Shown: positions 1 to 48,644 of the stretch, in pieces | Layout of the letters: every line of letters begins with the position of its first letter | Position numbering within the stretch: position 1 is the first letter of the stretch | Source of the DNA: Nitrospinia bacterium | Lineage (GTDB): Bacteria > Nitrospinota > Nitrospinia > Nitrospinales > JAJDAT01 | NCBI GenBank assembly: GCA_029261715.1 | Contig: JAJDAT010000042.1 | Location: 1-48,644 of the forward strand | Direction of reading: 5' to 3' | Length of the DNA stretch: 48,644 bases | Notes under the pieces: generated by a model | What the model saw: only the letters and a program-made list of their open reading frames with translations | What the model was told of the DNA's origin: nothing | Database searches by the model: none | Made by a program: the position numbers and the translations under genes

Positions 1-3
1 TTT

Positions 4-40
4 TCGTGATTTCCCTTTCACCTTTGTGGTAACTTTTTTC
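4..40. repeat. Dispersed intergenic repeat relic, copy A
   Basis: The stretch with core CACCTTTGTGGTAA resembles the segment at 417-450 (core CGCCTTTGCGGTAA) in the same orientation. As I recall, sequences of this type (ctttgcg..cttcgcg..cctttgcggt) are common non-coding repeats in many bacterial genomes. A minus-strand reading from the ATG at 42-40 has an AGGAGGGG upstream and runs off the window edge (it begins MKKVTTKVKGKSRK), but it lies inside the repeat and I do not count it as a gene. Confidence 0.45.
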
Positions 41-167
41 ATGGAGCCCCTCCTAAATTAATGTCTACGTTAAAGGACTCCGACCCGAGAACTAGAAAAA
101 GGTAGTCTCCTAAACGGGATAGCCCAACTGGTGCCCATGCGGTGGGAGGGGCTTCGCCAATCAATTG

Positions 168-272
168 ATCTCCAGGCTCGGGATCACGCTCAGCGACGGG
201 TATTAAAACGCCAATCTCTCGTCGATCATACAACACAGACCCCAGGTCTGGGTCTGACGCTCAGCATGACAT
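168..272 (-). repeat. Two imperfect copies of a GCTGAGCG-type intergenic repeat
   Basis: Segments at about 168-200 and 241-272 share ccagg..cggg/tggg and ACGCTCAGC. On the minus strand the second reads GTCATGCTGAGCGTCAG, which resembles a widely dispersed bacterial intergenic repeat (gtcatgctgagcg). A short inverted repeat, CAGACCC (236-242) with GGGTCTG (250-256), lies between them. Small open frames across this area on both strands look like by-products of the repeat. Confidence 0.5.
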
Positions 273-310
273 TTTTTTATTTCAATGTGACAATTATTGA
301 AGTAAAAATG

Positions 311-340
311 AGATTTCTCGACGGCGCTCGGGATGACTCG
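311..340 (-). repeat. GTCATCCCGAGCG-type intergenic repeat relic
   Basis: On the minus strand this reads CGAGTCATCCCGAGCGCCG followed by TCGAGAAATCT, the typical layout of the dispersed repeat gtcatcccgagcg..gagaaatctc. It appears to be a single decayed copy with no coding content. Confidence 0.5.
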
Positions 341-416
341 CAACGGGGAAGGTTTAATGCTAGATTTAATTTACCGATTCTAAACAAGGTTGTAAGTCTT
401 GCATTCGACCTTTAAT

Positions 417-450
417 TCTTTGCGTTCTTCGCGCCTTTGCGGTAAAAATG
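417..450. repeat. Dispersed intergenic repeat relic, copy B
   Basis: It contains TTGCGTTCTTCGCGCCTTTG and GCGGTAA, similar to the segment at 4-40. Together with the other relics it fills the 481-base stretch before the first gene, in which I see no convincing coding sequence. Confidence 0.5.
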
Positions 451-481
451 GTTCTTTCCCAAATAGTAGTCATTTTTAAAT

Positions 482-1177
482 ATGGATTTATTTTCTTTTA
501 AAGCGGTATTTTTTGATGTGGGGGGTACTTTAATTAACCCCTACCCTTCAGTTGGCGATATTTACGTAAAGCACGCCCGAAATTTTGGATTTGAAGGCGA
601 CGTCAAGGATATCGACAAGCAATTTGGAATCGAATGGAAAAATACAGGCGGATTAGAGTCTCTGGGCAACCAAAGCGGCGAAGCGGTGGAAAAAAAGTTT
701 TGGCACGATATCGTTTTTGACGTTTTCAGACCTTTTGGGGGTATTAAAGACTTCGAAGCCTATTTCGAAACTATTTATAAAGCTTTCAAATCTGCAGACA
801 ATTGGAAAGTTTTTGACGACGTTTTAGAATCGGGAGTTTTGCAAAAGCTAAAAGATCGGGGAATTACCCTTGGAGTTTTGTCAAATTGGGATTCTCGATT
901 GACTCCCATATTAGAAAATGTCGGGTTGGCTCAGTATTTCGATTTTATTTTAGCCTCCGCTTCGGTGGGTTCCGCTAAACCCGATTCCAAAATTTTCCAA
1001 GAAGGTTTGAGGTTGAGCGGGGTTCAGGCAGGTCAGGCTTGTCATATTGGCGACGAGGTTAAAACCGACGTCACTGGCGCGCGAAACCTTGGTATACACC
1101 CTGTATTGATTGATAGAAAATCCCGGTTTCCTGATGAGAAAGTTTATAAAATAAGTTCGTTTTGCGAGTTGATTTGA
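482..1177 (+). CDS. HAD-superfamily hydrolase (subfamily IA)
   Basis: Probably a cytoplasmic phosphatase acting on a small phosphorylated metabolite; the substrate cannot be told. The 231 residues show the four HAD motifs: FFDVGGTL near residue 10, SNWDSR near 137 (motif II Ser), the SAKPDSKIF lysine near 164, and the GDEVKTD acidic pair near 189. Motif I has Asp-x-Gly instead of Asp-x-Asp. DVGGT variants are known in this superfamily, but loss of the second Asp could weaken phosphatase chemistry. The ATG has only a weak upstream ribosome-binding site. It stands 130 bases before rplM. GmhB, the phosphatase missing from the heptose genes downstream, is also a HAD protein, but this one lacks the GmhB-type layout as far as I can see. 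Confidence 0.85.
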   Translation: MDLFSFKAVFFDVGGTLINPYPSVGDIYVKHARNFGFEGDVKDIDKQFGIEWKNTGGLESLGNQSGEAVEKKFWHDIVFDVFRPFGGIKDFEAYFETIYKAFKSADNWKVFDDVLESGVLQKLKDRGITLGVLSNWDSRLTPILENVGLAQYFDFILASASVGSAKPDSKIFQEGLRLSGVQAGQACHIGDEVKTDVTGARNLGIHPVLIDRKSRFPDEKVYKISSFCELI

Positions 1178-1307
1178 AGCTTTTGCGAAGGTCTTTGGCT
1201 AGGCCTATAGAAATATAATCCACTCTAAACAAAGAATTTAATTGAAATAAAGTAAATAATTTTATAAAATGATCGTTTTTATTACTCAATTACACGACTA
1301 GGTAAGA

Positions 1308-1739
1308 ATGAAGAGCTACTGCGCTAAAAAAAGCGACGTCCAGAAGGAATGGGTATTGATTGACGCCAAAGATCAGGTTTTGGGACGCATCGCAACTAAG
1401 GCTGCCGCTATTTTAAGAGGCAAAACGAAACCTATTTTTACTCCACACGTTGATACGGGAGACAATTTGATCATCATTAATGCGGGTCAAGTTAAGCTCA
1501 CTGGGAATAAATGGGAAGATAAGCAATATTACAGTCATTCTGGTTATCCAGGCGGAATCAGGTCTTTATCCGCAAGGCAGTTGATGGACAGAAAGCCGAC
1601 AGAGATGTTAAAAAAAGCAATTATCGGTATGCTGCCAAAGAATAGATTAGGTCGCTCTTTGCGGGCTAATATCAGAATTTACGAAACGGATAATCACCCG
1701 CATGTGGGACAAACTCCCAAAATTGTTTCCGTTAAATAA
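1308..1739 (+). CDS. rplM: 50S ribosomal protein L13
   Basis: Large-subunit ribosomal protein of 143 residues, the usual size. Recognised from the N-terminal WVLIDAKDQVLGRIATKAA block, GDNLIIINAGQVKLTGNKW, the HSGYPGG turn and the C-terminal MLPKNRLGR signature. It is followed 84 bases later by rpsI, the nearly universal rplM-rpsI pair. A possible promoter precedes it (TTGAAA at 1242, TATAAA at 1263), but the 15-base spacer is short. TAGGTAAG just before the ATG is a plausible ribosome-binding site. Confidence 0.98.
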   Translation: MKSYCAKKSDVQKEWVLIDAKDQVLGRIATKAAAILRGKTKPIFTPHVDTGDNLIIINAGQVKLTGNKWEDKQYYSHSGYPGGIRSLSARQLMDRKPTEMLKKAIIGMLPKNRLGRSLRANIRIYETDNHPHVGQTPKIVSVK

Positions 1740-1823
1740 TTTTAGTTTTTACAATTAAGTTTAGCGACTTCTAAAGCCGTTTTTAGATTTCGTTTAGAGC
1801 TTGTTAATGGAGTTCATGGATTT

Positions 1824-2213
1824 ATGAGCGAAGTATTTTATGCCACTGGTCGTAGGAAAAGAGCTATTGCCAAAGTATGGATTGAGCCGGGCGATGGAGA
1901 GATTACTGTAAATAAGAAAAATGTAGGCGATTACTTTCAACGCGAAAGTTCTGAAATGATCGTTAAGCAGCCTTTGGCGATGACCGAAAATCTGGAAAAT
2001 TATAGCGTTCACGCTACAGTACGTGGCGGCGGTCTTTCTGGACAAGCTGGCGCGTTGCGATTGGGTATTGCTAAGGCTTTATCCGAATCAAACCAAAATT
2101 TGCGTATTCCTCTTAAACGAGTTGGATTTTTGACTAGAGATTCACGAGTTGTTGAGCGTAAGAAATATGGTCAAAAAGGCGCTCGCAAACGATTTCAATT
2201 TTCCAAACGATAA
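1824..2213 (+). CDS. rpsI: 30S ribosomal protein S9
   Basis: Small-subunit ribosomal protein of 129 residues. Evidence: the N-terminal [18 protein letters not shown], the central [21 protein letters not shown], and the C-terminal [18 protein letters not shown], whose terminal SKR tail reaches the tRNA in the P site in known ribosomes. It follows rplM and was probably co-transcribed with it. The next gene, argC, starts 70 bases on and may belong to the same transcript. Confidence 0.98.
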
Positions 2214-2283
2214 TTTGATAGGCTTTCAGTTATAAGGATTCGGCTCTTTTTTTCTGGAAGCCGTTTCCAATATAGCTAAAGTT

Positions 2284-3318
2284 ATGATCAAAGTCAGCAT
2301 CGCCGGCGCTACCGGTTACACTGGGTTAGAGTTAGTCCAGTTTTTAATCCGAAGGCCCGATATCGAATTCATTTCCCTTACTTCCGAGCAGCATAAAGGG
2401 AAATGTCTTTCGCAAGTATTCCCGTCTTTAAAAGGTTGGGTCCAACACGAGTTGGTCCCTCTTGGTTCGCAACTTCCCGATTGCGACGTACTTTTCCTAG
2501 CGTTACCTCACACAGCTTCAATGGCTCATGTTGAGCGACTTAGCGGCATTGCAAAAAAAGTTGTCGATCTTAGCGCCGATTTCCGCCTATCCGACCCGCA
2601 AGTTTACGAAAAGTGGTACGAAACCCCGCATCAAAATCCAAAGTTATTGGAAGGGGCGGTGTATGGGTTGCCGGAACTACACAGAGAGCGTATTAAGTCC
2701 GCTAATTTAGTCGCGAATCCTGGTTGTTACCCAACAAGCGTTATTTTGGGGTTAGCTCCTTTGATGGCTGTTAATTGGGCTGATCTGGATTCAATTATTG
2801 CGGATTCAAAGTCAGGAGTTTCGGGAGCGGGTCGCAAAGAGAGCATGGGATCGCAGTTTTGTGAAGTTGACGGCGGTTTTTCCGCTTACAATTTGACTCG
2901 GCACCGCCACACCCCTGAAATAGAGCAAGAGCTGACAAAGCTAGCGGGAGAAAAAATTCAAATTACTTTTTCGCCTCATCTAATCCCAATGACGCGGGGG
3001 ATTTTAAGCACTCTCTATATCAATTTTAATCAGGCCGTCTCCGAAGATAATTTGAGGTCCACTTATTTGGATTATTACAAAGATGAGCCGTTTGTGAGGG
3101 TTCTGGACCGAGGAAAATACGCAAACACCCATTATGTGGCGCATTCTAATCTTTGCGATATAGGAGTGGAATTCGATTCGCGAACGAATCGAGCAGTTAT
3201 CACCACTGCTATCGACAACTTAATCAAGGGAGCCTCCGGACAAGCGATACAAAATATGAATTTAATGATGGGGTTGGATGAAAAGACTGGACTCGATTTT
3301 CCAGGTACTTTTCCTTAA
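2284..3318 (+). CDS. argC: N-acetyl-gamma-glutamyl-phosphate reductase
   Basis: Third step of arginine biosynthesis: NADPH-dependent reduction of N-acetylglutamyl phosphate to the semialdehyde. The 344 residues show the N-terminal Rossmann motif GATGYTGLEL (residues 8-17), the NPGCYPTS motif with the catalytic Cys near residue 148, SGVSGAGRK, and the HRHTPEIEQ block with the active-site His. Length is typical. argJ follows after 36 bases, so two arginine enzymes sit in one probable transcript behind the ribosomal pair. The ATG lacks a clear Shine-Dalgarno sequence. Confidence 0.97.
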   Translation: MIKVSIAGATGYTGLELVQFLIRRPDIEFISLTSEQHKGKCLSQVFPSLKGWVQHELVPLGSQLPDCDVLFLALPHTASMAHVERLSGIAKKVVDLSADFRLSDPQVYEKWYETPHQNPKLLEGAVYGLPELHRERIKSANLVANPGCYPTSVILGLAPLMAVNWADLDSIIADSKSGVSGAGRKESMGSQFCEVDGGFSAYNLTRHRHTPEIEQELTKLAGEKIQITFSPHLIPMTRGILSTLYINFNQAVSEDNLRSTYLDYYKDEPFVRVLDRGKYANTHYVAHSNLCDIGVEFDSRTNRAVITTAIDNLIKGASGQAIQNMNLMMGLDEKTGLDFPGTFP

Positions 3319-3354
3319 TGTGTCCATTGGTCAAGATTTTTCGCAAATTTAGAA

Positions 3355-4566
3355 ATGTCTAAAATAACAAAGCAAAAGAAAATAGGGTTAGTCCCAGGGT
3401 TTAAATCGGCTGGAATTGTTTCCGGAATTAAAGCAAGCGGCGCCAAGGATTTAACTTTGATTGTCTCTGACGTGCCTGCAATAGCGGCTGGAGTTTTCAC
3501 TAAGAACCGTGTTCTAGCGCCGTCGGTAATTTACAATAAACGTCGATTGGCAAAGGTAGAAAAGTTTAAGGCTGTTATCGTTAATAGCGGCAACGCCAAC
3601 GCATGCACCGGTCCGCAGGGAATGGAAGATTGTAAGACTATTTGCGACAGTCTTGCGAAAGAGTTAGCTATTAATGCTAACCAAACGCTCATTGCTTCGA
3701 CTGGAATTATAGGAGTTCCGCTACCGACTCCAAAAATTACTAGCGCTATTCCAAAGCTAGCAAATAGTTTGTCTGATAAGGGATGGAACCAGGCTGCCCA
3801 GGGAATCATGACAACCGACTTGGTCTCCAAAATGGCGGAAGTTAGGTACAAAGAGGGGAAAAAAGAAATTGTTTTGGCGGGAATTGCCAAAGGATCTGGG
3901 ATGATTCATCCGAATATGGCGACTATGCTGGGGTTTGCATTTACCAATGCAAACATCGATAAGAAAGTTTTAAAAAAGGCTTTGCAGTTAGCGACAGACG
4001 CGTCTTTTAACTCGATCACGGTTGATGGAGAATGTAGCACCAACGATTGTGTTTTGGTTTTGGCAAATGGTCTGGCGGGTAATTCCAAGATCAACGGGAA
4101 TGGAGCTTCTTATAAGAATTTTGTTGCGGCTTTGACGGATCTTTGCCAAACCCTCGCTCAAAAAATTGTTAGAGACGGCGAAGGTGCCACTAAGTTTGTT
4201 ACCATTGCCGTCACAGGTTCTCGATCTTTAAAAGAAGCTCGCAAAGCGGGTATGAGAATCGCTACCTCAAATCTTGTTAAGACCGCTTTGTTTGGGGAAG
4301 ATCCTAATTGGGGGCGTATTGTTTGCGCTGTTGGGGACTCTGGAGTTTCGTTGAACCCTGAAAAAATAAGTGTCGCCATCGAAGGCCAGATGTTGGCCCA
4401 AGCAGGAGTTCCCGTTCAGTTTCCAAAGAAAAAAGTAGATCGTTTAATGAAAAAAAAAGAAATTCAAATTGATGTTGACCTGGGTGTGGGAGCCGAAAGC
4501 GCGAAAGTTTGGACTTGCGATTTTTCCTACGATTACGTCAAGATTAACGCTGAATATACGACTTAA
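3355..4566 (+). CDS. argJ: Glutamate N-acetyltransferase (ornithine acetyltransferase, ArgJ)
   Basis: It transfers acetyl from N-acetylornithine to glutamate, closing the acetyl cycle of arginine synthesis; some family members also use acetyl-CoA as N-acetylglutamate synthase. The 403 residues include KGSGMIHPNMATMLGF, where the precursor is cleaved before the nucleophilic Thr (near residue 189) to give alpha and beta chains. TTDLVSKMAEV, SFNSITVDGECSTND and FGEDPNWGRI are further family blocks. It lies 36 bases after argC. Whether it is mono- or bifunctional cannot be told from sequence alone. Confidence 0.97.
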   Translation: MSKITKQKKIGLVPGFKSAGIVSGIKASGAKDLTLIVSDVPAIAAGVFTKNRVLAPSVIYNKRRLAKVEKFKAVIVNSGNANACTGPQGMEDCKTICDSLAKELAINANQTLIASTGIIGVPLPTPKITSAIPKLANSLSDKGWNQAAQGIMTTDLVSKMAEVRYKEGKKEIVLAGIAKGSGMIHPNMATMLGFAFTNANIDKKVLKKALQLATDASFNSITVDGECSTNDCVLVLANGLAGNSKINGNGASYKNFVAALTDLCQTLAQKIVRDGEGATKFVTIAVTGSRSLKEARKAGMRIATSNLVKTALFGEDPNWGRIVCAVGDSGVSLNPEKISVAIEGQMLAQAGVPVQFPKKKVDRLMKKKEIQIDVDLGVGAESAKVWTCDFSYDYVKINAEYTT

Positions 4567-4715
4567 AAGACTTTTATAGTTTTACCTCTAATTTTTTGAA
4601 TAGAACTTGTTTGTTGTGTTGCAAAGCCAAATTGTAATGACTTTTTACCGCCCATATATTAAAATTTGCATCCAGTCAACGTTGTCATCTTTCCAAACCA
4701 CTCGTCGTTAAAACT

Positions 4716-5237
4716 GTGTCTATACTAAAAATTGTCAATTGCTTGGATCCTATTTTACGCCAGGCTTGCAAGGAAATCGAAAACATCGATGGAGAGTTAT
4801 CGATTTTGTCTCAGGATATGATCGAAACCATGTATGCCGCTCCCGGAGCTGGACTTGCGGCTAATCAGGTAGGTATTTCTTCTCAAATAATTGTTGTCGA
4901 CAGAGGAATTGGAACGGAAAAGAAAGATCCCATAACTATAATCAACCCAAAGATTACGGCAATGGAGGAAGAGCAGATTGGCGAAGAAGGGTGTTTGAGT
5001 ATTCCGGAAATTTTTGCGGAAATCAAGCGAGCCAACCGGGTTGAAATGAAGGGGATCGATTTGGATGGGAATGAAGTTCGTTTGGAATCTGAAGGGTTTC
5101 TAGCTCGGGCGTTGCAGCATGAAATGGATCATCTTGAAGGAATTCTCTTTTGGGATAAGCTTAGCCAGGTTAAAAGAGGTATGTTAAAGCGGAAGTTTAA
5201 AAAGAGATTGCGGGAAATGAAAGGCGACTCAAAATGA
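4716..5237 (+). CDS. def: Peptide deformylase
   Basis: It removes the N-terminal formyl group from nascent proteins using a divalent metal. All three motifs are present in 173 residues: GAGLAANQVG (about 45-54), EEGCLSIP with the metal-binding Cys (about 91-98), and QHEMDHLEG with the HExxH metal site (about 134). The start is GTG, chosen because SILKIVNCLDPILR aligns with the usual Def N-terminus; no good Shine-Dalgarno is visible. fmt follows after 31 bases, so the enzymes that add and remove formyl groups are neighbours, as in many bacteria. Confidence 0.97.
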   Translation: MSILKIVNCLDPILRQACKEIENIDGELSILSQDMIETMYAAPGAGLAANQVGISSQIIVVDRGIGTEKKDPITIINPKITAMEEEQIGEEGCLSIPEIFAEIKRANRVEMKGIDLDGNEVRLESEGFLARALQHEMDHLEGILFWDKLSQVKRGMLKRKFKKRLREMKGDSK

Positions 5238-5268
5238 TCGGATTTAACTTGTTTAAGGTTGTGCGATA

Positions 5269-6225
5269 ATGAAGATTCTTTTTTGGGGGACGCCTGAATT
5301 TGCCGTTCCAACCCTTAAAACATTATACGAAGCAAATCACGAAATAGTTGGCGTCGTCACCCAACCGGATCGCCCAAAAGGCAGAGGCCGCACGTTACAA
5401 CTTTCTCCGGTTAAACAATACGCTTTGGAAAAGGAATTGCAGGTTTTTCAACCTGAGAAAGCTTCTGATCCGCAATTTATTACGGAGCTTTACCAATTGC
5501 GTTCCGATATGTTCGTCGTTATTGCTTATGGGCAAATTTTGCGACAAACTGTTTTGGAAATTCCGAAGTGGTTTTGCATGAATGTGCACGCTTCTTTATT
5601 ACCGAAGTACCGAGGAGCGGCTCCGATAAATAGATCGATTTTAAATGGCGATACCGAAACTGGAATTACTACAATGAAGATGGATGAAGGTATGGATACG
5701 GGCGATATGCTTTTGAAAAGAACCGTGCCCATAGAATCGGACGACGATGCCGTTACGTTGGCAGAAAAATTATCAAAAGCGGGAGCGGAATTAACTTTAG
5801 AAACATTGGAATTATTGGCAATAGGTAAACTAAACTTAACGCCTCAAAACGATGCAGAAGCGACGTTAGCTGCAAAGCTAAAAAAAGAAGAAGGCTTGAT
5901 AAACTGGAGAAAAAATGCGGAAGCTCTCCATAATCAAGTACGAGGTTTTTCCCCTTGGCCAGGAGCTTATACTTTTTATGGCTCGAAAAGAATTTCGGTA
6001 ATAAAATCCGAAACAGTTTTAGGAGAAGAAAGCGATGAGCCGGGCGTAGTTGCCCGAGTTTCCGATTATGGTATTGAAGTGGGAACGAGTAAAGGTCGTT
6101 TGATCGTAAAAGAATTGAAACCGGAAGGAAAGGGAGGAATGTCGGCTCAAAGTTTTTTGAGAGGCAACCCAATTTCTAAAGGAGAACGGTTTTTGGATGC
6201 AGCCGCAGAATCGGCTCCCAATTAA
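5269..6225 (+). CDS. fmt: Methionyl-tRNA formyltransferase
   Basis: It formylates initiator Met-tRNA using 10-formyltetrahydrofolate. The 318 residues start with ILFWGTPEFAVPTLKTL, then VVTQPDRPKGRG, the catalytic-loop MNVHASLLPKYRGAAPINRSI (Asn-x-His and the SLLPKYRG motif, about 103-117) and MDEGMDTGDML. The C-terminal domain (about 210-310) with VRGFSPWPGAYTFY is the tRNA-binding part. It lies directly downstream of def. An AAGG lies 13 bases before the ATG. Confidence 0.97.
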   Translation: MKILFWGTPEFAVPTLKTLYEANHEIVGVVTQPDRPKGRGRTLQLSPVKQYALEKELQVFQPEKASDPQFITELYQLRSDMFVVIAYGQILRQTVLEIPKWFCMNVHASLLPKYRGAAPINRSILNGDTETGITTMKMDEGMDTGDMLLKRTVPIESDDDAVTLAEKLSKAGAELTLETLELLAIGKLNLTPQNDAEATLAAKLKKEEGLINWRKNAEALHNQVRGFSPWPGAYTFYGSKRISVIKSETVLGEESDEPGVVARVSDYGIEVGTSKGRLIVKELKPEGKGGMSAQSFLRGNPISKGERFLDAAAESAPN

Positions 6226-6237
6226 AAGAGGTTTTTC

Positions 6238-7185
6238 ATGGCACGTGCTTTAGTTACTGGAGGCGCTGGATTTCTAGGGTCGCATTTATGCGATTACTTG
6301 CTTGCAAAAGGTTATTCGGTCATTTGTATGGATAACCTGATCACTGGAAGCGAGGATAATATTGCGCATATTGATAGTCCAAACTTTGAATTTGTGCGCC
6401 ATGACGTTTCCACGTTCATAAATATTGAAGGCGATTTGGATTGTATATTTCATTTTGCGTCCCCTGCAAGTCCGCCCGATTACTTAAAATATCCTATTCA
6501 AACTTTGAAAGTGGGTTCTTTAGGAGTTCATAACACTCTCGGAGTGGCTAAAGCTAAAAACGCGAGTTTCTTATTGGCTTCGACTTCAGAAATTTATGGA
6601 GACCCTGCGGTGCATCCCCAGCCTGAAACTTATTGGGGTAATGTCAATACGGTAGGTCCACGAGGGGTATACGACGAAGCTAAGCGATTTGGAGAAGCGA
6701 TGACGATGGCTTATCATCGGAGTCATAAAATAAACGCAAAAATTGTAAGGATTTTTAATACTTACGGCCCTCGGATGCGTCTAAACGACGGAAGAGCTAT
6801 CCCTAATTTTTTGATTCAAGCTTTAACCGGTAAAGATTTGACCCTTTATGGCGACGGTTCTCAAACTCGGAGTTTTTGCTTTGTCAGCGACTTGATTGAA
6901 GGGATTTTTAAATTGCACCTATCCGACGTTAACGATCCTGTAAATATTGGAAATCCTATTGAAATGAGCGTTCGAGAAATGGCGGAGAAAATTTTGCAAG
7001 CTCTTGGTAGCAAAAGTAAAATTGTCGAGCGAGAATTGCCGGAGGATGACCCTAAGGTTCGCAGGCCGGATATATCGAGAGCTAAAAAGTTGTTGAATTG
7101 GGAACCCAAAGTTATTTTGGACCAAGGATTGGCTTCTACTATTGATTATTTTAAGAAAGCGTTAAACGCCCAAAACTCTGACTAA
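6238..7185 (+). CDS. UDP-glucuronate decarboxylase-type SDR (UDP-xylose synthase family)
   Basis: Extended short-chain dehydrogenase that probably converts UDP-glucuronate to UDP-xylose. Features in 315 residues: NAD-binding GGAGFLGSH (8-16), [26 protein letters not shown] (a signature of UDP-glucuronate decarboxylases), the STSEIYGDP serine region, and [10 protein letters not shown] with the catalytic Tyr-xxx-Lys near 144-148. [16 protein letters not shown] also fits. It sits 12 bases after fmt and 2 before radC, implying co-transcription. The product would feed cell-surface glycans made elsewhere. Confidence 0.9.
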
Positions 7186-7187
7186 TT

Positions 7188-7883
7188 GTGAAGAATGACG
7201 GTTATTCGATTAAGGATTGGCCAGAAGAAGAACGACCTCGGGAACGTTTGATAAAATTAGGAAGTTCGGCGCTTTCCGACGCTCAATTACTGAGCGTAAT
7301 CATTGGTTCTGGAGACCCGGGGACAAAACGTAACGCCATAGATCTTTGCCGAGATTTGATAAAGATTTTTGGAGGTTTTAATCAGATCGATGGCGCCTCG
7401 GTTAATGAATTGTGTTCGATACAGGGTATTGGGGAAGCAAAAGCCGCTCAAATAAAAGCGGCTTTTGAATTAGGAAAGCGATTGGTTTCCCAACGAGCGG
7501 TGTCTAAGCCCAAATTTGGATGTAGTCAGGATTTTGTTGATTATTACTCTCCATTTTTGAAGAATATAAAGAAGGAAGTAGTAAGAGCGGCTTTGTTGAA
7601 TCCGAAGTTAAAGTTGATTAAAGATATTTCAGTTTCCGAAGGTATCTTAAACGCGAGCGTCGTTCACCCAAGAGAAGTTATGATTTCAGCGATTAAGGAA
7701 TCCGCCGCGTCTATTGTTTTAGTTCATAATCATCCAAGCGGGGACCCTACTCCAAGCCAAGCGGATATTGAAATAACGCACAGGCTGCGCAAGACTGGCG
7801 ATATTATTGGAATAAAGATGTTGGACCATATCATAATTGGCGACGGCATGTTTTATAGTTTTGCCGATGAGGGTATGATTTGA
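7188..7883 (+). CDS. radC: RadC family protein (JAB/MPN domain)
   Basis: Conserved bacterial protein of unresolved function; the historical link to DNA repair is disputed. The 231 residues have an N-terminal helix-hairpin-helix part (IKDWPEEERPRERLIKLG, then LCSIQGIGEAKAAQIKAA near 82-99) and a C-terminal JAB domain with the metal-binding HNHPSGDPTPSQAD at about 180-193. The start is GTG, two bases after the previous stop, which places it in the same operon. Length is the family norm. Confidence 0.93.
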   Translation: MKNDGYSIKDWPEEERPRERLIKLGSSALSDAQLLSVIIGSGDPGTKRNAIDLCRDLIKIFGGFNQIDGASVNELCSIQGIGEAKAAQIKAAFELGKRLVSQRAVSKPKFGCSQDFVDYYSPFLKNIKKEVVRAALLNPKLKLIKDISVSEGILNASVVHPREVMISAIKESAASIVLVHNHPSGDPTPSQADIEITHRLRKTGDIIGIKMLDHIIIGDGMFYSFADEGMI

Positions 7884-7917
7884 ATCAGGAAGATTACTAG
7901 TTTTAATAAGGTTGAAT

Positions 7918-8478
7918 ATGGAAGAAATTAAACGATTTTTGAATGAAAGCGCCGATTTGAAACGGGTCATAGCGGACACTCTTTCCGAAGATATTGAAAA
8001 GGCCATAATTGCGATTCGTTCAAGCCTCGACAACGGCGGGAAATTACTTTTAATGGGTAATGGCGGCAGCGCTGGAGACGCCCAACATATCGCGGCAGAA
8101 TTTATAGGACGTTATAAAAAAGAGCGCCCTGCCCTTCCTGCGATCGCTTTAACCGTTGATACTTCTGCTCTAACGGCTATTGGCAATGATTATGGATATG
8201 ATTTTGTATTTGAACGACAAGTCGATGGTTTGGCCCAAAAAGGGGATATTGTTTTAGGCTTTAGCACTAGCGGTAATTCCGAAAATGTAGTTCGCGCTTT
8301 GAAAAAAGCTAAAGAAAAAGGCGCAAAAACAATCGCTCTTTTGGGTAAAAGTGGAGGCAAAGCTAAAGACGAAGCGGAAATAGCAATCGTGGTTCCTTCT
8401 AACGATACAGCTCGCATCCAGGAGGCCCATATTACAATTGGGCATATCATTTGCGAAATACTCGAAAGTGATGTTTAA
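7918..8478 (+). CDS. gmhA: Phosphoheptose isomerase (sedoheptulose-7-phosphate isomerase)
   Basis: First committed step toward ADP-heptose for the LPS inner core: sedoheptulose 7-phosphate to D-glycero-D-manno-heptose 7-phosphate. It is a single SIS-domain protein of 187 residues with LLMGNGGSAGDAQHIAAEF (about 41-59), LGFSTSGNSENVVRAL and the C-terminal RIQEAHITIGHIICE. I chose the ATG at 7918 rather than the in-frame TTG at 7912 because TAAGG lies six bases upstream of it. hldE follows after 45 bases. Confidence 0.95.
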   Translation: MEEIKRFLNESADLKRVIADTLSEDIEKAIIAIRSSLDNGGKLLLMGNGGSAGDAQHIAAEFIGRYKKERPALPAIALTVDTSALTAIGNDYGYDFVFERQVDGLAQKGDIVLGFSTSGNSENVVRALKKAKEKGAKTIALLGKSGGKAKDEAEIAIVVPSNDTARIQEAHITIGHIICEILESDV

Positions 8479-8523
8479 ATAAAACAACCTTAATTATTTT
8501 TTAACTGGCAGGCAATCTGAATC

Positions 8524-9993
8524 GTGAAATCAAAATTTAAACATTTTTTTGATAGTCAAAAGAGGCCAAAGGTTTTAGTTGTTGGCGATTTGATATTAGA
8601 CGAATATATTTGGGGTAGCGTTAACCGTGTTTCTCCAGAGGCTCCCGTCCCAATTTTGGAATCTAAGTCCGAGAATATGGCGCTTGGAGGCGCGGCAAAT
8701 GTCGCTAATAATCTGGTAGCTCTTGGTTGCGAGGTTTACCTTGTGGGAGCTATTGGACAGGATGAAAAAGGAGATCGGCTGCTTAAGTTAATTCAAGATC
8801 GAGGAATCAAAACTGAAGGTATATATCGGTTTGTTCACCGCCCAACCACAAGTAAAATTAGAGTGATTGCTCATAACCAGCAGATCTTGCGAATTGATAA
8901 AGAGGATAATAGGCCCATTACCGCAGAGACGGAAAAGAAATTTATTTCGTTTATTAATAAAACTCTTCCTGAAATGGATGGAGCCATCTGTTCCGATTAT
9001 TTAAAAGGAGTTTTAACTCCTAAGATTTTAAACGCGGTAATGCATCGTGCCAAAAACTCAAAAAAACTCGTTATTATTGATCCAAAACAAACAGATTTTT
9101 CTGCCTACCAAGGCGCCACCATTATTACGCCAAATTTAAAGGAGGTGGAAGCTGCCTCCCCCATTAAGATTAATAATGACGCAGACTTAGAAAGGTCTGC
9201 GGAGTATTTAATTGGGCTTGCTAAGTGCGAAGCTTTGCTGATAACACGCGGTAAAGACGGAATGACTTTGTTCCAAAGCAAAAAAGATCCTGTAAATATC
9301 GAAACAGTGGCTAAAGAAGTTTACGACGTGACGGGAGCGGGAGATACCGTTATAAGCGTTTTTGGAGCGGCAATATTTAGCAACTTTGAATACGACGAGG
9401 CCGCTCGATTGGCAAATATGGCCGCAAGCATTGTTGTTGGTAAGGTTGGAACGGCGGCAGTTTCTCTAAAAGAGCTTAACGAATTTTTAGAAGAAGAGAT
9501 GTTGAGAACTTCCAAAACTATCTTAGAACGAGACGATTTGAAAAAACTGGCAAGCCAAGCCAAATCTACCGGAAAAACGATTGTTTTTACTAATGGGTGT
9601 TTTGATCTCATTCACGGAGGTCACATTGAGTTTTTACAAAAAGCTAAAAGTCTAGGCGATATATTAGTTGTCGGACTTAATAGCGATTCTTCGGTTCGAG
9701 GTTTAAAAGGGGAAGAGCGTCCGATTAAACGACAGGAAGAAAGAGGAAATATATTATCCGCTCTAAAATATGTCGATTATATTTCAATTTTTGACGAGGA
9801 TACCCCTGAAGAACTGATACGCGAAGTTCGTCCCGATATTTTAGTTAAAGGCGACGATTATTCAATTGACGAAGTGGTGGGCCGTGAAATTGTTGAAGGT
9901 TATGGCGCACGTGTTCAATTAATTCCTATCGTTAAAGGACTTTCCACTACAAACATAGTTAAAAAGATATTAGAAAACCATAACAAATCTTAA
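8524..9993 (+). CDS. hldE: Bifunctional heptose-7-phosphate kinase / heptose-1-phosphate adenylyltransferase
   Basis: It supplies two steps of ADP-heptose synthesis. The N-terminal half (about 1-320) is a PfkB/ribokinase-type kinase with VVGDLILDEYIWG, LGGAANVANNL and the catalytic DVTGAGDT near 268. The C-terminal third (about 345-489) is a cytidylyltransferase-fold domain with TNGCFDLIHGGHIEFL near 355, GLNSDSSVRGLKG and RPIKRQEER. Full length (489 residues), GTG start. Together with gmhA it leaves only GmhB and HldD to be found for ADP-L-glycero-D-manno-heptose. It converges on the next gene with a 12-base gap. Confidence 0.97.
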   Translation: MKSKFKHFFDSQKRPKVLVVGDLILDEYIWGSVNRVSPEAPVPILESKSENMALGGAANVANNLVALGCEVYLVGAIGQDEKGDRLLKLIQDRGIKTEGIYRFVHRPTTSKIRVIAHNQQILRIDKEDNRPITAETEKKFISFINKTLPEMDGAICSDYLKGVLTPKILNAVMHRAKNSKKLVIIDPKQTDFSAYQGATIITPNLKEVEAASPIKINNDADLERSAEYLIGLAKCEALLITRGKDGMTLFQSKKDPVNIETVAKEVYDVTGAGDTVISVFGAAIFSNFEYDEAARLANMAASIVVGKVGTAAVSLKELNEFLEEEMLRTSKTILERDDLKKLASQAKSTGKTIVFTNGCFDLIHGGHIEFLQKAKSLGDILVVGLNSDSSVRGLKGEERPIKRQEERGNILSALKYVDYISIFDEDTPEELIREVRPDILVKGDDYSIDEVVGREIVEGYGARVQLIPIVKGLSTTNIVKKILENHNKS

Positions 9994-10005
9994 TATTCGT
10001 ATTTT

Positions 10006-12546
10006 TTATTCTTTGCCAAGTATGAAACGCTTAATAGTATCCAGAAGTTTATTCATCTCAATAGGCTTTGTTAGATAGGCGTCAAAACCCGCTTCAAGAG
10101 CGCGTTCAATATCTTTTTTCATAGCATTAGCGCTAATAGCGATTACTGGTATTTGTTTCGTGTTTTCCGAAGCTTTTAAGTAGTGTAATGCTTCCATTCC
10201 ATTCATTCCTGGTAAATTGATATCCATTAAGATCATATCTGGTAGTTGGGCTGTAGCGATTTCTAAACCCAAGCTTGCATCGGGAGCGGAATAAAGTTTT
10301 AACCCCGGAATCTCAGATAGAATTCTCTCGACCAAGGCTAAATTCATTGAGTTGTCTTCTACATAGAGAATTGTCTTTGCATCAAAATCCAATGCATTAG
10401 CTTTTAAATCGGAATCGTCATAGATTTCTGGTTTTAAGTTAATTTCAGTTTCATGTATTGGTAAATCAACGTAAAAAATGGTTCCCTCTCCTAATTTACT
10501 TTCAAAGCTAATACTTCCATTCATAAGTTCGACGAGTCTTTTTGTAATTGTAAGACCGATACCTGTCCCTTCGACTTTTGTAATATCAGCGTCTAAACGG
10601 TCAAACGGATTGAATACTTTTTTCTGATTTTCTTCTGAAATCCCAATTCCAGTATCGGAAACTTTGATTCTGAGTATTTCAGGCGATATAGGTTCACAAG
10701 AAAGAGTTACTGACCCTTCTTTTTGATTATATTTAATGGCGTTAGAAACTAAATTCATAATTGTTTGTTTTAATCGGACGCTGTCGGCCATTATAGCTAT
10801 AGCGGTTTTTGGGGTAATCTCGTCGATAATATTAATGTTGGAGTTTCTGGCAATTGGCTCAATCAAAATAATTAATTCATTAATTAAGTTCGATAGATTA
10901 ACTGGTTCAATTGAAAGTTGCATTTTGCCAGCTTCTATAAGGGAGAGGTCTAAAATTTCGTTAATTAGGCTTAATAGGTGTTGTCCCGATTTTTTAATGA
11001 GTTGGACGTCTTGTTTTTGATCGCTCGACAAAGGATCTTTTTGGCTCATTACCAATACTTGCGAGAACCCAATAATTGCATTGAGTGGAGTTCTCAGTTC
11101 ATGGCTCATGCGCGATAAAAACTCCGATTTTGCCTGGTTTGCTCTGTTCGCTTCCATAAGAGCGATTTTTTTCTCGCTAGCAATTATTTCTAGACGGTCA
11201 AGAGACTTTTTGAAATCACCTCCCAAATTTGAATCGATTATTTGATTGTCACCTTCTAATAACATTTCAGAATATGCTAAAAAACTTTTAAGTCTTTCGA
11301 GAAGTCGATTACAAGATTGACTTAATACTCCAATTTCGTCTTTGGAGCTAAGTGCGAATTCTTTTTTATTTAAATTTCCTTCAGAAGTTTCTTTTAAAAT
11401 TGCGGAAATTTTACCGATAGGTTGCGTTACTGATTTAGAGAGATAAATAATTATTGCCAGGATTATGAGGGTGATAAAAATAAGGGAAATATTGTTGTAT
11501 TTAAGAGTTTTTCCTTGGTGATTTTTTGCGATCTTTGAATAGAGTTTTACTAATTGGTTGCTTAAATTAGTGATTTCATTTGATTGAAGATTTGCTTCAA
11601 AATAAGCTATTCGGAAAGACGTAGAAGACGCAGGTTCTTTTACTAGTATGTCGATTGATTTCTGGAATTTACCAAAGTGTTTTTCAATATTTGATAAAAG
11701 GTTTTGGATTTCTTTTCCTTTCAAAGGAGATATAGTTTTGAAGTTATTGGAATCAAGATCGGTTGGATAATTCCCGCCTAATTTGATTGCATTTAAGGTT
11801 TCCGAAAAAATTTTCTCTGATTTTTTGTAGTCGTCTAGATTGGCGTTTAACTCGAAGTTACCGATTTTGACGTTTTGAGCATAGTTAAATCTGTATGTTC
11901 TAATACCTAATATATCTCCAACTTTGATGAGTCTATTTTTGATTTTCATATGACAGGAAACGCATGAATCCGAAGTTGCAATATCGGCTGAGTATACGTA
12001 AAAATTAATATTCCCCTCTTCCTGTAGCGTCTTAGTAAATATTTTCTTAGGATTTTTCTTTAAAAATTCGTTTGCTTCCTTATCTAATCTTGTTTTTAAG
12101 GTTTTAGATGGATTGGCAGGATTTTCGGAAATGATATCAAGAAAAAAATTGGAGTATTCACTAAACCTTTTGTTGACCAGTCTCGTGAAGGTTGCTGGGA
12201 TAGGTAAGGCGCTATGAACTTCTAATTTTTTTATTATTTTAACTTTTTTTAAATCGTTAAAAGCATGATTGGTATAAGTTTCTCTCATGGAATCAATATA
12301 ACGATCCAAAGTATAGATTTGTTTTTCAGTTAAACTTTTCACCATTTTTGAGTTAGCAAACTTGACGGTGGATTTAACCATCGCTTGAGATAGCATTCTT
12401 TGTCTTCCTAAAGCGTCGACTAATTCGGTTGACTCATTGGCGTTATATAGAGATTTGGTAACTATGTAGTTTGCTAGTAAAACGACGGAAAAGAGCAGCC
12501 CAAAGGCGCAGTATAGTTTAGTTTGTATTGAAAGGTTTTTTCCCAT
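10006..12546 (-). CDS. Hybrid sensor histidine kinase with a c-type haem motif in the sensor region
   Basis: Inner-membrane signal transducer of 846 residues. Order: transmembrane helix 1 (about 10-30); extracytoplasmic region (about 31-350) beginning with a PilJ/NIT-like ALGRQRMLSQAMVKS and holding one CVSCH motif (about 195-199), the signature for covalent haem c; helix 2 (about 352-370); HAMP; a linker; HisKA with SHELRTPLNAIIGF (His about 482); HATPase with NLVSNAIKYNQ, DTGIGI and GTGIGLTI; and a receiver with YVEDNSMN, LMDINLPGMNG (Asp about 775) and TKPIE. The receiver makes it a hybrid kinase needing a further phosphotransfer partner, not seen here. The haem motif suggests redox or gas sensing. 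No response regulator is adjacent. Confidence 0.93.
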   Translation of the reverse strand: MGKNLSIQTKLYCAFGLLFSVVLLANYIVTKSLYNANESTELVDALGRQRMLSQAMVKSTVKFANSKMVKSLTEKQIYTLDRYIDSMRETYTNHAFNDLKKVKIIKKLEVHSALPIPATFTRLVNKRFSEYSNFFLDIISENPANPSKTLKTRLDKEANEFLKKNPKKIFTKTLQEEGNINFYVYSADIATSDSCVSCHMKIKNRLIKVGDILGIRTYRFNYAQNVKIGNFELNANLDDYKKSEKIFSETLNAIKLGGNYPTDLDSNNFKTISPLKGKEIQNLLSNIEKHFGKFQKSIDILVKEPASSTSFRIAYFEANLQSNEITNLSNQLVKLYSKIAKNHQGKTLKYNNISLIFITLIILAIIIYLSKSVTQPIGKISAILKETSEGNLNKKEFALSSKDEIGVLSQSCNRLLERLKSFLAYSEMLLEGDNQIIDSNLGGDFKKSLDRLEIIASEKKIALMEANRANQAKSEFLSRMSHELRTPLNAIIGFSQVLVMSQKDPLSSDQKQDVQLIKKSGQHLLSLINEILDLSLIEAGKMQLSIEPVNLSNLINELIILIEPIARNSNINIIDEITPKTAIAIMADSVRLKQTIMNLVSNAIKYNQKEGSVTLSCEPISPEILRIKVSDTGIGISEENQKKVFNPFDRLDADITKVEGTGIGLTITKRLVELMNGSISFESKLGEGTIFYVDLPIHETEINLKPEIYDDSDLKANALDFDAKTILYVEDNSMNLALVERILSEIPGLKLYSAPDASLGLEIATAQLPDMILMDINLPGMNGMEALHYLKASENTKQIPVIAISANAMKKDIERALEAGFDAYLTKPIEMNKLLDTIKRFILGKE

Positions 12547-12993
12547 AGAAGTTAGTCTTGATTCATTTTCGACTTTTATTATTTATCTGAGATATTTGTA
12601 TTCTAATGTTGTTGCTGGCTAGTTTAGAGTTTGCTGAGGTTTCCTTATTAGTATGATGGAAAGAAAAGGTAAATATATCATATTTAATTATACTCTAAAC
12701 AATATTTTTTGATGTTTTATTTTGTTTGGAGAATTATGAACTAGGGCATTATCTAAAAAAATAGCCCAAATGGCAGCTAAAAATCAAAAAATAAATCCCT
12801 CCAAGGCAGTTAATTTCTCCAAAAAATCAAATTTTTTGCACTGAAAATGATTATAGTTATTGAAAATTAGTTTAAATTTATATAAATTTAAACTAATTAA
12901 TATTTAGGCCGTTAAGCTTTAATGACAATTTTCTTTTCCCCTTCCGATTTCTCCTAATGGTTTGTGTGGAATTTTTTTGGAGGTTCCTAGTTA
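12547..12993. other. 447-base AT-rich intergenic region between divergent genes
   Basis: It separates the kinase (minus strand) from the DUF481 gene (plus strand), so it should hold the promoters of both. I see no open frame with a ribosome-binding site. The only clear structure is the palindrome at 12865-12898. Confidence 0.6.
12865..12898. repeat. Perfect 34-bp AT-rich palindrome
   Basis: Arms AATTAGTTTAAATTTA (12865-12880) and TAAATTTAAACTAATT (12883-12898) are exact reverse complements around a self-complementary TA. It lies about 95 bases upstream of the DUF481 start in a divergent promoter region. It could be an operator for a dimeric regulator or a cruciform-prone site. It has no GC core or T-tract, so an intrinsic terminator is unlikely. 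Confidence 0.85.
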
Positions 12994-14019
12994 ATGAAAC
13001 ATTTACGTTTAATTACGTTATCGATCTTTTTTGGGTTTTATTCTTTTCTAAGCGCAACAAGTCTCAGTTTTGCCGATGAGGTTGTATTAAAAAATGGCGA
13101 CAAAATTTCGGGGACTATACAAAAATTAGTTGATGGCGTTTTAACAATTTCGACAAAGTATTCTAAAGAAATAAAAATAGATTTTGCCGAGATCAAAAGA
13201 TTAAAAAGCGACTCATTAGTTAAGTTGGGTCTTAAGAATGGTTGGATTGTAAAAGGAAAAGTTCAGGCTACTCCAGATGGGATGTTGGCCATCCGATCTG
13301 GAAAAGGAAAAAAAGAGGCTATGGTTGATTGGAAAGAAATTGAGTCAATCAATGAGCCTGAAAAAGAAGAAAAAAAGTGGGCCGGAAATGTCAATTTTGG
13401 CGCAACACACCAATCGGGAAACGTGGAAAGAGTGACGGGGGCTTTGGGAGCCGAGGGCGCTTTAGATTTAGATCGGGATAAATTCTCCGTAAAATTTTTG
13501 ACTCTATATGGAGAAGACGACGGAAAAGTAACAACACGAAATACTGCCGGGAATGTAGGCTTCAAGCATTTTTTTGAACCTAAAGTTTATGGAACAATTA
13601 ATTTTGACGGTTTTAAAGATAAGTTTAGAAATTTAAATTTACGATACTCCGTAGGCCCAGGCGTTGGATATCAGATTTGGGATGAAGCTAAAAAAACATT
13701 AAGTTTTGAAGCTGGCATTACCTATTTTTCCGAAGATCTGAAAACGGGAGAGGATAAACAATATGCAACAGCGCGCGCCGCGAGTGATTTTTCATATCAG
13801 ATTACAGACTCGATGAAGTTAACGAACCGGTTTGTCATCTTTCCCAATTTAGATTCCGTAGGAGATTATATTTTAAGAAACGAGGCAGGATTAAAAAATG
13901 ATATTGGAGCAGGGTGGGGCTTAAAATTCAGCCATATATATGATTATAATAATAATCCTTCAGCTGGAATTAAAAAGGCTGATTCTTACATAATTATAGG
14001 TATGCAATATGATTACTAG
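12994..14019 (+). CDS. DUF481 family outer-membrane beta-barrel protein
   Basis: Secreted protein of 341 residues of unknown function. Signal peptide about 1-27 (hydrophobic IFFGFYSFLSATSLSFA before DEVV). Residues about 28-125 contain two repeats of the type VLKNGDKISGTI / LKNGWIVKGKV, small beta modules seen before DUF481 domains. From about 130, WAGNVNFGATHQSGNVERVTG opens the DUF481 barrel, with alternating strands to a C-terminal YIIIGMQYDY ending in an aromatic residue, as in outer-membrane proteins. A GGAGG lies 11 bases upstream of the ATG. Monocistronic by appearance. Confidence 0.88.
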   Translation: MKHLRLITLSIFFGFYSFLSATSLSFADEVVLKNGDKISGTIQKLVDGVLTISTKYSKEIKIDFAEIKRLKSDSLVKLGLKNGWIVKGKVQATPDGMLAIRSGKGKKEAMVDWKEIESINEPEKEEKKWAGNVNFGATHQSGNVERVTGALGAEGALDLDRDKFSVKFLTLYGEDDGKVTTRNTAGNVGFKHFFEPKVYGTINFDGFKDKFRNLNLRYSVGPGVGYQIWDEAKKTLSFEAGITYFSEDLKTGEDKQYATARAASDFSYQITDSMKLTNRFVIFPNLDSVGDYILRNEAGLKNDIGAGWGLKFSHIYDYNNNPSAGIKKADSYIIIGMQYDY

Positions 14020-14077
14020 TCGCTGCTATAAAATAAACTTTGTTTAAAGCGTGTTTTGCTTTTGAGGTCTTCCAAAA

Positions 14078-15103
14078 ATGATTTTAGGAATTCGAGCTGA
14101 TGGTGGATTTAAAATCGGTTTGGGTCATATTTACAAATCTATTTGGCTCGCAAATGCCTTAAAAGGAAAAGGTTTTAAAGTTGTTTTTCTCACTACCGAA
14201 GACCAAGTATCAAATTGTCTAATCGCCGATCAGGGTTACGAAACGGTAATTTTTCCGAAAAATTGGTCGGAAAGCCAAAAAATCGAGCATCTTAATCAAT
14301 GGGTTTTTCAACAAAAGCCCAAGTTTTTGGTTATTGATCATTGGGCTTGGCCTAATGAGTTTTGGTCCGAGCTCGACCGTGAAGATAAAACAGTATACGT
14401 TGGGATGGATGTTCCTTCTGCAGGAATAGGCCACTTTGATTTAGTGTTTCAAGGGATTCGTGAAACGCTAGAATCGAATGAAAATTCTAGTTTTGGATGT
14501 AGAGTTTTTAATGGAGTTGATTATCTTGTTATTTCACCCGAATTTAAAACTCTTAGAAATGGATGGAAATCTCCTGCTGAATTGAGAAAAGTTCTTTTGA
14601 CTTTTGGCGGAACAGACGTAGCAGACTTTTCAATTAAATCTTTGGGTTTTTTTAGCGCTAAATCTTGGGACTTTGAGATTAATTTAGTGCTTGGGCCAGG
14701 AGTTTCTAATATCAAATCAATACAGAAAAAGATTTCTGAATCTACCCTACGCGTTAATTTAATGTCCAGCGTTTCATGTTTGCCTAAATTAATGACAACC
14801 GCTGATTTAGTGTTTTCGACGGCGGGTTTAGGAACTTTGTCAGAACTGGCTTTGACGGGAGCTCCCGCCATTGTGGTTTCTGCAGTAGATCATCAGAAAG
14901 ATAATGCGCTAAAATTTCGCGATTATGGAATTGTAGATCGAACGAATAATCCAGGCGTTTGGCCGGATAAAATAGAAACCGATTTAAACAATTACTTAGA
15001 AAATCCAAATGAATTGAAAGAACTATCCGAAAAATGGCAAGGACTTGTTGATGGAGAGGGAATAGATAGGATTATAAAAATTTTTGAAAGTATTGGAAAC
15101 TAA
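14078..15103 (+). CDS. PseG/SpsG-like UDP-sugar hydrolase or glycosyltransferase-fold protein
   Basis: GT-B-fold protein of 341 residues resembling PseG, which in pseudaminic-acid synthesis removes UDP from a 2,4-diacetamido-trideoxy-altrose. Evidence: IRADGGFKIGLGHIYKSIWLA (residues 4-24) matches the RADAS..IGxGHxxR block of PseG including the His, although the usual Arg after it is Lys-Ser here. KVLLTFGGTDVADFS and DLVFSTAGLGTLSELALTGAPAIVV mark the UDP-binding C-terminal half. It sits beside a NeuB-type synthase and an SpsF-type transferase on the opposite strand, supporting a nonulosonate role. The exact substrate is inferred, not shown. Confidence 0.8.
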   Translation: MILGIRADGGFKIGLGHIYKSIWLANALKGKGFKVVFLTTEDQVSNCLIADQGYETVIFPKNWSESQKIEHLNQWVFQQKPKFLVIDHWAWPNEFWSELDREDKTVYVGMDVPSAGIGHFDLVFQGIRETLESNENSSFGCRVFNGVDYLVISPEFKTLRNGWKSPAELRKVLLTFGGTDVADFSIKSLGFFSAKSWDFEINLVLGPGVSNIKSIQKKISESTLRVNLMSSVSCLPKLMTTADLVFSTAGLGTLSELALTGAPAIVVSAVDHQKDNALKFRDYGIVDRTNNPGVWPDKIETDLNNYLENPNELKELSEKWQGLVDGEGIDRIIKIFESIGN

Positions 15104-15299
15104 AATTGCGATTCAAACAACCTCTTAAAGTTTTTATTATTCTAAAAAATCCAATCAAGACTTAGCATATCAAATCGTAGATAAGGATATCGCAGCTTTA
15201 TTTAACTTCCGTTTAACTTATCTTTAGTTAAGGAAAAAAACTAATTTTTGGAAAAGTTAGTTTGGCTGGTGAATAGATATTAAATTAGCTCGGTTTCTC

Positions 15300-17018
15300 C
15301 TAGCTTTTTTCCGCAACAAAATTCCCTAAAACTAATAGGTCTAAACCGCAGGAATAAAAGGCTCGAATAGCGTCAGTTGGGGAGCAAACAATTGGTTCTC
15401 CATTTATGTTGAGAGACGTGTTCAAGATTATGGGAGTATTGGTTAACTTATAAAATTCATTAATTAAGTTGTAGTAAACTGGGTTGACGTCTTTTTCAAC
15501 AGTTTGAAGCCTACCAGTCCCGTCTATATGAGTAACGGCTGGGATTTCTGATCTTTTTTCTTCTTTTATAGGATAGACTTTTTCCATAAAAGGAACTCTA
15601 GTCCCTTTAGGCATTTCAAAATATTCTTCAGCGTGTTCTGCCATGATAGAAGGGGCAAATGGTCGAAATGCTTCTCGGTATTTGATAGATAAATTTATTT
15701 TATCTTTCATATTAGGGTCTCTTGGATCTGCTAGGATAGAACGGTTGCCCAACGCCCGTTGGCCAAACTCCATTCTTCCCTGAAACCAGCCAACTAATGA
15801 TCCTTCGGAAATTTTACCAGCAACGTATCGTCCAATATCGTCTACCTTTTTATATTTAATCTTGTAATCTTTTAAAGTTTTTTCAATCTCATTTTCGGAA
15901 TAACCTGGGCCAAAATAATTATGAGTTTGGACGTATCTGTTTTTTCCTTTGAAAACATCATAATAGGTGTATAAAGCCGCTCCCATACTAGTGCCGCTGT
16001 CGTCTGGGGCCGATGGAATCCAGGAGTTTTTAAAGGAAGTTTTCTCCAGGATTTTACCATTGAAAACGGAGTTCATAAAAGTGCCGCCGCAGACTACTAT
16101 ATTAGGAATCTTTGTTTCCTCAGAAAGCCAATTGAGCATATGGGCTAAGGATTTTTCGCATAAATACTGCACGGCATAAGCCAATTTCTGGTGTCGTTCG
16201 GTTAGAGGCTCTCCTTTTGTTCTTGGAGGTCCAAATACGTCGATAAAATTTTGGTTATAGAAGGTGGGGCGGTCATGTAAATAGTAATCAAAGTAATTAA
16301 GATCAAAACTAACAGAGCCATTCTCTTCAAAAGTGAGAATTTTTTCTAGTTTTTGGAGATAAGAGTTATTTTCTCCATTTTGATGTTGATAAGATGCCAA
16401 TGCCATAACTTTCCATTCGTCGACATGGGGGGCAAATCCTAAAAACTGAGTGATTACGCTGTAAAACAATCCAATTGAGTGAGGGAATTTGTCGGTTTTT
16501 AATTCGGTGATTTCATTTTGTTTTGCATATCCGAACCAATTGGTGTCGATTTCTCCTCTTCCGTCCGAGGTCAATATGGCTGATTCTTCAAAAGGAGATA
16601 GATAATACGCGCTTGCTGCATGGCAAAGGTGATGTGGAATGTAATGAATTGGGATTGTTTTTTTACTTTTTTCTAATAAAAAGGAAGTAACAATTCGTTC
16701 GTATTCTTGTTCAAATAAGCGGGAAAAATGATTTGGCACAGTATACAAATATTCCCCACGCCATCTTTGAGTGTGGGAGAACCTTGCGTTGTAGTGACTA
16801 ACGTGAAAACCTGGGTTCCATCCAAAAGCTATGGCGTCAAGATCTTCAACGGTTATCCCTGCTTCTTTTAAACAGTATTGGACTGCTTTAATAGGGAAAT
16901 CTCGGCAACACTTAATGCGATTTAACCGTTCTTCAGGACAGGCCGCAATTATTTTGCCGTCTTTCAGCAAGGTAACGGTTGTTATCCACATATCGTATGT
17001 TGTGCCTAAAATATACAT
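15300..17018 (-). CDS. Carbamoyltransferase, NodU/TobZ/CmcH family
   Basis: It transfers a carbamoyl group from carbamoyl phosphate, via carbamoyl-AMP, to a hydroxyl of a sugar or other small molecule. The 572 residues show both family domains: an N-terminal ASKHA/TsaD-like part with PEERLNRIK, the metal-binding HHLCHAASAYY (about 127-137), LTSDGRGE and VVCGGTFMNSVFNG, and a C-terminal domain with GWFQGRMEFGQRALGNRSIL (about 413) and REAFRPFAPS. It starts VYILG-like with MYILGTTYDMW. Its placement among nonulosonate and glycan genes suggests it carbamoylates a surface sugar (inference). Confidence 0.93.
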   Translation of the reverse strand: MYILGTTYDMWITTVTLLKDGKIIAACPEERLNRIKCCRDFPIKAVQYCLKEAGITVEDLDAIAFGWNPGFHVSHYNARFSHTQRWRGEYLYTVPNHFSRLFEQEYERIVTSFLLEKSKKTIPIHYIPHHLCHAASAYYLSPFEESAILTSDGRGEIDTNWFGYAKQNEITELKTDKFPHSIGLFYSVITQFLGFAPHVDEWKVMALASYQHQNGENNSYLQKLEKILTFEENGSVSFDLNYFDYYLHDRPTFYNQNFIDVFGPPRTKGEPLTERHQKLAYAVQYLCEKSLAHMLNWLSEETKIPNIVVCGGTFMNSVFNGKILEKTSFKNSWIPSAPDDSGTSMGAALYTYYDVFKGKNRYVQTHNYFGPGYSENEIEKTLKDYKIKYKKVDDIGRYVAGKISEGSLVGWFQGRMEFGQRALGNRSILADPRDPNMKDKINLSIKYREAFRPFAPSIMAEHAEEYFEMPKGTRVPFMEKVYPIKEEKRSEIPAVTHIDGTGRLQTVEKDVNPVYYNLINEFYKLTNTPIILNTSLNINGEPIVCSPTDAIRAFYSCGLDLLVLGNFVAEKS

Positions 17019-17174
17019 TTTTCCCTTTCAGTCAATTTTTGCTAATGAATTTTTTTGAGTTTTAATAGGAAAGAGCGAGTTAAATAGAAATAATGGAGGC
17101 CAAAATAAAGGGTGAATCATTATTAGCCAGCATTAGCGGAACGCTTTTTTAAATTGTGATTTGCAGCCAGTTTT

Positions 17175-18152
17175 TTAATTTAAAACAGCTTGTGATTTGA
17201 GATCAGAAAGGAGTGCCGTTAACTTTTGTTTTGATTCAACGATACTTTCTAAAATACGATATTGAGCTGGTCTAAACGCCACTTCTAAAACAACATAACC
17301 TGCAAAATTAAAGTCTAACAATTTCGAAAATAGGTATTTGTAGTTCATTAAATCTTTTTTGTCCATACTAACAGGAAGATGTTCCCCCATGAGAGGTAGT
17401 TTACCCGCTTCTTCATGAATATAATTTTTGTAGTTGGTTCCTACCAAATGGACAAGATTTATTTTTGAACTATATTTTTCGAAATAAGTGTCTAATGTTT
17501 TATGTAATTCAGTTAAAAAACGATCTTCGTTTTTTTCAACGAACTCGATATAGCTCTTTTCAAAATCCCTGAAATAAAGAGATTTTACATCTTCATTTTC
17601 TTTATCTTTTAAAAACAAAGTGAATAAAACTGTGGAATAAAAATGCTCTATATCTAAAGTTAGATAGCATTTTTCCATTTCAGGAAATGAGAAAAAAGAT
17701 TCAATATGATCTAAAGAGTTAAACAACGAATGCTCTTTATGAAATTGATTGAACCAAAGAGCGTCATTTTCAACCGTTAGAGTTAAATCGTTTTGATGGA
17801 CATTATCAATTCTTTCAACAAATAACTTCAACGCCGAATTAAAATCCGTAGTCTCTCTATTGTACCTGGCGCCATGAATTACCAAAGTCTTGAGTCCGTT
17901 ATTTGCCACAAAATCGGCGGTCTTTTTAAGTAATTTTGCTGAAGCGTCTCCAACTATACCGTCGTCAGACAAATTAAATCGTTCACGGCGACCATTAACG
18001 AGTACGGAATTGGGCTGATGGACAGAGCATATTTGATCGGATGAAGGGGGAGCTTTGTCCAAACAAGTATCATCTCGAAGATATAGCTCATTCGGACCTA
18101 AATAATCAATCTCCTTTAAGAAATCTAAATCTCCTTTAGCGACGATTTTCAT
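17175..18152 (-). CDS. Unassigned TIM-barrel protein (xylose-isomerase/AP-endonuclease-2-like)
   Basis: 325 residues without signal peptide or membrane segment. The pattern suggests a xylose-isomerase-like TIM barrel: ICSVHQPN (about 42-49), LKTLVIHGARYN (about 93), LTLTVENDALWF (about 124), CYLTLDIEHFYS (about 161), INLVHLVGTNYKNYIHE (about 231), HLPVSMDKKDL (about 259) and GYVVLEVAF (about 289). The Glu, Asp-His, His and Glu positions at strand ends would fit a metal site. I cannot name a reaction. It lies 25 bases downstream of the NeuB-type synthase on the same strand, so it probably belongs to the nonulosonate pathway, perhaps as an isomerase or epimerase making the hexose precursor. Confidence 0.65.
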   Translation of the reverse strand: MKIVAKGDLDFLKEIDYLGPNELYLRDDTCLDKAPPSSDQICSVHQPNSVLVNGRRERFNLSDDGIVGDASAKLLKKTADFVANNGLKTLVIHGARYNRETTDFNSALKLFVERIDNVHQNDLTLTVENDALWFNQFHKEHSLFNSLDHIESFFSFPEMEKCYLTLDIEHFYSTVLFTLFLKDKENEDVKSLYFRDFEKSYIEFVEKNEDRFLTELHKTLDTYFEKYSSKINLVHLVGTNYKNYIHEEAGKLPLMGEHLPVSMDKKDLMNYKYLFSKLLDFNFAGYVVLEVAFRPAQYRILESIVESKQKLTALLSDLKSQAVLN

Positions 18153-18177
18153 TATTGCGTTTTTATTTTTAAAATTT

Positions 18178-19251
18178 TCAACCCAATTCTCCCAAATGTT
18201 CCGGTAAAATTAAAGTGTCATCGTCTATGTCCGTGGTAGATTTTCTTCCAAGAATCATTTTTAGTTCTTCTGGAGAAAATCCATTTCCCGGTCGCTTTAA
18301 ATCAATCATTTCCCGCGTAAAAATTTCTCCTTTTTTGACGGCTTGATTGGTTATAGCGCTGCGTCGAAACGAATCGATCATTGCTAACTCAGCGGGAACC
18401 GGTTTTTTTACCGGGCTACCTAGCGCTGTTACGATAGTTTTCGATCTTTCAGAAATCTGAGATAAATCGTCAGGGTCGGCAGAAACAGGTTGGTCTGGAC
18501 CTGGCATTGTTTTATCAAGGGTAAAATGTTTTTCTATTAAGCATGCTCCTAAGGATATAGCGGCTAAAGGAACGTCTACTCCGATAGTATGATCTGAATA
18601 TCCAACTAATACGTTAAAAGTATCTCGAATCGTCTCCATTGCTAAGAGATTGCAATCTTCTACTTTTGGCGGATAATTTGAAACGCAATGCAAAAAAATG
18701 AGTTTTTCATTTCCTTCAGCAAGACAAGCATCCTTGACCTTTTCAATTTCCCCAAGAGTTCCCATTCCAGTTGAAATGATTAACGGTTTTTGGGTTCTGG
18801 CGACTTTTTTAACTAAGTCGATATAATTTAGGTCCATTGAGGCGAGCTTATGGGCTACCACGCCAATATCTTCTAATAATTCCAAGCCTTCTTCGTCAAA
18901 AACCGAAGACATGAAAATTATGTCATTTTGTTTACAAAAATCGTTGATTTCAAAATGGTGTTCTTTTTTAAATTCGACTCGTTTTAAAAGATCGTAGATC
19001 TCGCCATCGCAACCTAGGTCTTTTAAATGATGTTCCGCTTTAACCGATTTTTTTGCGGTTAATTTATTGGTTTTCCAAGATTGAAATTTAACGGCGCTAG
19101 CTCCGGCTTTTTTAGCCGATAAAATCATTTTTTTGGCTAGTTCCATATCGCCGTTATGATTGATACCAATTTCGGCAATAATAAATGGAGGACGATTTGG
19201 ACCGACTTCAAAATTACCTATTTTTAAAGGCTTTAACGCTAATTTGTTCAT
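18178..19251 (-). CDS. N-acetylneuraminate synthase family protein (NeuB/PseI/LegI type)
   Basis: It condenses phosphoenolpyruvate with a six-carbon amino sugar to give a nine-carbon nonulosonic acid. The 357 residues contain FIIAEIGINHNGDMELAKKM (about 24-43), KAGASAVKFQSWK, KLASMDLNYIDLV, LIISTGMGTLGEI, LHCVSNYPP, VGYSDHTIGVDVPLAAISLGA and EKHFTLDKTMPGPDQPVSADPD, then a C-terminal antifreeze-like SAF domain (about 293-357) with RRSAITNQAVKKGEIFT. Whether the product is neuraminic, legionaminic or pseudaminic acid cannot be told. It precedes the TIM-barrel gene, probably in one transcript. Confidence 0.93.
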   Translation of the reverse strand: MNKLALKPLKIGNFEVGPNRPPFIIAEIGINHNGDMELAKKMILSAKKAGASAVKFQSWKTNKLTAKKSVKAEHHLKDLGCDGEIYDLLKRVEFKKEHHFEINDFCKQNDIIFMSSVFDEEGLELLEDIGVVAHKLASMDLNYIDLVKKVARTQKPLIISTGMGTLGEIEKVKDACLAEGNEKLIFLHCVSNYPPKVEDCNLLAMETIRDTFNVLVGYSDHTIGVDVPLAAISLGACLIEKHFTLDKTMPGPDQPVSADPDDLSQISERSKTIVTALGSPVKKPVPAELAMIDSFRRSAITNQAVKKGEIFTREMIDLKRPGNGFSPEELKMILGRKSTTDIDDDTLILPEHLGELG

Positions 19252-19485
19252 TTATTTTTTCTTAAAAGAGTGGATTCATCGAAAAACATATTAAGGTATT
19301 TTGACTAACCCAGTCAAACCGAATTTTCCGTTTCTCAAAGAGTATGTTAACTGCAAAATTATATTTTTAAATTAAAAGGTAAACAAAGGATATGAATGTG
19401 AAGCGACAATTGTCCTATCACAAATACGACAATAACTGGAGCTATCGCTAATTATTAAATCTTTTAGAAGTATTGTTTCCTAATA

Positions 19486-20229
19486 TTAATCTTGTCGCCA
19501 GTTATTTTGTTTTACATGAGCGTTAATTTGCGCAATTTCTGGATTGTTTTCTAGAAAAGAAATGACTTGTTGTAAATCGATTACAGGGTCGCTGGCGTTG
19601 AAATATCGATCATAAATGATTTTCATGAGCTCTATGTCTTCTTTTACGTCTACCGTTAAACGAAAAGACTTGTTTTTTAGGTATTGAGGAGCGGGAAGTC
19701 GTGCAATTGTAAAATCCTGCGGATAATCTTCCATGTATGTTGTTACATGTTCACGGTAGCGATTTTCGTTGGTTTGATTTGCTATGTATTTTAAAGTTTT
19801 AAATGACACAGCAGGAAAAACAGTTCCAATAGGCGCGTTTCCTGAAATTGTGGAGAAATCTGCTTTTTTTTCCAAATGGTGAGTGGCTAAATCGTCCATA
19901 AAGTCAGTGGCAATTAATGGACTGTCTGAGCAAATTCTTAATATTTGATCTGCGCCAAAGAGTTCTGCCGCTACAATAAACCGAAGTAGAACGTCGTCTT
20001 CAGGGCCTTTAGCGACTTGAACTGAGTTTTCTTTTGCCCATTGATATAAAAGCTCGTTTTGTGGAGTGTCAGGAATTGCGAGGATGATTTGATCGATGGT
20101 CTTAATTGTTTGAAGCCGGTATATGATATGCTTTAGCATCGGCACTCCGGCGAATGGAGCTAGGATTTTTCCGGGAGAACGGGTCGACCCCATCCTTGCT
20201 TGGATAATAGCGGCGAAATTGTCTGACAT
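19486..20229 (-). CDS. SpsF-type nucleotidyltransferase (cytidylyltransferase family)
   Basis: 247 residues opening with AAIIQARMGSTRSPGKILAP, the nucleotide-binding loop of SpsF/KdsB/NeuA-type enzymes, then VPMLKHIIYRLQ, QILRICSDSPLIATDFMDDL and FRLTVDVKEDIELM. SpsF proteins are thought to activate sugars with CTP. Here it likely makes the CMP-nonulosonate in place of a classical NeuA or PseF, none of which is seen nearby (inference). It is 234 bases upstream of the NeuB-type gene on the same strand; that gap shows no gene. Confidence 0.88.
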   Translation of the reverse strand: MSDNFAAIIQARMGSTRSPGKILAPFAGVPMLKHIIYRLQTIKTIDQIILAIPDTPQNELLYQWAKENSVQVAKGPEDDVLLRFIVAAELFGADQILRICSDSPLIATDFMDDLATHHLEKKADFSTISGNAPIGTVFPAVSFKTLKYIANQTNENRYREHVTTYMEDYPQDFTIARLPAPQYLKNKSFRLTVDVKEDIELMKIIYDRYFNASDPVIDLQQVISFLENNPEIAQINAHVKQNNWRQD

Positions 20230-20337
20230 TTTATTTCCTAAAAAAACTAAAAACGTTTCATCTTTAAAAATAGAAAATTGACTGTAAAAAAGTTTTTTAA
20301 ATTTTTAAAAACATAGAACAAAAAAATTTTGGAAAGT

Positions 20338-22356
20338 ATGAAAATTAGAAACGAAACCGACTCAGAGCATAAAAAATGTGTAGCTTACATTGGACATGTT
20401 TCTGAAGTACCTCATTTTATCAATTATTTTAAAAATAAAAACGTGGAATCGGTGATTTGTTTCGTTGAAAACGTTTTGATATTGAACCGGATGAAAGAAA
20501 TAGGAGTTCCGGCGTATTCAATTTACGTAAATGAAGATTTAGACGACAAAAAAGTCACTTGGGATAAATCCCTTCAGTGGGCGGAAGAATGGGCTTTGGA
20601 TTTACAGGGAAAGGATTTGACCTTAGTTGATGAATTGTCGATTTTAAAAATAACAAAATATTGGACTTCTTCATTTTTCTATCATTTTTTTAGATCCGTT
20701 GATGCGGTTGAAGATATCTTTAATCGTGAAAAAGTTGATTCGGTGATTTTATGGGACGATGAAAACCAAGATCCAGAAAATATATCTTACATTATAGAGA
20801 TGGACTTATTTAAACCTGCATTTTGCGCTTTCGCTAAACTAAATTCATGTTCAGTTATAAATTTACTTCATGATAATACAGGTTCGCAAGCTGGTTCTCT
20901 TTCTCTCAAAAACAAAAAAGTAGATCTAAGGCGTTTAAGACAAGGGGGTTCTGGGTCTAGATTTTTTAATCTTATTTTACAGATAAAAAAAACAATTGTT
21001 TTTTTTGTTGATGGTATAAAACCGTTTTTTTCATTTTTAATATCTTCCAATAGTAAAAAAACGTCGTATTTGATTGAAGGAGCCAATGACATTTCCTATT
21101 GGGGAGATTCTTTAGTAAATCAGTTAACTCAAACTTTAGGAAATACAATTTACTATTTCAAAAATGAAGATCGTTGCTATTTTAATTTACGTTTAAATCA
21201 TTTGAACTTGGAGTCGTTCCGAACTTCCGCTTTTGAGTCCGATGTTGAAAAGACCGGTTTAAAATTTAAAGAAGTTTTTAAGAATATAAAAAAATCAGGG
21301 TTAAGTAATCCAAATCTACGGTATAAAAATTTTTCTCCTTTTGAGCTGGGAGAATTATTTTTTAAACGAATGTTTCAAATTGAAATCCCAGGGTTGTTTA
21401 GCTATTTTGCTCAAGTTTCGGAAACGTTAAAGCGTAAAACCTTTAATGCATTAATAATATCTAATAAGGTTTCTCCCGAGACTATAGTCTTTAGCCAAGC
21501 AACAAAAAATAAATTGCCTATAATTTATTTGCCACATGGACATAATTATGGAGTGATGAAAAAAGATAAAGATTTTATTCATCCGTGGACTGATAATAAA
21601 TTCTATTCCCCTTTTTATACAAAAGTAATTTCAGGTCTTCAATATAATGTAGATCTAGAAAAGAAAAATGGACTCGATCCAGAAAAAATTTCTCTCGGGG
21701 GCATACCCAAGTTCGAAAAAGATAACGACCGATTAAGTTTGGAAAGAAATAAATATCGCGATCAAATGAATATAAGCAATGAAGAAAAAGTTTTACTGTT
21801 TGCTACCTCGGCAAATGGTATTTATTGGGATAAAGTATGTCCTTTTCATCTTGACGATAGCTTTGAAAACTTTGAAGTCTACGAAAATTTAGTTGATGTT
21901 TTTGGAAATAAAGAGGGTTATCGTTTGATTTTTAAGTTCCGACCTTTAGATTTGTTGATAGAAGAAATAAAACGATTGGTGAAAGAAAGAGAAGTAAAAA
22001 ATATTGATATTTTTGTCGATCGGTTAGAAGAGTTTTTTGTGGCTTGCGATGCCCTTTTAGTGACTCAATCAAACGCGGGTATAGAAGCTTTGTTCTATGA
22101 TATTCCTATAATGCAATATGTTCCGCCGGGAAAAGAAAATACAATGCCGTTGATCCCTGAAAATGCTTCAATCAAAGTAGAAAATATTCCCGAAATAATT
22201 AATTTTTTGAAAGAGCTGGTGGAAGATAAAGAGTTTAGAAATATTAGGATCAAAGCCCAGCATGATTTTTTAGAAAGAAATCTCCCTCAAGATGGATTGA
22301 CAGCTTCACAACGAATTGGAAAAATTATTGAAGAATTGACGGTAAAGGGAAAATAA
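20338..22356 (+). CDS. Large putative glycosyltransferase, GT-B-like C-terminal half
   Basis: About 672 residues, soluble apart from short hydrophobic stretches around VVFFVDGIKPFFSFLI (about 220-240). The N-terminal part (about 1-220) is unrecognised. The C-terminal half has IIYLPHGHNYGVMKK (about 400), SLGGIPKFEKD (about 455), LLFATSAN and DALLVTQSNAGIEALFYDIP (about 565-585), resembling CDP-glycerol glycerophosphotransferase and capsule-type GT-B enzymes that bind a nucleotide sugar in the C-terminal Rossmann domain. An in-frame TTG at 20329 is an alternative start; neither start has a well-spaced Shine-Dalgarno (GGAAAG sits one base before the ATG). It is divergent from the SpsF-type gene and probably transfers the sugar made by this locus. 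Confidence 0.7.
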   Translation: MKIRNETDSEHKKCVAYIGHVSEVPHFINYFKNKNVESVICFVENVLILNRMKEIGVPAYSIYVNEDLDDKKVTWDKSLQWAEEWALDLQGKDLTLVDELSILKITKYWTSSFFYHFFRSVDAVEDIFNREKVDSVILWDDENQDPENISYIIEMDLFKPAFCAFAKLNSCSVINLLHDNTGSQAGSLSLKNKKVDLRRLRQGGSGSRFFNLILQIKKTIVFFVDGIKPFFSFLISSNSKKTSYLIEGANDISYWGDSLVNQLTQTLGNTIYYFKNEDRCYFNLRLNHLNLESFRTSAFESDVEKTGLKFKEVFKNIKKSGLSNPNLRYKNFSPFELGELFFKRMFQIEIPGLFSYFAQVSETLKRKTFNALIISNKVSPETIVFSQATKNKLPIIYLPHGHNYGVMKKDKDFIHPWTDNKFYSPFYTKVISGLQYNVDLEKKNGLDPEKISLGGIPKFEKDNDRLSLERNKYRDQMNISNEEKVLLFATSANGIYWDKVCPFHLDDSFENFEVYENLVDVFGNKEGYRLIFKFRPLDLLIEEIKRLVKEREVKNIDIFVDRLEEFFVACDALLVTQSNAGIEALFYDIPIMQYVPPGKENTMPLIPENASIKVENIPEIINFLKELVEDKEFRNIRIKAQHDFLERNLPQDGLTASQRIGKIIEELTVKGK

Positions 22357-22451
22357 GAGATAGAAGGATTTTTTATTAATTTAAAGAGACTTCTAAAAGT
22401 TTAAATTTTCTAGAAGCCTAGCTTACAATTTAAGAATTTTTAGAAGCTCCT

Positions 22452-24998
22452 CTAGTATTTAAACTTTCGGACTAAATTATTCAATGTTCCAGACATTTCT
22501 GAAACAACTTGAGAGGTATGTTTCATTTCGGCCGAACCATTTGCAGTAACTTCAGCTGCTGCCGAAACGCCTTCTATATTTTCGGTTATTTGGCCGGCTC
22601 CATGTGAAACGTCAGTAAGTGTTCTACCTATCTCAGCGGTTGTAGCCGATTGTTCTTCAACTGCGCTAGCAATCGTTCCAGAAATATCGTTGATTTGATT
22701 GATAACATCCGAAATTTCCGAAATAGCTTGGGCTGCGTTTTGACTATCAACTTGAATAGCGCTGATTTTTTGGGAAATATCCTCCGTTGCTTTGCTAGTT
22801 TCCTTGGCAAGTTCTTTAACTTCGTTGGCCACGACAGCAAATCCTTTGCCAGACTCTCCTGCCCTAGCCGCTTCAATGGTGGCGTTTAAAGCTAATAGGT
22901 TGGTTTGTTCTGCAATGCCATTAATTACTCGTATTACTTGACCAATTTCTTCACTACTTTGTCCCAGTGTCGCTACAGTTTGATTAGTCGCTTTGGCTTT
23001 TTGGACTCCCTCTGCCGCTACTGAAGCCGCTTGATTAGCGCTTTTTGAAATCTCTGTTATGCTTGCTGTCATTTGCTCCGTAGCAGCCGCTACGGTTGCA
23101 ACGTTTTGGTTGACGCTGTTGGCGGCTTCTGCAACAACTTTTGATTGGGAAGCAGTTTCTTCGGCGTTTGCGGTTAGTTGTTGGCTGGTTGCGCTCATCT
23201 CTTCGGAACAGGTATTTAGTTGGATAGAGTTTTCAGAAATTTCAGAGATATCTTTGCGAAAATCACTCAACAATTTGCTAACACCCTCCCCCATCTGTCC
23301 TATTGCGTCTTCTCCGTTAATGGGACAGTCTTGAGTTAAATCTCCTTGAGAAGCTGATTTAACAGAATCCAACATTTTATTTACATTGTCCTTTAGGATT
23401 GCCGCTTGGTCTAATTCTCTTTCTTCCAGTTCTTTGGTTTTTTGTTTAGTTGATAACATTTGGGTTAAAGAAGATTTAAAATCTCCCTTTAAGCCAAACT
23501 GAGCGTTTTCCATTTTGCCTTGAAGGATGTCTTCTGAGTGTTTAATAAATTGTTTCAAATTCTTTGTCATATTTTCAAACACTGTTAGCAAAGTACCTAT
23601 TTCGTCGGAAGGTTTTGATATTCGAAGATTGTTGTTAAGGTTTCCGTTGGAGATATTTTCAGCGCTATTTACCAAAGCCAAAATAGGTTTTGCAAAAGAG
23701 TTAGCAATTATAAAAGCTATGATAGCGATTAAAACTATCGCGATTCCAGCAAAGGTAAAATTCCAGATTTTTAGAGAATTTTGGGTGGAGAATGCCTCAT
23801 CTTTATCAATTTCCGCTAACAGCCCCCATTTTAAACCCATTATGTTTACGGGGCTGTAAGCGCTCAATACCTCAACATCTCTATAATCTGGGAAAATTTG
23901 AAAACCGGTTTGACCCCCAACAGCGGCTTGAGATCCCGTGGTTTTAACTTCCATTAGTCCGATTGTAGTATTTAAAGCCTTAATCTTGTCGATTACATCT
24001 TTTGACACTTTTAAACCATTCAAGAAATTAAAAAAACCAGCTGAATCTTCTATAAAAAAACGACTATTATTTCGAAGCTTGAAATCGGTTCCCACCAAAT
24101 AAACTTCACCAGAATCTCCCAATCCTACTTTTTTCCAAGAATTATTATTGGTCATTACAGCGTCAATTTTATCTATCGGAGCTTGAAAAATTAGAGCGCC
24201 AATTTTTTTAGAGCCATCGTAAATGGGAGATCCCATGAATGCGGCGGCGGCGTTATAAGAAGGAGAATAGGAAGCAAAGTCTGTCATATAAGTGAAGTCT
24301 TTATCAGTAGCGGTACGGATGGCGCTAAAAACTTGTCCAATTCCAGAGTCTTTATAGGGACCGGAAATTAAATTAGTCGCGTAATCAACTTCTTTAAAAA
24401 CAGAGTACACAATATCCCCAGTTTCGATATCGGCTATAAAAATGTCGTAATAACCAAACTTTTCTAAAAAGCTTCTGATTTGAGGATGAAATTGAAGATG
24501 CCATTTTGAATAGGAACTAGCGTCATTTGCTTTATCAAGCTTGTCCTTTTCCCCGTTAGGGTTGGAGTTATCGGCGATGTAAAGGCTTTGTAAAATTTTA
24601 GACGTAGTATTCGTTGGAAGCCAATCGTTCATTTGAGTGGCTGAAGCGCCGGGTGTGTTTTTTATTTGATAATCGTATCTTTCTTTTAATTTTTGATTAT
24701 TGCTTTTATAAGCGCTTCCTATTTCAGATTCGACAGATTTGAACGATTCACTGAACTTAACGGCTGCCTCGACGATTGCAAGGCTTTCAGAAAATGTTTT
24801 TAGTTGGTTTTCGATTTGTCCAAAATAGTCTTCGATAACCATCCGTTTTTGCTCTCGAAGTGAGATTAATCGATTTTTATTAATTGAAATAAGCTCGGTG
24901 TTGACTTTTTGAAAGGAAAAATAGGTAAGGGAGGCTAATGGAATGAGGCCAATTAGTAACAATATGAGTATGAGTTTTTTTCTTATAGTCCATTTCAT
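22452..24998 (-). CDS. Methyl-accepting chemotaxis protein with periplasmic Cache sensor
   Basis: Transmembrane chemoreceptor of 848 residues. Order: helix 1 (about 8-28, [18 protein letters not shown]); a large periplasmic region (about 30-410) of Cache type with [20 protein letters not shown] and [22 protein letters not shown]; helix 2 (about 414-433); HAMP with [15 protein letters not shown]; a linker; a second HAMP-like segment; then the signalling domain with [19 protein letters not shown] and [16 protein letters not shown]. No C-terminal CheR pentapeptide is visible. I chose the ATG at 24998 over the TTG at 25028 because GGGAG lies upstream and MKWTIRKKL is a normal receptor N-terminus. 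No che genes are in the window. Confidence 0.95.
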
Positions 24999-25258
24999 AA
25001 TCCCGACTCCCACAGTAGTTGTCTTCAATTCAAAAAGTAATCAATGCTTATAGAATTAGTTTGATCCTTATGACGAACTATTTATTTGTCTTTGAAAATA
25101 AGAGCTTATATTTTTAAATCATTACTCTCAATTATTGTAATAGTTTGTGTTATTTTTAAAGATATCGAACTTATATCACACTTAATGTGTTTTGCCACGC
25201 TAAATTATTTAATTTAATTGTAAATGTAATTTTAATGGCAAATGATTTAATATAAGTT

Positions 25259-26221
25259 CTATTTTTTTGAAAATAAAAGGCAAGTTCCAGCCACAATACT
25301 ACCTAAAATACAATGTGTTAGGGCTGAAATAGCTCCGGGTACAGTGGCAAGGGCGAATGAGGGAAAATTGTTACGGGCAAGTTCTGTTGCTAAGCCAGAG
25401 TTTTGCATTCCTACTTCAATTGAGATAGTTCGTTTATTTGTTTCGGATAACCCTAGAAATTTTGATGAAGTATATCCTATGCCAAACCCAAAGATATGAA
25501 GTACCACGATCGCTAGTACCAAGTTTCCTCCTGTTTGCAAAATAGCGTCTTTTTTTACGGCCAGAATAAAATCCACAATAAAAACGATTGAGAGTACGGC
25601 TAAAAATGGCGTGAATGGCGTGACTTTATTAACGATATTTGGGAATAAACGGTTTAAAAGTATTCCCATTGTCACAGGAAGGATAACGACTTTTACTGTG
25701 TTAACTAATAGGCCTAAAGTATTTACTTCTATTTCACCACCCTCCATATTTTGAGAAATAATCTTTATTAAGAAGGCGGTTAATAGTGGAGTGGCAAACA
25801 CAGCCACAAGCGTCGACACGGTCGTTAATGAAACAGATAAAGCGACATTAGCTTTAGCGATGAAACACACGACATTTGACGCAGTGCCTCCAGGGCAGCT
25901 TGCTACCAAAATTAATCCTATCGCAAAGTCTGGAGATAAATTGAATAGTGTGGCAAGGGCCCAACCTGCCATAGGCATGATGGTGTATTGGAGAATGACC
26001 CCAATTGTCACTAATTTGGGGGTTTTGATGATACGTTGGAAATCTTCCAGTTTTAGGGTAAGCCCCATGCTGAGCATGATGATTCCTAGAAAAAAAGGAA
26101 TCCAGTTGGGTTGAAACCAAGTAGCCGTCTCCGGTTTCCATAAAGCTAAGACAGCTCCAATCACGACCCATAGGGGGAAAGCATTCGATAGAAAAGAAAA
26201 AAGATTTTCAATTTTAGACAA
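25259..26221 (-). CDS. Bile acid:sodium symporter family transporter (BASS)
   Basis: Polytopic inner-membrane protein of 320 residues with about nine to ten hydrophobic helices. Family marks: IIMLSMGLTLKLEDF (about 46-60), PMAGWALATLF, and the substrate/sodium-binding VASCPGGTASNVVCFIAKANVALSVSLTTVSTL (about 107-139) with its characteristic GGTASN. Bacterial BASS proteins import organic anions such as pantoate, pyruvate or bile acids with sodium; the substrate here is unknown. It starts ATG with a hydrophilic N-terminus and is not clearly in an operon. Confidence 0.93.
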   Translation of the reverse strand: MSKIENLFSFLSNAFPLWVVIGAVLALWKPETATWFQPNWIPFFLGIIMLSMGLTLKLEDFQRIIKTPKLVTIGVILQYTIMPMAGWALATLFNLSPDFAIGLILVASCPGGTASNVVCFIAKANVALSVSLTTVSTLVAVFATPLLTAFLIKIISQNMEGGEIEVNTLGLLVNTVKVVILPVTMGILLNRLFPNIVNKVTPFTPFLAVLSIVFIVDFILAVKKDAILQTGGNLVLAIVVLHIFGFGIGYTSSKFLGLSETNKRTISIEVGMQNSGLATELARNNFPSFALATVPGAISALTHCILGSIVAGTCLLFSKK

Positions 26222-26319
26222 AGGAGTTTTGTTTGCTAGATCTGCAAGAAAGAATAGAGGTTAGAATTTAACAAAAAGCGCTTTTTCCCCAAATAGTTTA
26301 GAAAAACTATATAAAAATT

Positions 26320-26955
26320 TTAAGGCTTAACTGCAATAATGCTTGAATAAGCTTCCTGTCCGTTATCAAAATCTTGATATTTTATGACTCGAAAATCCTT
26401 AAAAACGTCAAGCAGTTCGTTTGTTTCTAAAAGATATTTTTTGTTAAATTGAGAGTATTTTAGATAGTCTTGATTGTATGTTTCCACAAGAGCCATTCCG
26501 CCGCTTTTAAGAGCCTTTTTAATTTGCGGGAATAAACTCCTTTGCAAATAGTACGTGCATATAATTAAATCGTATTCGTTTGTGCCTAAGTCGGTATTTT
26601 CTAAGTCGACAACTTTTGTTTCAATAGAAACTCCATATTCAGAAGCTAATTGTTGAGCTTTATTCAATCCTTCGGCAGAAATATCGATCCCAACTACGTC
26701 AAAGCCTTGCCTGGCTAAAAAGACCCCGTTACGACCTTCACCCATAGCAATATCCAAGGCTTTTCCTTTTGGAAGAAGGTGGGCATTATCTTCTATGAAG
26801 AGGATAGGTTTTTTCCCAAAAATATATTTTTCTGTTGCGTATTTTTCATCCCAGCGGGATTTGTCACGTGGTTTAGATTCCGCCGAAGAGAAGAATAAAA
26901 ACGTAAAAGCTAAACTGAATATCGTAAAACGCAACCATTTAGCTGAAGTTTTCAT
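26320..26955 (-). CDS. Class I SAM-dependent methyltransferase (TehB-like) with N-terminal signal sequence
   Basis: 211 residues. Residues about 7-25 (WLRFTIFSLAFTFLFFSSAES) form a hydrophobic signal peptide or anchor preceded by lysines. The rest is a Rossmann methyltransferase: RWDEKYATEKYIFGKKP (typical TehB/thiopurine-like lead-in), motif I ALDIAMGEGRNGVFLARQG (about 66-84), VVGIDIS, EYDLIICTYYL (motif IV) and LKSGGMALVETY. Export is odd because S-adenosylmethionine is cytoplasmic. An internal start is not obvious: no Met lies between the signal segment and the catalytic core. The upstream GGGAAGCTCC-like region gives AAGGAG six to seven bases before the ATG, supporting this start. Confidence 0.85.
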   Translation of the reverse strand: MKTSAKWLRFTIFSLAFTFLFFSSAESKPRDKSRWDEKYATEKYIFGKKPILFIEDNAHLLPKGKALDIAMGEGRNGVFLARQGFDVVGIDISAEGLNKAQQLASEYGVSIETKVVDLENTDLGTNEYDLIICTYYLQRSLFPQIKKALKSGGMALVETYNQDYLKYSQFNKKYLLETNELLDVFKDFRVIKYQDFDNGQEAYSSIIAVKP

Positions 26956-27321
26956 ATGGGAAGCTCCTTACTTAAATTGATTTGATTTATTTTACTTGAT
27001 AAGCGGGTTGAAAAACAAATTTCAAACTTTAACGAGAATCGAAATTTTGATATGAAACTATGGGTATGATTAATCGTTTACTTGGTTTGATTGTGGTTGT
27101 AAAATTTAATAAAGAAATTAAGAAGATTTCTCAAAAATCGAACTTGCCAAAAGCTTAGTCCTTAAAATTAAGTACTAATCGATAGCAAATTCGGCAATAG
27201 TCTAATTCTCTAAAGATATTTTTAGAATAATCTTCCCTTTTGAAGTGGAGTTAGGCTTACGGGCGCTAATCATATAAACTGCCTGCCTTTAGATAAAATG
27301 ATCATATTTCCTGGAGGAATC
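26956..27321. other. 366-base intergenic region between divergent genes
   Basis: AT-rich and non-coding as far as I can see; it should carry promoters for the methyltransferase (minus) and the DUF1566 gene (plus). TATAAA at 27273 is a possible -10, but no good -35 is at the right distance. Confidence 0.5.
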
Positions 27322-27855
27322 ATGAGTTTGCGTAAGGTCTTATTTTTGGTCGCAATGTTATTTGTATTTTTAGGCTATTTGGGCGCGCAAGAAGTTTTCG
27401 CGGCAAAAGAACGCAAACCTGTTTCTAAATCTTCAGATCAGCGATTTTCTGATTATGGGGATGGGACTATCTTAGACTCCAAGACTGGTTTAATGTGGAT
27501 GAAAAAAGATTACTGGTTGTTAGAGGGAAGGCATTTAAATTGGTATAAGGCCAAAGAGTTTTTACAAAAAGTGAACCATAAAAAATATTTTGGCTATTCA
27601 GACTGGAGATTGCCGACGCCAGATGAAGCTATAACTCTTTACGAACGGCGAAAACGTAATAGAGATAAGGATGGCGACTATTTTTTTATTGATCGAATTT
27701 TTCCAAAGGGATCCGGTTGGAGCACCTGGACAAGTAAGGAAAAAGGACAACAAGCAGTCGTTATTTCTTATAAAGACCAAGGCGGCAGAGAGTTCCAAGA
27801 TAAAATTAATGGTCCCGACGCTTTTTTAAGGTTAGTTCGAGATCCTAAAAAATAG
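27322..27855 (+). CDS. Secreted DUF1566 (Lcl C-terminal domain) protein
   Basis: 177 residues. Signal peptide about 1-28 (VLFLVAMLFVFLGYLGAQEVFA, AxA-like end). The mature part carries the DUF1566 marks: FSDYGDGTILDSKTGLMWMK (about 41-60), LNWYKAKEFLQKV and YSDWRLPTPDEAITLY (about 91-106). The family is found in secreted and surface proteins, with no fixed function. The start at 27322 is chosen over the ATG at 27298 because GGAGG sits four bases before it. It lies 29 bases before the first cytochrome gene and may be co-transcribed with it. Confidence 0.88.
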   Translation: MSLRKVLFLVAMLFVFLGYLGAQEVFAAKERKPVSKSSDQRFSDYGDGTILDSKTGLMWMKKDYWLLEGRHLNWYKAKEFLQKVNHKKYFGYSDWRLPTPDEAITLYERRKRNRDKDGDYFFIDRIFPKGSGWSTWTSKEKGQQAVVISYKDQGGREFQDKINGPDAFLRLVRDPKK

Positions 27856-27884
27856 AACGATACCAAGTTTTGCGCGAGCCGATT

Positions 27885-28301
27885 ATGAAATGGACCCTGA
27901 TTTTGTCATTAATATTGATTTCCATAAGTGATGTTTATGCATTCCATCCAGATATTTATCAGCCCAGAGTTCCCAAAGAAATTTTAGAAGACACTCAAGA
28001 TATCGACAATCCTTTTGAGGAAATTCCAGGAGCTTTAGAAAAAGGAAAGAAGATTTATTTCGGCAAAGGACTTTGCGTTACTTGCCATAGTAACAATGGA
28101 AAAGGAGTCAGGCTTCCTGGGCACTCGCCAAGAGATTTTACCGATGAAAAGTGGCAAGATATCCGATCTGATGGAGAACTTATGTGGGTTTTAAAAAATG
28201 GAAGCCCAGGAACAGGTATGCCCGTGCGTGTGGGGAAAGTAATTACAGAAGAAGAAGGTTGGCAGGTCATCCTATTTATTAGACAGTTTAACGCGAAGTA
28301 A
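27885..28301 (+). CDS. Monohaem c-type cytochrome
   Basis: 138 residues. Signal peptide about 1-20 (ILSLILISISDVYA). One haem c site, CVTCHSNNGKG (about 66-70), and a likely axial Met in GSPGTGMPVRVG near 110. Periplasmic electron carrier or small subunit of a respiratory complex. It differs from the three cytochromes downstream in lacking their CPQ and PRNF-C elements. The ATG at 27885 is preferred over the TTG at 27870 since MKWTLIL is a regular signal-peptide start. Confidence 0.92.
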   Translation: MKWTLILSLILISISDVYAFHPDIYQPRVPKEILEDTQDIDNPFEEIPGALEKGKKIYFGKGLCVTCHSNNGKGVRLPGHSPRDFTDEKWQDIRSDGELMWVLKNGSPGTGMPVRVGKVITEEEGWQVILFIRQFNAK

Positions 28302-28416
28302 ACAATCATTATGAGGTCTAATTAGTCATATTTTTGTTTTGATATCGGCGGCAATTTTTAACTTTAATGTTTCCCTCTTGCGATTAGAGAAAAATTTTTA
28401 CGAGGTTTTTCAATAA

Positions 28417-29052
28417 ATGAATACTGTTTTTCAACCCACTTCCAAAAAATATTTGATTTGTTTTTTGGCTATGTTGTGTTTTTTGTTTTTTTCACTATTA
28501 AAAAACTCGATGGCAGAAATCCAAGTAGCGCCAAAGATTCAGGAGACTTCGAAATACCTCTGTTCGCCAACCAATATTTTTTGTAGTAAATCACAATTGA
28601 TGATGGCTTTTAAACGCGATCGTTCTCAAAGGTTGTTGCACGGTAAAGGAAGAAGAGGTTCAGGGTTTTGTCCACAGGCAAGATCCACCCCCCCTGCCCC
28701 AGATGAATATTTAAAAATGAAAAACCCATTAGGGTCAACTAGAGATATTGTTGAGAAAGGTAAAGCTTTATTTCAATACGAAGCTCAACCAACGGCTTGT
28801 AAGGTTTGTCATGGTTCCTTAGGAAATGGTTTGGGGATAATGCCCAGCCTTAATCCAAAGCCAAGAAACTTTACATGTAAAAAGACAATGGGAGAAGTAT
28901 CAGACGGTCAAATGTTTTATATTATTACTCATGGTTCCCAAGGAACGGCTATGCCAGCTTTTTTATCGCTTTCAGACGATCAAGTATGGCAGTTGATTAC
29001 TTATATAAGAAGTTTATCGAAAGATAAATCGCGGTTGAGAAGGAGGCGTTAA
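28417..29052 (+). CDS. Monohaem c-type cytochrome, tandem paralogue 1
   Basis: 211 residues. Residues about 11-34 are a hydrophobic signal sequence or anchor (YLICFLAMLCFLFFSLL). It has a longer N-terminal extension than its paralogues, including CSPTNIFCSKSQL. The shared core begins FCPQARSTPPAPDEYLKMKNPL, then ACKVCHGSLGNG (haem c, about 128-132), PKPRNFTCKKTM, SDGQMFYIITHGSQGTAMP (axial Met) and DQVWQLITYIRSL. A basic tail, SRLRRRR, ends it. The stop overlaps the next start (TAATG). Likely periplasmic electron transfer. Confidence 0.92.
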   Translation: MNTVFQPTSKKYLICFLAMLCFLFFSLLKNSMAEIQVAPKIQETSKYLCSPTNIFCSKSQLMMAFKRDRSQRLLHGKGRRGSGFCPQARSTPPAPDEYLKMKNPLGSTRDIVEKGKALFQYEAQPTACKVCHGSLGNGLGIMPSLNPKPRNFTCKKTMGEVSDGQMFYIITHGSQGTAMPAFLSLSDDQVWQLITYIRSLSKDKSRLRRRR

Positions 29053-29516
29053 TGAAACTTGTATATTATAAGAAGAAACTTCTTAATATTTGTAACTGGT
29101 TTGCTCTATCCATTGCATGCTGTGTGATGACCCCTGTTAGTGTTTTTTCTCAAGATTGCCCGCAACCTAGAAATATTAAATCTGCTCCAGAAACATATTT
29201 GAAAATGACGAGTCCTTTAAAATCGTCTCCTAATGATATATCCGAAGGCCGTGATTTGTATATGGAAATGACAGAGTCCCTTGCCTGCGTCCATTGCCAC
29301 GGACCGAAAGGAGATGGTAAAGGAGAATTAGGAATTGATATTGAACCTCCTCCCAGGAACTTTACCTGCGCTGAAACGATGAAAACTATTTCAGATGGAC
29401 AAATGTTTTGGGTGATGAAGAGTGGGTCTCCAAATCAGCTTATGCCAGGCTATGGTGGTTTAGCGGATGAAGCGCTTTGGAAGATTATCTCTTTCGTTCG
29501 AACCTTTGCTAAATAG
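29052..29516 (+). CDS. Monohaem c-type cytochrome, tandem paralogue 2
   Basis: 154 residues. Signal peptide about 1-34. The core repeats that of its neighbours: DCPQPRNIKSAPETYLKMTSPL, then ACVHCHGPKGDGKGE (haem c), PPPRNFTCAETMKTISDGQ and a proposed axial Met in NQLMPGYGG, where the usual GTAMP of the paralogues is replaced. It overlaps the preceding stop by one base and is followed six bases later by paralogue 3, so translation is probably coupled. Confidence 0.92.
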   Translation: MKLVYYKKKLLNICNWFALSIACCVMTPVSVFSQDCPQPRNIKSAPETYLKMTSPLKSSPNDISEGRDLYMEMTESLACVHCHGPKGDGKGELGIDIEPPPRNFTCAETMKTISDGQMFWVMKSGSPNQLMPGYGGLADEALWKIISFVRTFAK

Positions 29517-29522
29517 GAGCGA

Positions 29523-30041
29523 ATGGCGCGTGTATTAATTTGGATAGTTTTGGTAGCTTTTGGAGAGTTTTTATTCAGTCTCCCAGCTATTTCTAAGCCA
29601 ATAAATCCAGAAGCAGGGAAATCTAATTTTTTAGACGTGAAAGAAAAGGCTAAATTGGTATTTGCGGGATTAGGTATTTGTCCGCAAAACCGTAATACAC
29701 GTCAAGCCCCCAACTCGTATTTAGAAAAGACCAACCCTGTTCTAAAAAACGCAGAAAATTTAAAAGCTGGCGAGATTCTTTACCAGGAAAAAGCAAAACC
29801 AACAGCTTGTCGCTTATGTCACGGCTACCGTGGTAGTGGAAATGGTCGTTTATCTATGAGGTTAGATCCTCCCCCAAGAAACTTTTCATGCGCTCAAACG
29901 ATGAAGACGCTTTCAGACGGTCAATTATTTTGGATTATTAAGAGGGGGTCTAGAGGGACCGCTATGCCGGTTCACGAGAGTCATTTAACCGATAAACAAA
30001 TTTGGCAACTAATTCGTTATATTCGAAGCTTTGTAAAATAA
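29523..30041 (+). CDS. Monohaem c-type cytochrome, tandem paralogue 3
   Basis: 172 residues. Signal peptide about 1-25 (VLIWIVLVAFGEFLFSLPAIS). Core: ICPQNRNTRQAPNSYLEKTNPV, ACRLCHGYRGSGNG (haem c, about 97-101), PPPRNFSCAQTMKTLSDGQLFW, GTAMP (axial Met) and DKQIWQLIRYIRSF. AGGAG lies directly upstream of the ATG. It closes the cytochrome cluster. The three paralogues look like a local duplication followed by divergence outside the conserved blocks. Confidence 0.92.
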   Translation: MARVLIWIVLVAFGEFLFSLPAISKPINPEAGKSNFLDVKEKAKLVFAGLGICPQNRNTRQAPNSYLEKTNPVLKNAENLKAGEILYQEKAKPTACRLCHGYRGSGNGRLSMRLDPPPRNFSCAQTMKTLSDGQLFWIIKRGSRGTAMPVHESHLTDKQIWQLIRYIRSFVK

Positions 30042-30089
30042 TTGGTTTAAGTTCTAACTAAACGAGGAGTAGACGAATAGGATAAATTC

Positions 30090-30341
30090 TTAAATGTTGG
30101 AGAAAAATAAAAAAACGCCACCTAAAGCAAAACCAGATCCTAATAGAGTCAAAGTTGTTCCCCAACCAGTAATCGAATAAGTTGATTCTTCTTTGCCCTC
30201 TGCTTTTTGGCGGATCATAAAGCGAGGATCAGCCATTTGTTCTCTTCGCTTATTTTCTAGTTTATTGCACATACTTAATAAAAATAAACCCAGCGCTGCT
30301 AGCGCTATTCCCATTAATTGTTTTGAATTAATAAGATCCAT
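30090..30341 (-). CDS. Small two-helix membrane protein, unknown
   Basis: 83 residues. Two hydrophobic helices (about 9-25, MGIALAALGLFLLSMC; about 61-81, LTLLGSGFALGGVFLFF) flank a charged loop with NKLENKRREQMADPRF. No family recognised. It has an ATG start with only a weak ribosome-binding site (GGTAAAG). It is convergent with the cytochromes. The amphipathic layout and sensible composition make it more likely a gene than a chance frame. Confidence 0.6.
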   Translation of the reverse strand: MDLINSKQLMGIALAALGLFLLSMCNKLENKRREQMADPRFMIRQKAEGKEESTYSITGWGTTLTLLGSGFALGGVFLFFSNI

Positions 30342-30463
30342 AATCTTTACCCATATTTGGTTGAAGAATTACATACAGTATACTTGTTTAAACGGAATAA
30401 AAAGAAAAAAACTTTAAGGTAGATTTCTAGTTCTCAAAATTTTCGAAAATTTCGCTATTCGGA

Positions 30464-30868
30464 CTATTCTAGTAACTTTTTTACAAGATTCTTTGGCAAG
30501 TAAGAGCATTTGATTTTGCATTCAAAAATTCGAAAAATAGACCAACCTTTTTTCTTCAAAATTTTGTTCACTTCTTTATCGCGTTTTTGATTTCTCGCTA
30601 TTTTTGCGTCCCAGTATTCTGCATTAGATTTTGGGGAAATGTTCCTACAATTATGGCCATGCCAGAAACATCCATCAGCAAATACGGCAACTTTGTGTTT
30701 TAGAAATACAAAGTCTGGTTTACCAAAAATAGGATAGTTTCTTCTCCATCCCTTTAACTTTTTATCTTTAAAAAGATTGATGAGCTTTCCTTCAGTTGAT
30801 TTATTTCCTTTTGACTTAACGGCTCGCATTATGTTTGAGCGGACTTCTTTAGTAAAAGTGTCGGTCAT
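30464..30868 (-). CDS. vsr: Very short patch repair endonuclease (Vsr)
   Basis: 134 residues. Vsr nicks DNA 5' to T in T:G mismatches that arise when 5-methylcytosine deaminates. Evidence: RSNIMRAVKSKGNKSTEGKL (about 10-29), GKPDFVFLKHKVAVFADGCFWHGHNC (about 49-74) with the catalytic Asp and zinc/active-site His residues, and KIARNQKRDKEVNKIL. It lies 28 bases downstream of a cytosine-5 methyltransferase on the same strand, the usual partner that creates its substrate. Confidence 0.96.
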   Translation of the reverse strand: MTDTFTKEVRSNIMRAVKSKGNKSTEGKLINLFKDKKLKGWRRNYPIFGKPDFVFLKHKVAVFADGCFWHGHNCRNISPKSNAEYWDAKIARNQKRDKEVNKILKKKGWSIFRIFECKIKCSYLPKNLVKKLLE

Positions 30869-30896
30869 TATATTAGAGGAAAAGCAGAGGTATTAG

Positions 30897-31877
30897 TTAT
30901 TGAGCTAAGTTCGTAATGTGGCGCGATGAAACAGCTTGAAGGACATTGGGCAGAATTTTTTCAATGAGTGATTCTACTACGGGGATGGAAATGGTATTGC
31001 CTGTTTGTTTTTTTAATTGGCTATCGGAAACTACTATTTGAAACCAATCAGGAAACCCCTGCAATCGCAGAAATTCCCTTGGAGTTAATCTACGTTGGCC
31101 GTCTACTAATAAGTAATTATGCGAGGCTCCAGACCTTAGAGCGCATGAATAAGGGTATGAAGTTATATTGCCTGATTTGTTTTCATGCCATATTGAAGGA
31201 TAAATCTTAGGTTTGTGCTTTTCTAATCGCTTAATTCGTACGTTTTCAGAAACATAATATTTTTGAGAAACAGATTGTTCTAAAATTTGGCTGAGAGGTA
31301 AAGGTTTTTTGTCGCCTTTTGGAAAAACATCGTTATTCGGAGTGTCTAAGAGGCCAATAATAAAAACTCGCTCTCGTTTCTGTGGTAGTCCGAAGTCTAA
31401 AGCGTTCAAAACTTTATAATCCACCCAGTAGCCAAGGTTGGACAAGGAATCTAAAATTTTATCTAGAGTTCTTCCCATATTATGACCGACTAAGCGCTTT
31501 ACATTTTCTAGAATAAACCCGGAAGGACGTTTTGCTTCAAGTACTCTTAGGATTTCAAAAAATAAAGTTCCTCTAGCGTCTTCAAACCCATTTCCTTTAC
31601 CGATGATGCTAAATGGTTGGCATGGGAAGCCAGCAAAAAGCAGATCGTGCTCTGGGAAATCTTCCGACAAGATTTGTTTAATATCGCCTTTTGGGTTTTC
31701 GCCAAAATTTGCAAAATAGCTATTGCGCGCAGGTTGGTCAATATCGCAAGAGAAAACGCATTGGCCATTTATTTTATATTTTTGAAAAATATTTTTTGCC
31801 GCAATGCGAAACCCTCCTATTCCGCAGAATAGGTCTATAAATTTGAGTTCCAAATTGTTTGTGTTTGATCCAATCAT
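30897..31877 (-). CDS. DNA (cytosine-5)-methyltransferase
   Basis: 326 residues. It methylates cytosine C5 in a specific DNA sequence. Motifs in order: I, FIDLFCGIGGFRIA (about 12-25); IV, FAGFPCQPFSIIGKG with the catalytic Cys (about 76-90); VI, GFILENVKRL (about 115); VIII, QKRERVFIIG; target-recognition region about 185-265; IX, RRLTPREFLRLQGFP; X, QTGNTISIPVVESL. The sequence recognised is unknown. Paired with vsr. No restriction endonuclease gene is evident in the flanks, so it may be a solitary methylase or the remnant of a restriction-modification system. Confidence 0.96.
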   Translation of the reverse strand: MIGSNTNNLELKFIDLFCGIGGFRIAAKNIFQKYKINGQCVFSCDIDQPARNSYFANFGENPKGDIKQILSEDFPEHDLLFAGFPCQPFSIIGKGNGFEDARGTLFFEILRVLEAKRPSGFILENVKRLVGHNMGRTLDKILDSLSNLGYWVDYKVLNALDFGLPQKRERVFIIGLLDTPNNDVFPKGDKKPLPLSQILEQSVSQKYYVSENVRIKRLEKHKPKIYPSIWHENKSGNITSYPYSCALRSGASHNYLLVDGQRRLTPREFLRLQGFPDWFQIVVSDSQLKKQTGNTISIPVVESLIEKILPNVLQAVSSRHITNLAQ

Positions 31878-31900
31878 AAAATGAATTTTAGAAAATACGA

Positions 31901-33553
31901 TTATAGTCCTTTAATTGCTTTTCCGGCGGGATACTCCACTTGATAATCAATTCGTACAGTTTTCTTTTCGTTAGGTTTTAAATTAATTTCCCAAGTGATG
32001 ATGTTTTTTTCATCTACTTTTTTGGGAGTAGGAGAAATATCGTTGGTTTTTACTTCGATGTTTTCGTGATATGAAAGCGGTAATTGATCTTTCAGGGTCA
32101 ATAGTATTTCGCTTTTTTTAAAGTTTTCAAGTTGTATCTCGTAAATATAACGGAGACGATCTTTTTTATCGAAGAGCCCCTCTTCTCCCCCTTCTTTACG
32201 GATTAATTTTCTTTCAACCTTTATACCCTCGTCTGCTCCTAAACCAAGTTTAAGTTCCTGTTTTGGCGCAGTCTGGTTCATCCAAACTGTTCCTACAAAA
32301 CTTTTATTGAGGTAAATCCATCCCCTACCTTGTAAGAAATGAAATGGACTTTTATTGATGGTTTTGGAGTTTAAGTAAACAAAAGCTGATCTTTTAGGAA
32401 TGCTAATATAGTTTAAGTCGATTGGAAATTTTTTTTCTACGATGGTTGATCTATGATCAGAAACTCCTGAAGGAATTGTTTGTTTGTCTAGTAGCGTATA
32501 AATTAGAGATGTCCCTGTTTCCGTTACAGCTGCCGAAGCGCTCATCATCGGGATGGATTCCATTGCGGCCATAGAGTCCATGGCCATAGGTGCATTTAAC
32601 ATTTTTCTTTGAAGTTTTCGTGTTTGTGGAGGCGGAGGTAAAAAATCGACTACCCAGGGTGAAAGATTAGGAGGCGCTCCTCCCAGTGATGGTCGACCTG
32701 TTGATAGTTCCATTTTTACATTTTTCCAGTCTTCTCCAGTTCGTTGGATTATTTCACCTTGATACAAAACGGTTAAGCTCTTTTTTTCAGTATCAGCCGA
32801 AAGTTGATAAACTGGCTTCCAACGGGTATTTGAAACCTGGTAAGTTATTTCAATATCTGAAATCGATTCTGATGGGCTTTTCCAGTCTAAGATTACACGG
32901 TGAGAGGTTTTTTTGATTCCTGATTGTAGGTCTTGTAACTTTTTCTTTGCCGCCTTCAACTGCTTTCCAATTTGGGTGAGGCCATCTTCGGCTTTTCTTC
33001 GTTCTTGATGTAATTGAGTTCCTTTTGTGGAAACAAAACTTAATGTTTGATCCCAATCTTTTGGCCCTGTTTGATCATTGCCAATCCTGTTTGAGTATGA
33101 TTTGCCTTTTTCTGATTCTGAGTTGACTAGTAGGCTGATAAAATCTAATTGGAGATCTAGGGTTTTTAAAAGATCTTGAGTGGTTCTTAATTCTTTTTCG
33201 ATCAACTGAACAATTTTTTCTTGTTTAGTAATTTCGGCGCTCAGGAAATTTCCTCCATAATCTCGACTTGTTTTTACGTTTACAAGACGGGAAGGAGAAT
33301 TGCCTATTAGCGATACTCGAACTGAATTAGGACGAACTGAATCTGGTAATGGACCCACAGAAAATTGTGATTTCCCTGCGGAGATTTTTCGTTGAACAAA
33401 GCGGGTTACTTCTGCGCGGTCCGTGTAAAGGCGAACCTTAGAAATTTTTCCAGGAACGACGTCTGCGGAAAAACCAAACGTAGGTAATAAGCTAACAAAT
33501 GTAGCGCAAGCCAGAACGAAAAGATTTTTTCTGATGAAAAGATTAGTGGACAT
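31901..33553 (-). CDS. MuiA-type (DUF4140/DUF4139) secreted protein
   Basis: 550 residues. Signal peptide about 1-29 (FVLACATFVSLLPTFGFSA). DUF4140 follows with VRLYTDRAEVTRFVQRKI, then a coiled-coil segment (about 100-210), then DUF4139 with VILDWKSPSE.., ITYQVSNTRWKPVYQLSAD, GEDWKNVKMELSTGRPSLGG and a C-terminal NEKKTVRIDYQVEYPAG. The family is known as mucoidy inhibitor A-like; its biochemical role is not established. A glycine/proline/Met-rich linker (about 295-335) includes APMAMDSMAAMESIPMMSAS. It ends 23 bases before the methyltransferase gene. Confidence 0.9.
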   Translation of the reverse strand: MSTNLFIRKNLFVLACATFVSLLPTFGFSADVVPGKISKVRLYTDRAEVTRFVQRKISAGKSQFSVGPLPDSVRPNSVRVSLIGNSPSRLVNVKTSRDYGGNFLSAEITKQEKIVQLIEKELRTTQDLLKTLDLQLDFISLLVNSESEKGKSYSNRIGNDQTGPKDWDQTLSFVSTKGTQLHQERRKAEDGLTQIGKQLKAAKKKLQDLQSGIKKTSHRVILDWKSPSESISDIEITYQVSNTRWKPVYQLSADTEKKSLTVLYQGEIIQRTGEDWKNVKMELSTGRPSLGGAPPNLSPWVVDFLPPPPQTRKLQRKMLNAPMAMDSMAAMESIPMMSASAAVTETGTSLIYTLLDKQTIPSGVSDHRSTIVEKKFPIDLNYISIPKRSAFVYLNSKTINKSPFHFLQGRGWIYLNKSFVGTVWMNQTAPKQELKLGLGADEGIKVERKLIRKEGGEEGLFDKKDRLRYIYEIQLENFKKSEILLTLKDQLPLSYHENIEVKTNDISPTPKKVDEKNIITWEINLKPNEKKTVRIDYQVEYPAGKAIKGL

Positions 33554-33701
33554 TTAAACACCGTTCCTTGGATGGAATTCTATTAATAATTCTTCTTAGA
33601 TAGTTTAACCGTGTTCTAAAGGTTTTAAAACTCCAATTTGTCGTAAGTTTTAGGTGAAAGTGCTTGCTCTAACTTGTTGATTAAGTTAACCTTGTTTTGT
33701 T

Positions 33702-34463
33702 GTGGCTGAAAGTGAAATTATGATTGAACAACGCAAAGAGGGTTATCGTTTTTCTGTTGAGCCGTTTTTATTGGCTGATTTTGCGAACGTTTCTTCTGGG
33801 ATTGAGGTTTTAGATATAGGGACGGGTTCAGGAATTATTCCCATTCTTATCTCCAAAAAAAAGCCTGGTTTAAAAATTACTGCTGTCGAAATACAAAAGT
33901 TGTTAAGCGATCTTGCTTTGGAAAATATTCAATCTGCTAGTTTATCGGCTTTTATTGAGGTGATTTGTGGTGATTATTTAGAAGTTTCACAAAACCTTCA
34001 GACAAGCTCATTTGATATGGTTTTGAGTAATCCTCCATATAGGAAACTAAATAGCGGTCGAGTTAATCCCAATCCAGTTAAAGCGATTGCGCGTCATGAG
34101 ATTAAATTAAATCTCCATAATCTTATTGAAGCTTCTTTTCGGTTGTTAAAACCTAATGGAAGAATTGTTTTATCCTATCCAATGTCTCGGAAGAGCGAAG
34201 TCTTAGAAGTTTTGAGTCGTTCAAAATTAGTCCCAACAAGGTTGAGAGATGTATACGGTTGCCCCGGAGCGATTGCTAAATTTTTTTTAGTTGAAGCTGA
34301 AAAAATAGAAGTCGACTCTTCGCTAGAAGAGGATTCTATATATATTTATAAATCGGACGGATCTTATTCAGAAAATATGGAACAGATTTATGCTTCCTTT
34401 GATCATCCTTTCCGGTCCCACAGGGTCGGGCAAAAGCGCGACAGCTCTGGAGTTGGCCGATAA
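33702..34463 (+). CDS. tRNA1(Val) (adenine-37-N6)-methyltransferase-like (TrmN6/YfiC family)
   Basis: 253 residues. Likely N6-adenine methylation of tRNA or rRNA. Evidence: QRKEGYRFSVEPFLLADF (about 11-28), motif I VLDIGTGSGIIPILISKK (about 37-54), and the amino-methyltransferase NPPY at about 110-113. The GTG start has no clear Shine-Dalgarno. Its last 74 bases overlap the start of miaA in another frame, and the C-terminal 25 residues encoded there (EQIYASFDHPFRSHRVGQKR) look unlike a conserved tail. Both overlapping genes modify tRNA position 37 in the usual families. Confidence 0.88.
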   Translation: MAESEIMIEQRKEGYRFSVEPFLLADFANVSSGIEVLDIGTGSGIIPILISKKKPGLKITAVEIQKLLSDLALENIQSASLSAFIEVICGDYLEVSQNLQTSSFDMVLSNPPYRKLNSGRVNPNPVKAIARHEIKLNLHNLIEASFRLLKPNGRIVLSYPMSRKSEVLEVLSRSKLVPTRLRDVYGCPGAIAKFFLVEAEKIEVDSSLEEDSIYIYKSDGSYSENMEQIYASFDHPFRSHRVGQKRDSSGVGR

Positions 34464-37400
34464 GCTTGGGTCGGAAATAGTTAGCGCCGATTCCATGCAG
34501 GTTTATAAGTATTTTGATATAGGAACGGCCAAACCTAGTAGAGAAATTAGAAGAATAGTTCCACACCATTTAATCGATATCCTCGAACCAGATGAAAAAT
34601 TCAATGCATATGAATTTAAAACTCAAGCTTTGGATTGGGCTCGCAAGATTTCTGGCCGAGGTAAAACCCCATTAATCGTTGGCGGTACAGGTTTATATCT
34701 TAAAACTCTAATGTTGGGATACGACTGTGCTGTAATGGTTTCTCCCGAAGTTAATTCGCAAGTTAAGTCCGAAATCGATAAATGGGGTACGTGTCGAATT
34801 CATGAAGAATTAGAAGCGGTTGATCCAGAATCCGCAGAAAAAATTTCCTGTAATGACTCGTTAAGAATTCAGAGAGCGCTAGCTATATACCGCCAAACGG
34901 GAACCCCATTATCCCAATTACATCGTGAAGGAACGCCATTAGAAGAAGAATTTGACGTAAAGTTTTTCTTATTACAATGGGATCGCGAATCTCTTTATAA
35001 AAATGTTGAAAATAGGATCGACTCAATGATTCTAGAAGGATGGGTCGACGAGGTAAAAGGATTATTAAAGCGTAAAATTAATCAGAATTCGAGACCTTTT
35101 CAGAGTATTGGATACCCGCAAATAAGTCGTTTTTTAAATGACGAAATACCATTGGCTCAAGCGGTAAAAGAAATCAAACAAGAAACCCGTCGTTATGTCA
35201 AAAGGCAAACGACATGGTTCAAAAAGATGCCAAATCATATACCCATTCCCGTTTCCCCTAAGGATGATCCCGCCATGATAAAAAATAAGATTTTTGCGAA
35301 AGCCCCAGGGCTAATTTCTTTCTTAATTGTTCTGTTTTTTTCTTTCTTGAATCCAAATTTTGCTGTATCGGAAGTTTCTAAAATCGACCAAGCGGCTATT
35401 CTAAAGGATGGAGGAGACCTTTCTAGCGCAAATCAAGTTTTATCCGAATATTTGGGAACTGACCTTTCTACAGATGTGAAAGATCCCGCATTGTTATTGT
35501 CGGGAATGGTTTTGAATCAATTGGGAAATCATGCTGAAGCTGTAAGTCGTTTGAAGGAATCTCTAAATATTTCTTCGCCCGTTGAAGGTTATAAACGATA
35601 TGAGTTAGCGGAAGCTTTATTTCATTTGAATCAATTTGAATTAGCGTTGGAACAAATTGAAAAATGTTTAGAAGATAAGCTTGTTCTAGGTGTTTTCCCT
35701 GACGCGGTTTTATTGAAAGCTAACGTTTTAGAAAAACTGAAGAAGAACTCCGAGGCAATTTTATTTTTAAACAAAGCGATAAAAAAAATATCGTCAAATA
35801 AAGCGTTTTTAGCGTCGAGCTATATTCCTCAACTTTTGTATAAACAAGGAAGTTTGTTGGAAGCGCACAGTAAATTTTTTAAAGCTTTTAATATTTATAA
35901 AAGGATTTATATTAAATATCCTTTGAGCGAAGAAGCCGTTTTATCATTTAACCGAATGGAAGAAATAAAAAATTTACCCAAAGTTTCAGTTCAAGATATC
36001 CAAAGCTCAGGCCGGATGATGCGTGTAAAGGTACTATCAAGTCGCGCTCAATTTGAAAAAGTAGTTAATGAAATTGAAGCTAATCGCGGAAGCTTAAATT
36101 CCATTGAGAGTTTTATCTATTTGGCTAACGCTTATCGCAAACAAAGTAAAAGAGATGAGGCCGCGAAAATTTTTCGGGAAATTTTGGTCAAATTTCCTAA
36201 TCGATCTAAAACCCAGAAAGTGTTATTTGAATCTGCCAGAAATCTTTGGAATTTAGATCAAAGTGTAGAAGCTGCGAAAATTTTTCGCAAAGCGATTAGC
36301 AAGAACTCTAATAATAGTTTGGGAATGCGCGCGCGTTATTTTTTAGGAAGGGTGTTTGAAGGCGATGGAAAAATAGAAGAGGCTCTCAATGAATATCGAG
36401 AATTAGAGAAGCGACGCGGACACTTTGCGGAAGAAGGAGCTTGGAGAATTGGTTGGTTGAGCTACACCTCTGGAAAATTTATGGAAGCTGAAAAAAACTT
36501 TCAATCCAATATTAATCGCTTTCAAAAGGGAGATTTGTTAGAAGCAAATATTTTTTGGAAAGCTAAGAGTTTAGAGAAAATGGGTAATTCTCTTAAGGCT
36601 AATCAAGCCTATAAAGAAGTGTCTTCCAAGTTTCCTTTTACTTATTACGGAACAATCGCTTCTAATAAATTAGCTAAAACAAGTTTGTCGAGTTCCCCAA
36701 AACAAATTGAGGCTGGCTCAATTCAACCAATTAGCCATAATCCCGATTTAAATCGAAAAGTTCTTAAAGAACCAAAACTTGGAAAAAACTCTAGGGAAAG
36801 ATTAAAAAGAGTCAGGATATTTTTAAATTTGAGACTAAACGATAGCGCTGTTTTTGAGATAAGGCATATTGAGAGAAAAATCCGAAAGACATTTTCAGGC
36901 ACTTTATGGATAGCTGATTTATATGGTCGAGCTGGCGCTTATAAAGAATCTCAAAGGCTATTGGAGCTTTTCGCTAAATTTAAAACAAAAATGCGAGAAA
37001 AAGAGTTACCCCAAATTTTTTGGAAACGTTATTTCCCTTTGGCCTTTAAGCAAGATATTTACTCCCAGGCCAAAGCTTTTAATGTAGATCCATTTATGGC
37101 AACGAGCGTTATTAGGCAGGAAAGTATGTTCGATCATAATTCTATGTCAGTTGTTGGCGCTAGAGGCTTGATGCAGATAATGCCGCATACAGGAGAAAGG
37201 TTTTATCAATTAGAAAAAGATAAGCCGGAGTTTCAACCTAACTTATTGTTTGATCCAACAATAAATATTCGCATTGGAACTAAATATTTAAAGGAACTTA
37301 ATTCCCAATATAATGGAAATTGGGTTAAAATTCTAAGCTGCTATAACGCAGGGCCCCAAGCGGTTGCGAACTGGGAGGCTCGGTTTCCAGAAATTAAAGA

Positions 37401-37515
37401 TCCAGATGAGTTTGTCGAACGAATTCCGTTTCCAGAAACCAGGAATTTTGTGAAACGAGTGCTGAGAAACCGGGGTGTTTATCGAGCTCTTTATCAAGAA
37501 AACTTAGCAACTTAA
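34390..37515 (+). CDS. miaA: MiaA tRNA dimethylallyltransferase fused in frame to a TPR/lytic transglycosylase
   Basis: 1041-codon open frame joining two unrelated enzymes. Residues 1 to about 290 are MiaA, which prenylates A37 of tRNA: LSGPTGSGKSATALELADKL (P-loop 9-16), SADSMQVYKYFDIGTAKP, IVGGTGLYLKTLM and RQTTWFKK at the usual end. Residue 296 is a Met starting a signal-peptide-like segment (KNKIFAKAPGLISFLIVLFF); from there the protein is an Slt70-like transglycosylase. A cytoplasmic tRNA enzyme with an internal export signal makes little sense, so two separate genes are more likely. An extra base before 35259 would create a TAA stop there, 13 bases ahead of the second start. Confidence 0.85.
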   Translation: MLPLIILSGPTGSGKSATALELADKLGSEIVSADSMQVYKYFDIGTAKPSREIRRIVPHHLIDILEPDEKFNAYEFKTQALDWARKISGRGKTPLIVGGTGLYLKTLMLGYDCAVMVSPEVNSQVKSEIDKWGTCRIHEELEAVDPESAEKISCNDSLRIQRALAIYRQTGTPLSQLHREGTPLEEEFDVKFFLLQWDRESLYKNVENRIDSMILEGWVDEVKGLLKRKINQNSRPFQSIGYPQISRFLNDEIPLAQAVKEIKQETRRYVKRQTTWFKKMPNHIPIPVSPKDDPAMIKNKIFAKAPGLISFLIVLFFSFLNPNFAVSEVSKIDQAAILKDGGDLSSANQVLSEYLGTDLSTDVKDPALLLSGMVLNQLGNHAEAVSRLKESLNISSPVEGYKRYELAEALFHLNQFELALEQIEKCLEDKLVLGVFPDAVLLKANVLEKLKKNSEAILFLNKAIKKISSNKAFLASSYIPQLLYKQGSLLEAHSKFFKAFNIYKRIYIKYPLSEEAVLSFNRMEEIKNLPKVSVQDIQSSGRMMRVKVLSSRAQFEKVVNEIEANRGSLNSIESFIYLANAYRKQSKRDEAAKIFREILVKFPNRSKTQKVLFESARNLWNLDQSVEAAKIFRKAISKNSNNSLGMRARYFLGRVFEGDGKIEEALNEYRELEKRRGHFAEEGAWRIGWLSYTSGKFMEAEKNFQSNINRFQKGDLLEANIFWKAKSLEKMGNSLKANQAYKEVSSKFPFTYYGTIASNKLAKTSLSSSPKQIEAGSIQPISHNPDLNRKVLKEPKLGKNSRERLKRVRIFLNLRLNDSAVFEIRHIERKIRKTFSGTLWIADLYGRAGAYKESQRLLELFAKFKTKMREKELPQIFWKRYFPLAFKQDIYSQAKAFNVDPFMATSVIRQESMFDHNSMSVVGARGLMQIMPHTGERFYQLEKDKPEFQPNLLFDPTINIRIGTKYLKELNSQYNGNWVKILSCYNAGPQAVANWEARFPEIKDPDEFVERIPFPETRNFVKRVLRNRGVYRALYQENLAT
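35275..37515 (+). CDS. Soluble lytic murein transglycosylase (Slt70-like), from internal ATG
   Basis: Likely independent product of the 3' part of the fused frame, 746 residues. Signal peptide about 1-31 (GLISFLIVLFFSFLNPNFAVS). About 40-500 are TPR-like helical repeats (LNQLGNHAEAVSRLKESL, RSKTQKVLFESARNLWNLDQ). The C-terminal SLT domain has VIRQESMFDHNSMSVVGARG with the catalytic Glu (about 620), GLMQIMPHTG, IRIGTKYLKELN and SCYNAGPQAVANW. It would cleave peptidoglycan glycan strands in the periplasm. AAGGA at 35260-35264 is ten bases before the ATG. The mode of translation is inferred. Confidence 0.7.
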   Translation: MIKNKIFAKAPGLISFLIVLFFSFLNPNFAVSEVSKIDQAAILKDGGDLSSANQVLSEYLGTDLSTDVKDPALLLSGMVLNQLGNHAEAVSRLKESLNISSPVEGYKRYELAEALFHLNQFELALEQIEKCLEDKLVLGVFPDAVLLKANVLEKLKKNSEAILFLNKAIKKISSNKAFLASSYIPQLLYKQGSLLEAHSKFFKAFNIYKRIYIKYPLSEEAVLSFNRMEEIKNLPKVSVQDIQSSGRMMRVKVLSSRAQFEKVVNEIEANRGSLNSIESFIYLANAYRKQSKRDEAAKIFREILVKFPNRSKTQKVLFESARNLWNLDQSVEAAKIFRKAISKNSNNSLGMRARYFLGRVFEGDGKIEEALNEYRELEKRRGHFAEEGAWRIGWLSYTSGKFMEAEKNFQSNINRFQKGDLLEANIFWKAKSLEKMGNSLKANQAYKEVSSKFPFTYYGTIASNKLAKTSLSSSPKQIEAGSIQPISHNPDLNRKVLKEPKLGKNSRERLKRVRIFLNLRLNDSAVFEIRHIERKIRKTFSGTLWIADLYGRAGAYKESQRLLELFAKFKTKMREKELPQIFWKRYFPLAFKQDIYSQAKAFNVDPFMATSVIRQESMFDHNSMSVVGARGLMQIMPHTGERFYQLEKDKPEFQPNLLFDPTINIRIGTKYLKELNSQYNGNWVKILSCYNAGPQAVANWEARFPEIKDPDEFVERIPFPETRNFVKRVLRNRGVYRALYQENLAT

Positions 37516-37626
37516 AGGTCTGCTTTCATACTAAACTTCATTTTCACTTTTGGGTCATAGCCTAAAAAAGTTATCGTTGAATTTTTAGTGAATCTTATTT
37601 TTATCTAGAACGCGTCGGAGGAATTG

Positions 37627-38217
37627 ATGAGTCAAGGCGTATCTGCAGAGGATGCAGAAGATTGGGTGGATAAATATTCAACCCAGATGTATAGGTTTGC
37701 CTTAACAAGGGTAAAAGATCAAGATATTGCAGAAGAAGTTGTCCAAGAAACATTTTTAGCGGCCTGGAAATCTAAAAGCTCTTTTTCTGGTAGATCTTCG
37801 GAAAAAAGTTGGTTGTTCGGAATTCTAAAACACAAAATATTGGATCATTTTCGCCAATTGAAAAAAAGAGGCGAAATTGAGTTTGGAGACCCAGGAGAAT
37901 GGGAAACGGCCGAAAATCTTTTTCAGTCCAATGGTTTATGGAAAACACCTCCTTCAAGTTGGGGGATTAATCCAGAGCAAGCTGCCCAAAACTTGCAATT
38001 ATTAGAAGCTTTAAACAAATGCGTCGAAAGTCTTTCTGATCGATTTAAGAGCCTTTTTTTATTGAAAGAAATGGACGGATTAACCGCAGATGAGATTTGC
38101 GATCAATTAGATATAAAGCCTGCAAATTTATGGGTGATGATGCATCGCATTAGAAATCGTCTAAAAACTTGTTTGGAATCAAATTTTGAATTTTCGCAAG
38201 GCGAGTTAAGTAAATGA
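37627..38217 (+). CDS. ECF-type RNA polymerase sigma factor (TIGR02943-like)
   Basis: 196 residues. Sigma region 2 (about 12-80): YRFALTRVKDQDIAEEVVQETFLAAW and SWLFGILKHKILDHFR. A spacer with NGLWKTPPSSWGINPEQA (about 104-121) is typical of one ECF subfamily I know as TIGR02943. Region 4 (about 125-185): LSDRFKSLFLLKEMDGLTADEICDQL and KPANLWVMMHRIRNRLKTCLE. GGAGG lies five bases before the ATG at 37627, which I prefer to the TTG at 37624. The stop overlaps the next start (ATGA), coupling it to the anti-sigma factor. Confidence 0.93.
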   Translation: MSQGVSAEDAEDWVDKYSTQMYRFALTRVKDQDIAEEVVQETFLAAWKSKSSFSGRSSEKSWLFGILKHKILDHFRQLKKRGEIEFGDPGEWETAENLFQSNGLWKTPPSSWGINPEQAAQNLQLLEALNKCVESLSDRFKSLFLLKEMDGLTADEICDQLDIKPANLWVMMHRIRNRLKTCLESNFEFSQGELSK

Positions 38218-38513
38218 AGTCATTATTTATGAGGGGGATGTTATTTATAGAGTCAAAACTTAAAATGACTTGTCGAGACGTTTACCCATATATGTCCGAA
38301 ATGTTGGATCACGAAATTCCCTTTATTCCTCGTATGAGGGTTAAAATGCATCTGGCTTTATGTCATGTTTGCACTTTTTACCAGCAACAATTAGCGATGA
38401 TAAAAAAACTTTCTGAGAATATTGGTTTATCGCAAGAGGATTCTAGGGAAGGGCCAGAATTTAGCGACGAAAAAAAACTCAAAATAAAAGAAGCTCTTAA
38501 AAAGGAAAAATAA
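38214..38513 (+). CDS. Zinc-finger anti-sigma factor
   Basis: 99 residues, no membrane segment. MTCRDVYPYMSEMLDHEI followed by HLALCHVCTFYQQQL gives Cys, His, and H-xxx-C-xx-C, the arrangement of zf-HC2 anti-sigma domains that hold ECF sigma factors. Its start overlaps the sigma gene stop by four bases, the usual sigma/anti-sigma arrangement. Since it lacks a transmembrane helix, release of the sigma factor may respond to a cytoplasmic signal such as thiol oxidation of the zinc site (inference). An internal Met at residue 18 precedes TCRDV and is an alternative start. Confidence 0.85.
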   Translation: MKSLFMRGMLFIESKLKMTCRDVYPYMSEMLDHEIPFIPRMRVKMHLALCHVCTFYQQQLAMIKKLSENIGLSQEDSREGPEFSDEKKLKIKEALKKEK

Positions 38514-39109
38514 TGTTAATAATGAAAAAATTACTTTTCCTTTTTTTTTATGCACTTATTTTTTTTCTAGCTTTCGGATGTGTGCATCGTCATGAAGTGG
38601 CTGTTAATCCAACAGTTTTTGTCAAGCCGTCATCAATTGGTAATGGGAGAACGATTTATCTAAAAATAATTGATTCCCGATTAAATAATGACATTTATAA
38701 GAGAGAAGGAAATTTTAAGACAAATAAAGTTAGGATTGTAGCTGATTCGAACCTGGAAGATTCAATTATAAAATCTTTGCAAAGAGGGTTTCAAGATTTG
38801 GGTTTTCGGGTAAAAACTCGTCCTGAATCAGGCTCTTCTAGTTTAAAAGTTGCTATTGTAGAAACTAAATTTTCAATGTTTGCGAACACTTCGGGTTTTC
38901 ATCAACAAATGAAAGCTGGGTTCCGGGTTGCCGTTAAAGCAGGGCCTCAAAAGTACAATCAAGTTTACCGAGATATCCAAAAAGTTTCGCAAAAAGTTCC
39001 ATTTGGGAGGTTTTTAAATGAAAGGTTAATCAATCTAGCGATATCCCAATCATTACAGAAAATTTTTTCAGATCCAAAGTTGCTGAATATTCTTGCTAAC
39101 CCGTCCTAA
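38513..39109 (+). CDS. YajG-like lipoprotein
   Basis: 198 residues. Lipoprotein signal with lipobox LAFGC (Cys about 23). The mature part, with VAVNPTVFVKPSSIGNGRTIYLKIIDSR, SIIKSLQRGFQDLGFRV and the repetitive LKVAIVETKFSM, matches the pattern of YajG-family lipoproteins, of unknown function. The start overlaps the anti-sigma stop by one base (TAATG), and AAGGA is well spaced, so it is the third gene of the sigma operon. It may be a product of, or a sensor for, the envelope condition that the sigma factor controls. Confidence 0.75.
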   Translation: MLIMKKLLFLFFYALIFFLAFGCVHRHEVAVNPTVFVKPSSIGNGRTIYLKIIDSRLNNDIYKREGNFKTNKVRIVADSNLEDSIIKSLQRGFQDLGFRVKTRPESGSSSLKVAIVETKFSMFANTSGFHQQMKAGFRVAVKAGPQKYNQVYRDIQKVSQKVPFGRFLNERLINLAISQSLQKIFSDPKLLNILANPS

Positions 39110-39127
39110 TTTTTCTTTTATTAATTG

Positions 39128-39156
39128 TTGACGATTTACTGTCAATTTCTTATAAT
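39128..39156 (+). promoter_or_regulatory. Near-consensus sigma-70 promoter with overlapping inverted repeat
   Basis: TTGACG (39128-39133), a 17-base spacer, then TATAAT (39151-39156). An inverted repeat TTGAC...GTCAA (39128-39145) overlaps the -35 and could bind a repressor. It should drive the lipoprotein gene starting at 39189. Confidence 0.75.
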
Positions 39157-39188
39157 TTATTGACTTTTAATAATTTATGGGGTTTTGA

Positions 39189-39662
39189 GTGAGACTTTTT
39201 TCGTGCCTTATTTGTTTTTTCATTGCGCTTTCTCTATTTTCAGGTTGCGCGGGAAGAGGAAAGAAAGTTACTTGGAATAAAGTTGAAAAAAAGTGGAATC
39301 AGGTAAAGCCCGACCCGAAATATAAAGAAGTTACTCCGGCAATGGAGCATGAGATGGAAACCTTATTGCAAAAAGGGTGCAATAAGGAGCGAAAGCTCTA
39401 CGATAACGACGCGGCATATCTTTATTCTCTCATTCCTGGGGGAGGACAATTATATACTGGAGAAACAAAAAAAGCTCTCTGGTATATGGCAGGATCATTT
39501 TTGATCATTCCTTATTTTATTTCTTTTGAAGATGCCCAAAAAACTGTAGATTATCGCAACTTTCAACATACTATTAAATATTGTAAAGAAAAGTTACGCC
39601 TTACGGAAAATTCCTCTGGTGACAAAAAGGATTCAAAAACGTTAAAATTACCCTCCAAATAA
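39189..39662 (+). CDS. Lipoprotein of unknown function with a glycine-rich hydrophobic segment
   Basis: 157 residues, GTG start. Lipobox LFSGC (Cys about 20). The mature part has a charged stretch, then YLYSLIPGGGQLYTGETKKALWYMAGSFLIIPYF (about 77-111), which is like the P-G-x-GQxYxG...A pattern of TM2/DUF5683-type membrane proteins. The C-terminal part is charged. It follows the promoter at 39128 directly. Function not known. Confidence 0.75.
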   Translation: MRLFSCLICFFIALSLFSGCAGRGKKVTWNKVEKKWNQVKPDPKYKEVTPAMEHEMETLLQKGCNKERKLYDNDAAYLYSLIPGGGQLYTGETKKALWYMAGSFLIIPYFISFEDAQKTVDYRNFQHTIKYCKEKLRLTENSSGDKKDSKTLKLPSK

Positions 39663-39773
39663 ATTCCTTTCTAGGTTTTAGGAAAAAATCTCAAGGTTAG
39701 ATTGTTAGCGTATAAAACTTGGAATAAGTGCTCCAATATAAATAAATACGATAGATGTTAATGGGGAAATGAT

Positions 39774-40769
39774 ATGTCGGCCAAAAGGGCTCTGATTACT
39801 GGGATCACAGGGCAGGATGGCTCTTATCTAGCTGAGTTTTTGCTAGAAAAGGGATACCACGTAGCTGGGATTTTGCGTCGTTCTAGTACAGAAACATTTG
39901 AGAGAATCGACCATATAAAAAATGATATTGAATTAAAGCATGCTGATCTATTAGATCAAATGTCTTTAATATCAGCGGTTAAAGAGTTTAAGCCATCTGA
40001 AATATATAACCTAGGAGCTCAATCTTTTGTTCCTACTTCTTGGAAGCAACCTATTTTAACTAGTGAGTTTTCCGGTATTGGCGTTACGCGTTTGTTGGAA
40101 GCTATTCGCTTCGTAGACTCTGGAATTAAGTTTTATCAAGCTTCTAGTAGTGAAATGTTTGGCAAAGTTCAAGAAGTGCCTCAGTCAGAAAATACTCCAT
40201 TTTATCCAAGGAGCCCATATGGTGTTGCGAAAGTGTATGGGCATTGGATTACGGTAAATTATAGAGAAAGTTATGACATGTTTACCGTAAGCGGCATTTT
40301 GTTTAATCATGAATCGCCAAGACGGGGTCGAGAGTTTGTTAGTCGCAAAGTTACCGAAGGGGTTGCTAAGATTAAGCTAGGCTTAGAAGATAAGATTTAT
40401 TTAGGGAACTTAGAGGCGCGCCGAGATTGGGGTTATGCAAAAGATTACGTCGAAATGATGTGGAGAATGATGCAGGAGGATTTGCCTGAAGATTATGTTA
40501 TCGCCAGTGGGAAAACACATTCAGTGGCTGACTTAGTGAGAACGGCTTTTGAGTTTGTTGATTTGAATTGGGAGGACCATGTGGTTCAAGACCCTAAATT
40601 GTTTCGTCCAGCTGAGGTAGATTTGTTGGTAGGAGACCCTTCAAAAGCCAAAAAAAACCTAGGGTGGGAACCGCAGGTTAGCTTTAAAGAGCTTATTGAA
40701 ATGATGGTGGAAGCGGATATTGAAAGATTGCAGAAACAGCAAAGAGATAAAAGCTTTGTTGCGGGTTGA
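39774..40769 (+). CDS. gmd: GDP-mannose 4,6-dehydratase
   Basis: 331 residues. It converts GDP-D-mannose to GDP-4-keto-6-deoxy-D-mannose, the entry to GDP-rhamnose, fucose and related deoxyhexoses. Evidence: NADP-binding [23 protein letters not shown] (about 5-27), [21 protein letters not shown], the STSE-like [21 protein letters not shown] with catalytic Tyr-xxx-Lys (about 151-155), [17 protein letters not shown] and [16 protein letters not shown]. The next gene follows after 6 bases and probably reduces its product. Confidence 0.96.
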
Positions 40770-40775
40770 AAGAAG

Positions 40776-41747
40776 TTGAGAAATCTTATTACGGGAATTA
40801 ATGGATTCGCGGCGTCTCACTTAACAAATTTACTATTAGAGAATGGGGAGGAAGTTTTTGGGGTAGGTCGAAACCTAGAAAACAATCAAAAGGCTAGGTC
40901 TTTGTCTGGAAAAATAAAAACTTTTTCCTGCGATATGAGAGATTCTACGCAATTAGAAAAAGTGATCGCCGAGATTGGTCCTAAAAGAATTTATCATATG
41001 GCGTCAGTCAGTAACCCCTCTGAAGCGGCTAAAGATTTTAAAACAGCATTTGAAACCAATGCGTTAGGAACTCTCAATTTATTTGAAGCTGTTAAGTTAA
41101 ATAAGATTTCTCCTCGAATAATTTCTGTTGGCTCTTCGCAGGAATATGGCTTTGTGCGGCAGGAGGAAATGCCCATTAGCGAAGAGGCTGCCGTAAAACC
41201 TGTGTCTCCTTATGGGATTTCTAAGGCTTACGCAAGTATGTTGGCGCAGTTATTTTTTTTTAGAGATAAGTTAGATATTCTCCACGTAAGACCGTTTAAT
41301 CATACTGGGCCTGGTCAAGCTGAAAAATACGTGTGTTCTGAATTCGCGAAGAAAATTGCCGAAGAAGAGTTAAAAGAAGATCCAAGAATAGAGGTGGGAG
41401 ATTTGAGGATCGAAAGAGATTTCACTGATGTAAGGGATACGGTTCAAGCCTATTATTCTTTAATGGTTAAGGGGGAACCAGGGAGGGCATATAATGTCTG
41501 TTCTGGAAAACTCGTTTCAATTAAAGAGATATTGTCCATTTTAAAAAAGTCGGCAAAAAGAGAAGTCGTTGTAGTCGAAAAGCCAGAATTGTTTCGCGAA
41601 GGCGAGCAGCTCAAATATTATGGAAAGCGTGATATGGTTACTCAACACACTGAATGGGAGCCAAAAATTCAACTGAAACAGACTTTGAGCGATTTATTGC
41701 AGTATTGGAGAGAGAAAATTCAAGTAAAAAAAGCTTACAACGATTAA
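40776..41747 (+). CDS. GDP-6-deoxy-D-lyxo-4-hexulose reductase-like SDR (Rmd-like)
   Basis: 323 residues, TTG start. Extended SDR: LITGINGFAASHLTNLLLENG (about 4-24), MASVSNPSEAAKDF, VGSSQEYGFV, SPYGISKAYASM (Tyr-xxx-Lys about 146-150), RPFNHTGPGQ, ERDFTDVRDTVQAY and YNVCSGKLVSIKEIL. These fit GDP-4-keto-6-deoxymannose reductases that give GDP-D-rhamnose. Coupled to gmd, with a six-base gap. A different end product (for example GDP-fucose-type or 6-deoxytalose) cannot be excluded. Confidence 0.85.
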   Translation: MRNLITGINGFAASHLTNLLLENGEEVFGVGRNLENNQKARSLSGKIKTFSCDMRDSTQLEKVIAEIGPKRIYHMASVSNPSEAAKDFKTAFETNALGTLNLFEAVKLNKISPRIISVGSSQEYGFVRQEEMPISEEAAVKPVSPYGISKAYASMLAQLFFFRDKLDILHVRPFNHTGPGQAEKYVCSEFAKKIAEEELKEDPRIEVGDLRIERDFTDVRDTVQAYYSLMVKGEPGRAYNVCSGKLVSIKEILSILKKSAKREVVVVEKPELFREGEQLKYYGKRDMVTQHTEWEPKIQLKQTLSDLLQYWREKIQVKKAYND

Positions 41748-41824
41748 TGAACCATGTTATAGTCAGTTATCCTCAAGACAATCTTACGAGAATTCCGATA
41801 ATCGAACTTCCTGTAAAATAGGTG

Positions 41825-41853
41825 TTGACTTTTAAGGGTTTATTTTTTAAAAT
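41825..41853 (+). promoter_or_regulatory. Strong sigma-70 promoter of the tRNA/secE/nusG/ribosomal block
   Basis: TTGACT (41825-41830), a 17-base spacer and TAAAAT (41848-41853). The first tRNA begins at 41876, as expected for a stable-RNA transcription unit with a short leader. Confidence 0.8.
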
Positions 41854-41875
41854 GTTCAACTTTTTCTGGGTATAG

Positions 41876-41951
41876 GCTGGCGTAGCTCAGTTGGTAGAGC
41901 AGCTGATTTGTAATCAGCAGGTCGGGGGTTCGAGTCCCTTTGCCAGCTCCA
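41876..41951 (+). tRNA. tRNA-Thr (anticodon TGT)
   Basis: 76 bases. The acceptor GCTGGCG pairs with TGCCAGC. The anticodon stem GCTGA/TCAGC carries the loop TTTGTAA. The T arm has GTTCGAGTC. CCA is encoded. First of four closely spaced tRNAs. Confidence 0.97.
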
Positions 41952-42041
41952 TGTAAATATTTATTAAGTCCACTCTGGACTCGTAAGTCAATCTATTGGT
42001 TAAGTGATTGTTATTTAATTGGATAGCTAATGGATTAGTTG

Positions 42042-42123
42042 GGGGAGGTTCCCGAGTGGCCAAAGGGAACAGACTGTAAATCTGTCGGCTCAGCCTTCGG
42101 AGGTTCGAATCCTCCCCTCCCCA
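42042..42123 (+). tRNA. tRNA-Tyr (anticodon GTA)
   Basis: 82 bases. The acceptor GGGGAGG pairs with CCTCCCC, followed by discriminator A. The anticodon stem ACAGA/TCTGT has the loop CTGTAAA. There is a long class II variable arm (CGGCTCAGCCTTCGG region). CCA is not encoded (TTT follows). Confidence 0.96.
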
Positions 42124-42144
42124 TTTATTTTTTTTGGGAATATT

Positions 42145-42221
42145 GCGGGAATAGCTCAGTTGGCTAGAGCGTCAGCCTTCCAAGCTGAGGGTCGCGGGTT
42201 CGAGTCCCGTTTCCCGCTCCA
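42145..42221 (+). tRNA. tRNA-Gly (anticodon TCC)
   Basis: 77 bases. The acceptor GCGGGAA pairs with TTCCCGC. The anticodon stem TCAGC/GCTGA has the loop CTTCCAA. The T loop is GTTCGAGTC. CCA is encoded. Confidence 0.97.
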
Positions 42222-42240
42222 ATAGATTGGCCGGGGTTAG

Positions 42241-42315
42241 GCCCACGTAGCTCAGTGGTGGAGCACTTCCTTGGTAAGGAAGAGGTCATCGGTTCAATCC
42301 CGATCGTGGGCTCCA
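42241..42315 (+). tRNA. tRNA-Thr (anticodon GGT)
   Basis: 75 bases. The acceptor GCCCACG pairs with CGTGGGC. The anticodon stem CTTCC/GGAAG has the loop TTGGTAA. CCA is encoded. In many bacteria a tuf gene follows this tRNA; here rpmG follows directly. Confidence 0.97.
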
Positions 42316-42373
42316 TCGGGTTGTGTGTTGGTTTTTTGGGGTTGGGTTTGTTATTTAATGAGATCGGGTAATT

Positions 42374-42523
42374 ATGAGAGACATTATTCAGTTGGCTTGT
42401 GGTGAGTGTAAGCGTAAGAATTACTCGACTACAAAAAATAAAAAAAAGACTACTGGTAGGCTTGAGTTAAAAAAATACTGTCGTTTCTGTAGGAAGCATA
42501 TCCCGCATAAAGAGACAAAATAG
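42374..42523 (+). CDS. rpmG: 50S ribosomal protein L33
   Basis: 49 residues starting [20 protein letters not shown] and ending [14 protein letters not shown]. The two Cys pairs (CGEC and CRFC) form the zinc ribbon of the zinc-binding (C+) L33 form, so this copy should need zinc. It lies between tRNA-Thr and tRNA-Trp, the standard rpmG site in the secE-nusG block. It is short but its content and context are unmistakable. Confidence 0.96.
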
Positions 42524-42603
42524 TTAAAAATGAATTAGGTCGTTTTAGCCGTTCTGAAAGTTTTCAGCCGGTGGGGCGCCGGAATAGTTAATTGAGGAAT
42601 TGA

Positions 42604-42677
42604 AGGCCAGTAGTTCTAACGGCTAGAACGCTAGACTCCAAATCTGGATGTTGGGGGTTCGAATCCCTCCTGGCCTG
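42604..42677 (+). tRNA. tRNA-Trp (anticodon CCA)
   Basis: The acceptor AGGCCAG pairs with CTGGCCT, with discriminator G. The anticodon stem CTAGA/TCTGG (one G-T pair) has the loop CTCCAAA. The T arm has GGTTCGAATCC. The 3' CCA is not encoded. It lies just before secE. Confidence 0.96.
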
Positions 42678-42685
42678 TACTTATT

Positions 42686-42874
42686 ATGATTAAAAAGGCT
42701 ATTGATTTTTTAAGCGAAGTTAGGGTTGAGATTAAAAAGGTTACTTGGCCGTCCAAGAAGGAGGCTATTGGGGGAACTGGTGTTGTTTTATTTACGGTTT
42801 TTCTGATGTCTATTTTTTTAGGGCTTGTCGATTCTCTTTTGGCTATGATTGTTGAAAATCTTTTGAAGGTTTAA
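42686..42874 (+). CDS. secE: Preprotein translocase subunit SecE
   Basis: 62 residues, the short single-helix form of SecE that stabilises SecY in the translocon. EVRVEIKKVTWPSKKEA (about 10-26) is the conserved amphipathic segment, followed by one transmembrane helix (about 31-55, TGVVLFTVFLMSIFLGLVDSLL). It starts nine bases after tRNA-Trp and is followed by nusG, the standard order. Confidence 0.97.
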   Translation: MIKKAIDFLSEVRVEIKKVTWPSKKEAIGGTGVVLFTVFLMSIFLGLVDSLLAMIVENLLKV

Positions 42875-42887
42875 TTTGGAGCGCCTA

Positions 42888-43421
42888 GTGTCTAAAGCTT
42901 GGTATGTGGTTCATACGTATTCTGGTTATGAGCAGAAGGTAAAGTCTAATTTAGAAGAGCAGTTCCAGCATAAGGGTCTTCAGGAGAAGGTTGGAGAGGT
43001 TGTAATTCCAACTGAAGAGGTTATAGAGATTCGGCAAGGTAAAAAGCGTGTTACCTCGCGAAAGTTTTTCCCTGGTTACATTTTGGTAAATATAGAGATG
43101 GATCAGGATATTTGGTATTTGATAAAGGATACCCCTAAGGTGACGGGTTTCCCTGGTGCTTCAAGTGGGTTACCAAGTCCTTTGCCGGATGATGAAGTTA
43201 AAACTATTTTAGAGCAGATTCGAGGAGAGGCGACTAAGCCGAAACCAAAAATTAGCTATGAAAAGGGAGAGTCCGTCCGTGTTATCGACGGTCCTTTTGT
43301 TAACTTCTCTGGCATTGTAGAAGATGTGAATTTGGATAAGGGTAAGGTTAGGGTGATGGTTTCTATTTTTGGTAGGTCTACGCCCGTTGAGCTCGAATTT
43401 CCTCAAGTGGAAAAAGTTTAA
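42888..43421 (+). CDS. nusG: Transcription termination/antitermination factor NusG
   Basis: 177 residues. It binds RNA polymerase and couples it to ribosomes or Rho. The NGN domain has [31 protein letters not shown] and VTGFPGAS. The C-terminal KOW domain has [21 protein letters not shown] and [12 protein letters not shown] chose GTG at 42888 (GGAG seven bases upstream, and MSKAWYVV matches family N-termini) over the in-frame TTG at 42876. Confidence 0.96.
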
Positions 43422-43470
43422 CAGCGTTGGTTTTTTTTTAACGCGAAATTGAGATAAAGGATTCGTTTTT

Positions 43471-43899
43471 ATGGCAACGAAGCAAGCTGTAGGTTCTCTT
43501 AAATTGCAGATACCGGCAGGACAAGCAACTCCTTCTCCACCGGTTGGGCCTGCTTTGGGTCAGCGTGGGATTAATATCATGGAGTTTTGTAAGGCATTTA
43601 ACGCAAAAACTCAGGGTATGGAAGGGATGGTAATCCCTGTTGTTATTTCGGTTTACGCTGATCGCAGTTTTTCTTTTATTACTAAGTCTCCTCCCGCTTC
43701 GGCTTTGTTGAAGCAGGCTGCCGGTGTGGTGAAAGGGTCTTCGGATCCGAATAAAACTTTCGTTGCTACGGTTACTAGGGATCAGGTTCAGGAAATAGCT
43801 AAAACCAAGATGGCGGATTTAAACGCAAATGATATTGAAGGAGCTATGCGGATTGTCGAAGGGTCGGCGAAAAGTATGGGCATTAAAATAGAAGGTTGA
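43471..43899 (+). CDS. rplK: 50S ribosomal protein L11
   Basis: 142 residues, full length. [20 protein letters not shown] (about 8-27), [17 protein letters not shown] and the C-terminal rRNA-binding [22 protein letters not shown]11 forms the base of the L7/L12 stalk in the GTPase centre. The rplA start lies just after its stop, with likely translational coupling. Confidence 0.98.
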
Positions 43900-43907
43900 G
43901 TCTAAAG

Positions 43908-44597
43908 ATGGCCAAGCACGGAAAAAAGTGGAATTCAGCTTCTGAAAAAGTAGATAGGTTAAAAAAATACGATTTAACCGAGGGGTTAGATTTAGTAAGG
44001 GAGAACGCGTCTGCAAAGTTTAATGAGTCTGTGGATGTGGCTGTTGGGCTGGGGGTTGATCCCAGGAAGGCAGACCAAAATATAAGGGGTAGTGTCGTTT
44101 TGCCTAAGGGGACTGGGAAAAAGTTTCGTATTCTGGTTTTTGCAAAGGGCGACAAAGAAAAGGAAGCCAATGATGCTGGGGCTGAGTTTGTCGGTGGAGA
44201 CGATTTGGTGAAGAAGGTGCAAGGCGGTTGGGTTGATTTTGATCGAGTGGTTGCCACTCCTGACATGATGGCCGCTGTGGGTAAGTTGGGCCGAGTTTTG
44301 GGTCCAAGGGGTTTGATGCCTAACCCTAAAACTGGAACGGTAACTTTTGAAATAAAAAAAGCAATAGAAGCGATTCAAGCAGGTAAAGTTGATTTTAGAG
44401 TTGATAAGGTAGGTATTGTGCATGCCTCTATTGGTAAAGCGAGCTTTTCTTCTGAGGATTTAGCGGAAAATTTGAACGCTTTAATGTCTGCTTTGATCCG
44501 GATGAAACCTGCTTCCAGTAAGGGCGCATATGTTAGTAATGTTTCTCTGTCGTCGACTATGGGTGTTGGGGTTAGGGTTAATTACGTTCCTGCCTAG
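43908..44597 (+). CDS. rplA: 50S ribosomal protein L1
   Basis: 229 residues. [11 protein letters not shown] at the start, then [31 protein letters not shown], the [31 protein letters not shown] signature (about 122-150) and TMGVGVRVN near the end. The ATG at 43908 is preferred to a TTG at 43896 that overlaps the rplK stop. L1 often represses its own operon by binding the rplK leader; I could not confirm a binding site here. Confidence 0.97.
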
Positions 44598-44665
44598 GTT
44601 ATTGAGATGGGATGATTTTGATAGGTTAATGTGTTAGGTTAAAGATCCGATGAAAGGGCAATCCG

Positions 44666-45193
44666 TTGGCGACTGAAAGTAAAAAAGAATCAATAGGTAG
44701 TTTGAATGAGAAATTTTCAAAGGCTACGTCTGCCGTTTTGGCTAGATATCAAGGTATAACTGCTAATGAAATGAATAGTTTGCGTTCTCATTTGAGGGAA
44801 CGTTCTCTTGAGATATTGGTGGTAAAAAATACCCTGGCAAAAATTGCGGCTAAGGATACTTCGTTTGAAGCGTTAGACTCAGATTTTAAGGGACCTGTTT
44901 CTGTTATTGTTGGTTATGGTGAGGTTGTTGGTCCTGCGAAAGCGTTAGCTGATTATTCGAAGACGGGTCCAGACAAAGAGCCGGAAGTTATTTGCGGTTT
45001 GGTTGATGGGAAGAAGATTGCGCCCGAAGGTGTGAAAGTTCTTGCTGATCTTCCTCCGAAAGAGGTTCTTGTTGCGCAATTGTTGTCTACTATGCAAGCT
45101 CCAACAACCAATTTTGTCGGTGTATTTAGTAGTCTTCTTCGTCAGTTTGTTGGTGTCTTGGACGCTATTAAAGAGAAGAAGTCGAGCGAATAG
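44666..45193 (+). CDS. rplJ: 50S ribosomal protein L10
   Basis: 175 residues, TTG start with AAAGGG seven bases upstream. Evidence: SAVLARYQGITANEMNSLRSHLR (about 18-40), VVKNTLAKIAAKDT, FKGPVSVIVGYGEVVGPAKAL and the C-terminal helix region that anchors L7/L12 dimers. It is followed by rplL after 104 bases. The 68-base gap upstream could hold an L10 leader, but I cannot assign a structure. Confidence 0.96.
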   Translation: MATESKKESIGSLNEKFSKATSAVLARYQGITANEMNSLRSHLRERSLEILVVKNTLAKIAAKDTSFEALDSDFKGPVSVIVGYGEVVGPAKALADYSKTGPDKEPEVICGLVDGKKIAPEGVKVLADLPPKEVLVAQLLSTMQAPTTNFVGVFSSLLRQFVGVLDAIKEKKSSE

Positions 45194-45297
45194 AGTTGAT
45201 TTTGGTTGATCTCTTTTAGGGGTTTTGCCAATTGATCATAAAGAATTGTTTAGAAATAAATTAAATGTTGAGCGTTTGAATTTGAAAGGAGCGCGTA

Positions 45298-45681
45298 ATG
45301 GCCGTTACTAAAGAGGATGTCGTTTCATTTATCGATAATATGACCGTGCTTGAAATGTCAGAATTCGTTAAAGAGTTGGAAGATAAATATGGTGTTACTG
45401 CTGCAGCCCCAATGATGGCTATGCCTGCGGGTGGTGGTGATGCTGGTGGCGCAGCTGCCGCTGAAGAGAAAACCGAATTTGATGTGGTTTTAACTGCGGC
45501 TGGTGATAAGAAGATTCAAGTTATTAAAGAGGTTCGCTCTATAACTGGGTTGGGTCTGAAAGACGCTAAGGATTTAGTTGATGGAGCTCCTAAGCCTTTA
45601 AAAGAAGGCGTGAAGAAGGAAGAAGCTGAAGAAATTAAAACAAAAATTGAAGGGGCTGGGGGATCCGTCGAGATCAAGTAA
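45298..45681 (+). CDS. rplL: 50S ribosomal protein L7/L12
   Basis: 127 residues. The N-terminal dimerisation part ([20 protein letters not shown]), the alanine/glycine-rich hinge (about 36-58, [16 protein letters not shown]) and the C-terminal factor-binding domain with [35 protein letters not shown] lies upstream of the ATG. It is the flexible stalk protein that recruits translation factors. Confidence 0.98.
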
Positions 45682-45751
45682 TCGGGTCGCCTTCGTTGTT
45701 TTATTGCGTTTGGCGTATTAAGGGACTCAAAAATCTTTTTGGGGTTTTTAT

Positions 45752-48644
45752 ATGGGCAAAGCCGCCTCTAATGCTTCCTTAAAAAAAAGTAGGGAGAGGG
45801 TAGATTTTTCAAGAATACCAACCGTTATTCAGATTCCAAATCTGATTGAAATTCAAAAAAGATCCTTTGAATCCTTTTTGCAGCTTAATACACCTTCTGG
45901 TGGTAGAGATGTAAAAGGATTGGAAGAGGTGTTTCGCGATGTTTTTCCAGTTTCTGACCTTAATATCAATGCTCGAATAGAGTATGTTGGTTATGAGGTT
46001 GGGGTTTGGGAAAATTCTGAAGGCGAATATAAGGGACTTGGTGGTCCTGATGTTGTCTGTGAAGAGACAGGGCAACTCGTCGCTTATAAAGAGAAATATA
46101 AATGGGGTGAGTGTCGGCAAAAAGGTTTAACGTATGCCGATCCCATTAAAATAATGGTTCGGTTGATTTTGTTTGACCGAGAGCGTTTAGAGATTTCTCC
46201 TCGGATGACCAAGGACTTGGTTGGTAAAATCATCATGGAAGAGATCCGTCATCCTCAGACGGGTAAAGCGTTTCTTCCTGCTAGAACTGAGATAACCGAA
46301 GAAGTAGCTCAATTACTTGGTGACGAAAAGGTTGCTGAAGTAGTCATTAATTCTGTTCGAGAGGTTAAGGAGCAGAAGATTTTCTTGGGTGAGATGCCAG
46401 TAATGGGTCCAACTGGCACTTTCATGATAAATGGTGTCGAGCGGGTTATTGTTAGTCAAATGCATCGTTCTCCGGGCGCATTCTTTTCTCATGATAAGGG
46501 GAAGTCGCATGTTAGTGGTAAGCTCCTTTATTCTGCTAGGATTATACCAGACCGGGGTTCCTGGATCGATTTTGAATTTGATATCAAAGATATTTTATAT
46601 GTAAAGATTGATCGGCGTCGCAAGTTGCCTGCAACAGTTTTGCTCAATGCCTTTGGGATGGAGTCCCAGGATATTCTTAAGACGTTTTATCAAATTGATA
46701 AAGTCTTTTATTCTACCCGGGAAGACCGTTTTCAAATGAACGCTAAAAGCTTACTCGTTGGGGGTAAGGTTTTGCAGGATGTTGAGGATTCTAAGACAGG
46801 AGATGTCTTAATTAAGGCGAATAAAAAAGTTACTGCCGTGGCTACGAAGAAAATAGGGCGGCTATCTCGTGATTTTAAAGTTGAGATCGATCCCGAGATT
46901 CTTATTGGCAAATTCGTTTATGAGGATTTGATCGATAAGGAGACTGGAGAGGTTATTCTTGCTAGTAATAATCCTATTACGAAGGATACGATCGAGCAAA
47001 TAAAGAAAAATGGAATTGCCGAAACGCTAGTTCTTCATATAGATGAAGAAAGTCCTGAGTCGACTATTCGGGATACCGTGGCTTTGGCTAAAGTTACAAA
47101 TTCGGACGAAGCGATTCGTGAAATTTATAAGCGACTTCGACCTGGCGATCCGCCTACGACTGAGATTGCTAAATCTTTATTTAAAAACCTGTTTTTTAAT
47201 CCTAAGAGATATAACTTATCTATTGTTGGTAGGATTAAGCTAAATCAAAAGTTTGGTTTGGATATCCCCTTAGATAACAGGTTGATTACTTTAGAGGATC
47301 TCGTTGCTGTTCTTAGCTATTTGGTTGGTTTACGTAATGATGTAAATAGTATCGACGATATCGATCATCTTGGGAACCGACGTGTTAGGGCTGTTGGGGA
47401 ATCTTTGGAAAACCAATTTAGAGTTGGTTTGGTTAGGATGGAGCGAGCTATCGTTGAGAGGATGTCTATTCAGGACTTAGACGTTTCCATGCCTCATGAT
47501 TTAATAAATTCCAAGCCTGTTACGGCGGCTATTAAAGAGTTTTATGGAAGTAGTCAATTGTCTCAGTTTATGGATCAAACGAATCCTCTTTCCGAAGTAA
47601 CCCACAAAAGGCGATTGAGTGCTTTGGGGCCTGGAGGTTTGACTCGGGAAAGAGCTGGTTTTGAGGTTCGAGACGTTCATCCAACTCACTATGGTCGGAT
47701 TTGTCCAATTGAAACTCCGGAAGGACCGAATATTGGCCTGATCGCGTCTCTAAGTACTTATGCGAGAGTTAATGAGTATGGTTTTATTGAGACTCCCTAC
47801 CGAAAAATATCTGAAAGTTTGGTAAGTGATACTGTGGAATTCCATACTGCTATGGGCGAGGATCAGTTTGTTATCGCTCAGTCCAATGTGGAAATGGATG
47901 AAAATAATAAGTTAGCCCAAGAAATTATCTCGGCGCGTCAAGAAGGAGACTTTATTTTATCCCCAAGAGAAAAAGTCCATTATATGGATGTTTCTCCAAA
48001 GCAATTGATTAGTGTTGCGGCTTCTTTGATTCCTTTCTTGGAAAATGATGATGCGAACCGCGCATTAATGGGATCAAACATGCAGCGTCAGGCTGTTCCT
48101 CTTTTGATGACAGATGCACCTCTTGTGGGAACAGGTATGGAAGAACCTGTTGCTCGAGATTCAGGTGCGGTGATTCGCGCTAAGAGAAATGGTGTGATTA
48201 ACCAGGTCGAGGGCACAAGAATTGTTGTCAAGGCTGATGCTGATAAGAGCAAAGGAACACCAGCAGGTGTGGATATTTACAATCTTCGTAAATTCCGCCG
48301 CTCTAACCACAGTACCTGTATTAACCAGCGCCCACTTGTGCGTGTTGGTGATACGGTTCATGGTGGTGATGTTATTGCTGATGGACCTGCAACCGAAGAT
48401 GGTGAGCTGGCTCTTGGGCGTAATGCTCTCATCGCCTTCCTAGCTTGGGAAGGGTATAACTTTGAAGACTCTATTATTATTTCTGAGCGTATTGTGCAGG
48501 ATGATGTCTTTACCTCAGTCCACATCGAAGAATTTGATGTTATGGCTCGTGACACAAAATTGGGTCAGGAAGATATCACACGAGACATACCTAATGTCAG
48601 TGATGAGTCTCTGCGCCATTTGGACGAGACAGGTATCGTCTCAG
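45752..48644 (+). CDS. rpoB: DNA-directed RNA polymerase beta subunit, 3' end beyond window
   Basis: 964 codons are present without a stop; full-length proteins have about 1340-1390. N-terminal [22 protein letters not shown], then [20 protein letters not shown], and the rifampicin region [21 protein letters not shown] (about 47568-47628) with wild-type Asp, His and Ser at the usual resistance positions. [17 protein letters not shown] and [14 protein letters not shown] follow. From about 48100 onward the sequence ([20 protein letters not shown]) is closer to what I know from Alphaproteobacteria, and base composition rises; see the separate finding. The frame stays open to the last base. Confidence 0.96.

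Follow-up and report, generated by a model that had tools for sequence, protein, structure and literature searches.

The window analysed here is the whole of contig JAJDAT010000042.1 (positions 1 to 48,644), a stretch of 48,644 nucleotides from a Nitrospinia bacterium whose assembly, GCA_029261715.1, comprises 5.3 Mb in 52 contigs. As originally predicted, one open frame in it holds miaA, a segment resembling a signal peptide, and a transglycosylase of the Slt type. The features of the locus are as follows.

33702..34463, + strand: TrmN-like methyltransferase gene, upstream, overlapping the start of miaA by 74 bases
34390..37515, + strand: MiaA-TPR-Slt fusion ORF, 1041 aa, with an ATG start and without an internal stop
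34390..35301, + strand: MiaA (tRNA dimethylallyltransferase) domain, residues 1-304 (TIGR00174, PF01715), including the C-terminal helix at about 293-304
34414..34437, + strand: MiaA P-loop GPTGSGKS, with G9, T11, K15 and S16 invariant
35311..35349, + strand: hydrophobic core of the putative internal signal sequence, residues 308-320, LISFLIVLFFSFL
35362..35370, + strand: predicted signal peptidase I site Ala325-Val326-Ser327, with the cut before Glu328
35371..37512, + strand: predicted mature periplasmic TPR-Slt protein, residues 328-1041, about 80 kDa (Pfam TPR, SLT)
37066..37386, + strand: SLT catalytic domain, residues 893-999 (PF01464, 98.8 bits)
37120-37122, + strand: predicted catalytic Glu911 (RQES), with E911 and S912 invariant

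The TrmN-like gene is likewise found upstream at L032, L120, L123, L125 and L128, which include fused and several split genomes, and its overlap with miaA recurs in L032 and L120. Downstream of the fusion, an ORF at 37624-38513 resembles an ECF-type sigma factor when its sequence is read by eye; a small ORF after it, with a 4-base overlap, may by the same reading be an anti-sigma factor.

The MiaA portion matches TIGR00174 as a full-length equivalog, scoring 286.7 bits over residues 4-281 (cut-off 148.65), and an IPPT match covers residues 37-279 of the fusion. Its P-loop and substrate motifs are intact, D34, S35 and Q37 being invariant in 13 sequences together with the four P-loop residues listed above. 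The MiaA structures in the PDB align to about residue 303 of the fusion (profile position 306-307). The domain therefore extends beyond residue 290, where it had been thought to end, and Met296 lies inside its last helix. Between the MiaA and SLT domains there are TPR repeats with Pfam matches. The SLT domain is a lytic transglycosylase domain with its predicted catalytic Glu in place, and the Slt70 structures 1qsa and 1sly match profile positions 882-1040. Scores against full-length Slt families fall below the cut-offs, at 110 versus 536 bits for the Slt70 equivalog PRK11619 (residues 880-1036 only) and 159 versus 234 bits for NF047373. The Slt part has neither a conserved start codon nor an N-terminal signal peptide of its own. 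The fused MiaA is the only copy in the genome, which also encodes MiaB, the enzyme that uses the product of MiaA. From these domains and motifs, both halves are predicted to be active. Another Slt-like protein, a paralogue of about 814 aa (30% identity), was noticed at G000:C16:5889-7160, with similar proteins in many relatives.

A first search, covering 40 related genomes, gave matches over the full length and in a single frame, and a profile search was made of all 77 genomes of the class, which represent the entire phylum (Nitrospinota) in the genome set. The uninterrupted fusion is present in every genome of the order Nitrospinales whose contigs include the junction, amounting to 59 loci in 58 of 58 genomes. 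Since the same frame is found in all 58, it is not open by chance. The fused relatives, whose identity to the window is about 38%, were assembled separately, some of them as single contigs; in L032 the match to the fused-alignment query covers residues 1-1035. MiaA was identified in 59 of the 64 genomes of the order, and in these it either belongs to the fused frame or is truncated, by the end of a contig or by a break within MiaA, with no free-standing MiaA seen in the 64. It is clear that the miaA-slt fusion is old, order-wide and genuine, and not a sequencing error. No published description of a MiaA-Slt fusion was found in the literature on Nitrospina and the Nitrospinales. One genome, G045, has two complete fused copies (L138 and L139) on different contigs, and 5% contamination is listed for it.

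The last helix of MiaA has the consensus DTPxxLxDKILSLLP and is followed by a segment that is hydrophobic in all of the relatives, with a mean Kyte-Doolittle value of 2.54 for the best 13 residues. When sites were counted anywhere after the core, 58 of 60 sequences had one, against 50 in shuffles, and A-X-A was found in 25 against 22.6. These counts are only modestly above the shuffles, and a test in an anchored register was therefore needed. In register 19-23, the small-X-small pattern [AVSTGIL]-X-[AGS] is present in all 58 anchored sequences, compared with 29.2 (sd 3.7) in shuffles, while controls in which the register was slid gave 41, 15 and 18 of 58. Ala is at position -1 of the site in 49 of the 58, against 17.3 (sd 3.3) in shuffles. 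The sequences are related and not independent, so these figures are softer than they look. The site in the window, A-V-S, is weaker than A-X-A. Lys and Arg are equally frequent on either side of the hydrophobic segment (means of 2.60 and 2.52), and the positive-inside rule is therefore of no help here either way. An AlphaFold model made from a two-row alignment had a mean pLDDT of 50, too poor for use.

It is probable that the fusion is made as one polypeptide with MiaA in the cytoplasm and the Slt part exported through an internal signal peptide and freed by signal peptidase I, an enzyme encoded in the genome. The fusion would be translated as one chain, and MiaA would fold in the cytoplasm. 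Its C-terminal helix would serve as the n-region, running straight into a hydrophobic internal Sec signal sequence that would take the TPR-Slt part through the inner membrane, giving an N-in, C-out topology. A cut by signal peptidase I after the conserved small-X-small site would then release the transglycosylase to the periplasm, and MiaA would remain anchored in the membrane at its C-terminus. The topology, the cleavage and the anchoring of MiaA are all proposed here on the strength of the sequences. It had been objected that a functional fusion would have to place its two enzymes on opposite sides of the membrane. This is no obstacle, as an N-in/C-out protein with a single internal signal sequence does just that.

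The same fusion and the same hydrophobic segment would also fit a protein of 118 kDa that is never cut, a bitopic chain whose MiaA is cytoplasmic and whose Slt stays tethered to the inner membrane on its outer side. Uncleaved enzymes of N-in/C-out topology exist, PknB being an example. However, a small-X-small site held at a constant distance from the hydrophobic segment in 58 of 58 sequences, far above the shuffles, is not expected of a plain anchor, and the uncut protein is considered unlikely.

A further alternative is that there are two products, with Slt initiated separately before the signal peptide, whether or not the full-length chain is also made. The sequence of the window invites this reading, as TAAGGA (35259-35264) is found 10 bases before the ATG of Met296 (35275-35277), both exactly where they had been reported. 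In one other genome, G003, AAGGA precedes a GTG one codon later, and these two are the only loci in which a start codon lying well before the core has a Shine-Dalgarno match of at least 5 bases. A TTG with AGGTG in G046 is at the first residue of the hydrophobic core. Against this, the Met296 column is ATG in just one of the 59 loci, the window itself, and in none of the 58 others. In many loci the stretch from the MiaA motif to the hydrophobic segment contains no ATG, GTG or TTG. Nor is synonymous change reduced at the junction, where pS is 0.35-0.385, compared with 0.32-0.40 elsewhere in the gene, in 16 close pairs; these pairs give no sign of an overlapping DNA signal. A start that is not kept, together with undiminished synonymous change, indicates that internal initiation, as a mechanism, is not conserved. 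The junction dN/dS of 0.21-0.225 (16 independent close pairs) is like that of the rest of the gene, and thus the junction has been kept as protein. Together, the junction data support translation as a single polypeptide. Separate initiation of Slt as the general arrangement is therefore improbable, although an internal start could give a minor, local product in the genome of the window. Three readings had originally been left open, namely a recent one-base loss, a sequencing error and a real fusion with internal initiation. Of the third, the fusion stands throughout the order, whereas the proposed start is set within the last helix of MiaA and initiation from it is not supported.

That a recent one-base loss or a sequencing error at 35252-35258 has united two normal genes can be dismissed: the T3C4 run there and the TAA at 35259-35261 in another frame are exactly as described, and an added base would yield that stop, but the comparison of the locus in relatives that had been proposed as the check on an error found the fusion conserved, in the same frame in separately assembled genomes throughout the order, without a single split copy there and with no T3C4 run shared by the relatives at the site. 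A conserved slippery run at this position was also considered and rejected, the bases upstream of the Met296 column having none in common.

Elsewhere in the class, families f5-f9 have miaA and slt as two genes. The pair is adjacent in f7, f8 and f9, on the same strand and with miaA first; in f7 several hundred bases separate the two. In G070, the ATG of slt overlaps the stop codon of miaA and the Slt encoded there starts with an ordinary signal peptide. A maximum-likelihood tree built on the MiaA domain groups the fused genes in one clade, and a single change separates fused from split (support 100/98), so the fusion arose once. It is most simply seen as the joining of a miaA-slt pair that were already neighbours. 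The stop codon of miaA would have been lost from such a pair in an ancestor of the Nitrospinales, and the resulting fusion retained since. Split MiaA proteins of the class (L121-L134) carry the Trp of the tail motif W-[IV]; the fused loci have lost this Trp. Outside the phylum, none of 78 loci has an extended MiaA, all of them ending no more than 63 residues after the start of the KRQxxW motif. A match from the Aminicenantes (L036) that was considered as a similar fusion proved to be a normal MiaA of 310 aa with unrelated neighbours.

The split pair in the sister families and the fusion in the Nitrospinales give a before-and-after view of neighbouring genes that may have become a membrane-spanning polyprotein. 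This would be a clear bacterial case of a housekeeping cytoplasmic RNA enzyme whose sole copy is permanently attached to an exported one. It is also relevant to the question of how a signal peptide behind a folded domain of 300 residues is handled by Sec and signal peptidase. The fusion might be a functional coupling and not a frozen accident, with MiaA and the transglycosylase made one-to-one and MiaA held permanently at the inner membrane, but this is doubtful. If it were true, modification of tRNA A37 would take place at the membrane and its amount would be tied to wall turnover. There is also a caution for annotators, in that frames such as this are not to be 'corrected'. Cultured strains of Nitrospina should allow the fusion to be tested directly.

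The MiaA part agrees with other MiaA (TIGR00174) in having the full domain with its C-terminal helix and an invariant P-loop and DSxQV motif; it differs in continuing into an internal signal sequence and in the loss of the tail Trp. Similarly, the Slt part resembles Slt70 (PF01464; 1qsa, 1sly) in that a long helical-repeat region leads to a C-terminal SLT domain bearing the RQES and YNAGP motifs, and differs in being without a conserved start or signal peptide of its own and in falling under the full-length NCBIfam cut-offs. As for mechanism, a conserved frame for two proteins with a signal-like segment between them, and a predicted signal peptidase I site in register in 58 of 58, are what a secretory polyprotein would be expected to have. 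The fusion is most likely of this already known kind, cut at an internal signal peptide. The fbcH gene of Bradyrhizobium japonicum encodes a precursor of cytochromes b and c1 that is cut at an internal signal peptide. There too, one frame holds two proteins, the second of which is exported by an internal signal peptide and freed by processing. The parts of the fbcH product, however, are members of a single complex, the first of them being a membrane protein, whereas the first part of the fusion is an unrelated, soluble, cytoplasmic tRNA enzyme. The staphylococcal LtaS is an experimentally tested case, in which the signal peptidase SpsB cuts between Ala217 and Ser218, after the membrane part, and so frees the outer enzyme domain (PMC10865820). 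The cut predicted here would likewise follow a membrane segment deep in the chain and free an outer enzyme domain, but the N-terminal portion of LtaS is a polytopic membrane domain that belongs to the enzyme itself.
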